Part shown: one piece after another, positions 1 through 64,000 of the stretch
How positions within the stretch are numbered: the first letter of the stretch is position 1
How the letters are laid out: every line of letters begins with the position of its first letter
Assembly: GCF_000328665.1 (NCBI RefSeq)
Contig: NC_019977.1
Location: 1,178,001 to 1,242,000 of the forward strand
From: Methanomethylovorans hollandica DSM 15978
GTDB taxonomy: Archaea > Halobacteriota > Methanosarcinia > Methanosarcinales > Methanosarcinaceae
Direction: 5' to 3'
Length of the DNA stretch: 64,000 bases
Made by a program: the position numbers and the translations under genes
The notes under the pieces: generated by a model
Database searches by the model: none
What the model was told of the DNA's origin: nothing
Seen by the model: the letters and a program-made list of their open reading frames with translations, nothing else

Positions 1-1141
1 GAAAAAAGATCGATTCCTTGTATATGCCACGGTGTTCCTAATAATGGGATTATCCAACGCTGTTATACCAGTATTGCCCGAGCTGGCATCCAGGGACCAT
101 ATGTCCCATAGTGCCTTAGCTTCTTCCTTACTGTTTTCTGCATATTTTATTGGTGCACTGGTTACGATGTTGCCTTTTGGCCTTCTTTCTGACAGGTATG
201 GCAGAAAGAGACTTATTGTTTTCAGTATGTTTCTCACATCTATTTCAGGAATTATGTTGCTGGAACTACAAGACACTTATTGGCTCACTCTTGCAAGGCT
301 TATAGAAGGTACTGCATGCGGAGCTTTTTTTCCTTCAGCACATTCGTTACTCTCAGAATACCGAGAGAAAAGCAGATTCTTTGGCGAATTTAATTTTCTG
401 CTCAATGCCGGTTTGGCAGCAGGTGTTGTTATTTCGGGGTATGTCGCACAGGACTACATCAAAGGAGGTATCTTCCTGTTCACGGTAGCTTCGATCTTAT
501 TACTATTCATAGGCATCCGGGAGCTATACCATGCAAAAAAAGTGAGAGATAACACAACCAGCAGCTCAGTCAATCTTCAAATACACTCTGTTTCCGAGAT
601 AAGAGATCTATCTTTTAGAAAAAATTATCTTATGATCTGGTCAAGTTCATTTTTGCTTTTTGGAGTTACAGGAGTGGTACTTTCCCTATATCCGGATTAT
701 AGTGCAGGCCTTTTGAACAAGGCGGAACTTGGTATGGCCCTTGCAGGGATGTACGCAAGTTCAATGATAACCACTCTTATTGCAGGAAGACTTCGGCTGC
801 ATTATGGCATAATGATCCGAAGTGGGGTTATCCTTGCTGCACTGGGTACTATACTCGCAGTGTATTATCCGATATACGGTTTCATTCTGATAGGTATAGG
901 ATCGGGCATAGGCCTGATAGGTCTTCCGGTTGCAGTATCTTATATGCAGAATGACAGGGGCCTTTTGATGGGCATATTCAACACATATACCTACGCCGGC
1001 ATGGGATTCATGCCTATCATCGCAGGTGCACTGGTACCAGAGATGGGCTTCAGAATGGTTTTTTTCTTTTGCAGCCTTGCCCTTTGTCTACCCCTGTTAA
1101 TGAAAAACAGAGTGGAAAGTGAGAGAAAAGTACAGATCTGA
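1..1141 (+). CDS. MFS family transporter, 5' end outside window
   Basis: The frame is open from the first base of the window (residues KKDRFLVYAT precede a GTG at 32), so the gene probably starts upstream and the GTG is internal. The product is a hydrophobic major facilitator superfamily permease with about twelve membrane segments and the loop 2-3 signature GLLSDRYGRKR typical of the family. Such carriers move small solutes or drugs across the cytoplasmic membrane by ion coupling. The sequence does not show the substrate. The C-terminus is short, charged and cytoplasmic (KNRVESERK). The next gene has its own promoter, so I see no operon with it. Confidence 0.85.
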   Translation, partial: KKDRFLVYATVFLIMGLSNAVIPVLPELASRDHMSHSALASSLLFSAYFIGALVTMLPFGLLSDRYGRKRLIVFSMFLTSISGIMLLELQDTYWLTLARLIEGTACGAFFPSAHSLLSEYREKSRFFGEFNFLLNAGLAAGVVISGYVAQDYIKGGIFLFTVASILLLFIGIRELYHAKKVRDNTTSSSVNLQIHSVSEIRDLSFRKNYLMIWSSSFLLFGVTGVVLSLYPDYSAGLLNKAELGMALAGMYASSMITTLIAGRLRLHYGIMIRSGVILAALGTILAVYYPIYGFILIGIGSGIGLIGLPVAVSYMQNDRGLLMGIFNTYTYAGMGFMPIIAGALVPEMGFRMVFFFCSLALCLPLLMKNRVESERKVQI

Positions 1142-1185
1142 TTTTATATCAGGCCCATCTCTTTTCTCGCCGTACATAAAATAGA

Positions 1186-1200
1186 AACTTTATTATATTA
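1186..1200 (+). promoter_or_regulatory. TATA box of the phosphatase-like gene
   Basis: An A/T-rich TTTATTATATT element lies 20-30 bases before the ATG at 1220. That spacing places the transcription start almost at the start codon, so the mRNA would be leaderless or nearly so. No Shine-Dalgarno sequence precedes the ATG, which agrees. Confidence 0.45.
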
Positions 1201-1219
1201 AACAGTTTATTAAAACTTC

Positions 1220-2680
1220 ATGGTCAACTCAATAACAGTACCGATCAATAAAAACAAAATTACATCCTGCTTTTTTTTGTTCGTACTTTCCATCTATTGT
1301 ATTTTGTCGGTGGTGCCTGCAACTGCATACACTGAGGTCATGGTCAATCCTGTTAATACTCCCTCAGGCCTGGTCATTGTGATCGTGGATGGATTAGGTT
1401 CACCATACATCTATCCAGAACATATACCACATTCCCTCGACGGTGAGTCTCTGGAAGTACCAGTTTTCTACAATATATCAATGTTAGGTGCGACAGGAAC
1501 TAAAGTATCGGCCGTCAGGGCACCACAAACATATACAGAGGCAGGTCATTCTGTACTTGTTACAGGTGATCCAAAAGCACTTTCGAATACTGTAAAACTA
1601 CCAATGTCCACAATATATGACATTGCCCGTGAATATAATTATCTGGCATTTGGAATTATGGAAAAAGGAGATTCTGCCAGTATGTGTGACGAACATGATG
1701 TAATAGTTCACGACTCTGCCAATTCCATGAAAGCCCCGGAAATGGTAGTAAAATCGTCACCAACTGCCTCATATAACACAGTTTGCATGGAAATTAAAGA
1801 GATCATGGAAGAGCAAGCCATGAAACTGCCTGCCCAGCTGCAGGAATCAAAACAGTCTTCCCAGGAAAGATATGACACATATGACAGATGGGCTTTGAGC
1901 ACAGCCGCACAGGTTGTTGAATGTATGGCTGAAGAGGCCCCTGATCAGAAATATATCCTGACAGTAAATGTCGGAGCTGTCGATGCTGCAGGCCATTACA
2001 GAAAATATGATGGCTACATAAAGACCATCGAGGGACTGGACAAGGATATTATGTCACTGTACCAGACATGCACAGAAAACAATATTGCATTCATATTTAC
2101 AGCAGACCACGGGATGGGTTTTACATCATCTGACAGCAAAGGAGGACATCAGTCGGATACTTATTCAGGCATGGATGAAACTCAGATGGTACCTTTTATA
2201 GTACATGCACCAGATGTGCCCGCAAAAGTGATCTATGAGGAATATGGACAACAAGACATTGCTCCCACGGTGCTGAACATACTCAACCTTCCTAACGGAT
2301 TAAAGAAGTCCATTGGCTCCCAGATACCTTTAAAGGCGCATACGACCCTGGGTGTGCGCAGCCAGTCTGTAGGTACTGTTGAACTCTGGGCAGAGGAAAA
2401 ATTGATGACAAGTTCCTCCAATGATGATAACTATCTATTTATCGGACTTGACAGAGATAAAAAATACACTGTCAAGTATATACCAGTTAGCAAGAAATCT
2501 CAGATATTGTTGCAGGAAATCGAGCCAGGTTCAGATCAGCTTGTCGTTATCAGTATGGATATTTCCGGCCAGGAAAAGACAGATTACTGGAAGCCTAGGT
2601 ATATAATAGGAGCTTGCGTAATCCTATTGATCAATATAGTCGGATTGCTGTATATCATAAGTATACTGAAAGAGCAATAA
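1220..2680 (+). CDS. Secreted, membrane-anchored alkaline-phosphatase-superfamily hydrolase
   Basis: The 486-residue protein has an N-terminal signal segment (about 14-36, ending VVPATAYT) and a C-terminal membrane helix (about 460-482), so the enzymatic part should face outside. Metal-site motifs of the alkaline phosphatase / phosphoglycerate mutase superfamily are in order: VIVDGLG (Asp near 57), a possible Ser/Thr nucleophile in the GHSVLVTGD region, VDAAGH, TADHGMG and GGHQSD. Members hydrolyse phosphate or sulfate monoesters or diesters; the substrate here is unknown. It stands alone with its own TATA box. The superfamily call is solid; a specific activity would be speculation. Confidence 0.75.
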   Translation: MVNSITVPINKNKITSCFFLFVLSIYCILSVVPATAYTEVMVNPVNTPSGLVIVIVDGLGSPYIYPEHIPHSLDGESLEVPVFYNISMLGATGTKVSAVRAPQTYTEAGHSVLVTGDPKALSNTVKLPMSTIYDIAREYNYLAFGIMEKGDSASMCDEHDVIVHDSANSMKAPEMVVKSSPTASYNTVCMEIKEIMEEQAMKLPAQLQESKQSSQERYDTYDRWALSTAAQVVECMAEEAPDQKYILTVNVGAVDAAGHYRKYDGYIKTIEGLDKDIMSLYQTCTENNIAFIFTADHGMGFTSSDSKGGHQSDTYSGMDETQMVPFIVHAPDVPAKVIYEEYGQQDIAPTVLNILNLPNGLKKSIGSQIPLKAHTTLGVRSQSVGTVELWAEEKLMTSSSNDDNYLFIGLDRDKKYTVKYIPVSKKSQILLQEIEPGSDQLVVISMDISGQEKTDYWKPRYIIGACVILLINIVGLLYIISILKEQ

Positions 2681-2975
2681 CACTAGTACGTCGGCATCAA
2701 TGTCTGGTATTGGGTAAAGATTACTCGAAGTGGGCAGTATGCCTGAATACCTTGCAAAACTGTTAGAACTATGTCGGTAATGGAAAACATCCTGATCCTT
2801 GAAAAACCTGTGATGCACCTTTGGTTACCGTGCATGGTAGTGTGATTTGCAAGGCAACAAATATACGTGTTTGGAGAAAGAAGTGAAAAGTACCAACTTA
2901 TAGAAATGACCGTGTTTGCTTTATGAACTGTTTTATTCATGATAAAGTCTATTAACAATTGTGAACATACTATAA
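2681..2975. other. Intergenic region, no gene seen
   Basis: About 295 bases separate the phosphatase-like gene from the sulfur operon. Frames here are short, lack ribosome sites and read as low-quality sequence. The promoter of the sulfur operon should be near the right end, but I cannot name a convincing TATA box. Confidence 0.5.
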
Positions 2976-2987
2976 TGGGGTGATAAC

Positions 2988-3209
2988 ATATCTACAGTAG
3001 AGATAGATGTGAGAGGTCAGACGTGCCCGGTGCCACTTGTTGAATGCCGCAAAGCCCTTCGAAAAGCCTCTCCAGGGGACGAGGTGGTGGTAATAGGCAC
3101 ACATCCGGCATCAAAGAAGGAAATTCCCATGGCATGCGAGTCTCTTGGTCTTGATGTCCTGGCAGTGGAAGAAAAAGGCGATGAATGGAAGATCAGGATA
3201 CGCAGGTAG
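2988..3209 (+). CDS. tusA: TusA/SirA-family sulfur-carrier protein, probable non-ATG start
   Basis: The small protein carries the family signature DVRGQTCPVP, whose Cys accepts persulfide sulfur, and the PGDEVVV strand of the TusA alpha/beta fold. The only conventional in-frame start, GTG at 3009, would remove the first beta strand. An ATA at 2988 gives MSTVEIDVRGQTCP, the usual family N-terminus, and lies four bases after GGTGA, the same spacing as the iscU start at 4831. An in-frame stop at 2973 excludes longer forms. TusA relays sulfur in tRNA thiolation or cofactor synthesis. It is first in an operon with dsrE-like, iscS-like and iscU genes. Confidence 0.8.
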   Translation: MSTVEIDVRGQTCPVPLVECRKALRKASPGDEVVVIGTHPASKKEIPMACESLGLDVLAVEEKGDEWKIRIRR

Positions 3210-3219
3210 GTTTGATCAT

Positions 3220-3639
3220 ATGGGGAATAAAGCTGTAATTGTGGTCCATAGCGGGGATATGGATAAGATATATAGTGCTTTGATCATAGGGAATGGTGCA
3301 CTTTCCATGGGCCTTGAGTCATCCCTATATTTTACTTTCTGGGGTTTGCAACGACTAAAGAAAGGGGGTCTTGAAGCTGGCCCGCTTTCAAAGATGCACA
3401 TGTTGGGGCTCGGCAAATGGATGGTAAAGAAAAGAATGACCAAAGCCAATGTAGTTTCCCTGGAAAAGCTTATGCAGGATTATAAGGAGCTGGGTGGTCG
3501 GATCATCGCCTGTGAGATGACCATGGAGATAATGGGCATTAAGAAAGAAGACCTGCGTACGGATTGGATCGATGAGTACGGGGCGGTAGGTACATACATA
3601 CACGAAGCAAAAGATGCCAGTATCACTCTTTTCATTTGA
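3220..3639 (+). CDS. DsrE-like family protein
   Basis: The 139-residue protein begins MGNKAVIVVHSGDMDKIYSA, typical of DsrE-like folds (beta strand, then helix), followed by a Met/Leu-rich section and one Cys near position 95 (IIACEMTM) in the place where DsrE proteins carry their sulfur-accepting cysteine. The frame stays open upstream, but the ATG at 3220 starts exactly at the family N-terminus. It lies 10 bases after tusA and 12 bases before the iscS-like gene. TusA plus DsrE pairs are known sulfur-relay partners, so a persulfide-transfer role is inferred. Confidence 0.75.
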   Translation: MGNKAVIVVHSGDMDKIYSALIIGNGALSMGLESSLYFTFWGLQRLKKGGLEAGPLSKMHMLGLGKWMVKKRMTKANVVSLEKLMQDYKELGGRIIACEMTMEIMGIKKEDLRTDWIDEYGAVGTYIHEAKDASITLFI

Positions 3640-3651
3640 AGGAGATAGAAT

Positions 3652-4821
3652 ATGTTCGACAAGATAACTTATCTGGACAACGCAGCCAGCACTCGTCTGG
3701 ATGAACGTGTCCTGGAAGCTATGAAGCCTTATTTCTTCGATACTTATGCAGTGGCAACCTCAGAGTTTGGCTATTCCATGGGCATAGATGCAAAGGAAGG
3801 ACTCATGGATGCCAGAGGATCAATAGCGAAAACCCTTGGTGCATCGGAAGAAGAACTTGTGTTCACTTCTGGAGAAACGGAATCCAGCAACATGGCAATT
3901 AAAGGTGTTGCAGCTGCCCTCAGGAAGAAAAAGGGCTCACACATAATAGTATCCCGTATAGAGGACTTTCCGGTGCTCAATACAGCAAAGAGCCTGGAAA
4001 GGCAAGGATACAAAGTAGACTATCTGAATGTGGATAGCGAGGGAACTGTGGATCTTGACCAGCTTGGCAGCCTTATAAATAAAGAAACTGCATTAGTATC
4101 CATCCAGCATGCAAATCAGGAAATAGGTACATTACAGGACATCAAGGCGATCGCAGACATCTGCAACGAAAAAGATGTACTTCTGCATACTGATGCGACA
4201 CATACTTTTACCCGGGTGCCGCTGGACGTGAGCAAGATCCCTGTGGACCTGGTGACAATATCTGCACATACTATACACGGTCCAAGGGGAGTTGGTGCCC
4301 TCTATGTACGTGAAGGCACACCTTTGGAAAAATGGATGGACGGAGGCTACCAGGAATTAAACCGTAGAGCTGGTCTGGAAAATATCCCGGGTGCTGTGGG
4401 ATTTGCAAAGGCTGTGGAGCTTGTAACGCCTGAAGAAAATGCATCTCTTGCCAGGATGCGGGACCACACGATAAGCAAGGCTCTGGAAGACATTCCCCAT
4501 GTTACGCTCAACGGTAGTCGCAATGATCGCACACCACAGAATGCCAATCTCACATTCCATTATGTAGAAGGAGAATCCATGACACTGCATCTGGATATGC
4601 GAGGCTTTGCGGTGAGCACTGGTTCTGCATGTTTCAGCAGATCATTGGAAGCCAGCCACGTGATCCTGGGTATAGGCGGTGATCATGAAAGGGCACATGG
4701 TTCTCTGAGATTCACTTTTGGCAGGTATAACACTATGGAAGATGTGGATGCTATCCTCGGTGCCCTGAAGGAGATCGTGGAAAAACTTAGAGAGATAAGT
4801 CCGTTATATGCTAAAAAATGA
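3652..4821 (+). CDS. iscS: IscS/NifS-like cysteine desulfurase homologue lacking the PLP lysine
   Basis: The protein is full length (389 residues) and follows the class V aminotransferase / IscS fold from end to end, with YLDNAAST at the N-terminus, SGETESSN near 73-80 and the active cysteine in STGSACFS (Cys327). Key cofactor residues are replaced: the usual SGHK/SSHK lysine is Thr207 (SAHTIHGPRG), the PLP-stacking His is Asp105 (RIEDFPVL), and the usual Gln after DAT is His184. Known desulfurases need the lysine for the PLP Schiff base. An Archaeoglobus IscS is known to lack it, so this may be a structural partner of IscU rather than a desulfurase. It has a good ribosome site (GGAG) and sits directly before iscU. 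Confidence 0.85.
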   Translation: MFDKITYLDNAASTRLDERVLEAMKPYFFDTYAVATSEFGYSMGIDAKEGLMDARGSIAKTLGASEEELVFTSGETESSNMAIKGVAAALRKKKGSHIIVSRIEDFPVLNTAKSLERQGYKVDYLNVDSEGTVDLDQLGSLINKETALVSIQHANQEIGTLQDIKAIADICNEKDVLLHTDATHTFTRVPLDVSKIPVDLVTISAHTIHGPRGVGALYVREGTPLEKWMDGGYQELNRRAGLENIPGAVGFAKAVELVTPEENASLARMRDHTISKALEDIPHVTLNGSRNDRTPQNANLTFHYVEGESMTLHLDMRGFAVSTGSACFSRSLEASHVILGIGGDHERAHGSLRFTFGRYNTMEDVDAILGALKEIVEKLREISPLYAKK

Positions 4822-4830
4822 GGTGACAGT

Positions 4831-5469
4831 ATGAAGTTTCCTTATACTGAGAAAGTATTAGAACATTTCCGCAATCCTAAGAACGTGGGAAAGCTGGAGG
4901 ATGCAGATGGAAAAGGCCTGGAAGGCAGCCCTGCCTGCGGAGATATGGTTGCAGTCTATCTGAAAGTGGATCCTAAGACTACGGTGATAGATGATATAAA
5001 GTTCGAATCCTATGGATGCGCCTCCAATATCGCCACTGCATCTATTATTACCGAAATGGCAAAAGGAAAGACCATAGCTGATGCAAAGAAGATCACATGG
5101 CAGGAGGCCACTGATGAACTGGGAGGCTTGCCCCCCGTAAAAAGGCATTGCTCGGTGCTGGCAGTGGAGGGTTTGAGATCTGCGATACGAGACTATGAGG
5201 AAAAGCACGGTCTGGTAAGTGAGCAGGAACCAACCACTGAAGAGGTTGTAAGAAGCAGGCTTAAGCATGTCATGAATCCCATGGCAGGGCTTGATATAGT
5301 TCGTACGGAACTGGTTACCAAGATCGAGGTTAAGGAAGGTATTGTCCGGGTTGTCCTTGATCTGCCTTCCAACCATCAGTTCGCAAATGCCATAAAGGAG
5401 GATCTCGTAGAAAAACTGGAAGCACTGTGGGATGTCAAAGAGGTAAAGGTGGTCTTTACCGAAGGCTAA
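4831..5469 (+). CDS. iscU: IscU Fe-S scaffold fused to a DUF59/MIP18-like domain
   Basis: Residues 1 to about 130 are an IscU scaffold with the three ligand cysteines in GSPACGDM, YGCASNIA and VKRHCSVLA, plus the conserved Asp after the first Cys. Residues from about 140 to the end (RLKHVMNPMAGLDIV ... VKVVFTEG) resemble the DUF59/MIP18 domain found in late-acting Fe-S assembly factors. The gene starts with GAGGTGA four bases before ATG. Scaffold and targeting functions in one chain would build and hand over [2Fe-2S] or [4Fe-4S] clusters in the cytoplasm. The upstream IscS homologue probably cannot mobilise cysteine sulfur, so free sulfide or TusA/DsrE persulfide may feed it (inference). Confidence 0.88.
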   Translation: MKFPYTEKVLEHFRNPKNVGKLEDADGKGLEGSPACGDMVAVYLKVDPKTTVIDDIKFESYGCASNIATASIITEMAKGKTIADAKKITWQEATDELGGLPPVKRHCSVLAVEGLRSAIRDYEEKHGLVSEQEPTTEEVVRSRLKHVMNPMAGLDIVRTELVTKIEVKEGIVRVVLDLPSNHQFANAIKEDLVEKLEALWDVKEVKVVFTEG

Positions 5470-5484
5470 GACAAAGGATACGGT

Positions 5485-6027
5485 ATGCCCATGAATGAAA
5501 AGCAGGAAATGATTATTAGAAGAGCTCTGGAACTCGGATTAAGAGCATATCCTGTAAAAACAGCGGGTATACCCGTGGAAAACAGGGCACGAATAAAGTG
5601 TGAATATGGGTGCAGAGGTTATGGCAAACGCTTAAGCTGCCCTCCCCATATCATGGATATCGATGAGTTCAGAAAGATCCTTCTTGAATACGATAAGGCC
5701 CTGCTGCTGATCGGAGAGCATGATATGTCCCATGAACCCGATATTTTTAGGGCATGGTCTCATTTGCGCAAGGAATCTTTTCATAAAATGCTGGAGCTGG
5801 AATACCTTGCCTTCAGGGAAGGTTTTACCTATGCTCAGTTGCTGCGGCCGGGTGCATGCAATGAGTGTGATGTGTGCGCCGAACAATGCAGAAAGCCGGA
5901 ATTGCGCAGATTCCCCCCGGAAGCTGTTGGTATCAACGTGGGAAAGATCATGGACACAGTAGGTGAAACTTTTGTTTTTTGCGATCCTTCTGACATTAAG
6001 TGTGTTGGGATCCTGCTCATAGAATAA
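5485..6027 (+). CDS. DUF2284 metal-binding protein
   Basis: The 180-residue protein has a Cys-rich N-terminal pattern (KCEYGCRGYGKRLSCPPH) and a ferredoxin-like C-terminal pattern (CNECDVCAEQC followed by CRKP), as in DUF2284 'predicted metal-binding' proteins. These Cys residues probably hold one or two Fe-S clusters. It follows iscU by 15 bases, consistent with being an Fe-S client or accessory factor in the operon. Two ATG codons (5485 and 5491) are possible starts. The biochemical role of the family is unknown to me. Confidence 0.75.
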   Translation: MPMNEKQEMIIRRALELGLRAYPVKTAGIPVENRARIKCEYGCRGYGKRLSCPPHIMDIDEFRKILLEYDKALLLIGEHDMSHEPDIFRAWSHLRKESFHKMLELEYLAFREGFTYAQLLRPGACNECDVCAEQCRKPELRRFPPEAVGINVGKIMDTVGETFVFCDPSDIKCVGILLIE

Positions 6028-6041
6028 GGATATCTTGAGAA

Positions 6042-6758
6042 ATGAACTCAAAAGAAACTCTCAAAAAGGAAACTGCGGCTGTTTCTAATAGATATGTACT
6101 GATGGGAGACAAAGAAACAGATCCAGAGAAAAAAGAGCACTATTACAGACTGGCTCTTGAAGTGGAACCAAAAAATGTATCTGCTCTCAATAAAATGGGC
6201 CTTTTCTCCTATCAGAACGGAAAGCTCCGGGAAGCTATCCGGTTCTTTGATGCCGTGATCGGCTCCGGGAAAGTGCAGAACCTGTATCCGATCTATTTCA
6301 ATAAAAGTATGGTCTTGAAAGAATTGAAGGAATACGAGGCTGCACTTAATTATATTAATAAAGCCTTGAAATTCGATCCCCAAAACCTGCAGGCTGAAGT
6401 AATAAAAAAAGAACTTCAGGATATAGTTGATGAAAAGTACAGACGGCAGGATGAAAGAGAGAAACAGGCTGCATATAGTACTACTTTTAAAAAAGAGAAG
6501 AGATACAGTTCCTGGGACCCTCCCACTATATCCATACTTGCGCACATGATATATTACAAGGATTGGCATCTATACAAACATCGCAGGAACTTTGAGATCA
6601 CCGTTACACAGAGGGAAAAGATAGCTTCCAAGCTTGCAAGTAAGGAATTCTGTTGTGGGAAATGTAATTTTTACAGAAACAACAGTACGTGCAAAAAGAA
6701 AAAAAATATACAGGTAGATACGCAAGCTATCTGCAAAGCTTTTCAGCCCGGGAATTAA
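6042..6758 (+). CDS. TPR-repeat protein with C-terminal cysteine cluster
   Basis: Residues from about 15 to 130 form tetratricopeptide repeats (for example YYRLALEVEPKNVSALNKMG and ALNYINKALKFDPQN). A charged linker follows, then a C-terminal stretch with CCGKC, C and C near 205-235 that could bind zinc or an Fe-S cluster. TPRs usually mediate protein-protein contacts. It lies 14 bases after the DUF2284 gene and is probably the last gene of the sulfur operon, so a role as an adaptor of Fe-S assembly is a guess. Confidence 0.65.
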   Translation: MNSKETLKKETAAVSNRYVLMGDKETDPEKKEHYYRLALEVEPKNVSALNKMGLFSYQNGKLREAIRFFDAVIGSGKVQNLYPIYFNKSMVLKELKEYEAALNYINKALKFDPQNLQAEVIKKELQDIVDEKYRRQDEREKQAAYSTTFKKEKRYSSWDPPTISILAHMIYYKDWHLYKHRRNFEITVTQREKIASKLASKEFCCGKCNFYRNNSTCKKKKNIQVDTQAICKAFQPGN

Positions 6759-6809
6759 TTGGTTTATATATTGCTGACAGCTAGTTTTTCTACGGGTTGG
6801 TGCCAACAA

Positions 6810-6819
6810 TTATATATAG
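6810..6819 (+). promoter_or_regulatory. TATA box ahead of the TRAM gene
   Basis: TTATATATAG about 140 bases before the TRAM start is a strong archaeal TATA box. It implies a 5' leader of roughly 110-120 bases, which is long for this window. A weaker GTATATAC element at 6898-6905 would give a short leader instead. Confidence 0.4.
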
Positions 6820-6959
6820 TATAAACTCAACTTATGATTGCTTTAAGATAGAAACTGTTTAGATAAACGTATTGGCCTTAAATAGTGTTACTTTTCCGTA
6901 TATACTGTTTTTCCGTTATGTTTTCATTATAGTTGGGTCTTTTAAGCTAATATAAGGAC

Positions 6960-7172
6960 GTGAAATATTTGTTCGGAAATGAACCAACTGCCCCAGTGGA
7001 TGCTGGAAAGGAATATGAAGTAAAGATAGAGGACATCGCAAGAGAGGGAGATGGCATTGCCAGAGTTAGTGGTTTTGTTATTTTCGTGCCCGGTACTTCC
7101 GTAGGCGATGAAGTGACTATAAAGGTCACAAAGGTAATGCGCAAGTTCGCATTTGCCGAAGTCAGCAACTAA
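6960..7172 (+). CDS. TRAM-domain RNA-binding protein
   Basis: This 70-residue protein is a single TRAM domain: [21 protein letters not shown], then [21 protein letters not shown] and FAFAEV. It starts at GTG after AAGGA. Small stand-alone TRAM proteins of methanogens bind RNA and are reported as cold-responsive RNA chaperones. It lies directly before a DEAD-box helicase, another common cold-response gene, with a possible long leader, so a shared job in unfolding structured RNA is a reasonable inference. Confidence 0.85.
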
Positions 7173-7285
7173 GTTGTATTTTTCAAGGTGGGATGGAGCA
7201 TTATCATCTCCTCTCATCTTTCTTATTATCTGTTTTTGAAACATGAAAAACGTAATTGTGCGATTAGCACACAGGAATTTTTAGC

Positions 7286-8410
7286 ATGGATAAAATTACA
7301 TTTAACGATCTGAATTTATCTTCAGATATCAAGAAAGCAATTGAACACATGGGATTCTTACATCCTACTCCCATACAGATACAGGCCATTCCTCATATAC
7401 TTGAAGGAAAGGACATCATAGGTCAGGCAGAAACAGGCACAGGTAAGACCGCAGCATTTGGAATACCTGCACTGGAAATGGTGGATATCACACAAAAGAG
7501 AGTACAAGTCCTTGTACTTTGCCCAACAAGAGAACTTGCAAACCAGGTTGCTGAAGAGATAAACCTGCTTTCAAGATATAAGGATATAAAGGTCCAATCT
7601 ATATATGGCGGTCAATCCATTGAAAGGCAGATCCGGACTTTAAAGAAAGGAGTTCATATGGTCATAGGTACTCCGGGAAGAGTAATGGATCATCTTCAGC
7701 GTAACACGCTCAAACTTGACAACTTAAAAATGCTTGTGCTGGATGAAGCGGACAAGATGCTGGATATGGGATTCCGAGAGGATATAGAAGTTATTCTGAC
7801 CAGAGCTCCTGAAAGAAGACAAACGATCCTCTTTTCTGCAACTATGCCAAAGCCCATTATGAAACTAACAACACAGTATCAGCATGAACCTTTGTTAATT
7901 AAGACCCAGCAGAAGAACATCAATGTTCCTCAGATAGAACAGTTCTATTTTAACACAAAGGGTAGATCAAAGCACGATATCCTGTGCCGTGTCATAGATA
8001 ACTATGAAATGAAGTCTTCTCTTGTATTCTGCAACACCAAAAAAGGTGTGGATGAACTGGTAGGTACTCTCAGAAGAAGAGGATACCTGGCTGATGGGCT
8101 TCATGGAGATATGGGGCAGAGGCAAAGGGATGAAGTAATGTCTGGTTTCAGGAACGGAACTATAGAAACTCTTGTGGCTACAGATGTGGCTTCCCGAGGT
8201 ATAGATGTGAAGAACATCGAAGCTGTGTTCAATTATGATATTCCACAGGATACCGAATCCTATATTCATAGAATTGGCAGGACCGGAAGGGCCGGAAAAG
8301 AAGGGAGAGCCTTTACATTCGCTGCCAGCAGGGAAGTATACAGGATCAAGAATATACAAAAGTATACCAATACTGTGATCCGCTGCAAGGAACTGCCGGC
8401 TATCCAGTAG
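7286..8410 (+). CDS. DEAD-box ATP-dependent RNA helicase
   Basis: The 374-residue protein carries the helicase motifs in order: Q-motif region (HPTPIQIQAIPHIL), motif I (AETGTGKT), Ia (PTRELANQ), motif II (DEAD in LDEADKML), motif III (SAT in FSATMP), motif V (ATDVASRGID) and motif VI (HRIGRTGRAG). There is only a very short C-terminal tail, so it is a minimal core helicase. Such enzymes unwind short RNA duplexes using ATP in ribosome assembly, decay or cold adaptation. The 113-base gap before it is pyrimidine-rich and may hold the end of the TRAM transcript. Confidence 0.95.
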   Translation: MDKITFNDLNLSSDIKKAIEHMGFLHPTPIQIQAIPHILEGKDIIGQAETGTGKTAAFGIPALEMVDITQKRVQVLVLCPTRELANQVAEEINLLSRYKDIKVQSIYGGQSIERQIRTLKKGVHMVIGTPGRVMDHLQRNTLKLDNLKMLVLDEADKMLDMGFREDIEVILTRAPERRQTILFSATMPKPIMKLTTQYQHEPLLIKTQQKNINVPQIEQFYFNTKGRSKHDILCRVIDNYEMKSSLVFCNTKKGVDELVGTLRRRGYLADGLHGDMGQRQRDEVMSGFRNGTIETLVATDVASRGIDVKNIEAVFNYDIPQDTESYIHRIGRTGRAGKEGRAFTFAASREVYRIKNIQKYTNTVIRCKELPAIQ

Positions 8411-8436
8411 AACAGTCAAAAGCGCATCGGCGATAG

Positions 8437-8466
8437 AATATCCCTTGGAAAAGGTCAAGGGATATT
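8437..8466. terminator. Perfect 11-bp hairpin between convergent genes
   Basis: AATATCCCTTG (8437-8447) and its exact reverse complement CAAGGGATATT (8456-8466) enclose an 8-base loop. It lies 27 bases after the helicase stop and just beyond the end of the small leftward gene at 8497-8595, so it may end or protect both transcripts. It has no long U tract. Confidence 0.5.
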
Positions 8467-8496
8467 TAACATCCAGAACTTTTTTTATCGAATGCT

Positions 8497-8595
8497 TCAG
8501 ATGATCAGACCTGAAACCAATACGAGGGCAACGATCATGAGCAGGTAAGTGGCCAGAACGATAGCTACTCTCTTTAAGCGTTTTTTACTTTGCAT
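8497..8595 (-). CDS. 32-residue single-span membrane protein
   Basis: The reading frame encodes MQSKKRLKRV followed by about 22 hydrophobic residues ending GLII. A basic N-terminus and one helix suggest a membrane peptide with its N-terminus inside. A GTGGTAGGT sequence directly precedes the ATG and could be the ribosome site. Function unknown; conservation in relatives would be needed to be certain it is a gene. Confidence 0.45.
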   Translation of the reverse strand: MQSKKRLKRVAIVLATYLLMIVALVLVSGLII

Positions 8596-8717
8596 ACCTA
8601 CCACAAATAAAACCACTATATACCAATATATATGTCTTTCTAATATGCTCAATGGCCTGAATTAAAGACATCCATCAAACCGTAAAGTAGAAAAAATAAT
8701 GGCAGTATGTACACAAT

Positions 8718-8972
8718 ATGAGTGGGGTTACTATCGAATATGATGAATGGCTCAATGCGCTTTTAGATGTGTATAGATTTCGTATTTCTATTCTGAATGA
8801 ACATCTTAGTTCAATGCCCGTCAAAACAAAAGAAAATGGATCTCAATGCCACCAATTGGAGTGCCAATTGCTCGCACTTAAGGAAATCTTTTCTGAGCTT
8901 GAAGCACGTGGAACACAGGGAAGAACAACAATAGAAAATGATGCAGATCAGTCTAAAATTACCTTGACGTGA
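8718..8972 (+). CDS. Small hypothetical protein, helical
   Basis: This 84-residue acidic protein has a predicted helical core (EWLNALLDVYRFRISILNEHL and CQLLALKEIFSELEARG) and no recognised domain. It stands alone after a 120-base gap with an AT-rich upstream region containing ATATACC elements. I do not recognise the family. Confidence 0.45.
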   Translation: MSGVTIEYDEWLNALLDVYRFRISILNEHLSSMPVKTKENGSQCHQLECQLLALKEIFSELEARGTQGRTTIENDADQSKITLT

Positions 8973-9311
8973 TCAGATGCAAAGATTGTAGACCTTTGAT
9001 GCTCTTCTGCCAGATGAAAAGTCACAACCTGTCTGAATATTTTAGTGCTTATACTACTGATTTTGCCCAATCTGCGGCTCTTTAGTAATGTAAAAGATCA
9101 GTCTGGGAAAAAAAGAGATTCCCGTATAGGGTATTCTTGCTAATTTATGCCCTCGATCCATGTTGGTTGGTAACAGGTTTTATACTCAGTGGATATGTGA
9201 ATGATCTAAAGGGACCTGTGGAGAAAAGTCAATCACACATAATACATGGGTTTATTTAAATAGAATATCTTTAAAAGCAGCAATCGCCTTGAAACCCATA
9301 ATGTGCTTCAA
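8973..9311. other. Intergenic region, no gene seen
   Basis: About 340 AT-rich bases separate the small protein from the leftward tRNA genes. I see no ribosome site, hairpin or repeat that I can support here. Confidence 0.5.
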
Positions 9312-9386
9312 TGGGCCTGACCGGATTTGAACCGGTGGCCGCCCGGTTATGAGCCGGGCGCTCTAACCTGACTAAGCTACAGGCCC
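9312..9386 (-). tRNA. tRNA with CAT anticodon (Met elongator or Ile2)
   Basis: Read leftward, the sequence folds as a complete tRNA: acceptor GGGCCTG pairing with CAGGCCC, D-arm with TTAG, anticodon loop CTCATAA and T-arm GGTTCAAATCC. CCA is not encoded. The CAT anticodon fits either elongator methionine or the AUA-reading isoleucine tRNA (modified C34). The GGGCCTG acceptor start leans towards Ile2, but I cannot settle it from sequence alone. Confidence 0.9.
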
Positions 9387-9408
9387 ACCACGTAAAAGAG
9401 TTTGAAAA

Positions 9409-9481
9409 CGCCGCCAACAGGGCTCGAACCTGTGACATTCTGGTTAACAGCCAGACACTCTACCAACTGAGTTATGGCGGC
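9409..9481 (-). tRNA. tRNA-Asn (GTT)
   Basis: Read leftward, the acceptor GCCGCC pairs with GGCGGC, the anticodon loop is CTGTTAA giving GTT, and the T-arm has GGTTCGAGCC. The discriminator base is G and CCA is not encoded. It lies 22 bases upstream (in transcription order) of the CAT tRNA, so the two may be co-transcribed. Confidence 0.95.
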
Positions 9482-9686
9482 TTGTATCTGCGCCCTACGC
9501 GCGAAACGTCTTAATGCCCTTATTGTTTTTAAACCTTGTGTTCAAGATGCTCTTTTCATTGCCTGATTACTAAGAAAATACGTGTAAATTGAGACTATTA
9601 GAAAATATTGTATATATTTAAGTAGAATAGTTTACCTCATCAATATAAGAAAAAAAGAATTTGTCACATATATTGGTTACTACGCC

Positions 9687-10730
9687 TCAATCTGATTTAT
9701 GTAAGAATTCATCGTGCGCCACACCAAAAATTGGAATTACTTCTTCACACCTGGGACATGTTCCCTTTGTATTTATATTGTACTCCAGCAAGGAGAATAC
9801 ATTTCTTTTGATCAAAAGCATCCCACACTTCGGACAGTAAGTGTTCTCATAATCATGGCCGGGCATATTCCCTATATAAACAAACCTCATGCCTTCCTCT
9901 CTAGCTATGTGGTATGCCTCTTCCAATTTCCGCATAGGCGTGGGGGAGGCATCAGACATACGATATTGAGGATGGAACCGTGTAAAATGTAAAGGTGTAT
10001 CAGCTCCCAGGTTCCCGTATATCCACCTGACCATGCTCCTTATCTCTTGGGCAGAATCATTGTGACCCGGAATCACAAGGTTCACAACTTCCACATGCAT
10101 TCCGAGTTCACGGGCAAGCTTTGTCGATTCCAGCACCGGTCCTAGTTTCGCACTGGCAACACTTCTGTAAAACTCCTCTGTAAAAGCTTTGATATCCACC
10201 CTGAAAGCATCCAGATATGGAGATATGTGCTCTAGTGCTTCAGCAGTAATATATCCGTTTGTAATATATGCAGTTGCAATACCTGCCTCTTTTGCAAGCC
10301 TGGCACAGTCATAAGTATATTCGTACCAGATGGTAGGCTCATTATAGGTCCATGTGATAGTCCTTGCCCCTGTGGTAATTGCCCTCTGCACAGCCTCTGT
10401 GGGCGTGATCTCCACTGTACAGGCTTCATCTATCTCTATCTGGGATATAGTCCAGTTCTGACAATGTGCACATCTGAAATTGCATCCGATGGTACCCAGT
10501 GAATATGCAAGTGTACCCGGGTAGAAATGGAATAACGGTTTCTTTTCTATCGGATCAACTGCCTCACTGGAAACAGTGTTGTATATCAAAGTGTAAAAAG
10601 TGCCATTCCTGTTCTCACGTACCCTGCAAAATCCCCTCTTTCCATGAGCTACAATACACCTGTGACTGCAAACTCTGCAACGGACCTTGTTCCCTTCAAG
10701 CTTATCGTAAAGCATAGCTTCCTTGATCAT
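9687..10730 (-). CDS. Radical SAM protein, AmmeMemoRadiSam/PflA-like
   Basis: The 347-residue protein has the radical SAM cluster motif CNFRCAHC (Cys83, 87, 90), an N-terminal Cys pair region (CRVCSHRC) and a C-terminal zinc-ribbon (CPKCG ... CPRCEE). The order and length match the radical SAM member of the AmmeMemoRadiSam group, related to pyruvate-formate-lyase activating enzymes (YNEPTIWYEY motif). Such enzymes make a 5'-deoxyadenosyl radical from SAM; the target is not settled. Its usual Memo and AMMECR1 partners are not in this window. Confidence 0.88.
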   Translation of the reverse strand: MIKEAMLYDKLEGNKVRCRVCSHRCIVAHGKRGFCRVRENRNGTFYTLIYNTVSSEAVDPIEKKPLFHFYPGTLAYSLGTIGCNFRCAHCQNWTISQIEIDEACTVEITPTEAVQRAITTGARTITWTYNEPTIWYEYTYDCARLAKEAGIATAYITNGYITAEALEHISPYLDAFRVDIKAFTEEFYRSVASAKLGPVLESTKLARELGMHVEVVNLVIPGHNDSAQEIRSMVRWIYGNLGADTPLHFTRFHPQYRMSDASPTPMRKLEEAYHIAREEGMRFVYIGNMPGHDYENTYCPKCGMLLIKRNVFSLLEYNINTKGTCPRCEEVIPIFGVAHDEFLHKSD

Positions 10731-10867
10731 ATAAGCCTCCCTGAAATAACATCGGGTTCTAATGACTTAAGCCTTATCAGAGAGGTATCAATGATCCAAT
10801 TCTGTTATGATCAAGGACAATGTGCCACAGCTGGCAAGCACCATGATTTTACCCAGATTCACTAAGC

Positions 10868-11170
10868 TCAAATAACATAATCAACTACAAATCGTTCTTC
10901 CTTGATCTTGCCAACGATCTGTGCAACCTTTACATGTTCAGGATGTTTCTGATATGTTATCAATGCTTTCTCGTCCTTGAACTTGGAGTATAACACTACA
11001 TCAAAGGCAGCTTCAGAAGGTATTAAGTTCATTCCTACTTCTATATGTTCGATCTCAGTTATCTTTCCTTTTAAGCCTTCAAGCATTTCCTTCATCATTT
11101 TTGCATTTTCTGCCTTTGTTCTTCCCTCTGCATGTTCTTTTAACTTCCACATAACTATATGTTTTAACAT
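10868..11170 (-). CDS. Dabb (stress-responsive alpha/beta barrel) protein
   Basis: The 100-residue protein begins MLKHIVMWKLKEHA and contains GLKGKITEIEHIEVGMN, FDVVLYSKF and YQKHPEHVKV, which are the Dabb ferredoxin-like barrel landmarks. These proteins are dimeric; some act on small molecules, but most have unknown function. It stands alone with about 70 bases on its left side before the flippase gene. Confidence 0.85.
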   Translation of the reverse strand: MLKHIVMWKLKEHAEGRTKAENAKMMKEMLEGLKGKITEIEHIEVGMNLIPSEAAFDVVLYSKFKDEKALITYQKHPEHVKVAQIVGKIKEERFVVDYVI

Positions 11171-11241
11171 GATACTCCCTATACTTTTCAGATATTATAA
11201 ATCCGGTTGAGATCCCTTCATGAATACTTACTTATCGGACA

Positions 11242-12768
11242 TTATCTTCTCATCCCTGGTATTTTCTGAATGGGACCGAAACGTTTCATAAATTGGTATA
11301 TTTCGTCATCTGTCCTTATAACATATATATAATACAGCACAATGAACAATCCGGATATGCCCACAATTAAATATTGGTTGATCTCAAAATATTTCAGGAT
11401 AAAAAGGATTGCTCCAACAGGTGAGAACAGTAGTAGTTCGGATAGAATTATATTTCTTACATGGGACATTTTAACCCTGGAATAAGATAACATCTTGTAA
11501 CATAAATAACCGTATACAAAAGTTCCTGATAATGCAAAAAGAAACAAAGCCATTCTTGCACTACCCATCATCCCTCCGATAACCAAAGATAATAAACGGG
11601 TTATTAAATTAAATATATTGAATTTCAGACCGAATTGCTGTTTTTCCATGACCACATATATTGAACTAAGTGGATGGGACAGGAACCATACAAAAGCCCA
11701 TATGCTCAGGATCTGAGCGTAAACGCCGGCTTCAGCCCATGAACTACCGAAAATTACGCTAAATACATCACTTCCTACAAATGCAAGTGTCAATATAGGG
11801 AACAATCCAACTATTACAAGCACTTTGAAAACAGTTTCAACGAGGGTATCCAGACCACCCTGAGAATTGGCAACAGATGCCCTTTGAAAGAAAACCTGGC
11901 TCAGAGAGCTACCTATAAAACTCATTGGCATCTGTAGAATTCTAAAACCAATGGAATAGAAGCCGACTACTGCAGGAGAAAAATAAAAAGCTAACAGAAA
12001 AGCAGGAAGCTGCCAGGAGATACTGTTCAATAGAGCTGACCATGTATCTATCAAAGGGAATTTCTTATACCTTTTCAAACCCTGTATGAACTTTTGTGGA
12101 TGAAGGTTCGCTCTTATAAAGTTTTTATCATCTCTCCAGATCTGTCCTCCCAGGGTTAGAGTTGAAATTATATTTCCCACAAGATTGCCAACTATCAGGC
12201 CTCCAGTAAGCGGATATCGTATAAGACCGGAAACAATCTGTGTTCCTGTTGTCGAAAGGGAGCGGGAGACCTGGGCAAAAGAAAGTCTCTTGAAATGCTT
12301 TGTTCTGGAGTTCCAGTAGTTTAAAGCCTGAAATATCCCGTTGACAAAAATAAATAGTGGTATCATCCACAGATAATCGCCGAGCTGGGGAGAATTCAGC
12401 ATCAAAGCTATTTCATTTTTAAAAAAGTATATTGGCAGAATGGTTATAGCTGTTATGACAAAAACGATCGATAAGCTCAATCCCAAAAGATTTACCGCTT
12501 CTTCATCAGAATCCGGGAGCATTATAGAAAACTCATATCTCAGGCAGGCGATGATCCCAAGGATCATTGTAATTGAGATCAATAAAGCCCAGGTACCAAA
12601 CTCTTCAGGGGTATACAGTCTTGCAAGTACAGGAGAAGCCAGTATGGTCACTATCTGGGCAAAGGTCGTTCCGCCCACAAGTGTTAGTACATCTGCTGCA
12701 AAACTTTTTTTCTTTTTAACTGGTAAAGAAACATCACTATGGAGCAGGTTTGAACTTTTCATGAGCAT
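11242..12768 (-). CDS. Polysaccharide flippase, MOP/Wzx family
   Basis: This 508-residue protein has about 12-14 membrane segments and the layout of the oligosaccharide flippases (PST/Wzx), including LTLVGGTTFAQIVTILASPVLARLYTP at the N-terminus. It should move lipid-linked glycans across the membrane for surface polysaccharide or glycoprotein assembly. No glycosyltransferases are nearby, so the partner pathway is unknown. Confidence 0.88.
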   Translation of the reverse strand: MLMKSSNLLHSDVSLPVKKKKSFAADVLTLVGGTTFAQIVTILASPVLARLYTPEEFGTWALLISITMILGIIACLRYEFSIMLPDSDEEAVNLLGLSLSIVFVITAITILPIYFFKNEIALMLNSPQLGDYLWMIPLFIFVNGIFQALNYWNSRTKHFKRLSFAQVSRSLSTTGTQIVSGLIRYPLTGGLIVGNLVGNIISTLTLGGQIWRDDKNFIRANLHPQKFIQGLKRYKKFPLIDTWSALLNSISWQLPAFLLAFYFSPAVVGFYSIGFRILQMPMSFIGSSLSQVFFQRASVANSQGGLDTLVETVFKVLVIVGLFPILTLAFVGSDVFSVIFGSSWAEAGVYAQILSIWAFVWFLSHPLSSIYVVMEKQQFGLKFNIFNLITRLLSLVIGGMMGSARMALFLFALSGTFVYGYLCYKMLSYSRVKMSHVRNIILSELLLFSPVGAILFILKYFEINQYLIVGISGLFIVLYYIYVIRTDDEIYQFMKRFGPIQKIPGMRR

Positions 12769-13415
12769 ACCCGAAAGTATTATTTTTTATGAACATCGAA
12801 TTTTAACAACAGTTGAGCCCCATAAAGGCTTTTTCCGTTAATATACCTATCTATAAAAATCGGTCTGTAAAAAACCTGTTATTTATTGGAAGCATTCAAA
12901 TAAATAATTTATAAGTGCTATTACGATAATGCTATCAGCAGAACACAGTATTGACAATTTTCAAATAACGGTGTCTTTAGAAATCCTCTATATTTTGTTA
13001 CTTATTTCTTCATTTTCGTACAACATATACTTCAAAAAAACATACATTAGAGAGATGAACACTCAGGGCATAAAGGCACTTGGAGTCGGCACAGTAAAGA
13101 ATTGGAGGGATAATAATTCCATTATCGATAGTGCTGCTCTTCACTTTTATTATATCTTACACTGCCGGATGTTGAGCTTGTCTGAGGTGCATAGTAATAG
13201 GTTCCACTATGAATGCTCTTCTGATAACCATCGGGAAATATACAGTTGTATTCTACATGGCACATAGTAATCTGACATGGGTCTCCATGGGAGCAGAATG
13301 CATTAAAGTGTATTCACAATACTTGTCAAAGTCTTGCGGACCATGATACTTATAGGAAGCTGAAAAAACCATAAACTTAAATCCTTGTCTTCAGAGTATT
13401 ATATGAAGTGGTTCC
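12769..13415. other. Intergenic region with one doubtful frame
   Basis: About 650 bases separate the flippase from the VOC gene. A frame at 12929-13267 follows a TATA-like TTATAAG, and its first 45 residues include a hydrophobic stretch. The rest has no protein-like pattern and there is no ribosome site, so I do not call a gene. Confidence 0.5.
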
Positions 13416-13781
13416 ATGCCAACAATAGTGCATCTGGATATTCCGGCAGATGATCCGGAAAGAGCTAGTAAGTTCTATTCAAGACTTTTTGACTGGAACA
13501 TTGAACTGAATCCTGAATTCGAATATTATATGGTGCATACACAAGGCCTTGATGGTACTGATGGTCCGGGGGGAGGCATAGGAAAGCGACAGGGTGATCA
13601 GAAAATTACAGCATATATAGGGGTTCCTTCGGTAGATGAATATATCACAAAAGTGGAGTCATTGGGAGGAAAGACCGTTGCTCCCAAGATCGCTGTGCCA
13701 GGAATGGGGTACCTTGCAGTATGCCTGGATACGGAGAATAATACTTTTGGACTATGGGAAGACAATGCAGATGCCAAATGA
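13416..13781 (+). CDS. VOC/glyoxalase-fold protein
   Basis: The 121-residue protein has the VOC beta-alpha-beta pattern: VHLDIPADDPERASKFYSRLFDW, a glycine-rich middle (GPGGGIGKR), ITAYIGVPSVDEYITKVESLGG and VPGMGYLAVCLDTENNTFGLWE. It has about one and a half motifs, like other short members that dimerise. Substrate unknown: such proteins include isomerases, dioxygenases and resistance proteins. It lies alone with its own promoter region. Confidence 0.85.
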   Translation: MPTIVHLDIPADDPERASKFYSRLFDWNIELNPEFEYYMVHTQGLDGTDGPGGGIGKRQGDQKITAYIGVPSVDEYITKVESLGGKTVAPKIAVPGMGYLAVCLDTENNTFGLWEDNADAK

Positions 13782-13938
13782 AGAAGTTACAGAGACTTTG
13801 CTTTAGTTTTTTAAATTGTCTTCCTTTTCTTTTCTCTTGTGACAGAAGATATCTGTAACTATCAAGGCATTGCTGGCGGCTCTCTATAATGTTAATCCTG
13901 ATATCTATTTCGCTTTGATACAGATCCGTGGAACAATG

Positions 13939-14874
13939 TCAATTAATCTCTACAGCATATCTTATTATGTCATGGATAGAATCCACATATTCCACACGGA
14001 TCCCTATAGTCTCCTCAATATGTGTTTTGGCATCGATGATCTCCGGCCTCCTTTCTATAATAGAAAAGCCACCGATGTTCTTTTCTACATAGCTGTATTG
14101 TACAAGTCTCCTGTTCTCTCGTGGTAACAGGAACAGTTCCTTACCATTATCTTTTGCAGCCTCTGCTTTTTCCACTATGCCTCCAACTGCACCTACATTA
14201 CCATACTGATCGATGGTACCGGTCATGGTGACACTATCATTCAATTGTTCATTTTTAAGGGCTGAGATCATGAGCAATGTCATCAATGCACCGGCACTGG
14301 GTCCGTCCACTGAAGGCACTTCATCAGCAGCAGTTATGCTGAATATCGTATCGCTGGCCATCAGATTTGAATTTGTGATGTTCTGTGCCAGGAAAACAGC
14401 AGTATTGGCTGCATCCTGGAACACCACGCCCATAAGCGGTTTAGTTTCCACCAGTACCCTGCCTTTTCCCGGATCTATCTCAACGGATATGTCCATCATT
14501 GATCCTTTTTCGATTACTGTCTGTCTGATGAAAGGTCCATCAATATATTCTTCAATGCTCTGGTACACAGCAGGAGCCTGCAGGCTGGCAGTTCCTTCAT
14601 ACCCATCAGATGAAAGACCCATACTGTATTCTATTTCGTTCAATCGCTGCCTATAATAGTCTATCTGAGAGGCATACGACTGAAGAGAAACATTGTCCTG
14701 GCTTATTTGCGCATTAAGAATCTCGTTCTCTGCTTCAAGGGAATTGATACTGTCCTGTAATATTCGTACCTGCTCATCCTGTACGGGTTGTTGTAATGCC
14801 AACAAGTAGAGATTTGCAGTGAGCGAAATGATCAGCAGAAAGATACATACCTTATGTTTCGTGGCATAAGTCAT
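13939..14874 (-). CDS. Membrane-anchored Lon-like (S16) protease, archaeal
   Basis: An N-terminal membrane anchor (residues 8-28), a coiled coil (about 30-85) and a C-terminal S16 protease domain are visible. The catalytic dyad is Ser193 (VDGPSAGA) and Lys236 (GGIVEKAEAAK), as in Lon proteases, but the AAA ATPase domain is absent. The active site most likely faces outside the cell. Such ATPase-free Lon-like proteins are common in Methanosarcina relatives; substrate unknown. It is the last clear host gene before the provirus on the left side. Confidence 0.88.
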   Translation of the reverse strand: MTYATKHKVCIFLLIISLTANLYLLALQQPVQDEQVRILQDSINSLEAENEILNAQISQDNVSLQSYASQIDYYRQRLNEIEYSMGLSSDGYEGTASLQAPAVYQSIEEYIDGPFIRQTVIEKGSMMDISVEIDPGKGRVLVETKPLMGVVFQDAANTAVFLAQNITNSNLMASDTIFSITAADEVPSVDGPSAGALMTLLMISALKNEQLNDSVTMTGTIDQYGNVGAVGGIVEKAEAAKDNGKELFLLPRENRRLVQYSYVEKNIGGFSIIERRPEIIDAKTHIEETIGIRVEYVDSIHDIIRYAVEIN

Positions 14875-14898
14875 TATAATACCAGAAAAACACTATCA

Positions 14899-15222
14899 CT
14901 ATACGTATTTTAGATGTATGCCATCGTGGCAGTACATGCTTAGCTCTATTTTGATCTGCTGAATAATGTCACAGCAGTACCTATCCAGGATTCGGAACTT
15001 GTCTTTTAGGATGTGACACAGCTCTGTTTTTGTGATACCATCATAGACATACCCGGACAGCTCCCTAAGCACATCCTTTGCCAGCTCTGAAGCGGTGCAG
15101 GCATCCATTACCTGCACATCTATAATCTCTGATTCTGCGTTTGCTGGCCTAACAGATTCTTGTATCAGCAGATCCAGGCAGACCTGATCTCCACACGCGG
15201 GGCATTTTGTTTTGATATACAC
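14899..15222 (-). CDS. Zinc-ribbon protein with helical tail, probable provirus edge gene
   Basis: The 107-residue protein starts MYIKTKCPACG, a CxxC half of a zinc site, with more cysteines near 42, 69 and 83-84. The central part (SELAKDVLRELSGYVYDGITKTELCHILKDKF) looks like a winged-helix. It resembles the other Cys-rich mini-proteins of the provirus, so I place it inside the element, but it could be a host gene. Function unknown. Confidence 0.5.
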   Translation of the reverse strand: MYIKTKCPACGDQVCLDLLIQESVRPANAESEIIDVQVMDACTASELAKDVLRELSGYVYDGITKTELCHILKDKFRILDRYCCDIIQQIKIELSMYCHDGIHLKYV

Positions 15223-15232
15223 TTGATCTTCC

Positions 15233-15784
15233 TCAGGTATTCCCTACTGCAATAGATACCGTGTTAGCGGTGTCCCAAAACCCGCTTGTTAGCTCTACAG
15301 TGAATGTTTCACCCATCGGAACGTCAAACGCAATTCTTCCGGTCGTAGGTAGGCCAGGTTGAATCTGTTTCAAAAATATGGAGTTCCCGAGATGAATGTC
15401 TGCTTCACTGTCCGAAGCAAATTTTCTTCCCTGTGAGTCTACCGCTTGAACATTAAATGAATACAGTACTGCAGATTCTTTCCCCAAGTTTTCTGCTTCC
15501 AGCTCAACCACCAAAAATACACCGTCTGCTTTTGCTCCGAAATCACTGCTTCCTAAACTAGAAGCCGTTCTCACTGTTTTCACAGTATATGCAGTATCAC
15601 CAACGACCGCTCTTTCGCCTATGCCATACTGTTTAACAGCCACTTGAGCAGCAGGCTGTCCTGCAGTAGTCGTGGTTTTTGTCTGAGTAGTTGCAGTGGT
15701 CTGTTCTTCCGGAGATCCACCCAGGAGCGCAAGCAGCACCAGCCCTACCACAATAGCTAATATTATTTTCAGTATTTTTCCCAT
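15233..15784 (-). CDS. DUF4352-like membrane-anchored or secreted protein
   Basis: Starting at MGKILKIILAIVVG (AGGTG in front), the protein has a signal/anchor helix, a Thr-rich linker and a C-terminal beta domain (VGDTAYTVKTVRTAS ... GVFLVVELEAENLGKESA ... FDVPMGETFTVELTSGFW) of the DUF4352 type. Such immunoglobulin-like domains are displayed outside the cell. In a provirus it could alter the surface or block superinfection, but that is a guess. Confidence 0.65.
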   Translation of the reverse strand: MGKILKIILAIVVGLVLLALLGGSPEEQTTATTQTKTTTTAGQPAAQVAVKQYGIGERAVVGDTAYTVKTVRTASSLGSSDFGAKADGVFLVVELEAENLGKESAVLYSFNVQAVDSQGRKFASDSEADIHLGNSIFLKQIQPGLPTTGRIAFDVPMGETFTVELTSGFWDTANTVSIAVGNT

Positions 15785-15853
15785 TTTCAACACCTGTTTT
15801 TTTATTAACAATATAAAAAACAATCGTATAGTATAAGCTTTTTCCTGTATACC

Positions 15854-16171
15854 TTAGTAGTGGTTAATAATTCCCGGATCATCTGTTGTTTGAGGAGTAT
15901 GCGAAGCAAGCGCCCGTTGTAGTATAGTGCGGATAAGTGCTTCCCCTTCTGTGCTGTGCATATATTCTTGAATGAGAGTTTCTACTTCCCGGCTGTCGGC
16001 AACTACACCATGTTTGCTGAAAAACTCATACAGCGCAACAGACACAATGTTTGACTGTGACCCATAGTCTCCTCGCTTAGATAATTTCTCAAGTTTTTCA
16101 ACTAGGTTTTCATCTAGCGCAAATGATTTTGTTTTCTTCTTTCGGTTATCGGTTGTCTCTTCCAAGTCCAT
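15854..16171 (-). CDS. Ribbon-helix-helix regulator (candidate repressor)
   Basis: The 105-residue protein has KSFALDENLVEKLEKLSKRGDY then SNIVSVALYEFFSKHG near 14-55, a ribbon-helix-helix DNA-binding pattern, followed by a helical tail. It is transcribed leftward, divergent from another RHH gene, across a 113-base region with an inverted repeat. This is the expected place for a provirus repressor. Its promoter TATATAC is at 16194-16200, about 23 bases before the ATG. Confidence 0.7.
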   Translation of the reverse strand: MDLEETTDNRKKKTKSFALDENLVEKLEKLSKRGDYGSQSNIVSVALYEFFSKHGVVADSREVETLIQEYMHSTEGEALIRTILQRALASHTPQTTDDPGIINHY

Positions 16172-16284
16172 GTTTAATAAAGAGTTATTAATAAGTATAT
16201 ACCTTCTTATTGACCTGTTATTGACTGGTTATGAAAAACTATAAATAGGTTAAGGTAATAACTAGTAAATAACAGGTCATTATC
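16172..16284. promoter_or_regulatory. Divergent control region with inverted-repeat operator
   Basis: TGACCTGTTATT (16211-16222) and its exact reverse complement AATAACAGGTCA (16268-16279) bracket the rightward TATA box (CTATAAATA, about 16240-16248). A related half-site, TGACTGGTTAT, follows the first arm. The leftward TATA box is at 16194-16200. Binding at both arms would cover the rightward promoter and could form a loop, the likely lysogeny switch. Confidence 0.6.
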
Positions 16285-16449
16285 ATGTCACAAAACGCAC
16301 GGATGGTTAGTTTCCTTGCACCGGCTTCACTCATAGAAGAGGTCGAGGCCCTGGTACAAGAAGGGACGTTCACTCACATGAGCGATGCCTGGCGAGGAGT
16401 ATCAAGGAACGGAGTAGAGGTAGAACATGGCAGGAAAAAGAAGGTGTGA
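16285..16449 (+). CDS. Small ribbon-helix-helix protein
   Basis: This 54-residue protein reads MSQNARMVSFLAPASLIEEV followed by a second helix (HMSDAWRGVSRNGVEVE) and a basic tail, fitting a compact RHH repressor of the MetJ/Arc type. It is the first rightward gene after the operator and its end overlaps the next gene by 23 bases. It is a good candidate for the Cro-like side of the switch. Confidence 0.6.
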   Translation: MSQNARMVSFLAPASLIEEVEALVQEGTFTHMSDAWRGVSRNGVEVEHGRKKKV

Positions 16450-16675
16450 AACAAAGTCCATCTCAATGGACGCGATCACAGAGGAAAACCTAGACTATAT
16501 CCTAGGTTCTCATTACTGCAACTCATTGGGTGCAAGTGCGTTCATTTGCGCTATTATCAATGAGCGTGCAGCGGAATTGAAGTTAATTAACAGAATGGAA
16601 AAGGCCGCTGAAGTTGTCGTGCCACAGGGCTGGTACGGTGGATCGAGTGGTATAGTAGCAATAGCAGGAGTCTGA
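16427..16675 (+). CDS. Small hypothetical protein, possibly RHH
   Basis: The 82-residue protein contains KSISMDAITEENLDYIL and SLGASAFICAIINERAAEL, spaced like the strand-helix-helix of RHH proteins, then a Gly/Ser-rich end. A GAGGT ribosome site precedes the ATG. It overlaps the preceding gene in another frame. The RHH call is weak. Confidence 0.5.
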   Translation: MAGKRRCETKSISMDAITEENLDYILGSHYCNSLGASAFICAIINERAAELKLINRMEKAAEVVVPQGWYGGSSGIVAIAGV

Positions 16676-16680
16676 GCGAG

Positions 16681-16878
16681 ATGTCAAGAAGTGGAAAAAC
16701 TGAGACTCGCTCATCTCCTACAACGCAGGAAGAGCAGATAAACCTATCTCAGGATGAGCTGGAAAAGCTGAGAGGGGATTATAGTGACTGCTCTCTGGAC
16801 TGGGAGCGCCAAGCACAGCAGGGGATCATCTCTCAGAGGGATCTTGCGGAAATCAAAGAACTGTTAGGGGTGGCATGA
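16681..16878 (+). CDS. Small acidic hypothetical protein
   Basis: This 65-residue early provirus protein is polar with a short helical stretch (LSQDELEKLRGDY). No domain is recognised. It lies five bases after the previous stop and abuts the next start, consistent with one early operon. Confidence 0.45.
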   Translation: MSRSGKTETRSSPTTQEEQINLSQDELEKLRGDYSDCSLDWERQAQQGIISQRDLAEIKELLGVA

Positions 16879-16995
16879 ATGGCTAAGGCGTGTACATGTG
16901 GCGAATGCTCAGAATGTTTGGAGATCATGAGCAGAGAACAGGCAGAGACTAGAGACCGATATGAGAGAGGGCTGTCGGATTGGAGGAACTACTAA
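16879..16995 (+). CDS. 38-residue Cys-rich mini-protein
   Basis: The sequence begins MAKACTCGECSECLEIM: four cysteines within the first 13 residues could hold zinc or an iron-sulfur centre. The rest is a charged helix. It directly follows the preceding stop, and its stop shares a base with the next ATG (TAATG). Function unknown. Confidence 0.5.
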   Translation: MAKACTCGECSECLEIMSREQAETRDRYERGLSDWRNY

Positions 16996-17153
16996 TGCCC
17001 TCCTTTGACCTACCTCTACTGCAAGAGAAGTATGTGCTACAACAGCATGAAATCGAGCTGCTCAAGAGGACAGTAGCGCACTTGCAGAGGGAGAATACAA
17101 TCATGCTGAGAGAGCTGGAAATCATCAAGAGCCAGAGAGGCACAACAGCATGA
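16995..17153 (+). CDS. 52-residue coiled-coil protein
   Basis: A short N-terminus (MPSFDLPLLQEKYVLQQHEI) leads into a heptad-like helix (LLKRTVAHLQRENTIMLREL). It overlaps its neighbours at both ends by a few bases, as in translationally coupled genes. Probably a dimerising helper protein; no known family. Confidence 0.45.
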   Translation: MPSFDLPLLQEKYVLQQHEIELLKRTVAHLQRENTIMLRELEIIKSQRGTTA

Positions 17154-17344
17154 TAGGGCCCTCAAAGTGCTGGAGGTGTTCTAACTGTGATTCAAACAGG
17201 ATATACCTCCGTACACGGACTAGAGACTATAGATGTTATTATTGTGGGTACATCATGGAAAATCCAAAGCAGTGCGATAGACGCGGCAATAATCCATCTG
17301 GCCCGTTGCCTCCTTCCCGAAATCTGCGGAGGGTAAAAGCATGA
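17150..17344 (+). CDS. Small zinc-ribbon protein
   Basis: CWRCSNC and YRCYYCGYIM form a two-knuckle zinc ribbon in a 64-residue basic protein. The start overlaps the preceding stop (ATGATAG), and the end overlaps the next gene, another zinc ribbon, by four bases. It may bind nucleic acid or a host protein; role unknown. Confidence 0.6.
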   Translation: MIGPSKCWRCSNCDSNRIYLRTRTRDYRCYYCGYIMENPKQCDRRGNNPSGPLPPSRNLRRVKA

Positions 17345-17658
17345 AGGTATGTCCAGAATGCAACTCTGCCAGGTTGTACAGGCGAATATTCGCAGCAGAG
17401 TACCGCTGTACAAAGTGCGGGCTGATATTCATTACTCCGAAAATAGTAGACGTACCCCGGGATTATAGCATCAGTACCGGAGTACTCACTGCTATAGAGC
17501 GGAAGCAGAGGTTGGAAAAGATAGCCCAGGTACACAAAGCAAATCCCCACTACACCCGGACAGATCTTAAAATGGTTTGCTTTGAATCATACTATATGGT
17601 CAGCCGATACTGGAAAGAGGTGTACAATTCACAGATGACGATGAACAAAACGGGATAA
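17341..17658 (+). CDS. Zinc-ribbon protein with helical C-terminus
   Basis: KVCPECNSARLYRR and YRCTKCGLIF form a zinc ribbon resembling transcription-factor ribbons. The C-terminal half (ERKQRLEKIAQVHKANPHYTR ... VSRYWKEVYNS) resembles a helix-turn-helix. It may act as a viral transcription regulator (inference). Confidence 0.6.
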   Translation: MKVCPECNSARLYRRIFAAEYRCTKCGLIFITPKIVDVPRDYSISTGVLTAIERKQRLEKIAQVHKANPHYTRTDLKMVCFESYYMVSRYWKEVYNSQMTMNKTG

Positions 17659-17826
17659 ATCCAAACGGGGAGCCCCTCCTCTCCCCTTAGTGCCGTGGCC
17701 AGTGCGTTTGAAGGCGCGGGGTGCGACTCCCTGCCTCGGCTTTTCCGCGTGGGGCTAGTTCTATTCCACTCCCCACCCACGCGGGCTTCCTTTGGGGAAA
17801 CGGGATAGAAAAGAAGGTGAAAGAAG
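17659..17826. ncRNA. Structured GC-rich spacer, candidate RNA element
   Basis: In an operon with almost no spacers, these 168 bases have strong pairing: CCGCGTGGG (17745-17753) with CCCACGCGG (17776-17784), and GGGGAG with CTCCCC near 17667-17690. An AAACGGGATA direct repeat flanks the region (about 17648 and 17799). No protein frame with a ribosome site is visible. It may be an RNA regulator, a leader or a processing site. Confidence 0.4.
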
Positions 17827-18168
17827 ATGGAAGAAAGGATATGTATCAATGGAATTGAATACGAGCGTGTGAAACCGGTCGGTGAATTGCCATATGTAAT
17901 TGCAAGAACATACTCGGCTGGCGTATTTGCCGGATACCTGAAAGAACGCAACGGAAAAGAAGGTACACTTCTCAACGCTAGGAGAATTTGGTATTGGGAT
18001 GGTGCGGCATCTTTGTCACAGCTTGCTATGGAGGGTACATCGAAACCCACAAACTGCAAATTCCCCATAGCAGTTGAGCAGGTTGTGTTGACTGAGATTG
18101 TCGAAGTCCTCACTGTCACGCGTGCCGGTAAGAAGAGCATTGAAGAGGTGCCAGTATGGAAGAAATAA
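17827..18168 (+). CDS. DUF6948-like phage protein
   Basis: The 113-residue protein has the pattern VIARTYSAGVFAGYLKERNGKE, ARRIWYWDGAASLSQLAMEG and CKFPIAV, which I recall from a phage family named DUF6948. Its function is unknown to me. AAGGTGA stands before the ATG within a leader that recurs before the gene at 18462. The next gene encodes a Gly-rich repeat protein, a pairing I recall from other phages. Confidence 0.6.
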   Translation: MEERICINGIEYERVKPVGELPYVIARTYSAGVFAGYLKERNGKEGTLLNARRIWYWDGAASLSQLAMEGTSKPTNCKFPIAVEQVVLTEIVEVLTVTRAGKKSIEEVPVWKK

Positions 18169-18434
18169 CCTCTGGATATGGCGATGGCTATGGCGATGGC
18201 TATGGCTCTGGCCATGGCTCTGGCTATGGCCATGGCTCTGGCTCTGGCTGTGGCGATGGCACTGGCGATGGCTATGGCTCTGGATATAGCGATGGCTCTG
18301 GCCATGGCTGTGGCGATGGCACTGGCTATGGCTCTGGCACTGGCTCTGGCTGTGGCTCTGGATATGGCGATGGCTATGGCGATGGCTATGGCGATGGCTA
18401 TGGCACTAGTGACGATTCAGACAATGATGATTAG
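18156..18434 (+). CDS. Gly-rich low-complexity repeat protein
   Basis: The 92 residues are mostly GYGDGYGDG, GSGSGCG and GTGDGYG repeats, ending in an acidic tail (TSDDSDNDD). The DNA is a short-period repeat of GGCGATGGCTATGGCTCT-like units. An AGAGGTG site precedes the ATG, and the gene overlaps the end of the preceding gene by 13 bases. The repeat keeps other frames open too, so those frames are not evidence of genes. Its role is unknown. Confidence 0.6.
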   Translation: MEEITSGYGDGYGDGYGSGHGSGYGHGSGSGCGDGTGDGYGSGYSDGSGHGCGDGTGYGSGTGSGCGSGYGDGYGDGYGDGYGTSDDSDNDD

Positions 18435-18461
18435 GTGGACAATGTGACAAGGTGAAAGAAG

Positions 18462-18776
18462 ATGAAGAACGAGAACAAATACACGGAATCCATCGTATAT
18501 ATGGAAATGGACAAGATCCTTGAGGGGATTGGAATCAGGCAACTACCTAACCCTGTGCCTCCTGCTCTGGTAGAGAGATTCAAGAGGGCAGTGCTGGCAA
18601 AGGTAAATGATAATACCGATACTGTCGCAATGGTCGGCCGGATGCCTGAGGCAATGGCTATGGTGGTAGCAGCAGCCCTTGCTCAGAGAGTTACTCGCTT
18701 TGAGTATGGCGGGTATAGCCAGGTCTCTCATGTGATTTTTGACTACAGTGAGCAATGCCCGGAGATGAGGGTATGA
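18462..18776 (+). CDS. Hypothetical early protein
   Basis: The 104-residue protein has two helical sections (MEMDKILEGIGIRQLP and PEAMAMVVAAALAQRVTRF) and no recognised domain. The AAGGTGAAAGAAGATG leader is the same as that before the gene at 17827. It overlaps the next gene (ATGA). Confidence 0.45.
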   Translation: MKNENKYTESIVYMEMDKILEGIGIRQLPNPVPPALVERFKRAVLAKVNDNTDTVAMVGRMPEAMAMVVAAALAQRVTRFEYGGYSQVSHVIFDYSEQCPEMRV

Positions 18777-19147
18777 GCAGTGACGCTGCTAGAGACCTAG
18801 CTCTCAAAATCAATACTCTCAGAGAGCAGGCTGAAGAGTACGAGGTAGTGCTTAGAGACCTCAGATATCAACACTGGCTCGATATCGACACTAGCCAGAA
18901 AGAGCTGGGGCTGACTAACGAAACCAAGCGCAAGATGGCTCTTGAGCTAAGGCTAGAGACTGATGAAACGTACAGCAGGATAGCAAAGGAACTCCGGTAT
19001 GGGGTCAATATGCTCAAATCATGTATTGACCAAGAAGAGCTAGACCTGCTAAGAGAGTACATCGAGGCAGATGAAAGGATATCAGAAGAAGATAAGCAAA
19101 TGGATTTCAAGTATTTTGATGCTGTGGAAATATTACTAGGGATGTGA
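18773..19147 (+). CDS. Coiled-coil hypothetical protein
   Basis: Starting at the ATGA overlap (18773), the product of about 124 residues is highly charged and helical (ALKINTLREQAEEYEVVLRDL, LDLLREYIEADERISEED). It sits directly before recT and could be a recombination partner, but no nuclease motif is visible. Confidence 0.5.
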   Translation: MSSDAARDLALKINTLREQAEEYEVVLRDLRYQHWLDIDTSQKELGLTNETKRKMALELRLETDETYSRIAKELRYGVNMLKSCIDQEELDLLREYIEADERISEEDKQMDFKYFDAVEILLGM

Positions 19148-19152
19148 GGACA

Positions 19153-20037
19153 ATGGAACTGAGTGTTGATTTATTGAGCGAAATGCTTACAGAGAGAGGA
19201 TTTTACCCTGGGAACATGGGCAATGAGCACGTATGGAAAAACGTAATCAACGGGATACCCTATGCTGTGGATTTCAGAATAGGCAGCGTATTCCGCTATA
19301 TGTACGGACAGAGAGAAGAGGACGTAGAAGATGAGGTACTAGCAGACCTGAAAACAGCTATCATAGCAGTAATGCAGGAGGCAATAGGCGGGCAGGATGT
19401 ACAGGCAACAGGGGCTACCAACCAAGAGCCAGAGATCCCACCCACTGAAACAATTGTAACTCAAGAAGATAAGCCTACCGTAGTGCCTGCGAAAGTACCT
19501 CAGAAACCAGCGACTCGTAAGCTGTCCAACGAGGACCTCACTAAAGACAATATCAGACAGTATCTATGCCCAGCTGCTACAGATCAGGAAATATTCATGT
19601 TCCTCCAGTTATGCGAACATAGAAATTTGAATCCGTTTATCAAAGAAGCATATCTTGTGAAATATAATAATTCTCCTGCAACCTTGATTGTAGGAAAGGA
19701 CGCATTCACCAAGAAAGCAGAGGAGCATCCACAGTTTGACGGATTTGAGGCCGGAATTGTAATTGAGAGATCTGGTAAGGTCGAGTACAGGGCAGGTCAA
19801 CTAGTTCGGCCTGGCGAAATACTCATAGGCGGCTGGGCTGAGGTGCACAGGAAGGACAGGCAATACCCTTACAGGTCTGAGGTGTCTATGCAAGAGTATA
19901 ATACCAACCAGTCCTCCTGGAAGAAATTGCCTGCTACTATGATCCGCAAAGTGGCTCTGGTACAGGCGCTTAGAGAGGCTTTCCCCTCAGATCTGGGCGG
20001 GTGCTACGATTCAGCAGAGATGGGGGAGGTGGTGTGA
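19153..20037 (+). CDS. recT: RecT-family single-strand annealing protein
   Basis: From about residue 110 onward the protein matches the RecT/Redbeta group: LSNEDLTKDNIRQYLCP, EIFMFLQLCEHRNLNPFIKEAYLVKY, LIVGKDAFTKKAEEHPQF, GGWAEVHRKDRQYP and the MIRKVALVQALREAFP end block. The first 110 residues are an extra domain with a Pro/Thr-rich linker. I start it at ATG 19153, after GAGGA. RecT proteins anneal single strands in virus recombination or replication. No partner exonuclease is recognisable nearby. Confidence 0.85.
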   Translation: MELSVDLLSEMLTERGFYPGNMGNEHVWKNVINGIPYAVDFRIGSVFRYMYGQREEDVEDEVLADLKTAIIAVMQEAIGGQDVQATGATNQEPEIPPTETIVTQEDKPTVVPAKVPQKPATRKLSNEDLTKDNIRQYLCPAATDQEIFMFLQLCEHRNLNPFIKEAYLVKYNNSPATLIVGKDAFTKKAEEHPQFDGFEAGIVIERSGKVEYRAGQLVRPGEILIGGWAEVHRKDRQYPYRSEVSMQEYNTNQSSWKKLPATMIRKVALVQALREAFPSDLGGCYDSAEMGEVV

Positions 20038-20193
20038 ATGCATACATATCAATGCTGTGGTTGCCAATTCATGTCAATTCCATGCAAATTAATTACATGC
20101 GACGACGGGGTACTGTTTCCTGACACTTGCCCGATGACCGGGATAAACTATGTTTTCATCGAACTGTGTGGAGAAGAGGAGGGAATGAAATGA
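20038..20193 (+). CDS. Cys-rich mini-protein
   Basis: The 51-residue product begins MHTYQCCGCQFMSIPC and has further cysteines near 21, 32 and 44, a likely zinc-binding fold. It directly follows the recT stop and shares ATGA with the next gene. Function unknown. Confidence 0.5.
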   Translation: MHTYQCCGCQFMSIPCKLITCDDGVLFPDTCPMTGINYVFIELCGEEEGMK

Positions 20194-20372
20194 TATGCCC
20201 ACTTCTTTCTTCTTCACATTTTACAAACTGTCAAACATCCAGATGTGGGTGGTGGGATGAAATCCGGCAATGCTGTGCGATTATTCCAGCGAATTTCGGA
20301 CACATGATGAAACAGGCAGCGAAAGCTAGGCTGGACAGTGATGCAGAGCTTAGCGGGGGTGCTCCTGAATGA
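20190..20372 (+). CDS. Cys-rich mini-protein
   Basis: Starting at ATGATATG, the 60-residue product reads MICPLLSSSHFTNCQTSRCGWW and has a second Cys pair (QCCAII). This pattern recalls small phage zinc proteins with CP...C...CGWW. It overlaps both neighbours by four bases. Function unknown. Confidence 0.5.
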   Translation: MICPLLSSSHFTNCQTSRCGWWDEIRQCCAIIPANFGHMMKQAAKARLDSDAELSGGAPE

Positions 20373-20557
20373 GCCCAGAGGAATACATGGACAAGAGAGA
20401 GCTCCTGCTCAAGCAGCAACGCAGATGCAAAAACGATGAGGACAGGGCAAGGCTGCAAGCAAAAATAGAGAAGCTCGATAGCACATTTGAGAATGGGTTT
20501 TTCAGAAGGGATATAGGTAGACCCGAGCAGAAGTTGACTCAGTACGGGGTGGTGTGA
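20369..20557 (+). CDS. Small charged helical protein
   Basis: This 62-residue basic protein is one long helix (EEYMDKRELLLKQQRRCKND). It overlaps the preceding gene by four bases and ends directly before the next start. No known family. Confidence 0.45.
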   Translation: MSPEEYMDKRELLLKQQRRCKNDEDRARLQAKIEKLDSTFENGFFRRDIGRPEQKLTQYGVV

Positions 20558-21121
20558 ATGGATCTCTACAAAATAATCTGTCCGTATTGCAAGCATGAGC
20601 AGATGCCTTTCGGATATGAAAAGGAAGGCTACGGAGCGGTGATATGTGAGGAGTGTGGACAGCCATATGTGAATCAGACTACACGGACAATAGCATATCA
20701 CTCCTATGCTCTGGTAGGCATTGGGCCGCAGGAAGAGCCAGCCCTTCCTACAAAAGAAGAGGTACAAGAAGCCAGCGAGGCGGACAGAAAGCAGCAGTTC
20801 TCAGAAGTGAAACAGAAACTCGAAGAGATTCTGCTGATCTCTGAAGATTCGCCCAGGGCGCTGATCTCTGAAGTTTCGCCCTGGGTACAAACCCCCGGAC
20901 ACAAAAACGGTATGTACAGAATTGATGGGGAATATGTAGAGGTAAGATACCTATCAAGCCACCCAGTGAGGACCACTCTAGCAGACATACACATGCTATG
21001 CGAGGAGAGCAACCCCACTGAAGCAATAAACTCCCTGCTAGGCACAACACAGGATACGAGAAACACTGCAGCACTGAATTTTTTTATCAAAGCTGTGAAA
21101 AGAGGAGACGTGATTTTATGA
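20558..21121 (+). CDS. Zinc-ribbon hypothetical protein
   Basis: The 187-residue protein starts with a zinc ribbon (IICPYCKHEQMPFGY ... VICEECGQPYV) and has an acidic helix in the middle (KEEVQEASEADRKQQ). The C-terminal part contains a strand-rich section near REVRYLSSHPV-like residues. I see no enzymatic motif. Confidence 0.5.
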   Translation: MDLYKIICPYCKHEQMPFGYEKEGYGAVICEECGQPYVNQTTRTIAYHSYALVGIGPQEEPALPTKEEVQEASEADRKQQFSEVKQKLEEILLISEDSPRALISEVSPWVQTPGHKNGMYRIDGEYVEVRYLSSHPVRTTLADIHMLCEESNPTEAINSLLGTTQDTRNTAALNFFIKAVKRGDVIL

Positions 21122-21252
21122 GCTCGGAACCATGCCCTAGGCACACACAGTGCAGTTACAAGGAGAAGGGGGCTCACTGCCTCCTGGACAGAGGTGGGGA
21201 CTGCTATAGGTGGTTTGTCTCTGCTTCCAGGTACGTAGATGAGGAGGTCTAA
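21118..21252 (+). CDS. Cys-rich mini-protein
   Basis: The 44-residue product begins MSSEPCPRHTQCSYKEKGAH and has two more cysteines, a likely zinc knuckle. It overlaps the previous gene (ATGA) and is followed one base later by another similar mini-protein. Confidence 0.5.
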   Translation: MSSEPCPRHTQCSYKEKGAHCLLDRGGDCYRWFVSASRYVDEEV

Positions 21253-21253
21253 T

Positions 21254-21397
21254 ATGACCTCTTCTACTACACCAGCTGTATCAGAGTGCAAGCACAGCAA
21301 GAAGTGCAGTAGATACGATCCAGAGAGCTACACATGCACACGTGGAGAGAGCGACTACTGCGGACACTACAAGGCAATTAAGGGGTTAAGAGTATGA
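21254..21397 (+). CDS. Cys-rich mini-protein
   Basis: The 47-residue product contains SECKHSKKCSRYDPESYTC and C near 38, a four-Cys zinc pattern similar to the preceding gene, suggesting relatedness or a common fold. A GAGGAGGT ribosome site lies inside the end of the preceding gene. Confidence 0.5.
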   Translation: MTSSTTPAVSECKHSKKCSRYDPESYTCTRGESDYCGHYKAIKGLRV

Positions 21398-21600
21398 TCT
21401 TCACATTCAAAAATAAATACAGTGGACAGGATGAGCAGTACGAAGTGTCAGACAGCCTGTGCGAGTACAAGGGGATCACTCCTAGTGCTCCTGTGGTGAT
21501 GGAAACAGACACAGCATACGTATTAGAGCCAGAGAAAGGGAAGCGAGCGTACTTGAACAAAGCACACTGCAAGAAGGTGATTCTATATGAGAGAGTTTAA
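21394..21600 (+). CDS. Small hypothetical protein
   Basis: The 68 residues look like a small beta-rich fold (MIFTFKNKYSGQDEQYEVSD, VVMETDTAYVLEP). It overlaps both neighbours, as in coupled translation. Family not recognised. Confidence 0.45.
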   Translation: MIFTFKNKYSGQDEQYEVSDSLCEYKGITPSAPVVMETDTAYVLEPEKGKRAYLNKAHCKKVILYERV

Positions 21601-22006
21601 ATTTAGAGCATGGGATGAGAAAAACAGTAAAATGTATTATTCTGATAATCTTCCAGCTAATTATTACTTTGGTCACGATGGGAACAATAAAATATATTTT
21701 TCCGGTGATGTGTGGGATAACGACGAACAAATGTATTATAGAGATACTATATCCTCGGATGCTATGCAGTTCACCGGACAACATGATAAAAATGGAAAAG
21801 AAATTTACGAGGGCGATGTCGTGGAAGTGGGGGAGTGGAGAGAAAAAGTAGACGAAATCGGATCTCATTGGAAATGGTATGTGTACGTCGTGTCTTATTG
21901 CGATCAACGATGGTTGCCGGACGACTTAGACGAGGCACGGATCATCGGTAATATCTATGAAAACCCTGAACTCCTCAAGGCACTAACAGGAGGGATGAAT
22001 ATATGA
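21587..22006 (+). CDS. YopX-family phage protein
   Basis: The sequence MREFKFRAWDEKNSKMYY, then DAMQFTGQHDKNGKEIYEGDVVEV and IIGNIYENPELL, is diagnostic of the YopX family of phage and mobile-element proteins. Function unknown; members form oligomeric barrels. The first 14 bases overlap the previous gene. Confidence 0.85.
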   Translation: MREFKFRAWDEKNSKMYYSDNLPANYYFGHDGNNKIYFSGDVWDNDEQMYYRDTISSDAMQFTGQHDKNGKEIYEGDVVEVGEWREKVDEIGSHWKWYVYVVSYCDQRWLPDDLDEARIIGNIYENPELLKALTGGMNI

Positions 22007-22173
22007 GCACAATATATAGACCGTGCCCGGAGTGCGGCAGCCCAGTGGAGAGTGATACCGTCAAAGCTAAATGCATTCAGACCTATATATGTAGTGTATG
22101 TGCAGCGCAGCTTTGGCTAATTCAGACTCCTCTTTTCGACAAACTCATTACTGCACAGGTGGGGAGAAAATGA
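22003..22173 (+). CDS. Zinc-ribbon mini-protein
   Basis: The 56-residue product has CPECGSPVESD and ICSVCAAQLW, a classic four-Cys ribbon. It overlaps YopX and the next gene by four bases each. Function unknown. Confidence 0.55.
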   Translation: MSTIYRPCPECGSPVESDTVKAKCIQTYICSVCAAQLWLIQTPLFDKLITAQVGRK

Positions 22174-22442
22174 TCTCACTATCTGAGTCTGAGTTTATTA
22201 CCAGAGAAGAGTTTGAGGTGGCCTTGGATGCTGCTGTGCTACAAACCTGCAGAGAAATAGCAGACGATAGAAAGCGAATTACTGTGCTAGAATCCTTCGC
22301 ACATGGAGTATTCAACGTACTGTTTATGAAGTTCAGAGGAGTAAGAGATATACTAGATGTCAAAGTCAGGCAATATCTCCCAGGGTTTGAACTCCAAAAC
22401 TCTACCGAATCTCTACAGGAGGAGATTAGCGCAGAAACGTAG
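22170..22442 (+). CDS. Hypothetical helical protein
   Basis: Starting at the ATGA overlap, the 90-residue product has helices (REEFEVALDAAVLQTCREIA, RITVLESFAHGVFNVLF) but no known domain. Its stop codon lies inside the first GTAGTACTAC palindrome, so the gene end and the control region are entangled. Confidence 0.5.
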   Translation: MISLSESEFITREEFEVALDAAVLQTCREIADDRKRITVLESFAHGVFNVLFMKFRGVRDILDVKVRQYLPGFELQNSTESLQEEISAET

Positions 22443-22569
22443 TACTACACTGTAGTACTACACTGTTTAGAAAGTCGGCAAAGAAAACCTACATCGGTTG
22501 ACATTGTCGAGTGTAGTAAGGAGTGGATACTATATTGCTGTAAAGCAATGTAGTACTACGTAGTACTAC
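22439..22569. promoter_or_regulatory. Four GTAGTACTAC palindromes (operator or iteron cluster)
   Basis: The perfect 10-bp palindrome GTAGTACTAC occurs at 22439-22448, 22452-22461, 22550-22559 and 22560-22569. The first pair is spaced 13 bp start to start and the second pair 10 bp. A partial copy (GTGTAGTA) lies at about 22511-22518. The cluster ends 37 bases before the next ATG, where a regulator could control its own gene; an origin role is also possible. Confidence 0.65.
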
Positions 22570-22606
22570 ACGGTTGCAGAAAAAAACCCTTCTAGATTGG
22601 AGGAAA

Positions 22607-23059
22607 ATGTATCAAAAATCGCATGTTTCGTCTGTTAGGATCAATCCATCGTTGAAAGAATGGTTTGAAGGTACACAAACTATTCACCATTATGCTCTCT
22701 CAGATGCTATGGAGCAAGGCATACTCCACATCCTAAGCAACTATGTCCCTGTATCCGTTTTAGAAAAACAAATACACGAAACCCGAAAGAAACTTGCAGA
22801 ACTCGAAAACGCATTGGTCAATGCGAAACACGTAGAAGCAGAAACAATGAAACAGCTAGAGAAGGAAGATCCCTCTACAGCATATACAGATATTAGAGAG
22901 CAGATCTTCATAGATGATGGCCCAGGTACTATACTAAGAATGCTCAAAAAGAATCAGTCGCCTGCATGGGACAGGGTCTGTCATAAGTACGGTTTCTCAA
23001 GCTCAAGGGAAATGGAACAGTTCGTTAGGCTAGAAGCATCAAGGAGGGGATTGATATGA
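22607..23059 (+). CDS. Putative DNA-binding protein with coiled coil
   Basis: The ATG at 22607 follows GGAGG, which decides the start over an upstream TTG. The N-terminus (VSSVRINPSLKEWFEG ... YALSDAMEQGILHIL) fits an RHH pattern, followed by a coiled coil (LEKQIHETRKKLAELENALV) and a C-terminal helical part (MLKKNQSPAWDRVCHKYGFSS). Its place directly after the palindrome cluster suggests autoregulation or site binding. Confidence 0.5.
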   Translation: MYQKSHVSSVRINPSLKEWFEGTQTIHHYALSDAMEQGILHILSNYVPVSVLEKQIHETRKKLAELENALVNAKHVEAETMKQLEKEDPSTAYTDIREQIFIDDGPGTILRMLKKNQSPAWDRVCHKYGFSSSREMEQFVRLEASRRGLI

Positions 23060-23430
23060 CCTCTCTCTATAATGCTGTTCTGGAGATACTAGAAACTCCC
23101 ATGACTCGCTCAGCAATAATGAATGAATTGTACAGATATAACATATCAGCAGCAGTCACTCAAAGCGGATTCGTCAAAGGATATCTAGACGCTCTTGTGG
23201 ATCTAGGTCATCTCTACGTAATCGGTACAGTCCAACGGATGAGAATGTACTCCAAACATCCTGCGAAAGAATATGCTCACAGACGCTGTCCGTACTGTCA
23301 GACTAATATATTGATATTCGACACAGATACAGGCAGCAAGTACTCCTGCCCCAAGTGCAAGGAAGAATTAGTAGTCGTGATGACGTTCAAAGACGGAGTG
23401 CAACTACACCCAGCGGAGGGGGTACAATGA
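23056..23430 (+). CDS. Winged-helix plus zinc-ribbon protein
   Basis: Residues 1-70 look like a winged helix (LYNAVLEILETPMTRSAIMNEL ... VKGYLDALVDLGHLYVIG). Residues 78-110 are a zinc ribbon (RRCPYCQTNILIFD ... YSCPKCKEELV). This combination suggests DNA binding and transcription control before the packaging genes. It overlaps both neighbours. Confidence 0.6.
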   Translation: MTSLYNAVLEILETPMTRSAIMNELYRYNISAAVTQSGFVKGYLDALVDLGHLYVIGTVQRMRMYSKHPAKEYAHRRCPYCQTNILIFDTDTGSKYSCPKCKEELVVVMTFKDGVQLHPAEGVQ

Positions 23431-23627
23431 GATACTATCCTCGGCTGTCTCCATGGGCACGGGATATAAAACATCTTATGGGTACTGGCTGGTTTTTGTA
23501 TCGAGATCTACCATCCGAACTACAAGACAAATCTAACCTGCTCAGGGCACACGACAAAGGGCTCTTAGAACGCAGCACGGGGTATATTGGGCACGGGAAC
23601 ACTAGAAGGATGTGGCGGGTCAAATGA
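23427..23627 (+). CDS. Small winged-helix-like protein
   Basis: The 66-residue basic protein (WARDIKHLMGTGWFLYRDLP ... RAHDKGLLERS) looks like a short winged-helix. It overlaps the neighbours by four bases at each end. Family not recognised. Confidence 0.45.
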   Translation: MRYYPRLSPWARDIKHLMGTGWFLYRDLPSELQDKSNLLRAHDKGLLERSTGYIGHGNTRRMWRVK

Positions 23628-24073
23628 CAAAATCCCACACTGCAAAACCTATCGTTTTTAAGTGGACACCTGCTCGCATAAAAGGGGCAAAACTAGCAGC
23701 GAGCACCACAATGACGCAAGAAGAGATCGCAAAAGAGTGCAGTGTTCACAGAATGACCGTTAATGAGTGGTTTCAGGCTCAAGAGTTCAAAGAAAAAGTT
23801 GCAGAGTTAATAATGCAGGATGAGCGGTTTACTAGGCCGGGGCTGCTAAAAATAACCGGGGCGATACTGGATAAAAAAATAGAAAGAGCAGCGGAGGATC
23901 GGTCTACAGCAGCAGACTATATCAAAATAGTAGCCGACATTGCCGGGATAAACAAAGCAGGTAATGAGATCAATATATACAATGCAGTAGGCGTAGTCAA
24001 TACCCAGGAGGTGAAGGATGCAGTATCTAGGCTCTGCGAAAAGCTCAGGGAAGCAGACGACTCAACCGACTGA
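23624..24073 (+). CDS. Terminase small subunit
   Basis: The 149-residue protein has an N-terminal helix-turn-helix (GAKLAASTTMTQEEIAKECSV then RMTVNEWFQAQEF), a helical oligomerisation part and an acidic C-terminus. Position directly before and overlapping the large subunit by 56 bases supports the call. It should recognise the viral packaging site and feed DNA to the motor. Confidence 0.8.
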   Translation: MTKSHTAKPIVFKWTPARIKGAKLAASTTMTQEEIAKECSVHRMTVNEWFQAQEFKEKVAELIMQDERFTRPGLLKITGAILDKKIERAAEDRSTAADYIKIVADIAGINKAGNEINIYNAVGVVNTQEVKDAVSRLCEKLREADDSTD

Positions 24074-26546
24074 GGACGAGCTGCAAGTGTGGGCTAGCGC
24101 TCCTGCAGCCTTTGCCCGGTACTGTAGCGGGGGGCGGTGGTATCCGGCTAAGCATCTAGTAGAGCTATCGCACCGGCTTATGGATGTAGCTACCGGGGAT
24201 ATTACGCATCTCATGATATTCATGCCTCCAAGGCACGGCAAAAGTGAACTGACATCTAAGTACTTCCCTGCCTGGTACCTGGGGAAATACCCAGACAATA
24301 GGGTCATCCTCACAGGTTACGAGGCAGACTTTGCCGCTCAATGGGGGTACAAGGCTAGAAATATTATGCATGAGCACGGCCCTGCTCTATTCAATCTGAC
24401 AGTAGCAGGCAACTCATCGGCTAGGGATAGATGGGATATAGCCGGTCATCTGGGCGGCATGAGTACAGCAGGAGTAGGGGGTGCCATCACTGGTAAGGGA
24501 GCGCATTGCTTATCGGGTGAAACACGGATACATACTAATTTCGGTATGCTGCGAATCGACGAGGTGGTGCAAAAAGCTAAATACGATGAACGGTATAATA
24601 ACAGGTTAAGGGTGCTAGCATATGACCACCGTAACCAAAGAGCAGTATGGAAAAGAGTTAAAGCTACACGGATTGTCCGAGATAGGCGACTGTTGGAAAT
24701 CACCACAGCTAGTGGGGATAAAATCAGAGCTACCGATGAACATCGTTTTTTTGTGCACGAACGCGGATACACAGAAGCGAACCGTCTGTGTCAAGGAGAC
24801 CGGTTTATATCGGTCAAAGAGCAGATCAAACAAAACGTGCGCCCAATGTGGAGAAGCGAAGGGTGGCCGGGGTGCACTGTGCATGCCGTGTTACCAGAAG
24901 CTCAGGACAGTTCACGTAGTTCTGAAATGTTCGCTGTGTGGGGAGATATACGAAATCCCATTATACGATTACCGGAAAGCACTGGCAAGAAAACAGAAGG
25001 ATTACTATTGTTCAGTGGCGTGTTCTCGGAAGCACCATGCCATAAAGAATGCAAAACGTTGTGTCGTGTGTGCAGCACCGATGCCAGGGAAACCGAGAAA
25101 CATGTACTGTTCCACGGTATGTCGGGAAGCAGCGAGGCCACCGAAAAGGAAAGCGATATGTCCGGTTTGTGGGGATGCATTTTACCCAATATCTCACCGG
25201 ACCGCGCATTGTTCAAGACGTTGCGCCAATACCGCGCACTCAAAGAGAATGACGGGAGCTGGAAATTCTCACTACAAGACCGGGACAAGTTATGCGAAGT
25301 GGTTCGACGAGATGAGGCCACTCGTGTTGGAGAGAGACGGACACCGGTGTGCCATATGTGGCAGCAATTACAATCTTCATATCCACCATATAAACGAAAA
25401 TGTTGTGGACAACACCCCGACAAACTTAATATCAATGTGCCCCACTTGCCACATCATCCACCACAAATCGAATGCGACACCGTATCCTCAGTTACAAAAG
25501 TTAGCGGAAACGCGCACACGGTCTATGACATCCAAGTGGAAGACTGCAACAATTTCTTTGCTGAGAACATACTCGTCCATAACTGCCTGATAATTGATGA
25601 CCCTATCAAGAACGCAGAAGAAGCCAACAGCAAGACCTATAGAGACAAATCATATGATTGGTACAGATCCACAGCATACACACGTATAGAGCCGGGTGGG
25701 TCTGTGGTCATTATCCAAACACGATGGCACGAGGACGACCTCTCAGGCAGACTCCTTAAGGAAGAGCCGGAAAAATGGACAGTAATAAATCTCCCTGCAC
25801 TGGCAGAGGAAGGAGGGGATCAGCTAGGCAGGCAACCAGGAGAGGCGCTATTCCCAAAACGGTATGATGTACATGCACTCCAGCAGATCAAAAGGACAGT
25901 CGGCACATATTGGTGGAATGCACTCTATCAACAGCGTCCGGCTGCCTCAGAGGGTGCTATATTCAAGCGGCAATATTTCCAGTATTGCTATATCGAGGAC
26001 GGGCTCTATGTGCTCAGAGACAAGCGGGTCAAGTACTACGACTGTACTATATATCAGACATGCGATCCTGCAGTCTCAACAAAGGCAAGCGCTGACTATT
26101 TTGTTCTAGCTACATGGGCTGTAACCCCAGACCAGGATCTTATTCTCCTGGACATCCTCAGAACCAGGCTAGAAGGGCCTGACCAAATCAATCTATTCAA
26201 ACAGCAGTATGCTAGATGGAAACCAGCATACCAGGGCATAGAGGCGGTAGGTGTAGGCAAAACACTCTACCAAATGCTTGTGAGGGAGGGACTGCCTATC
26301 AGAGAGCTCAAAGCAGAGTCCGATAAAGTGACCAGGGCTCTTCCCGCAGCCGCTCGCATGGAGTCCGGCAGTGTCTATTTTATGCAGGATTTGCCAGGGC
26401 TAGACGAGTTTGAAGAAGAGCTCTTGTCATTCCCAAAAGGGAAACATGACGATCAGGTAGACTGTCTCTCTTATGCTGTGCAGCTAGCTCTGCAACAGTA
26501 CCAGGACTTTGACCTTAGCATGCTCATCAAAACTTTTCCGAGGTAA
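24018..26546 (+). CDS. Terminase large subunit containing an intein
   Basis: The 842-residue precursor starts after a 9-base perfect Shine-Dalgarno (AGGAGGTGA, 24006-24014), inside the small-subunit gene. Walker A is PRHGKS (about 71-76), Walker B LIIDD (524-528), and the nuclease part begins around DLILLDILRTR. An intein (residues 164-522) splits the motor domain, its C+1 residue being Cys523 directly before LIIDD. The extein of about 480 residues is a normal terminase size. It cuts concatemers and pumps DNA into the head using ATP. Splicing is needed for function, because the intein separates Walker A from Walker B. Confidence 0.92.
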   Translation: MQYLGSAKSSGKQTTQPTEDELQVWASAPAAFARYCSGGRWYPAKHLVELSHRLMDVATGDITHLMIFMPPRHGKSELTSKYFPAWYLGKYPDNRVILTGYEADFAAQWGYKARNIMHEHGPALFNLTVAGNSSARDRWDIAGHLGGMSTAGVGGAITGKGAHCLSGETRIHTNFGMLRIDEVVQKAKYDERYNNRLRVLAYDHRNQRAVWKRVKATRIVRDRRLLEITTASGDKIRATDEHRFFVHERGYTEANRLCQGDRFISVKEQIKQNVRPMWRSEGWPGCTVHAVLPEAQDSSRSSEMFAVWGDIRNPIIRLPESTGKKTEGLLLFSGVFSEAPCHKECKTLCRVCSTDARETEKHVLFHGMSGSSEATEKESDMSGLWGCILPNISPDRALFKTLRQYRALKENDGSWKFSLQDRDKLCEVVRRDEATRVGERRTPVCHMWQQLQSSYPPYKRKCCGQHPDKLNINVPHLPHHPPQIECDTVSSVTKVSGNAHTVYDIQVEDCNNFFAENILVHNCLIIDDPIKNAEEANSKTYRDKSYDWYRSTAYTRIEPGGSVVIIQTRWHEDDLSGRLLKEEPEKWTVINLPALAEEGGDQLGRQPGEALFPKRYDVHALQQIKRTVGTYWWNALYQQRPAASEGAIFKRQYFQYCYIEDGLYVLRDKRVKYYDCTIYQTCDPAVSTKASADYFVLATWAVTPDQDLILLDILRTRLEGPDQINLFKQQYARWKPAYQGIEAVGVGKTLYQMLVREGLPIRELKAESDKVTRALPAAARMESGSVYFMQDLPGLDEFEEELLSFPKGKHDDQVDCLSYAVQLALQQYQDFDLSMLIKTFPR
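24507..25583 (+). other. Intein in the terminase (359 residues)
   Basis: Splicing motifs are in the terminase frame: Cys1 with CLSGETRIHT (block A), ATDEHRFF with the TxxH of block B (Thr239-His242 of the precursor), VYDIQVEDCNNFF (block F) and ILVHN followed by Cys (block G, with the penultimate His and terminal Asn). The stretch between blocks B and F contains no endonuclease in this frame; an HNH enzyme lies there in the +1 frame. The middle in this frame has an odd composition (many Ser, Cys, His, Arg), as expected of a frame that is only being kept open. Confidence 0.9.
24622..25590 (+). CDS. HNH homing endonuclease encoded out of frame inside the intein
   Basis: In the +1 frame relative to the terminase, a 322-residue protein has four four-Cys zinc modules (Cys73/76/87/90, 103/106/130/134, 147/150/163/167, 180/183/197/201) and an HNH domain (about 236-281, VLERDGHRCAICG ... 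HIHHINENV ... CPTCHIIHH). The recognisable domain (about 24830-25465) lies exactly between splicing blocks B and F, where in-frame inteins carry their endonuclease. Its stop falls seven bases past the intein end. The start is uncertain: ATG 24622 has GGGTG about 11 bases before it and ATG 24736 is possible; a +1 frameshift from the intein cannot be excluded. Confidence 0.85.
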   Translation: MTTVTKEQYGKELKLHGLSEIGDCWKSPQLVGIKSELPMNIVFLCTNADTQKRTVCVKETGLYRSKSRSNKTCAQCGEAKGGRGALCMPCYQKLRTVHVVLKCSLCGEIYEIPLYDYRKALARKQKDYYCSVACSRKHHAIKNAKRCVVCAAPMPGKPRNMYCSTVCREAARPPKRKAICPVCGDAFYPISHRTAHCSRRCANTAHSKRMTGAGNSHYKTGTSYAKWFDEMRPLVLERDGHRCAICGSNYNLHIHHINENVVDNTPTNLISMCPTCHIIHHKSNATPYPQLQKLAETRTRSMTSKWKTATISLLRTYSSITA

Positions 26547-26548
26547 CT

Positions 26549-26782
26549 ATGGCGAATTACAGCACCAACACAGCCCCTAAACCAAAACTACATGCTACTA
26601 TAGAGGTCACTAATATGAAGTACTTGCAGGCTCTCAAAAAGAAACACGATGTGTCTCTATCGCAAGCGGCAGATATGGCTATCAAAATAGCTAGAGAGAT
26701 CCAATCTGATGAGCAGGCAGCAGAGAGGATAGCTGAAAAAGTTTGTCAGAAAATGCTTAAAAAACTAGAAGAAATGCAATAA
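26549..26782 (+). CDS. Small helical protein, possibly RHH
   Basis: The 77-residue protein has a TIEVTNMKYLQAL strand-helix start, then VSLSQAADMAIKIAREIQSDE, the spacing of an RHH fold, and a charged helical end. It begins two bases after the terminase stop and is the last gene before a T-rich terminator. Confidence 0.5.
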   Translation: MANYSTNTAPKPKLHATIEVTNMKYLQALKKKHDVSLSQAADMAIKIAREIQSDEQAAERIAEKVCQKMLKKLEEMQ

Positions 26783-26801
26783 TTAAACTAAAAACGTACT
26801 A

Positions 26802-26830
26802 TTTTGATTCTTTTTCTATGTTTTTTTCTT
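26802..26830 (+). terminator. T-rich terminator after the early/packaging operon
   Basis: ATTTT, CTTTTT and TTTTTTTC runs lie about 20-45 bases after the stop at 26782 and directly before the next promoter. Archaeal transcription ends efficiently at such T tracts, so the early operon most likely stops here. Confidence 0.55.
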
Positions 26831-26841
26831 GTCCAACAAAA

Positions 26842-26870
26842 GTGTACACTAAATTATATATAGTATATAC
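26842..26870 (+). promoter_or_regulatory. Structural-gene promoter, copy 1 of a 29-bp module
   Basis: A 29-bp stretch is repeated base for base at 31563-31591. It contains a GTGTACAC palindrome (here extended to AGTGTACACT, 26841-26850) and a strong TATA core, AAATTATATATAG. The palindrome sits directly upstream of the TATA box, where an activator or repressor would act. Transcription should begin about 26880-26890, ahead of the portal block. Confidence 0.75.
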
Positions 26871-26898
26871 AATGAAACATATACGTTGAGGTATACAT

Positions 26899-27090
26899 TT
26901 GATTGAAATCACTGAGGCTCAAACTTTTCTTATCGGGCTGGGGGCTGGCCTCCTGGCGTCTGTTAAAATATGGTGGGGGCGCAAAACAATGGTGCAGAAA
27001 AAAGCGGCATTCAATGACGTATTAGACGCTTGTTCAGACAAACGGATCTCTATAGAAGAGGTCAAATATCTAGTAGAAGAACATTTCTGA
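26899..27090 (+). CDS. Small membrane protein before the portal gene
   Basis: The 63-residue product has one membrane segment (AQTFLIGLGAGLLASVKIWW) and a charged helical end. TTG is used as start after GAGGT with a 6-base gap; no ATG fits. It is the first gene of the structural operon and could be a holin-like or virion membrane-contact protein (speculative). Confidence 0.5.
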   Translation: MIEITEAQTFLIGLGAGLLASVKIWWGRKTMVQKKAAFNDVLDACSDKRISIEEVKYLVEEHF

Positions 27091-27097
27091 GGCTGCT

Positions 27098-28345
27098 ATG
27101 GAGATCAATGCAGCAGCAGTCACAACAGAGCAGCTACAGCAGGACTATGAGCTTATGGCAGCTGCATTCTCCACACGGCAGGACTATGTAACAGCTACCC
27201 GTTACTCATCTTTCGATACAGAAAACAGATTCACTTACTACTCACAGTTAGCAGCGTCTACCCCTCACGCTTCTACTTCTTTGATGAAGCTGGCTCTATC
27301 GCTAGTTAAGGGGCTCCGGTTCAGCAGCCCTACCAAATCACTGACAAAAGAGTTTACGGCCTGGAGTGATCACGTCAATTTCTTTGAGCAGGCGTATACT
27401 CTAGCTAGTTTGCTGCCAATGAACGGCACATATGCAGGCATCACTACAGGCACAGCAGCAGAGCTCAGGCTACAACATCTACTCATGCCGACTGTGACCC
27501 TAGTGCCTCCAGGTCAGAAACTAGGTGAAGGAGATAATGGTACGGTACTAACTGGCCCAATTGATAGAGTAATAATCAATGAAACCGATGACGAAAACAG
27601 AGTAGTATTAAAAGCTTCTCAAGTAGTGTATGGCTCCTTCAATGCGCATCTCAAGAAGCAGCCGGACATCCTGAATAGGAACACATTCGGCATCTACGGC
27701 ACTTCTCTTTTCGAATCGATTGAGCTCTCAATCAGGAACCTGCTAACGATAGACAGCGGCTATGTATCCTTCGTGAGGAAATACGGGCAAGGTAGGTATG
27801 TATATGACTTCAAAATGTTGTATGATGCCGTAATCCAAAAAGGCATGAGTCCTCAGAAAGCGCAGGAATTTGTGGATGCTTTCATGGAGAAGCACAAATA
27901 CCTGCAGGCAAACGAGGACATAGCCGGGGTGGGCATTGATGTCAAAGAACTCGATGCTAGCGGCTCTCTGGATGTAATGGCATTCAAGAAATCGCTAGAG
28001 ACTAACATCCAGATAGGATTATTCCAATCACCGCTTACTATGGGAGACAGCAAGGGCTCCACGTATGCGGCGGGCTACGTAGCTGAAGAGGATAGGATGC
28101 TAGTACTCGAAGGGCTGCAGCGCATAGTGAGAGACATACTACAGCAGGTCGTGGACAAGCGCCTCCTGCTAATGGGCAAACAGCCCGGTACGGTCTCAAT
28201 AGAGTTAGAGCAGCTATCAATCCCAGCCCTCACACTTGGGGATCTGCTTGAGCTATACAATACTTCAGCCATCAACAAAACAACTTTTGACCGGGTACTC
28301 TCTGAGAGATTCGGCATATCTGTTCTAGAGGAGGCAAGCAAATGA
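27098..28345 (+). CDS. Portal protein
   Basis: The 415-residue protein follows the terminase block and has the portal features GTYAGI, the long helix region near KLYDAVIQKGMSPQ-type residues, IQIGLFQSPLTMGDSKGSTYAAG with EEDRMLVLEGLQRIVRDIL, and a C-terminal LTLGDLLELYNTSAI. Twelve copies form the ring through which DNA enters the head. It is short for a portal, without the long C-terminal barrel extensions of some phages. Confidence 0.8.
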   Translation: MEINAAAVTTEQLQQDYELMAAAFSTRQDYVTATRYSSFDTENRFTYYSQLAASTPHASTSLMKLALSLVKGLRFSSPTKSLTKEFTAWSDHVNFFEQAYTLASLLPMNGTYAGITTGTAAELRLQHLLMPTVTLVPPGQKLGEGDNGTVLTGPIDRVIINETDDENRVVLKASQVVYGSFNAHLKKQPDILNRNTFGIYGTSLFESIELSIRNLLTIDSGYVSFVRKYGQGRYVYDFKMLYDAVIQKGMSPQKAQEFVDAFMEKHKYLQANEDIAGVGIDVKELDASGSLDVMAFKKSLETNIQIGLFQSPLTMGDSKGSTYAAGYVAEEDRMLVLEGLQRIVRDILQQVVDKRLLLMGKQPGTVSIELEQLSIPALTLGDLLELYNTSAINKTTFDRVLSERFGISVLEEASK

Positions 28346-28434
28346 GGCTACCGCTCTATATTATTGCAATATCTTTCTTTCCGCTTATGTTAATTTGGAA
28401 TTTTCTTGAGTTATATTATGCCAGGGGGCACTGA
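28342..28434 (+). CDS. 30-residue membrane peptide
   Basis: The frame reads MRLPLYIIAISFFPLMLIWN and ends with LELYYARGH; it overlaps the portal stop (ATGA) and directly abuts the next start. One hydrophobic helix with a basic N-terminus suggests a small membrane protein. Function unknown. Confidence 0.4.
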   Translation: MRLPLYIIAISFFPLMLIWNFLELYYARGH

Positions 28435-28728
28435 ATGTACGTAATACCGGATACAGACTACACGATTAATGCTTCTGCTAAAACAATAACGCTAGCGGCA
28501 GCATACGCTACTCTAAGCGCAGGACAGATTACAAAAATTAAGGATATCACTACAGAAGAGATCCTCTATGATTCGGAAAGGGTCTCGTTTACGGGGCCAC
28601 AGATCTCGGTTGCTACGGGAGTAATCACCTACACGCAAGGAAACAAAGTGGCCAATACCGATAAGCTGCGCATAGTAGTTGATGCTAATTACTCAGATAT
28701 ATATCACCTCGATGGAGGGAGCGCATAA
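28435..28728 (+). CDS. Small virion-associated protein ending DGGSA
   Basis: The 97-residue protein is beta-rich (YVIPDTDYTINASAKTITLA ... VATGVITYTQG) and resembles short tail or fibre-associated domains. Its last five residues DGGSA recur at the ends of the proteins at 35628-36059 and 41526-41930. It overlaps the receptor-binding-like gene by one base, suggesting they act together. Confidence 0.55.
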   Translation: MYVIPDTDYTINASAKTITLAAAYATLSAGQITKIKDITTEEILYDSERVSFTGPQISVATGVITYTQGNKVANTDKLRIVVDANYSDIYHLDGGSA

Positions 28729-30086
28729 TGCCACGTAATCAATTAATACAGATCAGACGGGACACGACAGCAAACTGGACGAACACTAATCCAATCCCTG
28801 CAGAGGGGGAGCTCTGCCTGGACACAAATACCGGATACCTGAAAGTAGGGGACGGGTCATCTAATTATGTAGATCTACCTATCTTCACCCATGGCGCATC
28901 TATCACTGAGGCAATAGGCATAGAGTGGGATACCAGCAGCACAAGCCCAACGCTCAAGAGGATCGACATCAATGGTAACGAGCGCTCTACTGTAGACGCT
29001 ACATATTTCGATAATCACTCTATCTGGGGAAATATAAAAAGATGCACTATAAACCCAGCTATCGGACTCCCTGTCTACGGCACTAATGCAAGAGGTGACG
29101 GGCTAGATCTAACAGGCGCATCAGGAAACGTGATGGTTAAGATCCCCAAATTCTATGTGAAGTTCAGCACGGACGGAACTTATCATAGATGGTGGATTAG
29201 TCCTGTTGCCCTCGCTGGTTTCGAGTTACATCCAGCTTTTCTTCAGAGGGGCGGTACAGAAGCAGAGCTTTTTGTTTCGGCATATGAAGCGGCAGGGTTC
29301 CTGGATGGGGCGACATTCAAACTCACGTCCGCTACAGGACTGCAACCAGTGACGGGTGATGTCTCCTACCCCAATTTGCCGAACTCGGGCCGTCTGTACA
29401 TTATGGACGCCGGCACCTATGCAAATAACATAGGAACTGGCTACGGCATCATGAATATATGGACATGGTCTGCAATCCGGCTATTGGTGCTCACTGAACT
29501 GGGTACGCTCAACTCACAGGCCGCGTTAGGCAGGGGAATCGTAGATCTTGCATTGGGTACGGGATACGCGGGTCTGCTCACGGGTGCATTGTCAGCCGAT
29601 ACCAATGTTGCGACAAACGGTTCTGGAATGGGAACGGGAACAAACGGAGCAACTCCCGTTGTATGGCGCGGCATAGAGAATATTTGGGGCAATACTCTAA
29701 GTTTCGTGATCGGAGTAACCTTTTTTGATACCGTTCACTGGGTGCTGAAACCAGACGGGACAGGAGTAGTGGCTGCACCGCTTACCACTGGGAACTACGT
29801 AGAATCAGCATCAGTGCCGCCCAATACCACGAGTGGATATATCTCAAGAGTGTTCGTGGACAGCGCGCTGAAATATATGATGCTGGGGTCTGCTGTCGCG
29901 GGATCCTCAAGCACCTATGCATGTGATCTGTACACCGTACGCGAAACATCCGCAACAGGTACACACGGACAATGCAGCGGTGCGTGGGGTGCAGGAGATG
30001 GAGCCGGAATAAATTATCAACGTAGCGCGATATACGGCCATTTATCCAGACAAGTAGGGGCAAGGATCGAATTTTTGAAGAGGTGA
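28728..30086 (+). CDS. Receptor-binding-like virion protein with Mtd-type N-terminus
   Basis: The N-terminus (LIQIRRDTTANWTNTNPI, AEGELCLDTNTGYLKVGDG) matches the short repeat domain that begins the major tropism determinant and many tail fibres. The C-terminal half (VVWRGIENIWGN, SGAWGAGDGAGINYQ, GARIEFLKR) resembles the C-type lectin or formylglycine-enzyme fold used for receptor binding. No reverse transcriptase lies nearby, so it is not an evident diversity-generating retroelement target. Its place between portal and MuF is unusual. Confidence 0.65.
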   Translation: MPRNQLIQIRRDTTANWTNTNPIPAEGELCLDTNTGYLKVGDGSSNYVDLPIFTHGASITEAIGIEWDTSSTSPTLKRIDINGNERSTVDATYFDNHSIWGNIKRCTINPAIGLPVYGTNARGDGLDLTGASGNVMVKIPKFYVKFSTDGTYHRWWISPVALAGFELHPAFLQRGGTEAELFVSAYEAAGFLDGATFKLTSATGLQPVTGDVSYPNLPNSGRLYIMDAGTYANNIGTGYGIMNIWTWSAIRLLVLTELGTLNSQAALGRGIVDLALGTGYAGLLTGALSADTNVATNGSGMGTGTNGATPVVWRGIENIWGNTLSFVIGVTFFDTVHWVLKPDGTGVVAAPLTTGNYVESASVPPNTTSGYISRVFVDSALKYMMLGSAVAGSSSTYACDLYTVRETSATGTHGQCSGAWGAGDGAGINYQRSAIYGHLSRQVGARIEFLKR

Positions 30087-30090
30087 TAGA

Positions 30091-30459
30091 ATGGTCGAAT
30101 CAACAATACAACCAGCTGAAATTTATATAGACCGAATCGAGCACGGTAGAGCTAGACTTCTGTGTAGGTGGAATATCACTACATCTACCAGGGACGAACA
30201 GACTATCTATTCCTATGAGGAGGTGGTGCTCTGGTGGACGTTCCCGTATATAGACACGGACGGGGTAACAGTCCTGGACAACTACGCAGCAATAGAGAAG
30301 TTCATGCTCGCGAACAAAGCAGATATCCTCAACTACGCAAGAGGCACACAGACAACCCTCATAGGAAAGGACAAGGGCAAGGGCAAGCCGCCAGCTGCTG
30401 AAAAGGACAAGGGCAAAGGCAAAGAAGAAAAGGAATTCACAATCCGGGGGAACAAATAA
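30091..30459 (+). CDS. Hypothetical protein with Lys-Gly repeats, fibre partner?
   Basis: Residues 1-90 form a small domain (EIYIDRIEHGRARLLCRWNI ... ATSYEEVVLWWTFP-like) followed by a KDKGKGKPPAAEKDKGKGKE tail. Position directly after the receptor-binding-like gene suggests an assembly or chaperone role. No known family recognised. Confidence 0.45.
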   Translation: MVESTIQPAEIYIDRIEHGRARLLCRWNITTSTRDEQTIYSYEEVVLWWTFPYIDTDGVTVLDNYAAIEKFMLANKADILNYARGTQTTLIGKDKGKGKPPAAEKDKGKGKEEKEFTIRGNK

Positions 30460-30474
30460 TCCCCTTCTCTTACT

Positions 30475-31332
30475 ATGAACCTCCTGCAAACCCGGCCAAT
30501 TCTCACAATAGAGAGAAACCTGACAGATCTGATAGACCGCACGTTCCGAAAAGCGGCAAGGGTCGCAACGCTTGATTACAAAAATGAGCTACCTAATCGG
30601 GTTAGGCAGGGGTTCAGGTCACGTACATTTGCATTGCAGCTAGATAAGCTGATTACAGAGCTTATCCTGCAATCTTTTTCTTATGCGGACAAGCAGGCTA
30701 AGCAGCTGACAGCAGCAGCGCCAGAGCTCAATCCTTCTTACGTGCTCACAGAAGAGGCAGTAAGACTATCTGGGGAACTATCAAAAGAATGTGCCGAAAG
30801 TGTGGTTAGGATGCTCGTAGAGGATGCTATATATTATGAGTCGCCAAGAGCATTAGCTAACCGAATTACAGACCTTTGGGGCGGTGAAAAGTATAGGGCT
30901 GAACGCTTTGCTCGTACGTTCACAGCAGACGTAGCTACAGCCTCTACAGTAAGCCGCTACAGGCAGCTAGGCATTAGATATATGGAGTTCAACGCAGAGG
31001 TAGACGACAAGACTACTGCTCAATGTCGCTGCTTAGACGGCACTATATTCGACCTTGAGAAAGGATCAGTCGATGCATACAGACCTCCTTTACATATGCA
31101 CTGCCGGAGCGGTCTAATTCCAATCACTGAGGATGAGTACGATAAGAGCAGGGAGTTTGAGAACAGGGATTTCAGTACTACTCTTGATGATCCTAAAGAG
31201 GTAGACAGAGCATTCAAGCAGATCGGTAAGTTCAACGATAACTATAGGGTCTCTAAGCTGATTATTGATAAGGATCTAGCAGCTAGGTACATGTTTGAAA
31301 AAGGGTTCTCAGTGAGTATAGAGACCCCTTAA
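30475..31332 (+). CDS. MuF/SPP1 gp7-like minor head protein
   Basis: The C-terminal part has the MuF signature: YRQLGIRYMEFNAEVDDKTT, CRCLDGTIFD and RPPLHMHCRSGLIPI. The N-terminal 200 residues are helical. MuF proteins are minor head components linked to the portal and may enter the cell with DNA. Its end overlaps the oppositely oriented gene at 31329 by four bases. Confidence 0.85.
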   Translation: MNLLQTRPILTIERNLTDLIDRTFRKAARVATLDYKNELPNRVRQGFRSRTFALQLDKLITELILQSFSYADKQAKQLTAAAPELNPSYVLTEEAVRLSGELSKECAESVVRMLVEDAIYYESPRALANRITDLWGGEKYRAERFARTFTADVATASTVSRYRQLGIRYMEFNAEVDDKTTAQCRCLDGTIFDLEKGSVDAYRPPLHMHCRSGLIPITEDEYDKSREFENRDFSTTLDDPKEVDRAFKQIGKFNDNYRVSKLIIDKDLAARYMFEKGFSVSIETP

Positions 31333-31547
31333 TTCTTGTTTTTCTCTGCGTCTATGCATGTTTGCATAATTCTTATCATATCTCCGTACCTGATATAATA
31401 ATACTTGCCTTCGTGTCTCTTGTATCCGTTTTTATCAAGTTCCTCAATAACGGATATAGGCAGTGATGCTATATGATGTCTATCAATTATTCCTTTTTTT
31501 CTAGCTACTTCATCTGACGGTAGTTCCGGTATATCTGTATTAGTCAT
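31329..31547 (-). CDS. Leftward single gene inside the structural operon (moron-like)
   Basis: The 72-residue protein (DIPELPSDEVARKKGIIDRH, SLPISVIEELDKNGYKRHEG, YYIRYGDMIRIMQTC) is the only leftward gene between early and late blocks. It must be transcribed from a promoter in the AT-rich stretch at 31548-31610 that also holds the rightward module. That arrangement is typical of cargo genes that act in the lysogen, for example in exclusion or defence. Family not recognised. Confidence 0.5.
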   Translation of the reverse strand: MTNTDIPELPSDEVARKKGIIDRHHIASLPISVIEELDKNGYKRHEGKYYYIRYGDMIRIMQTCIDAEKNKN

Positions 31548-31562
31548 TGTCTATATTATAAT

Positions 31563-31591
31563 GTGTACACTAAATTATATATAGTATATAC
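31563..31591 (+). promoter_or_regulatory. Structural-gene promoter, copy 2 of the 29-bp module
   Basis: This is the exact second copy of the module at 26842-26870. The TATA core ends 25 bases before the ATG at 31611, so the transcript would start at or near the start codon. No Shine-Dalgarno is present, in agreement with a leaderless mRNA. Confidence 0.75.
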
Positions 31592-31610
31592 CTACATTAT
31601 ACTGTATATA

Positions 31611-32570
31611 ATGATATTAGAGGGCATTGCTTTTCCATTAGACACACTAAACAAGAACGGCTGGGGCATCCCCTCCTCTGATGCCGACAATGCTATCTCT
31701 TCTCTCAAAAACGCTGTAGTCCGGGTCTGTTCTCGCAATGATCCCCACGGCTGTGATATCTCCGAAGATCCTAAAGCAGAAATAGGTAGAGTGCTAGATG
31801 CCTGGAAGGACGGGTCTAATGTATATACCAAAGTAGAGATTACAGATTCGGTAGCAGCAGCCAAAGTTAAAGAAGGAACCTGGCAGAAAAAGTGGAGCGT
31901 ATACGGCAAAGCAGGCGCAATAAACGAGGGATGGACTAACGGAGCGTCACTAAAATCTATTACGCTTGTGACAAATCCAGCATGGGATCAATCCTCATTT
32001 GATGTGGCTGCCTCTGCTGAAGATCCCAAATTACTATTTTTCAATGATTTTTCAATAACAGCTTCGGTAGGTAATACCATGGACGACAACAACATAACAC
32101 CACCCGGCGGGGCAATACCTGCCGAATTTGAGCAGCGTATGGCTGACTCACAGAAACAGATCGATACTCTCATTGTAGAGAGGAAGGCACTTGCTGAGCA
32201 GGTAGATGCTCTCACTAAAGAGAGAGATGAACTAAAAACTGTAGCAGCGTCACTGAAAGAAGAGACAGGCAAAATGGTCTCAATGGATGAAGTCAAGCAG
32301 ATGATCGCTGCAGCAAAAGCAGAAGATCGGGAACAGCAGGCTCACGAAGCCGCTCTTGTGAAACTCACAGCAGCAAGAGCAGAGCTTGGGCTTGAGACCA
32401 AAGCAGAGGCATACTCTGAACTTAGCGCATCAGCAATTGAAGAGGCCGCAGCAGAATGGGGTCAGGTACAGATATCAGCATCAGCAAATCAGATCAAATA
32501 TCCTTCTACTGTCCCCGCAAACAGTGCCAGGCTTAAGGTATTCGATCCATTCACAGGGGGATACGTATAA
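31611..32570 (+). CDS. Capsid maturation protease / scaffold-like protein
   Basis: From ATG 31611 (MILEGIAFPLDTLNKNGWGI) the 319-residue protein has an N-terminal domain of about 140 residues ending LKSITLVTNPAWDQSSF, typical of XkdF-like prohead proteases, then a coiled-coil scaffold (MADSQKQIDTLIVERKALAE). A longer frame from 31563 is excluded because the promoter lies there. The N-terminal 100 residues have a close relative in the remnant at 61.8-62.1 kb. It should template and process the prohead before the capsid gene. Confidence 0.75.
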   Translation: MILEGIAFPLDTLNKNGWGIPSSDADNAISSLKNAVVRVCSRNDPHGCDISEDPKAEIGRVLDAWKDGSNVYTKVEITDSVAAAKVKEGTWQKKWSVYGKAGAINEGWTNGASLKSITLVTNPAWDQSSFDVAASAEDPKLLFFNDFSITASVGNTMDDNNITPPGGAIPAEFEQRMADSQKQIDTLIVERKALAEQVDALTKERDELKTVAASLKEETGKMVSMDEVKQMIAAAKAEDREQQAHEAALVKLTAARAELGLETKAEAYSELSASAIEEAAAEWGQVQISASANQIKYPSTVPANSARLKVFDPFTGGYV

Positions 32571-33034
32571 TGGTACAGTTAGGATTCAGGAAACCAACTA
32601 ACAAGTGGAGCCAGGGCGGTGCTCTGGGTGTCGAATATTTCAAAGTTGGCGCAAACGCTACCGCAGCAAAAATGCTTCCGGGCATAGCGGTAATCAAAGA
32701 TGCTAATGATTTCAGTGTCAAGGAATCAGGCAGCTTAGGCAGCACAATTGGGGTGCTCGGATACGATGAGACTCCAGCACAGTACAGGCCAACTACCAGC
32801 TCTACAGCATACGCATTAGGCGACCACGTAGCAGTGCACAGAGGCGCAGGACGCAGGCAGAAGATGTGGCTCACTACCTCACAGACTATAGTGATAGGTC
32901 AGCCTCTGATGGTGACCACAGACGGCTATCTCACAGCAGCCACAGCAGGAACTCATGACGTATACTGTGATGCAGCCGAAAGTGTGACAACCACAAGTGC
33001 TGCTGCTGCAATCTGGGTAATTACAAGGAAGTGA
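32570..33034 (+). CDS. Head decoration-like protein
   Basis: The 154-residue protein contains VGANATAAKMLPGIAVIKD and TDGYLTAATAGTHDVYCDA, reminiscent of the DUF2190/head-stabilising proteins encoded directly before major capsid genes. It overlaps the protease stop by one base. It would strengthen the mature capsid. Confidence 0.6.
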   Translation: MVQLGFRKPTNKWSQGGALGVEYFKVGANATAAKMLPGIAVIKDANDFSVKESGSLGSTIGVLGYDETPAQYRPTTSSTAYALGDHVAVHRGAGRRQKMWLTTSQTIVIGQPLMVTTDGYLTAATAGTHDVYCDAAESVTTTSAAAAIWVITRK

Positions 33035-33041
33035 TTGAAAC

Positions 33042-33962
33042 ATGGTCAACGCATTAGCAAATCTTAAAAATCAGTGGGATAAAGACATCGCTCCTACTCT
33101 GTATGCTCAGGATATCAGCAAGCAGCTCATGCCAATAAACCCACAGCTCTCTAATCAGGGTCTGGGAGTTCTTAGCATTGACTCTCTAAAATACGTAGCA
33201 AGAGGCAGCGCAAGCATTAACTACGACATTCAGCAGGACATAGAGGATACTGTTGACATTGCACTGGCAAACCTGAAAATCCCTGTCCAGCAGGACGACA
33301 CCAAGATCAGGCGCAGAGATTGGGAAGCATACGTAAAGCAGGGTATCCCTATCAGCTCAGATCTTGCTCAGGACATGGCTGCAAATATCGCTGTACAGCG
33401 CACTACTCTTGTAGTGGATGGCTGGAAACCAGACGGGACAAATTACGATATCAAAGGCATGTACCAGGTAGCAAACAACACTGTTGCAGGAGCCGATTTT
33501 GATACTTTCGGCAACGCATACAAAACAGTAGCAGCCTGCCTTAAGGAGCTCAAGACTGACAAGATTTACAGTCCTGGGTATAACCTTGTGCTGGCTGGTC
33601 TGAACTACGCTGAACTTATGGGGTCTATCTCCACAAACGGAGTGTCAGAGGCTCAGATGGTCATAGACCTGCTCAACAGAGATGCACCTCCAGGCACACA
33701 GCCAGGTAGGATCTTTGAGGGAACTGATCTTGCGGCAGGTACGGGAATGGTTGCACCTATCGCAGCTCAGGCAAACCTCAGATATTTTGACCTGATCGAG
33801 ACCCAGGAGCCTATTAACCATCTTTGGTTTGAGGATGGCAACGAGGTATCTGGAGACATCAAAGCTAGGCAGATAGGCGCAATGGTTCCCAGGTTCAAGC
33901 ACCTAGTGGGCGGTAAGGATAATTGTGTCTGTACAATCAGCTCTGGTCTGGACAGCTCTTAA
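33042..33962 (+). CDS. Major capsid protein, HK97-fold (encapsulin-like branch)
   Basis: The 306-residue protein sits in the standard place after protease and decoration genes. It has an N-terminal arm (DKDIAPTLYAQDISKQLMPI), an E-loop-like region (INYDIQQDIEDTVDIALA), DFDTFGNAYKTVAACLKELK and a closing beta domain (GDIKARQIGAMVPRFKHLVG). Several hundred copies would form the icosahedral shell. The fold is inferred from pattern and context rather than a clear motif. Confidence 0.75.
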   Translation: MVNALANLKNQWDKDIAPTLYAQDISKQLMPINPQLSNQGLGVLSIDSLKYVARGSASINYDIQQDIEDTVDIALANLKIPVQQDDTKIRRRDWEAYVKQGIPISSDLAQDMAANIAVQRTTLVVDGWKPDGTNYDIKGMYQVANNTVAGADFDTFGNAYKTVAACLKELKTDKIYSPGYNLVLAGLNYAELMGSISTNGVSEAQMVIDLLNRDAPPGTQPGRIFEGTDLAAGTGMVAPIAAQANLRYFDLIETQEPINHLWFEDGNEVSGDIKARQIGAMVPRFKHLVGGKDNCVCTISSGLDSS

Positions 33963-33977
33963 GCGGAGTGATATCAG

Positions 33978-34217
33978 ATGAGGCTACGGTGTACGATTGG
34001 ATCTATGCATATCCTCAGTCGGAGGACTGTTTACAACCGGGGAGACGAGTTTGAAATGGAGGCAACGAAAGCTGCCTCTCTTATCTCCTCTGGCTATGCT
34101 GTCACGGTTGAAGAGATTGCAGTAGAGCCAGTCAAAGAACCAGAAGCAGAGCCCGTTGAAGGACATATTGAAACCACAAAACCAACTCCAAAAAGATCAC
34201 GTTCTCATAAGAGGTAA
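33978..34217 (+). CDS. Small connector-region hypothetical protein
   Basis: The 79-residue protein starts MRLRCTIGSMHILSRRTVYN with a small beta motif (RGDEFEMEATKAASLISSGYA) found in short phage head-joining proteins, followed by a Pro/Glu-rich tail and a basic end. It follows the capsid gene by 15 bases. Confidence 0.5.
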   Translation: MRLRCTIGSMHILSRRTVYNRGDEFEMEATKAASLISSGYAVTVEEIAVEPVKEPEAEPVEGHIETTKPTPKRSRSHKR

Positions 34218-34222
34218 GCAGT

Positions 34223-34621
34223 ATGGCAATGTGTACTGTCGCTGATGTTAAGGCTATAGTGTCACCAAAAACGGTTACTGATGCTGAAATCACTAGCATC
34301 ATTGCTCTAGTTTCTGGGGATATAGCAGCCGACACTGGAGCTAGTACTAGCTCTACAGACAGTACACTAGTCAGGGCGTGTATTCATTACTCTGCTGCAA
34401 TCACGTTGCAGAGAATGAAATACACAGGCGAACTGGCTTCTCAGAGGCAGATAGGCGACAGCATGAGGTCTAATAATGTAGATGCTCAAATCGCTTATCA
34501 CAACGAGAAGGCCCAGTACTTCATAAACAAATACGTTTCTGCAAATTATGATGAGTACACGATCATATCGGGCAGGATCGGGATAGGCGAAGTAGACAAC
34601 GAGGTGCTCTATGAATACTGA
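34223..34621 (+). CDS. Head-tail connector (adaptor) protein
   Basis: The 132-residue, helical protein (TVADVKAIVSPKTVTDAEIT, SIIALVSGDIAADTGAS, ACIHYSAAITLQRMKYTGEL) matches the gp6/gp15-like adaptor proteins that sit below the portal. It overlaps the next gene by 11 bases. Confidence 0.65.
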   Translation: MAMCTVADVKAIVSPKTVTDAEITSIIALVSGDIAADTGASTSSTDSTLVRACIHYSAAITLQRMKYTGELASQRQIGDSMRSNNVDAQIAYHNEKAQYFINKYVSANYDEYTIISGRIGIGEVDNEVLYEY

Positions 34622-34961
34622 TATCCTAATCCACACCTGCTCAATCCTCCATACCGTACCTGTCTCCCAAAACAAATATGGAGAAGAGGTAAGAGGCGGT
34701 CTACCTGTCTCCTCTGCATGCCGATTCTACACATCTCGCAGGATACCAGGGAGGATGTCCTCGGTTGGTATCGGAGAGTTTCATATTGATACACCTAAAC
34801 TTGCCCTTCCAGCTACTGCTACTGTTACAGAGAACGATATTATCACAAGCTCTGTTATGTCTTTTACAGGGCCGTACAGGGTCAGCCACGTCAATCCGCT
34901 TGCTGACTTGTACTCTAGTACTCTTGACCACATAGAGTGTGAGTTGGAGGCGATTGAATGA
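34611..34961 (+). CDS. Head closure (stopper) protein
   Basis: The 116-residue protein is a beta-barrel type (ILIHTCSILHTVPVSQNKYG, EEVRGGLPVSSACRFY, FTGPYRVSHVNPL) as in head-tail joining or stopper proteins. Its order adaptor, stopper, gp10-like, terminator is standard for siphoviruses. Confidence 0.6.
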   Translation: MNTDILIHTCSILHTVPVSQNKYGEEVRGGLPVSSACRFYTSRRIPGRMSSVGIGEFHIDTPKLALPATATVTENDIITSSVMSFTGPYRVSHVNPLADLYSSTLDHIECELEAIE

Positions 34962-35197
34962 ACCAGCCCGTAACTCATGCAGAGTGCCAGGCACGCATGG
35001 AGATACTCGAACAGAAGATGCATACCTGCATGAAGGAGGACAAAACCGACTTCAAGGACACCATTACTGATGTGGAGGAATGGGTCGGGAAACTAGAGTC
35101 TAAAATGGACTACATGATATACGGCCTGCTGTTCCTAGCATTAGAAGGCTTCGTAGGGCTTATAATCACAATATTCACTCTGTCTGGGGGGATCTAA
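34958..35197 (+). CDS. XhlA/holin-like coiled-coil membrane protein
   Basis: The 79-residue protein has a coiled coil (EILEQKMHTCMKEDKTDFKD ... WVGKLESKMDYM) and one C-terminal membrane helix (YGLLFLALEGFVGLIITIF). This layout resembles the XhlA/haemolysin family seen with phage lysis genes. It lies in the connector block rather than at the end of the tail module, which is unusual. Role in lysis is a guess. Confidence 0.55.
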   Translation: MNQPVTHAECQARMEILEQKMHTCMKEDKTDFKDTITDVEEWVGKLESKMDYMIYGLLFLALEGFVGLIITIFTLSGGI

Positions 35198-35631
35198 TGC
35201 CTCTACGTGTAGAAGTCCAGGGCATCGAGGAGCTCAGAGCCAAGATTAGAAACATGGGCGAAGAGCTAGCTAATGTGCTAGAGGATGCAGCCAACAAGGG
35301 GGCCATGATCGTAGTCAAAGAGGCACAGCTCAACAGTGCTAAGGGGGGCGGCTTTCCTAGCAGGATTACAGGTAATCTATTCAGAAGCATTCCTGCGGTC
35401 AGTCCGGTCACTGTATCCAAATCTCGCAATAGAGTAGAGGTAGCAGTGGGCTCCTCTGCTGAATACGCAAGGCGGCTAGAGCTCGGTTTCACTGGCACTG
35501 ACAGCCTAGGTAGACATTATCATCAATCTCCCAGGCCGTACATTAGGCCTGCTCTTGTTGCTAATAGAAATAACGTAGAGCAGGAGATGGCAAAACGTTT
35601 CCGGCAGGTTATAGGGGGCTATACTAGATGA
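35197..35631 (+). CDS. HK97 gp10-family tail component
   Basis: The 144-residue protein has VEVQGIEELRAKIRNMGEEL, AMIVVKEAQLNS, VEVAVGSSAEYARRLELGFT and PRPYIRPALVANRNNVEQEM, the standard HK97 gp10/tail-completion pattern. It probably forms a ring at the top of the tail. Confidence 0.88.
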   Translation: MPLRVEVQGIEELRAKIRNMGEELANVLEDAANKGAMIVVKEAQLNSAKGGGFPSRITGNLFRSIPAVSPVTVSKSRNRVEVAVGSSAEYARRLELGFTGTDSLGRHYHQSPRPYIRPALVANRNNVEQEMAKRFRQVIGGYTR

Positions 35632-36059
35632 CCACTATACACGGTGCTATCAGATCATTGCTGCTAGGTTCTACAGCAGTAACAGACCTAGTGAGCACTC
35701 GGATCTATCCTGTGCAGATCCCTTTCGGCACGACCTATCCGGCAATCTCAATACACGAGATCAGCGGCTTAGAGGATTATGTAGTGGGTTACGAGGCACA
35801 TAGGTATCAAGTATCCATATTCTCTGAATCATTCACTATAGCTCAGGACATTAAGCAGGCTATTAAGCTGTGTTTGAACAGATATTCAGGCACAGTAGAC
35901 GGACACAACATTAAAAGCCTGTCCTTCCTGAGCAGCCTGGAACTCTATGAGGACGAATCAAGAATGTACCATCTCCCCTTAGATTTCCAGATAGTACACT
36001 ATAACGATTCCGGGGACAACCAGCAGCCAACGCTAAACCTAGACGGTGGCAGCGCATAA
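35628..36059 (+). CDS. Tail terminator-like protein (DUF3168), ending DGGSA
   Basis: The 143-residue protein begins TIHGAIRSLLLGSTAVTDLV with RIYPVQIPFGTTYPAISIHE, typical of DUF3168 tail terminators. The last residues LDGGSA match the ends of two other virion genes. It overlaps the gp10-like gene by four bases. Confidence 0.8.
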   Translation: MTTIHGAIRSLLLGSTAVTDLVSTRIYPVQIPFGTTYPAISIHEISGLEDYVVGYEAHRYQVSIFSESFTIAQDIKQAIKLCLNRYSGTVDGHNIKSLSFLSSLELYEDESRMYHLPLDFQIVHYNDSGDNQQPTLNLDGGSA

Positions 36060-36096
36060 CGATAACTGAATAATAAACTAAACAGAGGTCTTGAAA

Positions 36097-36894
36097 ATGG
36101 TAACACAAACATCAGTACAGAAGGCTACAGCCATACGTTTTGGCTCTGGCAAGCTTGAGGTAGGCGCAACAGTAGGTACTCTTGCAGATGTGGGAGCAAT
36201 CAGAAACGCTACGTTTGCTAGGGAATTTGAGAAAGTAGAAATAATGAGCGACAATGCAGACAGAATAGCTGCAGGCATCAGAGATCATTTCGCTTTCATT
36301 GAATTTGATATGCTAGAGATCGACATGTCTAAGCTCAGTGTAATCATGGGCGGCCTGGACACCTACGCTACTGTTAACGGTACTCCTGTCGCCGTAGTCG
36401 ATGAGCCTATAACCCTCAACGGCACGGACGCAGTAAGACTGGCAAACAAAGAGGGAGACGGTACAGAGGCAGCAAGTATAGTAGTCACCAATGCCGCAGC
36501 AGTAGCAGCGGTTAGAAACACCGACTACGTCATTTCAGTAGATGCGAGCGGCTACACGACCATAGCAAGAGTGGCAGCCTCTGCAAAGCTTACGGATGGC
36601 GGCATTGCTCTTATAGACTATTCATATACACCAAACGCATCAGTGACTCTCAAGAGTGGTGGTAACACTACTATAGCTGACAAGGTCGTAAGGATTACGA
36701 ACACCAACGCAGCAGGCAAGACCCTTCAGATCACTGCCTACAAAGCTTCAATTGACGAGGGATGGAGCTACGACTTCCCGGCAGATGACGCTTATGAAGT
36801 CGGCATGGTTCACATCAAGATGAAGGCAAGGATAGACACTACCAGGACAGTGGGAGACCAGCTCTTCGCTATTGTAGATGAACAAGGAGTCTGA
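36097..36894 (+). CDS. Major tail (tube) protein
   Basis: The 265-residue protein (TAIRFGSGKLEVGATVGTLA, NATFAREFEKVEIMSDNADR, FIEFDMLEIDMSKLSVIMGG) matches tail tube proteins, with an Ig-like insert (about 95-200). The ATG at 36097 follows GAGGT by seven bases, preferred to the TTG at 36091. The gene before the chaperones and tape measure is the standard place. Confidence 0.8.
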   Translation: MVTQTSVQKATAIRFGSGKLEVGATVGTLADVGAIRNATFAREFEKVEIMSDNADRIAAGIRDHFAFIEFDMLEIDMSKLSVIMGGLDTYATVNGTPVAVVDEPITLNGTDAVRLANKEGDGTEAASIVVTNAAAVAAVRNTDYVISVDASGYTTIARVAASAKLTDGGIALIDYSYTPNASVTLKSGGNTTIADKVVRITNTNAAGKTLQITAYKASIDEGWSYDFPADDAYEVGMVHIKMKARIDTTRTVGDQLFAIVDEQGV

Positions 36895-36899
36895 TCTGC

Positions 36900-37229
36900 A
36901 TGGATTCTGTGAAAACATTTGGCGGTCTGCTTCCTGAGAAGCGCATAGCAATAATAGCTAATAGAGAGATAGACGTGAGCAGGATCCCCTCACGTTTTAC
37001 TCTTGAGATGATGAATGCTACAAGAGGAGGAGTAGATTACTCAGTCGTTGTGAAAATAATTGCAGACATCTGCTCTAAGAATGCTCCTGAAATTACTCCT
37101 GATTTCCTTCTCGATAATCTGGGGATAGATGAGATCAATGAATTAGTAGAGTACATGATGGAGCCAGTCACCCAGAAAGCCAAAGCTAAGATGGCAGAGG
37201 CAGCAGGTGCAGACCCAAAAAACTCGTAA
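36900..37229 (+). CDS. Tail assembly chaperone (G-like)
   Basis: The 109-residue helical, acidic protein (RIPSRFTLEMMNATRGGVDY ... ITPDFLLDNLGIDEINELVE) is in the place of lambda G between tube and tape measure. It ends ADPKNS. The heptamer A AAA AAC at 37217-37223 just before its stop allows a -1 shift into the next frame. Confidence 0.75.
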   Translation: MDSVKTFGGLLPEKRIAIIANREIDVSRIPSRFTLEMMNATRGGVDYSVVVKIIADICSKNAPEITPDFLLDNLGIDEINELVEYMMEPVTQKAKAKMAEAAGADPKNS

Positions 37230-37255
37230 CCTTTGCGGAAATATACGCATCGGTT
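37217..37255 (+). promoter_or_regulatory. Predicted -1 ribosomal frameshift site
   Basis: A AAA AAC (37217-37223) is in the correct phase with the upstream frame. Four bases later AACC-TT-TGCG ... CGCA-TC-GGTT (37228-37255) can form a stem with a small symmetric internal loop. The -1 frame is open from the heptamer through the next gene to 37513, giving a fusion of about 204 residues. Confidence 0.7.
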
Positions 37256-37513
37256 GGCTCTATGTATGGTTGGGCAACTCCCGATTATTTGCTCAACCAT
37301 ATGAGCCTCGTTGAAATCCTCGATTATTACGAAAATGGGATCAAATTCGAGGAGTCAAAGGCTCAGATCCTGGTAGGTACTCTTGCGAAAGCAATGCACA
37401 GCGGCTCTGATGATCCCAAGAAACCAGCTAAGCGGATATACAGAGAAGAGCCAGAGCAGACCCCTGACCGTAAAGCCCTGTATGAACAATTCGGAGACCT
37501 GATAAAAACATGA
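37223..37513 (+). CDS. Tail assembly chaperone C-terminal part (T-like), reached by frameshift
   Basis: The T-like part (LVTFAEIYASVGSMYGWATP ... EILDYYENGIKFEE) lacks a good start of its own: ATG 37262 has no ribosome site and would lose part of the frame. It is best read as the C-terminal extension of the preceding gene. In tailed phages the G and GT forms coat the tape measure during tail assembly. The stop overlaps the tape-measure start. Confidence 0.7.
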   Translation, partial: LVTFAEIYASVGSMYGWATPDYLLNHMSLVEILDYYENGIKFEESKAQILVGTLAKAMHSGSDDPKKPAKRIYREEPEQTPDRKALYEQFGDLIKT

Positions 37514-40500
37514 GCGGTGTACTCGAAACCCTGTCAGTAAACGTTGTTGGTGAAATATCAGACGTAACCAACGCATTCAATCAGCTAGATCAGCGAGTCG
37601 CAGGGTTTGGGAGATCTATGCAGACAATGGGCTCCCAGCTGCAGGGCATGGGTACGTCTATGTCCCTTGCAGTCACCGCTCCGTTAATGGCTATCGGGGG
37701 GCTGGGTCTCAAGACTGCTGTTGATTTTGATGACGCAATGAGGCAAGTGCAGGCCGTCACTGGATCAACGGGCGACTCTCTTGATATCCTCCGAGATGCA
37801 GCGCTTAGGATGGGCGCTGATACAGCATTCTCTAGCTCACAAGCAGCAGAGGCAATGCTACAGCTTGGGCAAGCTGGATTTTCTACTGATGAAATATTAA
37901 GCTCTACTGAGCAAGTGCTATCCCTAGCAAGTGCCGGAGCTCTTGATCTTGGTACAGCAGCAGGCATTACGGCTAATGCTCTTATGGGTTTTGGCATGGA
38001 AGCAGACCAGACGCAGCGAGTAGTAGACCTGCTGGCTATAGGCGCATCTATTTCTACAACTGATGTACAAGGGCTAGGGCTTGCGCTTTCTTATGTTGCT
38101 CCTGTCGCTAATGCTATGGGTATGAGCATTGAAGAGACTACCTCCCTTATAGCAGGTCTGTCTAATGCTGGTATTGAGGGAGAGAGAGCAGGCACAGCTC
38201 TTAGAGGGGCTATAGAGAGGCTGGCCGTACCCACTGATGAAGCAGCCGGGGTACTTCACGGTTACGGGATTGAGCTAGATATGGTCAACCCGGCAACAAC
38301 CAGCTTCACTGAGATTCTGGAGGTACTGGCAAAAGCAGGTATGTCAGCCGCTGACGTAATGGCGGTATTTGGGGTCAACTCTGGGCCCGGAGTACTAGCA
38401 CTGTTAGGGCAGGGTACTCCTGCTATAGAGGCTCAGACGGCAGCCCTTACAGAATCAGCTGGCGCAGCCAAAACAATGGCTGACACAATGGAGGGCGGTG
38501 CAGGTGGAGCAATCAGACAGCTACAGGGATCTATAGAAACATTACAGATCACAATAGGGGATCTTATAGCAGATGCCCTGCTGCCCTGGATAGACAGAGC
38601 TACAGAGCTATTCAATCAGCTCTCTTCTCTTCCTACTCCTTTATTACAAAACATCATAATGATAGCAGGGCTAGCGGCTGCAATTGGCCCTGCGCTTATT
38701 GCTTTTGGTACTCTGATTAAGTCGACAGGTACTATAATCACATTGTTCTCAGGTCTGCCTATCCTATTCGGTCCGGTGGGTCTGGCTCTTGCAGGTATAG
38801 CAACAGCAGCAGCCATTGTATACACGAATTGGGATAGAGTAGGCCCCTGGTTAGTTCAACAGTTTGAGAACCTAAGAGGGGTAGCTCTTGCCCTTCTGGA
38901 GAGAGTACAATCGCTAGTTAGAGACGGGTTTGAGTATATCTCTAATTGGTGGAGTGCTAACGGCAGAGCGGTACTAGATGCACTGATAGCAGCATTCCAG
39001 AGAACAGTAGCGTTTATTACTCCTGTCTACGAGGCTGTACGAAATCTTGTACTCAATGCACTCACTCTAATCAGCGCATGGTGGACGCAGAACGGCAGCG
39101 GAGTAATGGAGACGCTGAGAGCTGCGTTCGATAGAATACAGGCGGCTGCTATCCCTCTAATTACTACTATTAGGGATCTTGTAGAACGAGCCCTCACGGG
39201 AATTAGCACATGGTGGACTGGAAACGGTAACGGGGTAATGAATGCGCTTAATGCTGCTTTTACGTGGATCATAGATACTGGCTCACAGCTTATTGCAGTA
39301 GTGCTTGATCTCGCTAACAGAGGGCTTATAGCTATCAGCAATTGGTGGAGTGCTAACGGTAATACCGTAATGACGGCTCTTAATACTGCGTTTACATGGC
39401 TGATTACAACGGGTTCAGACCTCATAGACACAGTATGGGATCTAGCAACCAGAGGGTTCACTGCTATTAGCAATTGGTGGAGTGCTAACGGAGAGTCTAC
39501 GCTTAACACACTGTGGCAAAAAATCAATGATCTATATGATGCAATCGAGCCACTTATCCCTATCGTAGTCGAATTTGTGCGGGATGGACTGGAGAAGATT
39601 AGTGCATGGTGGACAGCGAACGGGCAGGACACACTCGATGCAATACAGAAGCTCACAGATGCAGCAGAGTGGCTGTTCGACAATGTTCTCATTCCTGCAA
39701 TTAATACACTTCAGATCATACTGCCTCCCATAATAGACAGTATCAAATCCTGGTGGGATACTTTAGGGGATGCTTTAGAGTTCATTGTAGACCTCATCAA
39801 TGGAGACTGGGCGGACGCTTGGGAAAACATACAGGCATCCGTATCAGAAGCGTATGAGGACATCAAAAACATATGGGGAACCGGGGCACTTGCAGAGGTA
39901 ATAGGGGTAGTATGGGATGCAGTCGGCCTAGACACTTCTACTGCATGGGACGATATAGAGACCGATATTACTGATACATGGGACGATATCAAAGAGGCTC
40001 TGACCGACAAGGACGGTACATTTAGGACATCAGTGGTTACATTCTGGAAATTGATTAGAGGGGATATCAAAACCGAAGCAGACGGGATAGGGACAGACGC
40101 TAACACCTCCTTCTCTGGGCTATCTACTACAGTCTCAACCCACATGAGCGGCATATCTGCCTCTGTCTCTACAGCATGGAACTCTATCCGGCAGTCCATA
40201 TCAGAGAGATTGACAGCCATCCGGGCTGATACAAGCACAGCATGGACGAACATTCAAACCTCGGTTTCCACGTCCCTAAACTCAATCAGAGTAACAGTAA
40301 GCAATGCCTGGAACACAATGCGCACAGACATTACTACTGCATTGAATTCAATAAGAACAACAGTAGGCACTGCCTGGAGCGCAATACAAACAAATGTCTC
40401 TACTGCACTCAATAGCATCAGGACAACGTCTACAACTATCTGGAATAATATACAAACCTCAATTACAACCTCACTCAATTCAATCCGAACCACATCAACA

Positions 40501-41529
40501 ACTATCTGGAATAGTATACAGACCTCTGTCTCTAACTCACTGAACAATATAAGAACTACTGCAAGCAACATATGGAACTCCATACTGTCTACTATTACAG
40601 CTGCACTCAACAACATTAGAACAACGTCTGTCAACGCTTGGAACTCAATTCAGAGCTCCGTAACAGCATCACTGAATAATATTAGAGCCACTGCTCAGAA
40701 TATATGGAACTCTATTCACAGTACAATCACCTCAGTACTGAATGGCATCAGAGCAACCTCACAGAGTATATGGGCATCTATACAGTCTGCTATCTCAAGT
40801 GCAATGAACAACATCCGGGCAACTATCGCCAGTGCTTGGAGCAGCATAGCAAGCGGTGTTAGTTCCGGCTGGGCTTCTATCAGATCTCGGATACAGGCAG
40901 AGATCAATACAATTATATCTGCTATATCCAATGCAGGGAGCAGGTTCTATAGTGCTGCTGCTAGCTGGGTACAGAGCATGGTAGACGGACTCACTTCTAG
41001 AATATCCTCACTGAGGTCAGCGGTGAACTCGGTACTGTCGTTAGTGTCGACTGGCAACTCTGCCAATATATCAACCTCCTCTACTTCAAATATCAGGACA
41101 GGCGGCACTTCATCGGGTGGCACAGGGTCGGCTAGAATCACCTCCCTCCCTTCCTACACCGGCGGCAGAACAGCACTATCTGGTACGCCTACCACAGTAG
41201 GATACAATCCCCTTGAAAAACACGACACTGGCGGCATAGCGGGGTACACTGGCTGGCATTGGATGGAGAAGAACGAATTAGCCATCCCCCAAGCGACTAA
41301 TTGGGATGCTATCCTTATCAATCCTATCAGCAATGCATTAGCTAAAGCAGCTAGCATTACAGCAGGCAGAGGACTAGGCTCTGGACCAGGATCAGGTAAC
41401 GTCACCTATGAGGGCGACACAATATATATCACTGCTAACATGTCTAACGAGTATGGGTTTGATGAGATGATGGATGACATCAACAGACGGACAACTAGGG
41501 ACAGGTTTAGGAGAGGGATCAAATCATGA
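37510..41529 (+). CDS. Tape measure protein
   Basis: The 1339-residue protein has the TP901-type core (about 40-340: FDDAMRQVQAVTGSTGDS, LGQAGFSTDEILSSTEQVLS), hydrophobic helices (380-440), six ~44-residue repeats starting ISNWWSANG or ISAWWTQNG (about 475-740), and nine ~22-residue repeats of the form SIRTTSTTIWNSIQ (about 905-1115). The C-terminus has Gly/Ser linkers and a conserved GIAGYTGWHWMEKNE end. The length would fit a tail of about 200 nm by the usual 0.15 nm per residue, an estimate only. Confidence 0.9.
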   Translation: MSGVLETLSVNVVGEISDVTNAFNQLDQRVAGFGRSMQTMGSQLQGMGTSMSLAVTAPLMAIGGLGLKTAVDFDDAMRQVQAVTGSTGDSLDILRDAALRMGADTAFSSSQAAEAMLQLGQAGFSTDEILSSTEQVLSLASAGALDLGTAAGITANALMGFGMEADQTQRVVDLLAIGASISTTDVQGLGLALSYVAPVANAMGMSIEETTSLIAGLSNAGIEGERAGTALRGAIERLAVPTDEAAGVLHGYGIELDMVNPATTSFTEILEVLAKAGMSAADVMAVFGVNSGPGVLALLGQGTPAIEAQTAALTESAGAAKTMADTMEGGAGGAIRQLQGSIETLQITIGDLIADALLPWIDRATELFNQLSSLPTPLLQNIIMIAGLAAAIGPALIAFGTLIKSTGTIITLFSGLPILFGPVGLALAGIATAAAIVYTNWDRVGPWLVQQFENLRGVALALLERVQSLVRDGFEYISNWWSANGRAVLDALIAAFQRTVAFITPVYEAVRNLVLNALTLISAWWTQNGSGVMETLRAAFDRIQAAAIPLITTIRDLVERALTGISTWWTGNGNGVMNALNAAFTWIIDTGSQLIAVVLDLANRGLIAISNWWSANGNTVMTALNTAFTWLITTGSDLIDTVWDLATRGFTAISNWWSANGESTLNTLWQKINDLYDAIEPLIPIVVEFVRDGLEKISAWWTANGQDTLDAIQKLTDAAEWLFDNVLIPAINTLQIILPPIIDSIKSWWDTLGDALEFIVDLINGDWADAWENIQASVSEAYEDIKNIWGTGALAEVIGVVWDAVGLDTSTAWDDIETDITDTWDDIKEALTDKDGTFRTSVVTFWKLIRGDIKTEADGIGTDANTSFSGLSTTVSTHMSGISASVSTAWNSIRQSISERLTAIRADTSTAWTNIQTSVSTSLNSIRVTVSNAWNTMRTDITTALNSIRTTVGTAWSAIQTNVSTALNSIRTTSTTIWNNIQTSITTSLNSIRTTSTTIWNSIQTSVSNSLNNIRTTASNIWNSILSTITAALNNIRTTSVNAWNSIQSSVTASLNNIRATAQNIWNSIHSTITSVLNGIRATSQSIWASIQSAISSAMNNIRATIASAWSSIASGVSSGWASIRSRIQAEINTIISAISNAGSRFYSAAASWVQSMVDGLTSRISSLRSAVNSVLSLVSTGNSANISTSSTSNIRTGGTSSGGTGSARITSLPSYTGGRTALSGTPTTVGYNPLEKHDTGGIAGYTGWHWMEKNELAIPQATNWDAILINPISNALAKAASITAGRGLGSGPGSGNVTYEGDTIYITANMSNEYGFDEMMDDINRRTTRDRFRRGIKS

Positions 41530-41930
41530 GTACAGGCGACTATCTTGACGTAGTGTTTGATTCTCTAAGGATCTCTGCTCTTTCTGAGCCTGAAATAGTT
41601 GACGATTTCTCTTACAACGAAACCAGACTAGCATCAGGAGAGACGTTTATACAGACCTCTAGTACTCCGAGGTTCTCAAAAACATATAGGTGTCTAACAG
41701 AGGATGATGTAGAGCGGGATGCAATCAGACTCAAGCGGGGCAAATTCGCAGATCTTGTAATTGATGGCATAACCTATAGCGGCTGCTGTATCAAGCCCCC
41801 CATTAGGTTCAAGTATACCCGTGTTCCTGGGCGGTGGGAATACGATATCACTTTTGTACAACATACTGGCACTCTACCCGTACCTGTAGCGGATGAACTC
41901 CCAGCCCTAATAGATGGAGGCAGCGCATGA
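41526..41930 (+). CDS. Tail protein (distal-tail region) ending DGGSA
   Basis: The 134-residue protein follows the tape measure, the place of distal tail or minor tail proteins (YLDVVFDSLRISALSEPEIV ... VPGRWEYDITFVQHTGTL). The final LIDGGSA is shared with two other virion genes. It overlaps both neighbours. Confidence 0.6.
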   Translation: MSTGDYLDVVFDSLRISALSEPEIVDDFSYNETRLASGETFIQTSSTPRFSKTYRCLTEDDVERDAIRLKRGKFADLVIDGITYSGCCIKPPIRFKYTRVPGRWEYDITFVQHTGTLPVPVADELPALIDGGSA

Positions 41931-42049
41931 TCTCAAATATAGAAACAGGACAGTTTATAATCTCAATAACTAAAATAGATGTCAATGGTGTACCTGTTGA
42001 GAAAACAACGGTATACCCAGACGGTAAAGAAGTAACAGAGGTTTTATAA
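41927..42049 (+). CDS. 40-residue hypothetical tail-region protein
   Basis: The small protein (MISNIETGQFIISITKIDVN ... VYPDGKEVTEVL) fits between two tail genes with ATGA and one-base (TAATG) overlaps, which supports it as real. It is beta-rich. No family recognised. Confidence 0.45.
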   Translation: MISNIETGQFIISITKIDVNGVPVEKTTVYPDGKEVTEVL

Positions 42050-42420
42050 TGGCAATACTAACTAACGCAGGCAAAGTGGCAGCTGCAAAGCTGCTCAATG
42101 GTGTGGATTCTGTACCAGCATTCACCTATATCGCAATCGGTAGCGGCAGCACAGCAGAGGCAGCAACACAGACGCAGCTAGTGACCGAGATCACAGCAAA
42201 CGGAGGAGCAAGAGCGGCGGCTACCTGTTCCTATGTGGCATCGAATACAGCCAAATGGGAGAAGGAGTTCGCCTTCACAGGCGACGTAACTATAAGAGAG
42301 TTTGGGGTATTCTCTGCCTCATCTGGAGGAACTATGCTTGTACGTCACCTGTTAGCAGCAGGCAAGGCTTATGAGAACGGGGAAAAGGCTCTTGTATCAA
42401 TTAGTGCTGTAATATCCTAA
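42049..42420 (+). CDS. Tail-fibre-like protein
   Basis: The 123-residue protein (TNAGKVAAAKLLNGVDSVPA, FTYIAIGSGSTAEAATQTQL, VTIREFGVFSASSGGTMLVR) resembles the short fibre domain found at phage tail tips. No hydrolase motif is seen. It overlaps the preceding stop. Confidence 0.6.
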   Translation: MAILTNAGKVAAAKLLNGVDSVPAFTYIAIGSGSTAEAATQTQLVTEITANGGARAAATCSYVASNTAKWEKEFAFTGDVTIREFGVFSASSGGTMLVRHLLAAGKAYENGEKALVSISAVIS

Positions 42421-42433
42421 TCGGAGTTATAAC

Positions 42434-44743
42434 ATGGCTTATCCAGGCTGGAAGTATAAAGGGCATGTGACTTTTGCAGATACAGCAAAAGCTAAAGAGG
42501 TGCAGGCGCTTGTATACATTTATTACCAGACTGGGATGAATTCTGATTTTAGTGACCTCCGTTTTGCTGCAACAGACGGTACTCCACTGCCGTATTATTT
42601 TGACTATGCTACGGCTGGATCAGTGGCAAGAGTTTGGGTCAGAGTTCCAGCCGGACAGACAACAATCAATTTCTATTATGGGAATGCTGCAGCTACATCA
42701 GAATCAAGCGGAGCCAACACATTCTTCATATTCGATGAATTCAATGATGCGAACTGGGCGGACAACTGGTCCGGCGATACTGCCTCGTGGACTGCATCGG
42801 GCAGCCTGCTCAAGTGCAGCACGTCCGGCAAGAAAATCTATAGAGCGGTATCCGGTGGACTCGATGACAAGGCTATCTATGCAAGCATAGTCACAAAAGC
42901 TAATACTAATTTGAAATTTGGTATAGTGTTCAGGGCTTCCTGGGGAGAAGTCCAATTTACCAGGTCTTATACTTCCTCCTATCCTCGCAGATGGTCGGAT
43001 GGTACGTATGTGTCCGGCTCATCTCCTCTATGGTCTGACAATACAGCAGCAGTGGACAGAGTAGATATATTCAGTACAAAAGCTGCCACTAAATATTATG
43101 TGGGAAATACTTCCTGGACAGCAATTACAGGCCCAAATACCCATACTGCTATGCTGTCTGCTGCTGGCCAATTTGGTTTATACGCCTATGCTCCCAATAC
43201 GTACCAATACGTACGGTGGGTCAGGGTGCAGTCCTCTGCTACACTACTGAACTATACTGTGACAGTAGACGGTGCGAACAAAGAGGACATTATAGAATCG
43301 TTCAGCCTGCACATCACTCCGTCCCACGGGTTCACCGGGAAACACTATGCAACCCGGGCAGTAACAATTATACCCGAGGTGACTCCATACGAGACAGGGC
43401 TAGTGCTGTCTCCTACTGCGGAAATCAAGGACTACCTGACAGCGTCCACGGGGATCACTGTAACCCCTTCAACAGTAGCAGTCAATGACTCTCTCTATGC
43501 CTCAACTGATGTTTACGTTACTCCTGCTGCCGATCCATTGATAGAGGGCATGGACCTGGATCAGTATCCCTGGACTGCTCTTACTGTCCGCAAATCTATA
43601 GCAGATGCGATGTGGCAAATGGATATCAAATTTGAGGGGCATACTGTACCACCTACTCAGCGTAGGATATTCTACGATGTGCTAGACATATACGGGGACG
43701 TCAACCGGATATTTGCAGGTATCATACCTGAACCAGATTATGTAATATCGGACGCAGCAAATAAAACAAGTGTAGTTGCTTACGATTATGCGTATTATCT
43801 GAGCAGGCAGCTAGTCCCATACGATGAAACCACGATCAAGCTAGTCACTGCGTATCCTACCTGGGGGGATTGGATAGAGCATCTCCTAGAGGGCACAGGG
43901 ATCACAGCGTATAGGATAGCGGCAGGGCCTACCACTACAGCAGAGTTTTCCCTTACTCCCAAAACAACCAAGATGCAGGCCATCAAAAAGATAGCGGACT
44001 ATCTAGGCTATCTATTCCTAGTCTCCTGGGATGGGGACGATGCTATAGCATATTTCATAGACCCAGCTAACATAGATGAGCCTACTGCAGGGCTTGATCT
44101 TCCTGCTCAATACGATGTGTACCACACAGACGGGACGCTTGTAGGCATCCCCTCTGCAAAACCAGTGTCTGAGAAAACGTACAATAGAATAATCGTTAGG
44201 GGCAGAGACCCTGTAAACAATGTGTACCTGACCTCAGTAGCAGAGACAGACAGGCTGACAGGAGGCTATGAGTACGCAAGAGAGTATTACGAGGAGTCAC
44301 TGAACTACACTACTCAGGCTATCTGCGATACTCGGGCAGCTTTCCTGCTTGCTGGGCTGTCTACTGAATTGTATACGGTCAGAGCAACATTCAAGCTTAG
44401 GCATGATTTTAGGTTATGGCAAAAAATAAGGTTCCTCGGTGATGGTTTTCCGGCCGCTGTAACCAATATGGGAGTAATGAGGATAGTCAACATCTCGCAC
44501 TCAATCCAGGAAGCAGACTCCACGGTCACTATAGAGTGTACGGTAGATCAGGATATCTCTCTTATCTCTGAACTTGCAGATGTGTTCGATTCAAACACAG
44601 TATCCGAAACAGTAGGAATAGTAGACAATAAATTCTCTACTCAGGCAGAGATCCAAGCAGGCACTATAACAGCCATTAACGGCACTACTGCTACGGTATT
44701 ACTTGAGAACGGAAATACAATACAAGCGAGGCTGCTAGAATGA
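42434..44743 (+). CDS. Tail hub protein fused to a DUF2341 domain
   Basis: Residues 1-260 have the DUF2341/concanavalin-like pattern (GWKYKGHVTFADTAKAKEVQ, RVWVRVPAGQTTINFYYGNA, FFIFDEFNDANWADNW), common in archaeal surface proteins. From about 370 (DLDQYPWTALTVRKSIADAM ... YDYAYYLSRQLVPYD ... RIIVRGRDPVNNVYL) the protein matches baseplate/tail-hub proteins. The chimera puts a possible glycan-binding domain on the tail tip. Confidence 0.7.
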   Translation: MAYPGWKYKGHVTFADTAKAKEVQALVYIYYQTGMNSDFSDLRFAATDGTPLPYYFDYATAGSVARVWVRVPAGQTTINFYYGNAAATSESSGANTFFIFDEFNDANWADNWSGDTASWTASGSLLKCSTSGKKIYRAVSGGLDDKAIYASIVTKANTNLKFGIVFRASWGEVQFTRSYTSSYPRRWSDGTYVSGSSPLWSDNTAAVDRVDIFSTKAATKYYVGNTSWTAITGPNTHTAMLSAAGQFGLYAYAPNTYQYVRWVRVQSSATLLNYTVTVDGANKEDIIESFSLHITPSHGFTGKHYATRAVTIIPEVTPYETGLVLSPTAEIKDYLTASTGITVTPSTVAVNDSLYASTDVYVTPAADPLIEGMDLDQYPWTALTVRKSIADAMWQMDIKFEGHTVPPTQRRIFYDVLDIYGDVNRIFAGIIPEPDYVISDAANKTSVVAYDYAYYLSRQLVPYDETTIKLVTAYPTWGDWIEHLLEGTGITAYRIAAGPTTTAEFSLTPKTTKMQAIKKIADYLGYLFLVSWDGDDAIAYFIDPANIDEPTAGLDLPAQYDVYHTDGTLVGIPSAKPVSEKTYNRIIVRGRDPVNNVYLTSVAETDRLTGGYEYAREYYEESLNYTTQAICDTRAAFLLAGLSTELYTVRATFKLRHDFRLWQKIRFLGDGFPAAVTNMGVMRIVNISHSIQEADSTVTIECTVDQDISLISELADVFDSNTVSETVGIVDNKFSTQAEIQAGTITAINGTTATVLLENGNTIQARLLE

Positions 44744-45450
44744 CTTACAATGTAGGAGACAGGGGGCTAGTTGTCACTACTCGCTCAATGGGTTCAGAGT
44801 TCATTAAGAACAATGCTACTGCTGCTGTTGATGACCGGGTATTAATATATCCAATTCAAGGCAAAGCTATTCCTGTAGCAATCCCTGCAACAGCAAGCGA
44901 GGCAACAGACCGAGTATATACTGTTCCTCTGGGGAATGGTAGAGGCTGGGCTGTACAGCAACCACAACCCAAATTCACTATTGAAGATCCCGAGGTTCCT
45001 TCTTCTACTACGGTAGTAGAATTTGATATCAGGATAGATGAGTACCCAGGGGCTACGTATTGGGGCTATGAGCTGTTCAGCAGGGCAACCTCTGGCACTA
45101 ATATAGTTTGGATGTTTGGGTTCTCTGGCATAGGGTCTGATACGTATCCTTACAGGCTCAAGGTGATGGCTACCCAGGGAGGAGTATTCAAATACGTATG
45201 TGATGCCTCAAAACAGCTATACATAGGAACCACATATCATATCATATGGACAGCATCAGGAGGCATGTCTGGGATGACAAGAAACGGACTACCTCAGGGG
45301 GTCCCTTATCCCTGCGTTCTGGAGTACGGCCTGACTACACAGCTCAATTATCCCGATACCGTAGTAGGTACGGGACTGGCACACGGTACGCATCAGGCAT
45401 TCGGCTCTACAAAAGGACTGATTTCAAACATCACAATCACTAATTCGTGA
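44740..45450 (+). CDS. LamG-like tail-tip protein
   Basis: Residues from about 75 to the end (TVVEFDIRIDEYPGATYWGY, IVWMFGFSGIGSDTYPYRLK, GTTYHIIWTASGGMSGMTRN) resemble a jelly-roll LamG/concanavalin fold. The first part is a short virion domain. It overlaps the hub gene by four bases and precedes the tailspike, so it is likely a host-surface adhesin. Confidence 0.6.
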   Translation: MTYNVGDRGLVVTTRSMGSEFIKNNATAAVDDRVLIYPIQGKAIPVAIPATASEATDRVYTVPLGNGRGWAVQQPQPKFTIEDPEVPSSTTVVEFDIRIDEYPGATYWGYELFSRATSGTNIVWMFGFSGIGSDTYPYRLKVMATQGGVFKYVCDASKQLYIGTTYHIIWTASGGMSGMTRNGLPQGVPYPCVLEYGLTTQLNYPDTVVGTGLAHGTHQAFGSTKGLISNITITNS

Positions 45451-45460
45451 GGACACAACA

Positions 45461-47161
45461 ATGGCGACAACAGTATCAAGCAGCGCAGAACTTATAGCAG
45501 CCCTTGCAAGGGGCGGCACTATCGAGATAGAACCAGGTACGTACTCTATCAGAAGAGCAGCTATAGCAAAATCAGATACAGCACTGGTAGCAGCAGACCA
45601 AACAAAGAAGCCAGTGCTGCAAATGGCAGCCAGTCATCCGTCTGCTCCTATGCTCTCTGGGTACAATGTAGACGGAGTAGAGTTTGAGGATCTTATCTTA
45701 GACGGGAATTTCTCCAAACAGCCAGGGGCAATTAGAGGCAGGTCTGAGCTGGCGCTGTGCTGGCTAAGGAATAGTGATGACGTATCTATGCAAAACTGCC
45801 TGCTCCGTAATGGTGCAAGCGATGGGCTGAAACTTACAACCAGCGATGGGGCAAAGATCCTCAACAATACCGTAGCTCATCTGGGTCACGATGCTTTCTA
45901 TTTCATGTATGGGTGTGATAATGGAGTCTATGCAGGCAACAACGTAATGACCAGAACCAACTCGGGCGGCCGCTGGTCTTACGGTGCAGCAGGTTGGGAT
46001 ATTCACGATAATGAGATATGGTCTGAGATAGAGCCCTGGAGCACAGGGCCGGGCCTTGAGTTCGACAAGCGGATGTTCGTGAAGATGAAGATTCACGGCA
46101 ATAACTTCCACACGCTCAACGGCTCAGGCATCTGGCTATTAGGGGATATAGCAAGCTGTGATAAGGTATCTATCTACGAAAATACTTTTGATTTTGTGGG
46201 CAGGTACTACAACAATGATCTCAAATACAATGGCTACAGCAATGCAGGAATAGCAGGAGCAGGTTTTGATGGAGTAGAAATAAGGGACAACATGTTCAAA
46301 AACTTGATGTACTGTATAGAGATGTCTGAAGCTCTGTACCCAATCTCGGGTAATTACAGATGGAATTTCAATAATAATACTGTCAGTAATTGCCGCTATG
46401 GGTTTAGGATAGATCAGGCAAGAGGTTCGATCAGAGGCTCAGGAAACAAACTTACGGGTATAACCACATACTCGCATAATCTGAAAGGAACGCTCAACCT
46501 AGTGGCTCCTACGAGCCCAGTAGAGAACGCTGAGCCGATTGATTCAGGAGAAGTAATACAAACCATCCTCTCAGTTGTGGACTCTGCTGGGAAAATAGGA
46601 ACTCAAACTATCGATATCAAGACTTCTGCTGTAGCTCCTCGCAATAGTACTCTATCCTTAGCTACTGTCAAACTGTCCGTAGATGGAAGGTACGGTACAA
46701 GGAACGTAGAGTTTCTTGTATCTACAGCTTCCCCAGAAACGAAGCTACAGACAGCCGTCACCGGAACAGATCTATTGGTCTCACTGACACTCAAAAGAAA
46801 AGCGTCAAGCGGGTCAGTACAATTCCTCCTGCCTACACTTGAAGCATCTGCAGGATACAACGAGCTCAAAATCAGGACGGCAGACGGACGATATGGAGAA
46901 GCGAAACTTAATATAGTGTTAGCTGAACCTCCTACACCAGAGCCGGAACCTGAGCCAGCGATAGAGCCTACTCCAGTAGAGAACAATATACACTTTACGT
47001 TAAGCGTAGATACCAGGAACCAGCGGCTCTATGTCAATGAAAAAGTAGGTACTTCTAAAATAAAAACAGAAGGGGATGGCATAACCGGGTATCTCAAACT
47101 CAGAACGGCTGATAATTATTATATTGAGATACCCATATCGGGAACGATGGTAAAGGGGTAA
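45461..47161 (+). CDS. Right-handed beta-helix tailspike
   Basis: The 566-residue protein has a pectate-lyase-like beta helix (residues about 10-345), with parallel-helix repeats such as NCLLRNGASDGLKLTTSDGA, ILNNTVAHLGHDAFYF, IHGNNFHTLNGSGIWL and IRDNMFKNLMYCIEM. A Pro/Glu linker (PEPEPEP, near 490) leads to a C-terminal domain. Such proteins bind or cut surface polysaccharides. Catalytic residues are not identifiable by eye. Confidence 0.8.
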   Translation: MATTVSSSAELIAALARGGTIEIEPGTYSIRRAAIAKSDTALVAADQTKKPVLQMAASHPSAPMLSGYNVDGVEFEDLILDGNFSKQPGAIRGRSELALCWLRNSDDVSMQNCLLRNGASDGLKLTTSDGAKILNNTVAHLGHDAFYFMYGCDNGVYAGNNVMTRTNSGGRWSYGAAGWDIHDNEIWSEIEPWSTGPGLEFDKRMFVKMKIHGNNFHTLNGSGIWLLGDIASCDKVSIYENTFDFVGRYYNNDLKYNGYSNAGIAGAGFDGVEIRDNMFKNLMYCIEMSEALYPISGNYRWNFNNNTVSNCRYGFRIDQARGSIRGSGNKLTGITTYSHNLKGTLNLVAPTSPVENAEPIDSGEVIQTILSVVDSAGKIGTQTIDIKTSAVAPRNSTLSLATVKLSVDGRYGTRNVEFLVSTASPETKLQTAVTGTDLLVSLTLKRKASSGSVQFLLPTLEASAGYNELKIRTADGRYGEAKLNIVLAEPPTPEPEPEPAIEPTPVENNIHFTLSVDTRNQRLYVNEKVGTSKIKTEGDGITGYLKLRTADNYYIEIPISGTMVKG

Positions 47162-47166
47162 GGCGC

Positions 47167-47385
47167 TTACTCTTTTTTCACCAACCTTATATTGTTGAAA
47201 ACTTCTCCTTTTTCCATTAGGTCTAGTAACTCATGATAATCTCTAGCTCTTGGGGTCTCTTTTCTCAACTCCTCCCGTAGAGCCCAATGCAGGTAATCAG
47301 AGAATCTCAATATGGGCACGTCTCTCCATGTTTTGTCTAGGTACTCGGTCTGCATGATAAAAGGGTATAGGAATCTCACCTTCAA
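47167..47385 (-). CDS. Hypothetical protein of the leftward cluster
   Basis: The 72-residue protein (MQTEYLDKTWRDVPILRFSD, RELRKETPRARDYHELLDLM) is the last gene of a six-gene leftward operon. It converges with the tailspike gene with only five bases between. No family recognised. Confidence 0.45.
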   Translation of the reverse strand: MKVRFLYPFIMQTEYLDKTWRDVPILRFSDYLHWALREELRKETPRARDYHELLDLMEKGEVFNNIRLVKKE

Positions 47386-47790
47386 TCATCCCCATGGCCC
47401 GTCATGCATCGTTTTCACAAACGAAACTCTGATTATTACACGATTTGCGGCCCTGTGTTTGGCCAATTCGTTTTTGATGTTTTCTGCGATATGTGAATCG
47501 ATTTCTGCCGTAGTGCAGTGGACATAAGTGTCATCTCCTATACTGCATAGTATATCAGACATTATTGCCCCTGTGTGAATCAGCTCGGCACTGACTGTAT
47601 CAACCTCCCCTCTATACATATCGTGTATTATGATTTCATATTTCAGGGCTATACTATATTCTACCCCTCTCACAGCCGGGCCAAAATACAAGGGCAGTAC
47701 ACGCAAATTTAAAAAATCACTATACAACGACTCTAGCACAGCGGCACGAGGTATATCATATAGACGTTTGCTAATGTCTGTTTCTGTCAT
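47386..47790 (-). CDS. Hypothetical protein of the leftward cluster
   Basis: The 134-residue protein (SKRLYDIPRAAVLESLYSDF, ALKYEIIIHDMYRGEVDTVS, DILCSIGDDTYVHCTTAEI) has no recognised domain. It overlaps the upstream gene by four bases (ATGA). The role may be lysogenic conversion or anti-defence, unproven. Confidence 0.45.
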   Translation of the reverse strand: MTETDISKRLYDIPRAAVLESLYSDFLNLRVLPLYFGPAVRGVEYSIALKYEIIIHDMYRGEVDTVSAELIHTGAIMSDILCSIGDDTYVHCTTAEIDSHIAENIKNELAKHRAANRVIIRVSFVKTMHDGPWG

Positions 47791-47948
47791 TTCATTCGCC
47801 TCATTGTAATATATTTTAGCTCCCCCCCCTTCTTACTCATTTTCAAGGTAGGCGCTTCATAGTTCTGCATGATTTGCCCGATTTTTTCGGCTAGCGGCAG
47901 CAATGCTGCGGCTGCTCTATCAGTGAAATTAATCATTGCTGTATTCAT
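47787..47948 (-). CDS. 53-residue hypothetical protein
   Basis: The frame MNTAMINFTDRAAAALLPLA continues to a basic end with a run of eight G on the coding strand (47822-47829), a spot prone to slippage. It overlaps the neighbours on both sides by four bases, supporting a coupled operon. Function unknown. Confidence 0.5.
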   Translation of the reverse strand: MNTAMINFTDRAAAALLPLAEKIGQIMQNYEAPTLKMSKKGGELKYITMRRMK

Positions 47949-48406
47949 TCCTTTGCCCACTTTTTGATATCCTCCTGCTGCTCAGTGGACATTCCATACC
48001 ATACTATGTATGCAGCGGGACTCAACCAATCTTCTCCATTCCACCACTTAGAATATTTCTCCTGATACAATTCAGATAATATATATTGTTCAGGAGTCTG
48101 TATACTGTGCAGCAATGAGATGTTGTGTTCACAGTCGAACAATGAGCACAATACTCTGATTGCTGATTGCTGAATTGTGCTAATATTGATGTAGTGCTCC
48201 CTCACTAGATCTACAAGTTGATCCAGCCGGGGTAACCAGGTGCATGAAGTGACCACCACCACTTTTGCCAATTCTGGCAAAGCGGGGAGTGTAACCACGT
48301 TCCCATCTAATTTGTGGAATACAAAGTCACCTTCGCTCGGCTTCCATCTCTCTTGCAATTCCTGTGCTTGTCTGCACATTGTGATATATTCAGTAGACGT
48401 GTCCAT
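47945..48406 (-). CDS. Hypothetical protein of the leftward cluster
   Basis: The 153-residue protein (SEGDFVFHKLDGNVVTLPAL, LPRLDQLVDLVREHYINIST ... WWNGEDWLSPAAYIVWYGMS) looks like a soluble helical protein often found in phages near recombination or regulatory genes. No catalytic motif is seen. Confidence 0.5.
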   Translation of the reverse strand: MDTSTEYITMCRQAQELQERWKPSEGDFVFHKLDGNVVTLPALPELAKVVVVTSCTWLPRLDQLVDLVREHYINISTIQQSAIRVLCSLFDCEHNISLLHSIQTPEQYILSELYQEKYSKWWNGEDWLSPAAYIVWYGMSTEQQEDIKKWAKE

Positions 48407-48600
48407 TATTCAGACTCCTCCTGCTCATTGGTCCTCCTCAACTCTTTTATTTTGTTTTGGATGGTTCCCCTAGATAGGGGTATTCCTCTGAGATTATAAT
48501 ACTCAACAATCTCCACTTGATTATACCCCTCATCGAGTAGGGTTCGCAGGGATTTTAGATCATCATGTAGGGGGATATCAATAGAGGGGCGGGGCATCAA
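48406..48600 (-). CDS. Small helix-turn-helix-like protein
   Basis: The 64-residue protein has LRTLLDEGYNQVEIVEYYNL then GIPLSRGTIQNKIKELRR, a helix-turn-helix pattern with a recognition helix near the C-terminus. GAGGTGA precedes its ATG. It may regulate the leftward operon. Confidence 0.55.
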   Translation of the reverse strand: MMPRPSIDIPLHDDLKSLRTLLDEGYNQVEIVEYYNLRGIPLSRGTIQNKIKELRRTNEQEESE

Positions 48601-48633
48601 TCCTCACCTCTTTGACACTGCATTTGTATCTCC

Positions 48634-48855
48634 TTATTCCCTCCAATCCTTAGGAATAAGGATTCTCGCTGTCCTCTTGGCCGCAAGTTCCGCGCGGAAC
48701 TTACTTGCTTCTGCTCCTGTCTCCACATGGAGACCGAGACAGTCGGTATAATGGACTGACCACACGTACCTAGAACCCATCCTAGATACGCGTTTTTCAA
48801 TATAACTGTTGTCCGGCCATACACTGTGTCCAACGTTACTTACTTCTATCATCAT
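48634..48855 (-). CDS. Hypothetical protein, first gene of the leftward cluster
   Basis: I start it at ATG 48855, where GGTGA lies five bases in front; a start at 48870 would place the ribosome site inside the gene. The product of about 73 residues (RVSRMGSRYVWSVHYTDCLG, ASKFRAELAAKRTARILIPK) is basic. An alternative frame at 48597-48833 on the same strand has poor composition and is probably a shadow. Confidence 0.5.
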   Translation of the reverse strand: MMIEVSNVGHSVWPDNSYIEKRVSRMGSRYVWSVHYTDCLGLHVETGAEASKFRAELAAKRTARILIPKDWRE

Positions 48856-48905
48856 TTTCTTCACCTTCATATTCCCGTACTACAATTACTAATAGGTGCT
48901 AATTA

Positions 48906-48915
48906 CATATATAGT
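48906..48915 (-). promoter_or_regulatory. Promoter of the leftward cluster
   Basis: Read leftward, AAACTATATATG is a strong TATA box about 50-60 bases before the ATG at 48855. It lies between the integrase stop and the cluster, so the cluster can be expressed independently of the integrase. Confidence 0.5.
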
Positions 48916-48925
48916 TTTTGGCACA

Positions 48926-50152
48926 TTACTTGCTCTTTCTTAGCTTAGCTTGTGTGATAATATCCCTCACTTCTACCCATGCTTTGAGGGCATGTATTTC
49001 TCTTTCGAGCCTCTCAACCTCACTTAATGCCATATCTACCTTAAGTGAGTCCTTCCCTTTTGTAGCTGCATAGGCTTGATTCTCATCCTTCATCCTTTGA
49101 TATTCCTCTGAGCTTTCGAGGTCTACGGCTTCCTGTATCGTAAGTGCTGGCACGTACTGTATGTAGAGATCCCGCAGCTTGTCGGGCGATGCCCTAAAAT
49201 ATGCTGTTCGTGTAGCGTCTAATGTGTGGCCCATAAAATACTCTGCTATCATCGAGTCACAGCCTGCGTTAATCAGAGCAGAGTAAAAGACCTTGCGCAT
49301 GTTATGAGAGCGGATGAGCCCCCACTGGCCCGCTCCTTTCTTACTCTCAATGATATGCTGCATCTCCCTATACACTTCTGCAAAAGAAGTGCGGCTATAC
49401 TTGCGCAGCTCTTCATCCTGCGTCTCAAGATATGCTGCAGGTATATGTCCCTTGACAAAGAGGTATCCGTCATCAGTTGTCCGTCTCTTTTGATATGCTG
49501 CGACTACATCTTTGTTTTTGGAGATAGGCGGCACGTCTCTCCACGCTAGGTACTGTTGTACTGCTCTGGAAGCCTCCGGGCTTAAGAAAGTAACATGATC
49601 GTACTGAGCCTTTTCTCTCCTGATATATAGCATAGCGAGCCCGGTCTCCGAGTCGTACCCTTCTCTGAACTGCGATATTTTGAGGTTAGTTATTTCATTA
49701 GCACCTAACCCAGAGCTACAGCCTACCAGGAGAAGAGCCCGTTCCAGTGGGCCCACAACCTCAAGGACTTTTCTTATATCCTCTATACTAGGGATCTTTG
49801 TATGCTCTTCCCTGGGAGCAGCTCTTTTGAGCTTGCCTACATTGACATTGATATCAAAAGTATTGTAGAAAGAGCGCATTACATCTATGAATTTTCTTAC
49901 AGTCTTAGGCGCTTTGCCCTGCTCTTCCAGGTACTCTTTGTACCTCAGCAATTCTGCTCTATGGGTCTGGAGCCTACGCTGTAAGTTTCGCTCTCTCTCT
50001 GCTTCCTCTAGCATCTCGCTAGGTGTTTTCTGGGTCCATCTGCAATACTGTAATAGGATCTGACAATATGAAGCCCATGTTGTAGGGGCGGGGGAAATAG
50101 ACCGCTTCCATTCCTGCACAGCTAGATCTTCGGCTAGTTCGGCTTTATCCAT
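48926..50152 (-). CDS. Tyrosine-recombinase integrase
   Basis: The 408-residue protein has an N-terminal SAM-like core-binding domain (about 10-110) and a C-terminal catalytic domain. Box II His-x-x-Arg (SHNMRKVF), the GH of box II (MGHTLDATRTAYF) and the tyrosine in AYFRAS are present. The box I arginine, normally in a GLR-x-x-E motif, is Gly150 here (SSGLGANEI). The end is a coiled coil (SEVERLEREIHALKAWVEV). It integrates and excises the provirus at its right end. Confidence 0.88.
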   Translation of the reverse strand: MDKAELAEDLAVQEWKRSISPAPTTWASYCQILLQYCRWTQKTPSEMLEEAERERNLQRRLQTHRAELLRYKEYLEEQGKAPKTVRKFIDVMRSFYNTFDINVNVGKLKRAAPREEHTKIPSIEDIRKVLEVVGPLERALLLVGCSSGLGANEITNLKISQFREGYDSETGLAMLYIRREKAQYDHVTFLSPEASRAVQQYLAWRDVPPISKNKDVVAAYQKRRTTDDGYLFVKGHIPAAYLETQDEELRKYSRTSFAEVYREMQHIIESKKGAGQWGLIRSHNMRKVFYSALINAGCDSMIAEYFMGHTLDATRTAYFRASPDKLRDLYIQYVPALTIQEAVDLESSEEYQRMKDENQAYAATKGKDSLKVDMALSEVERLEREIHALKAWVEVRDIITQAKLRKSK

Positions 50153-50480
50153 ACCAAAAAAGAAAGCGTATTATGATAAGTAAGTTCTGGTATTCAGAAA
50201 GATTATGACCCCTTTTCTCATGGTAATGCATACTGCTTTTAGAGTATATACGTTTTACTTTAATTTGTTTGGTTCTAAAGCTCAAATTTTTATATTCAAA
50301 CTTATCATTATGATAATTTCTATATGTACTGTATAGGATATATTTATATGCTGAAACAACAAAGAATAGCTTGCAGAGCACCTATAAAGTGGCTAATGAT
50401 ACAAAAAAGATATTGGATTGATCGTTGCAACAGTGGTATGATAAACAAAAATCATTTATAAAAAACGAGAGGTGGTATAA
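50153..50480. other. Right-end region with promoters and inverted repeats
   Basis: A leftward TATA box (TATATAC, about 50247-50253) can serve the integrase. TTATCAT-T-ATGATAA at 50302-50316 is a perfect inverted repeat with one central base, and half-sites ATGATAAG (50173-50180) and ATGATA (50396, 50438) recur. These may be recombinase arm sites and mark the neighbourhood of attR, although no matching left repeat was found. Confidence 0.4.
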
Positions 50481-50564
50481 ATGATAGCGAGGACAATCAA
50501 GCTAGGAGTATACGGCTGTATAATTGCTGCAGCGGTAGTCTATGCTCAGTTCAACAACAAGTAA
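50481..50564 (+). CDS. 27-residue membrane mini-protein
   Basis: The frame MIARTIKLGVYGCIIAAAVV ends YAQFNNK and follows a strong GAGAGGTGGT ribosome site. A TATA-like element at 50338-50350 lies upstream. One short hydrophobic helix follows a basic N-terminus. It may be a provirus lysogeny gene or a host peptide; its side of the boundary is unsettled. Confidence 0.45.
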   Translation: MIARTIKLGVYGCIIAAAVVYAQFNNK

Positions 50565-50778
50565 TGTGATGGCGGGCAGGGAATCATAATACTTTTTATA
50601 ATACTTTTTAAAAAAGATATTTGTCAGGAACATTGACTTTTCTGCTATTTTTTCTACAATCTCTTACTAGAAATTCTAAAGATCGTTTATAGAATTTATT
50701 TAATTTTGTCCTTTATGAAAATAAGTCAATATGATACTGGGAAAGCATCTTAAACTTTTACTACAATATCCGAGTGTG

Positions 50779-51576
50779 AACATGGACCTCAAAGATATCC
50801 TGCTTAAAATAAAGAACAACGAAACAGACCTTGATGCTGCGGAGTCTCTTATACGCGGCATGGGTTATGTACCGGTTTCCGATATTGCAAAGATAGATGT
50901 TTGTCGCAGCCAGCGCACCGGGATCATGGAAGCCATCCTTGCGGAGGGCAAGGAACCTGAAGACGTGGTCAAAATAGCAAAAGCCCATGTAGATGCATGT
51001 GGCAGGGCGCTTATAACACGTCTTAATGAGACAAATGTAAAGTTACTGGAAGCTGCCATCGGGCCTGAACAGCTGGAATGGGGGAAATACAAAAAGACAG
51101 TAGTGGTGCACAATGGCACACCTGTTTCAAAAACAGGAGGTGTAGTGGCAATAATTTCTGCAGGGACGGCTGATATCACAGTTGCTGAAGAAGCCCGCAT
51201 AGTAGCTTCTGAAATGGGGTGTGAGACGATCGCGATCTATGATGTTGGAGTTGCCGGTTTTCACAGGCTTGTCGGTGAGATGTCCAAGCTGCAGTCACAT
51301 AAGCCGGATTCCATAGTGGTAGCTGCTGGCAGGGAAGGCACACTACCTACAGTTGTGTCGGGTCTTGTGGACGTGCCTGTGATCGGTGTGCCTGTATCAA
51401 CTGGTTATGGGGCAGGCGCTAAGGGTGAGGCTGCACTCCTTTCAATGTTGCAGTCATGCTCTGTACTTGCGGTCGTGAACATCGACGCAGGGTTCGTTGC
51501 AGGAGCTTTTGCTGCAAGGATAGCCAATAGTGTTGCAAGGGCCCGTGACGGGAAAAACAGGGAGACACAGTCATGA
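50779..51576 (+). CDS. larB: LarB, nickel-pincer cofactor biosynthesis carboxylase
   Basis: The protein resembles N5-carboxyaminoimidazole ribonucleotide mutase (PurE) in its C-terminal half: VAIISAGTADITVAEEARIV, GCETIAIYDVGVAGFHRLVG, VVAAGREGTLPTVVSGLVDV and PVSTGYG. I start it at ATG 50779 (MDLKDILLKIKNNETDLDAAES), where LarB proteins begin, although the frame opens from 50731. LarB carboxylates nicotinic acid adenine dinucleotide for the nickel pincer cofactor. It overlaps larC by four bases. Confidence 0.88.
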   Translation, partial: NMDLKDILLKIKNNETDLDAAESLIRGMGYVPVSDIAKIDVCRSQRTGIMEAILAEGKEPEDVVKIAKAHVDACGRALITRLNETNVKLLEAAIGPEQLEWGKYKKTVVVHNGTPVSKTGGVVAIISAGTADITVAEEARIVASEMGCETIAIYDVGVAGFHRLVGEMSKLQSHKPDSIVVAAGREGTLPTVVSGLVDVPVIGVPVSTGYGAGAKGEAALLSMLQSCSVLAVVNIDAGFVAGAFAARIANSVARARDGKNRETQS

Positions 51577-52772
51577 GGACGCTCATTTTTGATGCTTTTT
51601 CAGGTGCATCTGGGGATATGATCCTTGGAACCCTCATTGCTCTGGGAGCTGACAGAGAAAAGATAAGTAAAATCATAGAATCTGCAGTGGACGTATCAGT
51701 AAGGATAGGTGAAGCCAAGAAAAGAGGTATTTCTGCAGTGGATGTACACATAGACGCAGCACACGAGGAACATGCACGCCACTATGATGATCTGGTGGAC
51801 ATTGTGATAAATGCCGGTCTGCCACCCAGAGTTGAACATAGTGCACTGGCAGTTTTCGATCTTATGGCAAAAGCCGAATCGAAAGTACATGGCATATCCC
51901 TTGATGAACTGCACTTTCATGAGGTCGGCCAGAACGATGCTTTAGCTGATGTAATAGGTTCCTGTTATGCAATGCACGAAATAGATGCTGATGCAATTTT
52001 CTGTCTACCTATTAATGTAGGGGGGGGCAGGGTTAAGGCCGCCCATGGTTCCATGCCTGTACCAGCTCCTGCCACCCTTGAGATCCTGCAACTCACGGGT
52101 CTGTCATTCTATGGTTCAGGGAACAGGGAACTTCTTACACCCACAGGAGCTGCCATCCTGGGTCACTTTGCCCTTCCCCTTGAAAATTTTCCCAGGGGAA
52201 AGATCCTGTCTGTAGGTTACGGTGCAGGAGATGCTGATACCGAAGATCCTAATGTGCTGCGTAGCACTCTCATAAATACAGAGGATGACCTCTCCAGAGA
52301 TTCCATTGAGGTACTGGAAACAAATGTGGACGATGTCACCGGAGAAGTGCTGGGTAACCTGTTCGAGAAATTACTTTCAATGGGAGCCAGGGACGTTGCC
52401 ATTATCCCTGCTACCATGAAAAAAGGACGTACCGGACATATTATAAAAGTAATTACAAAACCTGAGCATAGTGCTACTCTAGCACGGGAAATCATGAGGG
52501 AAACCGGTACTCTGGGGATCCGTGTGATCCCTACCAGACATCGTTATACTGCCGACAGGCGCATGGAAAGCGTAAGTGTCCTTATAAGGGGAAATGCATA
52601 CGATATGCCCGTGAAGATAGCTGAGGACCATAATGGTGTGATCTTGCATATTTCTGCAGAGTATGAAGATTGCAAGCGAGTTGCCAAAGAAACTGATCTG
52701 CCTCTGAAGGACGTTATAAGAAAAGTTGAAGAAGAAGCATGGAATAAACATGGACCTGCTGATCTGTTGTAA
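51573..52772 (+). CDS. larC: LarC, nickel insertion protein
   Basis: The 399-residue protein (FDAFSGASGDMILGTLIALG, LHFHEVGQNDALADVIGSCY, ETNVDDVTGEVLGNLFEKLL, MKKGRTGHIIKVITKPEHSA) matches LarC (DUF111), which inserts nickel into the pincer precursor in a CTP-dependent reaction. LarB and LarC overlap by four bases, forming a two-gene unit; LarE is not in the window. LarC genes in many bacteria need a frameshift, whereas here one continuous frame encodes the protein. Confidence 0.92.
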   Translation: MRTLIFDAFSGASGDMILGTLIALGADREKISKIIESAVDVSVRIGEAKKRGISAVDVHIDAAHEEHARHYDDLVDIVINAGLPPRVEHSALAVFDLMAKAESKVHGISLDELHFHEVGQNDALADVIGSCYAMHEIDADAIFCLPINVGGGRVKAAHGSMPVPAPATLEILQLTGLSFYGSGNRELLTPTGAAILGHFALPLENFPRGKILSVGYGAGDADTEDPNVLRSTLINTEDDLSRDSIEVLETNVDDVTGEVLGNLFEKLLSMGARDVAIIPATMKKGRTGHIIKVITKPEHSATLAREIMRETGTLGIRVIPTRHRYTADRRMESVSVLIRGNAYDMPVKIAEDHNGVILHISAEYEDCKRVAKETDLPLKDVIRKVEEEAWNKHGPADLL

Positions 52773-52996
52773 ATAGTCTACGATTATTTATTAAAATTAT
52801 TGACTGCCCTTATATAGATGCAAGAGTAATTGAAGAAGACGAGATACAAAGGATACAGAACCTTGCAAAGATGAAAAAAGTCCAGATGTATGCCTTTCAT
52901 CGCAGGAATTAGGGCTGATAGTTTTCAGTCAGCCTTTGCATACTTAATTTTCTGTTTTTGAATTGCATGCTTTACGAGGAATGTCGGGTTTTGCTT
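52773..52996. other. Intergenic region with a decayed frame
   Basis: A stretch at 52793-52911 reads IDCPYIDARVIEEDEIQRIQ and ends with FHRRN and a stop, without a usable start. It may be a remnant of a small gene. No promoter can be assigned with confidence. Confidence 0.35.
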
Positions 52997-53944
52997 TTAC
53001 TCTTGTTTTAACAAACAACTGGAATCGATTTCTGCAGTATTGAGTTGCTTCTTTGATTTATAGAAGAAATAGATCACTATGAAGAATGTTGCCATTGGCG
53101 ACAGATACGAAGGTATATGATATCCGAAACCATCCATGATCATGAACATGCCCAGGAACAATATAGAATACATTGCTCCGTTCTTCAGATACATGTATTT
53201 CTGGATCCTATCGATATTGCCTATTGTCAGTTCTCTGACTACAAAAGCTCCGAGTCCGTTTCCAAGAATTATTAATGGCACTGAGAGAGTGAATGCAAAT
53301 GCTCCGATGACACCATCTATAGAAAAAGTTGCGTCTATGATCTCCAGATAGAATATCTTGCTCATATCTGACATATTTTTTTGGACGAGATCTTTTTCAC
53401 TTTTTTCCGCATTCTCCTTGAATCCATGAGTAATGAAAAAAGCAGTTGAGCCAATTACTGCACTGAAAGCGATAAGATAGTTTATTTTCAGACTATACCA
53501 CACAATAACGGATAGTATTATTGACACGATAGCAAAGAACCAGACACCTTTTTTCATAAAATAAGGTTCTCCACATATCCCAAAATTCTTCTTTTCCAGG
53601 AACAGCCAGTGCAAGAACAGGAACAGCAGGAATACTCCGCCACCCATCAACAAAGCAGGAGCTGCGGTTTCAATTGCTTCTATTACTTTAGGATCATTGC
53701 TGAATGTCGCAGTAAGGGCACCAATTGGTCCTAGGGAAGGTGTACTTACCCATACGATAACCCATGGTAAAAGTCCGCGGATCACAAAAACCGCAAAGAA
53801 TAGTCCCCATATCAAAAACCATCTGCGTGCTTTCTCCCCCATGGTAGACAGCACCTGAGCATTGATGATGGCATTATCGATACTGCTGATAGTTTCAAAT
53901 AAGCATAAACCACCGACTATCATGATCATTGATAGGAGATCCAT
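52997..53944 (-). CDS. DUF475/TerC-like membrane protein
   Basis: The 315-residue protein has seven to nine membrane helices with the SSIDNAIINA (second helix) and IDATFSIDGVIGAFAF signatures that are conserved in TerC-related DUF475 proteins. TerC relatives handle metal ions such as manganese or tellurite resistance. It is alone here and convergent with larC. Function inferred from family only. Confidence 0.85.
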   Translation of the reverse strand: MDLLSMIMIVGGLCLFETISSIDNAIINAQVLSTMGEKARRWFLIWGLFFAVFVIRGLLPWVIVWVSTPSLGPIGALTATFSNDPKVIEAIETAAPALLMGGGVFLLFLFLHWLFLEKKNFGICGEPYFMKKGVWFFAIVSIILSVIVWYSLKINYLIAFSAVIGSTAFFITHGFKENAEKSEKDLVQKNMSDMSKIFYLEIIDATFSIDGVIGAFAFTLSVPLIILGNGLGAFVVRELTIGNIDRIQKYMYLKNGAMYSILFLGMFMIMDGFGYHIPSYLSPMATFFIVIYFFYKSKKQLNTAEIDSSCLLKQE

Positions 53945-54311
53945 AGCACGCCTCTATTTTGGACATAAAATAAAATTCGGGATATACAATAAACGTTTCT
54001 GCACTTATACTATAGTTCTAGTATTTATACTGAATGGGGTGTATAGAAGAAACAGTTTAAAATATAGGAAAAGCAAAACTGAAAAAACGTGATGTAGGGA
54101 CAGATAAATAAAAAACAGATTTTGTAAAATTCCTCTCTCTCATATAAGGTAGGCAAATCCACGCGAGGATTACTTTAATGATTTGCGATCATTTAATCAA
54201 AATGTTCATATACTTGTTGTAGGATATGCCATGCAGTCATTTTATTAGGCACAGGTACAAAAAAAATTTCTCAACACACTTCTATTCTAATTTTTTTATT
54301 TTTAATAGATA
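53945..54311. other. Intergenic region between divergent transporters
   Basis: About 370 AT-rich bases separate the divergent DUF475 and kup genes. Promoters for both must lie here. T-rich runs occur near 54290-54305. I see no gene with a ribosome site. Confidence 0.5.
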
Positions 54312-54338
54312 TTGCTAAATCAAGTTGATGGGATTATT

Positions 54339-56150
54339 GTGTTTAACAAAAGGGATCTCGGAGGGATTATTAAATCCACTGGACTTGTCTTTGGTGATAT
54401 TGGTACAAGTCCTATTTACACGCTTACGGTTATCTTTCTTCTTACAGCCGTTACACCTGCTAATGTAATAGGAGTTCTGTCTTTAATTGTCTGGACACTT
54501 GTGATACTTGTAACCATCGAATATTCCTGGCTTGCTATGAACCTTGGAAAAAAAGGTGAAGGAGGAACTATTGTACTTAAAGAACTCCTTGTTCCTCTAC
54601 TAAAGCCAGGTAGAAAAGTAGTGATAGTCACAATATTATCATATATTGGTATCTCATTCCTTGTTGGTGATGGCATAATAACACCTGCTATCAGTATACT
54701 CAGTGCAGTAGAGGGTATACGGATTATTCAAGGTTTTGAATCCATCAAACAAGAGACTTTGATGCTGATTGCCGGAGTGATTGCAATATGTCTTTTTTCT
54801 TTCCAGAAAAAGGGAACTGAAAAGATAGCATGGATATTCGGGCCTTTGATGGTTCTATGGTTTTTAGCTATTGCTCTCTCGGGTATTGTCTCTATTTTTT
54901 ACACACCATCCGTTCTTAAAGCCATAAATCCATATTATGCTATAAATTTCCTGTTACATCATGGATGGGCAGGATTCTTCGTATTATCTGAAGTTATCCT
55001 GTGTGCAACCGGCGGTGAGGCATTATACGCCGACATGGGTCATCTTGGCAGAGAACCGATTCTAAAAGCCTGGAGATTAGTTTTTGTTGCACTGTTATTG
55101 TCTTACCTTGGACAAGGAGCATTCCTGATCAGAAATCCAGACTCCCATAACATACTGTATGAGATGATATTTCAACAGGCACATTTTTTGTATGTGCCTT
55201 TCTTTATCCTTAGCATCATGGCTACGGTGATAGCTTCCCAGGCTATGATCAGCGGCATGTTTTCAATAGCATATCAGGCAATAACTACCAGAATTGCACC
55301 ACTTTTTAAAATAGAATATACTTCGGATGTAATTAAATCGCAGATCTATATCAGTTTTGTGAATTGGTTGCTTCTTATTGCTGTACTGTTTGCGATACTT
55401 GAGTTTAAGGAATCCAGCAGACTTGCTGCTGCATATGGATTGACTGTTACAGGCACAATGGTAATCACAGGCATAATGATGACCTTTATATTTTACTTCA
55501 AAAAACAAGTAGTAAAAACCATTATCTCTATGTGTGTAACATCTGTTGCAATGATTTTTCTCATTTCCAACTCGTACAAATTATCCCATGGAGGTTATTG
55601 GTCTCTTTTAATTGCGCTTTTTTGTCTGAGCATGATTCTAATTTATACGAATGGACAACAAAAACTTTATAAGTCTTTATCCCCCATGGACATAAATGTT
55701 TTTCTTAAAAAATATAACCTGGCATATCATTTTACAAACAAAATAGAGGGAACAGCCCTCTTTTTTGCCAGGAGCATAAGTAATATTCCCCAGTATATTA
55801 CACATACTATGTTAGATAATGGGATAGTCTATAAAGATAATATTCTTGTTACTATTGTCATACTTGACAATCCTTTTGGTGTAGCAAGTTTGTTCAAGGA
55901 AAAACTTGCGGATGGATTGAGAACATTTGAAATAACAATGGGATATATGGAAGTGATAGACCTTTCAGAGATATTAAAAACTGCGGGAATAGATGAAAAA
56001 ACAATATTCTACGGAGTTGAAGATATCGTAACTGATAATCCTGCGTGGAAAATATTCTCCATTATGAAAAAAATGTCGCCTTCTTTTGTGCAATTCCATG
56101 AACTCTCCCCAGATAAAATTCATGGTGTTGTCACGAGAGTAGAAATGTGA
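54339..56150 (+). CDS. kup: Kup-type potassium uptake protein
   Basis: The protein begins with the Kup signature GLVFGDIGTSPIYTL and has about 12 membrane helices over the first 440 residues, with GDGIITPAISILSAVEG and CATGGEALYADMGHLG. A soluble C-terminal part follows. Kup/HAK/KT proteins import potassium with protons. I prefer GTG 54339 as start to TTG 54312; neither has a clear ribosome site. The gene probably ends at the repeat starting 56151. Confidence 0.92.
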   Translation: MFNKRDLGGIIKSTGLVFGDIGTSPIYTLTVIFLLTAVTPANVIGVLSLIVWTLVILVTIEYSWLAMNLGKKGEGGTIVLKELLVPLLKPGRKVVIVTILSYIGISFLVGDGIITPAISILSAVEGIRIIQGFESIKQETLMLIAGVIAICLFSFQKKGTEKIAWIFGPLMVLWFLAIALSGIVSIFYTPSVLKAINPYYAINFLLHHGWAGFFVLSEVILCATGGEALYADMGHLGREPILKAWRLVFVALLLSYLGQGAFLIRNPDSHNILYEMIFQQAHFLYVPFFILSIMATVIASQAMISGMFSIAYQAITTRIAPLFKIEYTSDVIKSQIYISFVNWLLLIAVLFAILEFKESSRLAAAYGLTVTGTMVITGIMMTFIFYFKKQVVKTIISMCVTSVAMIFLISNSYKLSHGGYWSLLIALFCLSMILIYTNGQQKLYKSLSPMDINVFLKKYNLAYHFTNKIEGTALFFARSISNIPQYITHTMLDNGIVYKDNILVTIVILDNPFGVASLFKEKLADGLRTFEITMGYMEVIDLSEILKTAGIDEKTIFYGVEDIVTDNPAWKIFSIMKKMSPSFVQFHELSPDKIHGVVTRVEM

Positions 56151-56231
56151 AATTGTCAGACTAGAGTTCTCCGCTTGCTCAGCTTTGCCTTGCAATGCTC
56201 GCACCTTAAGCCTTCTATCGTGGCTGGGGCA
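56151..56231. repeat. Intergenic repeat, copy A
   Basis: These 81 bases align without gaps to 58129-58208, with roughly three quarters to four fifths of the bases identical. Both copies come after the end of a rightward gene. Conserved parts are CCGCTTGCTCAGCTTTG, GCAATGCTC, TTAAGCC and TCTATCGTGG. Read leftward, copy A encodes ATIEGLRCEHCKAKLSKRRT, which may be the trace of a decayed mobile gene. Confidence 0.6.
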
Positions 56232-56427
56232 CCGACACGCTCTTTTGAGCGTATCCGTGCTGGGATAGTATGAATCAACTTGCCTTGATGCATCAATACA
56301 TATATGCACTTATCGGATCAAATACGTCTGGTAGCCTTTGGCAAAAAATATAGGTGCAACATTACTTTGTTGATATAAAAATCCTACTGTATTATATATT
56401 ACCGCGTCATTTTCTTAAGAGATACCG

Positions 56428-57303
56428 ATGGATACACGCTACAGAAAAATCCGAAACATAATGATTCTTATTTTGTTTCTCAATCTGGCAGTTTCGGTTG
56501 CTAAGATCAGCTATGGAATGCTGACAAATACGTTAAGTATGCAATCCGATGGTTATCATTCTTTATTCGATGGTGTTTCCAATATAGTAGGTTTAGTTGG
56601 TATTCAAGTAGCCTCCAAGCCACCAGATGCAGAACATCCATACGGACACCGCAAGTTTGAAACATTAGCTTCCGTTTTTATTGCAGTGCTGCTTATATCC
56701 GTGGCTCTTAAAATAGTAAGTTCTGCATTTTCCAGGTTTGGCAGCAGTGATGTTCCTGAAGTTACTTTGATAAGCTTCTTGATAATGATAGGAACAATGA
56801 TGGTCAATTACTTTGTCACAACCTATGAGTATAGAAGCGGAAAGAAACTTCAAAGTGAAGTGCTTATTGCCGATTCGATGCACACTAAAAGTGATATATA
56901 TGTTTCTCTCTCTGTAATCATTGGGCTCATTGCTATCAAAGCAGGCTTCCCAATAATCGACCCTTTGATTTCTGTTGTCATTGCAGGAGTGATCATACGC
57001 GCAGGTTACTCTATCGTCATACAAAGTGCATCTGTGCTATGTGACCAGTCACAGCTTGACCCCGGGGAAATATGTAAGGTAGCCTATTCAATAAAAGGGG
57101 TTTTGGAGTGTACAACTATACGAACGAGAGGAGTAGCAGGTAACATATTTATGGATATGAGAATAGGAGTCCGGCATGACCTCTCTATTGTCGAATCAGA
57201 TTTAATTGCCCACCAAGTTGAAGACAAATTGAAAGAACGTTTCGATGGAGTACAAGATGTAGTCATTCACATAGAGCCCGTTTCAATCGAGCCTGCATCT
57301 TAA
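56428..57303 (+). CDS. Cation diffusion facilitator (CDF) exporter
   Basis: The 291-residue protein has six membrane helices with metal-site motifs SDGYHSLFDG (His/Asp in helix II) and SMHTKSDIYVS (helix V), and HPYGHRKFETLAS between. The C-terminal cytoplasmic domain (CTTIRTRGVAGNIFMDMRIG) is present. CDF proteins export zinc, iron, cobalt or manganese by proton exchange. The gene is monocistronic with an AT-rich upstream region. Confidence 0.92.
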   Translation: MDTRYRKIRNIMILILFLNLAVSVAKISYGMLTNTLSMQSDGYHSLFDGVSNIVGLVGIQVASKPPDAEHPYGHRKFETLASVFIAVLLISVALKIVSSAFSRFGSSDVPEVTLISFLIMIGTMMVNYFVTTYEYRSGKKLQSEVLIADSMHTKSDIYVSLSVIIGLIAIKAGFPIIDPLISVVIAGVIIRAGYSIVIQSASVLCDQSQLDPGEICKVAYSIKGVLECTTIRTRGVAGNIFMDMRIGVRHDLSIVESDLIAHQVEDKLKERFDGVQDVVIHIEPVSIEPAS

Positions 57304-57537
57304 AGGAAAAAGCATATCAGTACATCTCAGACCATGAATCATAGCTGTATTTGCAGTTGATGCTTCGTTTGCTGTCGGCGATTGGACGACAACGCCTATG
57401 CTTAATGAAACAAGATCAGAGTATACAATGAATCAGGTACGCCAAGGTTAATGCGTTGTTTAAAAGAAGAGTTACACAGTGCACTTAAATATTGTGTGAC
57501 ACCTAATTAATAATAATAGGGAAGGTTGGTGATAGAT
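57304..57537. other. Intergenic region, no gene seen
   Basis: The 230 bases between the CDF gene and the CxxCH protein show no supported frame. The promoter of the next gene is probably in the AT-rich stretch near 57480-57515. Confidence 0.45.
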
Positions 57538-58101
57538 GTGAACTATAAACTAATTATTATATTGTTCTTAACGGTAGTAGTTTTGATCGGGGCGCCTATG
57601 GTGGCAGCAAAATCCAGCTACTTGACATCTTTCAATCAGAATTATAATACCGCCGGCACAAAGCTTGATTCATGCAATACCTGTCATATTGCGGGAGAGT
57701 CTCTAAACCCTTATGGCAGGGCATCTTCAGCAAATGGAAGAAACTTTGCAGCGATAGAGACTCTTGACTCGGATAATGATGGATTCACTAATACAGAGGA
57801 GATCAATGCTTTGACATTTCCGGGAAATCCCGATGATTATCCACAAACCACACCTGTAATGCCAGGTGCAACGACTCCTAACATAACTCAGGAACAGACG
57901 GTTACTGAAGTGCCGATGAGCAATATAACTTTGGAGAAACCAACTGCTGAAGTTCCAGCGAACAACACGGCTCAGGAAAAACCAACTACTCAGATACCAG
58001 TAAGTAATATAACTGAGACACCCAAGTCTCCGGGATTTGAATCAATGTTTGCATTTGTAGGATTCTTTATTATTGTAGGTCTTCATAGAAAGTATGCCTG
58101 A
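57538..58101 (+). CDS. Secreted CxxCH protein with EF-hand-like loop and PGF-CTERM-like end
   Basis: A signal peptide (MNYKLIIILFLTVVVLIGAP) precedes a heme-type motif DSCNTCHIAG, a calcium-binding loop DSDNDGFTNTEE, Thr/Pro-rich repeats (QEKPTTQIPVSNITE-like) and a C-terminal SPGFESMFAFVGFFIIVGLH tripartite sorting end. I start at GTG 57538, five bases after GGTGA. The protein should be surface-anchored; a single CxxCH suggests one c-type heme. Role in electron transfer or redox sensing is inferred. Confidence 0.7.
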   Translation: MNYKLIIILFLTVVVLIGAPMVAAKSSYLTSFNQNYNTAGTKLDSCNTCHIAGESLNPYGRASSANGRNFAAIETLDSDNDGFTNTEEINALTFPGNPDDYPQTTPVMPGATTPNITQEQTVTEVPMSNITLEKPTAEVPANNTAQEKPTTQIPVSNITETPKSPGFESMFAFVGFFIIVGLHRKYA

Positions 58102-58128
58102 AAACCAATATCTTATAGATGGTTTGTT

Positions 58129-58208
58129 AATTGTCGGGCTGCCCTTCACCGCTTGCTCAGCTTTGTCTCGCAATGCTCTAACTTTAAGCCCTCTATCGTG
58201 GATGGGAA
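58129..58208. repeat. Intergenic repeat, copy B
   Basis: Second copy of the repeat at 56151, 27 bases after the stop of the CxxCH gene. The same conserved blocks occur in the same order with the same spacing. It may act in transcript termination, because the next gene is convergent. Confidence 0.6.
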
Positions 58209-58258
58209 TGGGTCAAAGCTGGAACAAAGTAAAAAAAGATCAATACGATATCTTGTCT

Positions 58259-60397
58259 TTAAGGGTGTAAATCAAGTTCAGGATTTTGTAATCCTGTCAT
58301 TGACAAAAACCTGGCATTTATAGCTACAATTATAGTGCTAAGGGACATAAGGACAGCTCCAACCGCAGGAGATAGTAATATCCCTTGATTGTACAGTACA
58401 CCGGCAGCTAGTGGTATTGCCACCACGTTATATCCCGTGGCCCAGAAGAGGTTCTGAAGCATCTTTCTGTAGGTAGCTCGGGAGAGAACGACTATAGAAA
58501 CAACATCTTTGGGATTGCTTTTGACCAGTATTATATCTGCTGTTTCCACAGCTACGTCGGTCCCTGCTCCTATGGCGATCCCTATGTCCGCTTGGGCAAG
58601 AGCAGGAGCATCGTTCACTCCATCTCCGGTCATAGCAACCACAAGACCTCTTGACTGTACCTCTTTCACTTTGGCAGCCTTTTCCTGTGGCAGCACCTCG
58701 GCAAAATACTCGTCCAGTCCTATCTCTTCTGCAACCCATCTTGCAACTTGTTCATTATCACCGGTAAGCATCATGCATTTGATTCCAATTTCTTTTAGTG
58801 TGGAAATTGCCAGTTTAGATTCTGGTCTGATGATATCAGCCAAGGCAATGGCACCCTTCACTATTCCATCCATCATGACGTAAACAACTGTTTTGCCTTG
58901 GGATCTGAGTTTGTCCACAACTTCATTTTCAACGTTAATGCCCTGTTCTCTCAGATATCCAGGGCTAACTACCTTTACTTCCTTTCCTTCTACCATTCCC
59001 TGGGCTCCTTTCCCAGGAATGGATAGGAAATCCTCTACATTATACATATCCTCCATTGATGCCGCTATTCCCCTGGCAATGTGATGTTCTGAATTAGCTT
59101 CCACAGAAGTGGCATACTTGAGCAGTTCTTTTTCATCCATTGTGGCATCGAAAATAACAGTTTCAGTTATTCCGAACTTGCCCTGTGTCAGCGTACCGGT
59201 CTTGTCGAATATAATGGCATTCAGGTTGCGAGCGTTCTCAAAGGCTACTCTGTTCCTGATAAGTAGGCCATTGCGTGCTGCCAGCGCAGAGGATATGGCA
59301 ACTACCAGAGGAATTGCAAGACCCAGAGCATGAGGACAAGTTATTACCATTACTGTAACAGCTCTTTCCAGGGAAAATGCAAAATTGGCCTGGATAAGCA
59401 GAGTCCACACCAACAATGTGAGAGTACCTACACTGAGGGAAATTATAGTAAGCCACTTGGCAGCCCTGTCAGCAAGATCCTGGGTATGAGATTTGCTTTC
59501 CTGGGCTTCCCTGACAAGTGCTACTACCTGGGAAAGGAAAGATCCGGCTCCTGTTTTCTTCACTTTGATCTTTATAGCTCCCTCGCCATTGATGGAACCT
59601 CCGATGACCTCCTTATCTTTAATTTTGGTAACGGGTTTCGATTCACCTGTAAGCATAGCTTCATTGACAGAGGTATTTCCTTCAACGACCACACCATCCG
59701 CCGGGATCTTCTCACCTGGCTTTACAAGCAGCAGGTCACCGGCAATGATCTCTTCCAAAGGAACATCATTAACATTTCCATTTGTATCGACCCGGTGGGC
59801 ATCAGAAGGTAGCAGCCTTGCCAGTTCTTCAAGTGCCTTTGATGTTCCCATTATAGAGCGCATCTCCAGCCAGTGTCCCAGAAGCATGATATCTATAAGC
59901 GTTGCCAGTTCCCAAAAGAAGATCATTCCCATTAGGCCAAACACGACCAGACTGCTGTAGACATATGCAACTGTGATAGCTATAGCTATCAGGGTCATCA
60001 TACCAGGAGCATGTGAAGTCAGTTCATCCCTGATTCCCTTAAGGAAGGGCCAGCCTCCGTAGAAAAATAGGACCGTAGACAACAAGAATAGTACATAAAT
60101 GTCTCCGGAGAAACCGGGAACTGTTATCCCTAATGTAAAAAGGAACTCACGGATGATGGGAGACAGTAAAAGCACAGGGATAGTGATGATAATAGAGACA
60201 AAAAAGCGTTTCTTGAAATCTTCCACCATCATTGCGTGATGGTTAGTATGTTCGGCGTGTTTAGCCAGTGGACTATGTTCACCACGCTTCATGTCCCCTT
60301 GTTCCACATGAGATGGGTGGTGTTCCATTGTCTGCTGCCCCATATCATGCTGCATGTGCTCATGGATTGACATCTCATCATTCCCCATGTGTTCCAC
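58259..60397 (-). CDS. copB: CopB-type copper-translocating P-type ATPase
   Basis: The 712-residue P1B ATPase has a His/Met-rich N-terminus (MEHMGNDEMSIHEHMQHDMG) of about 65 residues, eight membrane helices, the CPH metal motif (TCPHALGLAIPL), phosphorylation site DKTGTLTQG, ATP-binding part with TGDN, and the hinge GDGVNDAPALA. CPH is typical of CopB, which exports Cu ions. Leftward, it is followed by the repeat and preceded by the c-type cytochrome gene at 60483, with which it may be co-transcribed. Confidence 0.93.
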   Translation of the reverse strand: MEHMGNDEMSIHEHMQHDMGQQTMEHHPSHVEQGDMKRGEHSPLAKHAEHTNHHAMMVEDFKKRFFVSIIITIPVLLLSPIIREFLFTLGITVPGFSGDIYVLFLLSTVLFFYGGWPFLKGIRDELTSHAPGMMTLIAIAITVAYVYSSLVVFGLMGMIFFWELATLIDIMLLGHWLEMRSIMGTSKALEELARLLPSDAHRVDTNGNVNDVPLEEIIAGDLLLVKPGEKIPADGVVVEGNTSVNEAMLTGESKPVTKIKDKEVIGGSINGEGAIKIKVKKTGAGSFLSQVVALVREAQESKSHTQDLADRAAKWLTIISLSVGTLTLLVWTLLIQANFAFSLERAVTVMVITCPHALGLAIPLVVAISSALAARNGLLIRNRVAFENARNLNAIIFDKTGTLTQGKFGITETVIFDATMDEKELLKYATSVEANSEHHIARGIAASMEDMYNVEDFLSIPGKGAQGMVEGKEVKVVSPGYLREQGINVENEVVDKLRSQGKTVVYVMMDGIVKGAIALADIIRPESKLAISTLKEIGIKCMMLTGDNEQVARWVAEEIGLDEYFAEVLPQEKAAKVKEVQSRGLVVAMTGDGVNDAPALAQADIGIAIGAGTDVAVETADIILVKSNPKDVVSIVVLSRATYRKMLQNLFWATGYNVVAIPLAAGVLYNQGILLSPAVGAVLMSLSTIIVAINARFLSMTGLQNPELDLHP

Positions 60398-60482
60398 CCC
60401 GGTTGTCCAGATTTGTTCCCGAAAGTTCTGTCATGACTTCTACCGTTTCTTTGTGATAGGAGTTATAGCTAGAACATTTACT

Positions 60483-61100
60483 TTATAGAGTCTTAATGTA
60501 TTCCAAGGTATCATTTAGATCTTTATCAGACATTTGCCATCTTGGCATTGTTGGCGACAGCGACTCTCCGGAAGGTTCCAGGCCGTTTCTGATAGCTGCC
60601 CTGATCGCTTCATCGGTAAATGGTGGATTTTCCTCAGTTGTCAATGAAGCGTATGTGATATCAGCAGGTACTGTATATCCCATCATCACAGGTACTCCTC
60701 CTTGCCCATCCACACCGTGGCAATTGACACAGCCGCCTCCATGCATGTAGATCCATTGGGGCCCGTAGGATGTAGGTATTCTCTTGCCTGTTTCATTGAA
60801 TCCGGTATAATAGATGGTCTCGCCGTTTGATTTGAACTCGGTCTTGATCCCTTCTACATTGTATGGATAAATATATCCCGAGCCCATCATGCCTCCTTGC
60901 TGGCCATAACCTGCTCCCATCATACCACCTTGTTGGTTATAGCCGGTTCCCATCATACCTCCGTAACCGGATCCCATCATGCTGCCATAACCAGTATTGT
61001 ATCCAGATGTCTGTAGGCTCATCATATAAACAATCATAATTAGAATTGCAATAATTACAACCCCAATAAGACCTAAGAAGTAAGTTTCCATCTTATTCAT
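60483..61100 (-). CDS. Membrane-anchored c-type cytochrome with Met/Gly-rich repeats
   Basis: The 205-residue protein has an N-terminal membrane anchor (about 8-30), repeats of GGMMGTGYNQQ and GGMMGAGYGQQ (about 38-76), a heme-binding CVNCH motif (near 125) and a C-terminal cytochrome c helix with the Met ligand in MPRWQMSDKDL. It should be held outside on the membrane and carry one heme. The Met-rich repeats may bind copper. It lies directly upstream (in leftward order) of copB with 85 bases between, suggesting a shared copper or redox stress role. Confidence 0.85.
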   Translation of the reverse strand: MNKMETYFLGLIGVVIIAILIMIVYMMSLQTSGYNTGYGSMMGSGYGGMMGTGYNQQGGMMGAGYGQQGGMMGSGYIYPYNVEGIKTEFKSNGETIYYTGFNETGKRIPTSYGPQWIYMHGGGCVNCHGVDGQGGVPVMMGYTVPADITYASLTTEENPPFTDEAIRAAIRNGLEPSGESLSPTMPRWQMSDKDLNDTLEYIKTL

Positions 61101-61149
61101 AATAACCTCCCACTATTTTCAGATAATAATATGCTCAGTTTCAAATATA

Positions 61150-61455
61150 AGTGTATGTTCAAAGGCACATTTCCAGCAGTCTGAAAGAAGGTTTAACAAG
61201 GCTATTGAAACATTAGAACGATTCCATTTCGATACTCGTAACTACCAGTCATTCCCAAAAGAGCATTGGAGAAAGATAAGAACTACGAACATCTTGGAAA
61301 GGATAAATAAGGAACTCAAAAGAAGGAGCAAAATCATTGGTGCATTTCCAAATGAAGCATCTCTATTGAGAATTTCAGTCTCAATATTGATCGATATCAA
61401 TGAAGAGTGGATTACTGCAGATATTTATCTATGGAAGATTAAGTACATACCATAG
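61150..61455 (+). pseudogene. C-terminal fragment of an IS256-family transposase
   Basis: In one frame the DNA encodes ERRFNKAIETLERFHFDTRN, FPKEHWRKIRTTNILERINK, ELKRRSKIIGAFPNEASLL and IDINEEWITADIYLWKIK, the C-terminal end of IS256/mutator transposases (the HWRKIRTTN block is characteristic). No start or N-terminal catalytic part is present. It marks a decayed insertion element next to a provirus remnant. Confidence 0.85.
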
Positions 61456-61799
61456 GTACAGGGGAATATACAGCAAAATGGGAGCGCTACCTCGATTTCC
61501 TGAAATTACAGGCAAAAAAATATATTTACGCCAACTTTGATGCTGTAAATACACGGATTTTAAGCCAAAATAGGATGATATCGTAGAATTTTACATGAAA
61601 TTATGAAAACTGTCAAATAGGTTTTCCTGACAAAAAAATGAAAATTTTGATCTAATGAGAACACTATTTTTTAAAAAAAGAGTGAAAACTGTCAAACTGT
61701 TGTGAAGAGGGCATTTCCCGGTGTCAAAAAGCCCCAGAAAACATATTATTTGTCTGCTAATCTGGTCAACAGATTGACATGTGCTAATTTTGAGTTTCT

Positions 61800-62150
61800 T
61801 GGACTTGGCGTAGACACTCCACTTATACGGCCATACCCCGTCTCTGAGTTTCCGGGTTGCAATGGAATCAGTGATATCTATCGTGGTACGTACAAGGCCG
61901 TTGTCATTCCAGGCAGTCAGTACCCTGCCTATCTCGGCTTTTGGATCTTCGGAAAGGTCACAACCATGTGGAGAATCACGTGAACATACCCGGATCACAG
62001 CATTTCGGAGAGAAGAAATAACATTGTCCGCGTCGCTTGATGGGATACCCCATCCGTTCTTGTTCAAAACATCCAATGGAAAGGCAATGACCTCTAAAAT
62101 TACCATCAGAAAATCTGGGATGTGTGGGCGGACTATATATAGTTTTGTGT
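61800..62150 (-). pseudogene. Remnant of a second, related provirus (protease gene start and promoter)
   Basis: Leftward from ATG 62106 the frame reads MVILEVIAFPLDVLNKNGWG and so on for about 100 residues that match the start of the intact maturation protease (31611) at most positions. Similarity stops near 61800 and the frame continues to 61591 as unrelated sequence. Upstream, ACACAAAACTATATATAGT (62132-62150, leftward) matches 17 of 19 bases of the intact promoter, with the same 25-base distance to the ATG. Confidence 0.85.
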
Positions 62151-62443
62151 CCGGTCTTGAAAAAAGAAGATATGTGTGTTCATTATTATACTATGAAAAA
62201 AAATAACTATTGCCTTTTTTCAAACAGAATTCAATCCTTGTTTTAGTGGACCATGCCCTGAAAGTTTTCTTCGAAGATTTCTCTCTATAGCTTTTTGAAA
62301 TCCTTTTCCGGGATGTGCACGATCATTCCCGGCTTATATTCCTCTACAATCCTTGACATTATGGATCAGACACTTTGATTAGGATACCTTTTGATATATC
62401 AGTAGACACCACATATAAATAATTCTAAGTTATAGTCTACATC
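62151..62443. other. Region without a supported gene
   Basis: About 290 bases between the provirus remnant and the next small frame show no gene. A TATA-like ACATATAAATAA at about 62411 precedes the small frame at 62444. Confidence 0.45.
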
Positions 62444-62572
62444 ATGGACAAAAAACAAACAACCCGCCAGAATAATAAGGAAGTACCTGTTCTGGAAATA
62501 AAGATTGGAAAGCATCTAAAGAACAGTATGCATGATAATGATGCACTGTTAAAAGAACTTGCAGAGTTATAG
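62444..62572 (+). CDS. 42-residue hypothetical protein
   Basis: The frame MDKKQTTRQNNKEVPVLEIK ends LLKELAEL and is charged. A TATA-like element lies about 30 bases upstream, giving a near-leaderless transcript. It converges with and overlaps the Doc-like frame by six bases. It may be a decayed gene; no family recognised. Confidence 0.35.
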   Translation: MDKKQTTRQNNKEVPVLEIKIGKHLKNSMHDNDALLKELAEL

Positions 62573-62854
62573 CTCTGCTGTATTCCTTCTTATCCACTCG
62601 TCTATTTCTTCCACTGACATTTTATACTCAGCCACTGTGATTAGCATTTTCTTAGTGGTATTTTTATCCGCGACAATTTTATATCCTCCATTTCTGAGGA
62701 TAACATCGGCTAATGCAAATGCAGTTCTTTTGTTGCCATCAAAAAATGCGTGAGCCGTTGTGATGGTATGCAATGCTATGGTTGCATTTGCGAAAACAGT
62801 TTTTAAGGGGCTTAATTTATACTGAATAAGGTGATCAATAGTGGCTTCAATCAT
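62567..62854 (-). pseudogene. Doc/Fic-type toxin lacking its N-terminus
   Basis: The frame has the Fic/Doc core motif HAFFDGNKRTAFALAD and flanking helices, but only 95 residues from ATG 62854. Upstream sequence still encodes DIITLHDTLIEKYGGTRGT in frame, typical of Doc, then hits a stop with no start codon. Doc proteins phosphorylate EF-Tu-like factors and need a partner antitoxin, and none is seen. The gene is probably inactive. Confidence 0.6.
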
Positions 62855-63001
62855 TGTACCACGTGTGCCGCCATATTTCTCAATGAGAGTATCATGGAGC
62901 GTAATGATATCTTTAGTCTATACTTATTTGTGCTTTGTAGAAATCCTCACTTTGGCAACAAGTGTGAACTTCATATACCTGCCAAGGTTACACAAAAGCC
63001 A

Positions 63002-63316
63002 TCAAATAAAATCAATACTTATGCTCCCTGCTTCTTTAGTAAGGGAATTCGACATGAAACCCGCTTCAATACAACAAACGTGCATAACTGCACAAGGCAC
63101 AAGGCATGTAGAAGTGCATCTCGCTTCCCTGGCTTTTCCCATAACAATGTTCTCTTTTATATCAAATAGATCCATCATTGGAACCTCCAGATGAGATATC
63201 TTTTTAATCTTCTCACAAGGTGTATCGATATCTACAATCACATTCTGCCCATCCATTCTTCCCTTAATGATGTGGGTGAACCCGCATATCCTGGAATTGA
63301 CTTTTGCTTCTGTCAT
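63002..63316 (-). CDS. DUF6951-like archaeal protein
   Basis: From MTEAKVNSRICGFTHIIKGR (ATG 63316) the protein of about 104 residues includes VDIDTPCEKIKKISHLEV and CTSTCLVPCAVMHVCCIEAG, a Cys-rich pattern I recall from a methanogen-associated family (DUF6951). It could bind a metal or cofactor. It lies before (leftward of) the ferredoxin-domain gene, suggesting a two-gene unit. Confidence 0.55.
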   Translation of the reverse strand: MTEAKVNSRICGFTHIIKGRMDGQNVIVDIDTPCEKIKKISHLEVPMMDLFDIKENIVMGKAREARCTSTCLVPCAVMHVCCIEAGFMSNSLTKEAGSISIDFI

Positions 63317-63361
63317 TGGACTACTCCTGTTGTTTATATATAAGTACCACAAATTAATAAT

Positions 63362-64000
63362 TTAAGTTGTAACCATTATTTCCTTGTAGGTAATAGCATG
63401 CACCGGACATACGCTTATACATCTCTTGCATGCTGTCCCTAGGCATTTTTGGGTACTGTACTTTGCAATGAAATCAGTACCCTTTTCTATATCTATGGCT
63501 TTCTCAGGACATTCTCTTTCACACATATGGCACATTATGCATCCCACTGCAACCTCTTCAAGAGTTGTTCCTATGTCCGTAACCACTTCTATCTGATTCC
63601 TACTGTTTTCATTTATGTCCAGTCTTACCCTTTTCTCAATAATTGGATTATTCAAGGATATCGGCAGTGGGGGCAGTTTATATGCCTTCAGAAACTTGTG
63701 GTACATGTCCATACTCATTCCTTCTGTCCAATATCCGAGCTCGCATGTATAGAACTTCTTAAAAGTATCACTTGTTGCCATCATAAGGTGATCAGCTTTT
63801 ATATGGCTTGCCAGTTCAATAACCGCATCAAGCTTTGCTTCATCAAGAAGTATGTCCCTTGCAAGAGCTAGTGACGTGTTTCCAAATTGCACCGTGCGTT
63901 TTGAGAAGTCAGGACACGACCCAATATTTCTTGCTTTTTTGGCGTCCACATAGGTACCTGAAGCACCGCTCATGTACACATTCTCAAGCTCTTCATATCC
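63362..64000 (-). CDS. Ferredoxin-domain protein, possibly methanogenesis-marker 16-like (5' end outside window)
   Basis: The frame stays open through the right window edge (GYEELENVYMSG precedes the GTG at 63979), so the gene starts beyond the window. The C-terminal part has two four-Cys clusters: CIMCHMCERECP and CLGTACKRCISVCP, giving two [4Fe-4S] sites. The upstream part resembles DUF39-type proteins with a ferredoxin end, found in homocysteine synthesis and as methanogenesis marker 16. I am confident only of the ferredoxin domain. Confidence 0.65.
   Translation of the reverse strand, partial: GYEELENVYMSGASGTYVDAKKARNIGSCPDFSKRTVQFGNTSLALARDILLDEAKLDAVIELASHIKADHLMMATSDTFKKFYTCELGYWTEGMSMDMYHKFLKAYKLPPLPISLNNPIIEKRVRLDINENSRNQIEVVTDIGTTLEEVAVGCIMCHMCERECPEKAIDIEKGTDFIAKYSTQKCLGTACKRCISVCPVHAITYKEIMVTT

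What the first reader, a model, noticed from the sequence alone, without database searches (positions are those of the whole stretch)
24507..25590. Homing endonuclease encoded out of frame inside a terminase intein
The terminase large subunit has a complete set of intein splicing motifs in its own frame (Cys1 at codon 24507, TxxH, terminal His-Asn, Cys+1 before Walker B). An HNH endonuclease with four extra zinc modules sits exactly between splicing blocks B and F, but in the +1 frame (24622-25590, domain about 24830-25465). The terminase frame stays open across the same DNA, where several stops would be expected by chance over roughly 210 codons. This implies selection for two overlapping products, or an intein that moved its endonuclease out of frame while keeping the host frame readable. 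It may be a distinct intein architecture in archaeal viruses; similar overlapping cases may exist in the literature and must be checked.
Basis: partly seen in the sequence, partly recalled or inferred. Interest (0 to 1): 0.95.

Follow-up and report, generated by a model that had tools for sequence, protein, structure and literature searches.

The report
Terminase intein with out-of-frame homing endonuclease
A self-splicing insert (intein) in an archaeal provirus's DNA-packaging gene carries its DNA-cutting homing enzyme in a second, shifted reading frame of the same DNA, and more than 30 related viral and proviral loci across Archaea and Bacteria keep exactly this overlapping layout, which had been remarked on before only for Brucella phages.

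Summary
The terminase large-subunit ORF (24018-26546) contains a 359-aa intein (Cys24507 to Asn25583) with all splicing residues. A 322-aa zinc/HNH endonuclease ORF (24622-25590) overlaps it in the +1 frame. It is not an error or a recent frameshift: 34 distinct loci, from archaeal, actinobacterial, cyanobacterial and Brucella phages or proviruses, have the same +1 layout in TerL. They show 0 stops in the intein frame over 8,036 codons, where synonymous-codon shuffles expect 258.

The two frames divide the DNA. In the intein frame AlphaFold gives a confident Hint fold at both ends and a disordered 210-residue middle. In the +1 frame the pattern inverts: disordered start, then folded zinc modules, HNH and tail. 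In the core the HNH frame is under strong purifying selection, while the intein frame is near neutral but must stay open. Only about 36 tail codons encode folded protein in both frames. Most likely the endonuclease starts internally, is made separately and drives homing; this is inferred, not shown.

The layout is not wholly new: a 2015 brucellaphage paper notes an out-of-frame HNH inside TerL, and that element belongs to this family. The breadth, fixed frame and division of labour appear undescribed in the literature held here.

The parts
24018..26546 (+). terminase large subunit (TerL) ORF interrupted by the intein; N-extein 24018-24506, C-extein 25584-26546
   Evidence: 842-aa ORF; Terminase_6N/6C and psiM2_ORF9; phrog_38 4.7e-101; empty-site TerL homologues lack the insert
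24507..25583 (+). intein, 359 aa, terminase frame; Cys1, TxxH, His-Asn, Cys+1
   Evidence: Foldseek top hits are solved inteins
24507..24821 (+). N-terminal half of the Hint splicing domain (intein residues 1-105)
   Evidence: pLDDT 92-96 over residues 1-100; intein-frame dNN/dNS 0.26-0.65 in this stretch
24822..25460 (+). intein-frame spacer (residues 106-318): disordered, near neutral at amino-acid level, kept stop-free
   Evidence: nearly all of residues 107-315 pLDDT < 50; 0 stops vs 8.5 expected; omega near neutral
25461..25583 (+). C-terminal half of the Hint splicing domain, blocks F-G (residues 319-359)
   Evidence: pLDDT about 89-95; VYDIQV...HN conserved in nearly all members
24622..25590 (+). 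HNH homing-endonuclease-type ORF, 322 aa, +1 frame; stop TGA 25588-25590 lies in the first codons of the C-extein
   Evidence: same ORF and ATG in L001
24608..24624 (+). candidate internal initiation site: AAGGGTG then ATG at 24622, one codon after an in-frame TAG
   Evidence: sequence; SD-like pairing; 26 nt around it identical in L001. Inferred, not shown
24838..25224 (+). four zinc modules of the HNH protein: about 24838-24891, 24928-25023, 25060-25122, 25159-25224
   Evidence: paired cysteine motifs; modules 2-4 nearly invariant across 26 members; pLDDT about 80-95
25348..25464 (+). HNH catalytic domain with its own CxxC pairs and His-His...Asn...His residues
   Evidence: C243, C246, H255, H256, N264, N268, C273, H277, H281 invariant in 26 members
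25465..25572 (+). doubly coding tail: folded helices in the +1 frame, Hint blocks F-G in the terminase frame
   Evidence: both frames pLDDT about 90; both frames omega about 0.6
23612..24073 (+). terminase small subunit, upstream neighbour (provirus packaging module)
   Evidence: phrog_2538 1.1e-09

Best explanation
A mobile intein in a tailed provirus's TerL gene whose two activities are encoded in different frames of the same DNA. Ribosomes reading TerL make a precursor in which a Hint domain (residues 1-105 plus 319-359) flanks a disordered 210-residue loop; the Hint domain splices itself out and restores TerL (inferred from motifs and fold). Other ribosomes start inside the intein, most likely at ATG 24622 behind AAGGGTG, and read the +1 frame to make a free-standing protein with four zinc modules, an HNH nuclease and a helical tail (initiation inferred). 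That protein cuts intein-less TerL genes at the conserved Walker B site, and repair copies in the whole element (homing, inferred from the class of protein, the sporadic distribution and the empty alleles). The intein frame over the endonuclease is kept only as a stop-free spacer. When the endonuclease is lost, the spacer shrinks by in-frame deletion to a mini-intein.
For: Same layout and +1 offset in 34 TerL loci. 0 stops in the intein frame vs 257.8 expected, and 0 vs 120.9 in the HNH frame; free-standing relatives of the HNH carry about 9% stops in that same frame (282 of 3142 codons). Selection is partitioned: HNH 0.17 in the core with the intein frame near neutral; intein frame 0.26-0.65 in blocks A-B; both about 0.6 in the tail. 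AlphaFold: intein ends ordered and middle disordered; HNH start disordered and the rest ordered; Foldseek matches the intein model to solved mini-inteins. +1-frame starts have stronger SD-like pairing than starts in the other two frames (mean -5.7 vs -2.0 and -1.9; Wilcoxon about 1e-5) and cluster 12-18 codons before TxxH in most members. The brucellaphage HNH gene, annotated at 3170-3856, has its GTG and stop at exactly those positions in L178. Hint and HNH distances agree better with each other (rho 0.70) than with TerL (0.46, 0.34), as for a unit that moves between TerL genes. Mini-inteins at the site, two with HNH remnants: L117, L182, L123. Empty alleles: L002, L003 and many more.
Against: Neither splicing, nor HNH translation, nor cleavage is demonstrated. 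Against synonymous shuffles the SD signal is weak (Fisher p = 0.03), so it may be partly a by-product of the intein sequence. No strong Shine-Dalgarno start is seen in a few members (for example L165, L167), and start positions are not strictly homologous (the window's is about 37 codons before TxxH). Relative to the matched control the intein-frame core may be under weak residual constraint. The single-clade placement of the HNHs has low support (33/80).
Confidence: 0.77

Rival explanations
1. The HNH is reached by programmed +1 ribosomal frameshifting from TerL, giving an N-extein/N-intein/HNH fusion instead of an internally started protein.
For: The +1 offset is the same in every member, as expected if a shift of fixed direction were used; some members lack a strong start.
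Against: Most members have an SD-preceded start at a similar place; the first 67 residues of the HNH ORF are predicted disordered; in the brucellaphage record the annotated GTG start follows a GGAG box. I did not search systematically for slippery sites.
Confidence: 0.14
2. Sequencing error or a recent frameshift: the endonuclease is really in frame.
For: Canonical inteins carry the endonuclease in frame (established knowledge).
Against: 34 loci from independent assemblies share the layout; the zinc/HNH residues exist only in +1 and the Hint residues only in 0.
Confidence: 0.01
3. It is a group I intron or other RNA element with an internal HNH ORF, not an intein.
For: Out-of-frame HNH ORFs are ordinary in group I introns (established knowledge).
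Against: No Rfam intron match; complete intein motifs and fold; the host frame is stop-free throughout in 34 members.
Confidence: 0.02
4. The +1 HNH is not a homing enzyme but a DNA-packaging partner of terminase, as suggested for HNH proteins next to terminase genes.
For: The brucellaphage authors considered this; the gene lies within TerL.
Against: It is always inside an intein, which empty-site relatives lack without losing terminase; mini-inteins have lost it; it tracks the intein better than TerL.
Confidence: 0.08
5. The HNH frame is a relic, open but no longer expressed.
For: No expression data are available.
Against: Strong purifying selection on the HNH frame (0.17), invariant catalytic and zinc residues; true decay is seen as internal deletion in L117 and L182.
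Confidence: 0.04

Closest known systems
Brucellaphage TerL with out-of-frame intein-encoded HNH (PMC4422536, Tevdoradze et al. 2015, citing Flores 2012 and Farlow 2014)
   Same: Same host gene, same site, same +1 HNH; locus L178 matches the published HNH coordinates 3170-3856 exactly, so it belongs to the family described here.
   Different: Reported as a brief remark on one phage lineage. No family, fixed-frame, selection, structural or initiation analysis. The window member is archaeal and its HNH frame has four zinc modules.
ShiLan domain and Pacc40 insertion: out-of-frame HNH in mycobacteriophage DNA methylases (PMC11855218)
   Same: Zinc-flanked HNH hidden in another frame of an insertion that keeps the host frame open; internal initiation proposed.
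   Different: The host frame there has no splicing domain and the insertion is thought to stay in the protein. Here the host frame is a complete intein in TerL. The window HNH found no mycobacteriophage record at 1e-5.
Actinobacteriophage inteins of 'non-canonical architecture' (Gosselin, Arsenault, Gogarten, bioRxiv 10.1101/2025.01.02.630785, cited in PMC11855218)
   Same: The title suggests related cases; Gordonia phage Clown is an actinobacteriophage and a member here.
   Different: Not held and could not be read; overlap unknown.
Canonical inteins with in-frame endonuclease, including mycobacteriophage TerL inteins (PMC5050341)
   Same: Hint domain, Cys1/TxxH/HN/Cys+1, insertion in the TerL ATPase domain.
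   Different: Their endonuclease is in frame and part of the intein polypeptide.
Group I introns with HNH ORFs
   Same: Endonuclease ORF independent of the host frame.
   Different: Removal is at RNA level; no intron signal here.

Membership tests
Intein (class 1, Hint superfamily) | Nucleophilic residue 1, block B TxxH, C-terminal Asn, Cys/Ser/Thr +1 | tested here: met
   Cys24507, TDEH, HN ending 25583, Cys25584; conserved in the alignments
Intein (class 1, Hint superfamily) | Hint fold | tested here: met
   AF2 residues 1-105 and 319-359 confident; Foldseek top hits are solved inteins
Intein (class 1, Hint superfamily) | Protein splicing | not testable with these tools
   No experiment available
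Intein (class 1, Hint superfamily) | Precise insertion with intein-less alleles | tested here: met
   Empty TerL homologues at the same point
Canonical full-length intein | Endonuclease domain in frame with the splicing domain | tested here: not met
   HNH is in the +1 frame in the window and every full member examined
HNH homing endonuclease with zinc modules | HNH catalytic residues and zinc-binding CxxC pairs | tested here: met
   Invariant in 26 members; PHROG HNH families
HNH homing endonuclease with zinc modules | Site-specific cleavage of the empty site and homing | not testable with these tools
   Only indirect: sporadic distribution and Hint/HNH co-variation
Brucellaphage-type out-of-frame TerL intein HNH | HNH ORF out of frame inside a TerL intein, homologous sequence and site | tested here: met
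   L178 found by family search, identical coordinates to the published ORF
ShiLan-type out-of-frame insertion | No splicing domain in the host frame | tested here: not met
   A complete intein is present
Group I intron | Catalytic RNA structure | tested here: not met
   No Rfam intron match in 24000-26600

The most novel reading that the evidence does not exclude
This is one ancient, widespread intein family ('frame-partitioned' inteins) of archaeal and bacterial tailed viruses. Its endonuclease has always been a separately initiated +1-frame protein. The intein frame beneath it is selected only to remain an open, disordered linker, and the shared C-terminal tail encodes two different folded structures at once.
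Probability: 0.6. Interest if true: 0.85.

Novelty: new member of a known kind. Interest (0 to 1): 0.72.

Why it matters
Endonuclease and splicing domains of inteins are taught as one polypeptide. Here a selfish element keeps them in two frames of the same DNA over deep divergence, with a frame choice that appears fixed across viruses of Archaea, Actinomycetota, Cyanobacteria and Brucella. That makes several questions directly testable: how an overlapping gene is started inside another gene, how far a protein can be neutral in sequence yet required to be open, and whether uncoupling the endonuclease from splicing (dose, folding, independent loss) is what preserves the layout. It also exposes an annotation gap: in the Gordonia phage Clown and Synechococcus phage S-EIV1 records only the terminase is annotated there, so homing endonucleases are being missed.

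Tried and rejected
Single-protein search of viral contigs with the HNH found nothing; alignments were needed. Alignment A7 was too divergent for a genome scan. The first divergence script was wrong because MAFFT dropped '*' characters; one search is void and one search replaces it. A first control used the wrong relative frame and was repeated with the matched one. PDB sequence search with the HNH profile gave only weak, mostly irrelevant hits, and PDB Foldseek of the HNH model gave nothing at E <= 0.001. PF03354 (another TerL family) found nothing in the host genome. L092 looked like a possible broken member but is a free-standing HNH. The search of 112 genomes of the host's family found no second copy. 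A brucellaphage record was not in the phage collection. The preprint most likely to overlap is not held.

Full report
WHAT IS THERE. The window lies in contig C2 of a 2.7-Mb, two-contig genome. A Methanosaeta/Methanothrix genome holding a relative is of the same class, so the host is archaeal. A small-terminase gene (23612-24073) is followed by the TerL ORF 24018-26546. Within it the intein runs from Cys24507 to Asn25583, with TDEH in block B, terminal His-Asn, and Cys+1 directly before LIIDDP. Pfam and NCBIfam intein models pass their cut-offs. The 322-aa ORF 24622-25590 in the +1 frame carries four paired-cysteine zinc modules, an HNH domain and a helical tail. Its stop codon TGA (25588-25590) lies in the first codons of the C-extein.

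IT IS A FAMILY. Viral contig L001 has the same two ORFs with the same ATG and the same 322-aa length (49% identical in the intein frame, 68% in the HNH frame). Gordonia phage Clown and Synechococcus phage S-EIV1 have it too. Further searches brought the total to 34 distinct loci, including a Methanosaeta MAG and a Streptomyces glaucescens genome. In every full member the HNH is +1 relative to the intein, and the members with both junctions examined are inserted before the Walker B [LI]IDDP-type motif of TerL. Intein-less TerL homologues show the empty site. Mini-inteins at the same site (L117, L182, L123) have lost the HNH; L117 and L182 keep +1-frame remnants. No in-frame version of this HNH was found. 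Other inteins with unrelated in-frame HNH-like motifs exist (L121, L122).

NOT CHANCE, NOT ERROR. Fixing each HNH protein and shuffling its synonymous codons predicts 257.8 stops in the intein frame over 8,036 codons; none is seen. Fixing the intein frame predicts 120.9 stops in the HNH frame; none is seen. For the window alone the figures are 8.5 and 4.2. Nineteen free-standing HNH relatives carry 282 stops in 3,142 codons of the equivalent frame. Several high-GC members would be open by chance on their own (for example L114 and L115), so the case rests on the whole set and on the low-GC members.

WHO IS CONSTRAINED WHERE. I counted changes by their effect in both frames (an OLGenie-like count of my own). 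Core (zinc modules + HNH): HNH dNN/dSN 0.17 (0.13-0.22) in the Streptomyces group. Intein frame dNN/dNS there is 1.17 (0.91-1.51), and 0.91 for window/L001; a matched control frame on the TerL C-extein gives 1.38-1.51, and 0.92 in one pair. So the intein frame in the core is neutral or at most weakly constrained. In blocks A-B the intein frame is constrained (0.26-0.65). In the tail both are (HNH 0.63, 0.39-1.07; intein 0.61, 0.39-0.91).

STRUCTURE AGREES. AlphaFold of the intein frame gives pLDDT 92-96 for residues 1-100 and about 89-95 for the last 40, and under 50 for nearly all of 107-315; Foldseek matches the ordered part to solved mini-inteins. AlphaFold of the +1 frame gives disorder for residues 1-67 and about 80-97 for most of the rest. 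The best viral structural match is a Brucella phage HNH. Only about 36 codons (25465-25572) encode confident structure in both frames.

EXPRESSION. The +1 ORF opens one codon before ATG 24622, preceded by AAGGGTG; the 26 nt around it are identical in L001. Over 31 members the best +1 start has mean SD-like pairing -5.7 kcal/mol against -2.0 and -1.9 in the other frames (Wilcoxon about 1e-5). Against synonymous shuffles the excess is small (Fisher p = 0.03). Starts cluster 12-18 codons before TxxH in most members. Internal initiation is therefore the favoured inference, not a demonstration; frameshifting remains open.

MOBILITY. Hint and HNH distances correlate at rho 0.70, but only 0.46 and 0.34 with TerL. 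The HNHs of the family form one group in the tree against free-standing relatives, with low support. Both fit one element that moves as a unit. Splicing, cleavage and homing themselves are inferred from protein class.

PRIOR ART. A 2015 brucellaphage paper states that a putative intein-encoded HNH gene lies out of frame within TerL in all brucellaphage genomes (PMC4422536). Locus L178 (38,253-bp contig) has GTG and stop at the published 3170 and 3856 and falls in this family, so that element is homologous. ShiLan and Pacc40 are out-of-frame HNH insertions without an intein (PMC11855218). A preprint on actinobacteriophage inteins of non-canonical architecture could not be read. The layout is therefore not categorically new; its breadth, fixed frame, selection pattern, structural partition and decay series appear undescribed in the library searched.

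VERDICT. Observation confirmed; interpretation partly supported; ordinary explanations (error, intron, chance) excluded by the data at hand. Novelty is set to 'new member of a known kind' because of the brucellaphage precedent.

Noticed in passing
L184:2867-4654 (HNH 3255-3887) and L148:3139-5646 (HNH 3483-4127): Two further out-of-frame HNH ORFs inside DNA-methylase-like ORFs with no intein motifs seen by eye, resembling the ShiLan case; the HNH offset differs between the two.
   Followed up: partly
L112, L117, L182 (TerL Walker A); L174, L176, L180 (elsewhere in TerL): Several TerL genes carry a second, apparently ordinary intein at another site; in L117 and L182 the Walker A intein seems to have an in-frame LAGLIDADG-type endonuclease (by eye).
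   Followed up: no
L081 (MT771343) and L082 (KJ410740): In the public records of Gordonia phage Clown and Synechococcus phage S-EIV1 only the terminase is annotated over the intein; the +1-frame HNH is missing.
   Followed up: yes
L178 (IMGVR_UViG_2595698813, 38,253 bp): This contig matches the published brucellaphage HNH gene coordinates and belongs to the family.
   Followed up: yes
window 27098-28345 and 28435-28728: ORFs downstream of TerL have no PHROG match at E <= 0.001 despite lying where portal or head genes are expected, so the provirus's structural genes look divergent.
   Followed up: no
L121, L122: Other viral inteins carry HNH-like motifs in frame, from a different HNH type, a useful contrast to the out-of-frame family.
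   Followed up: no
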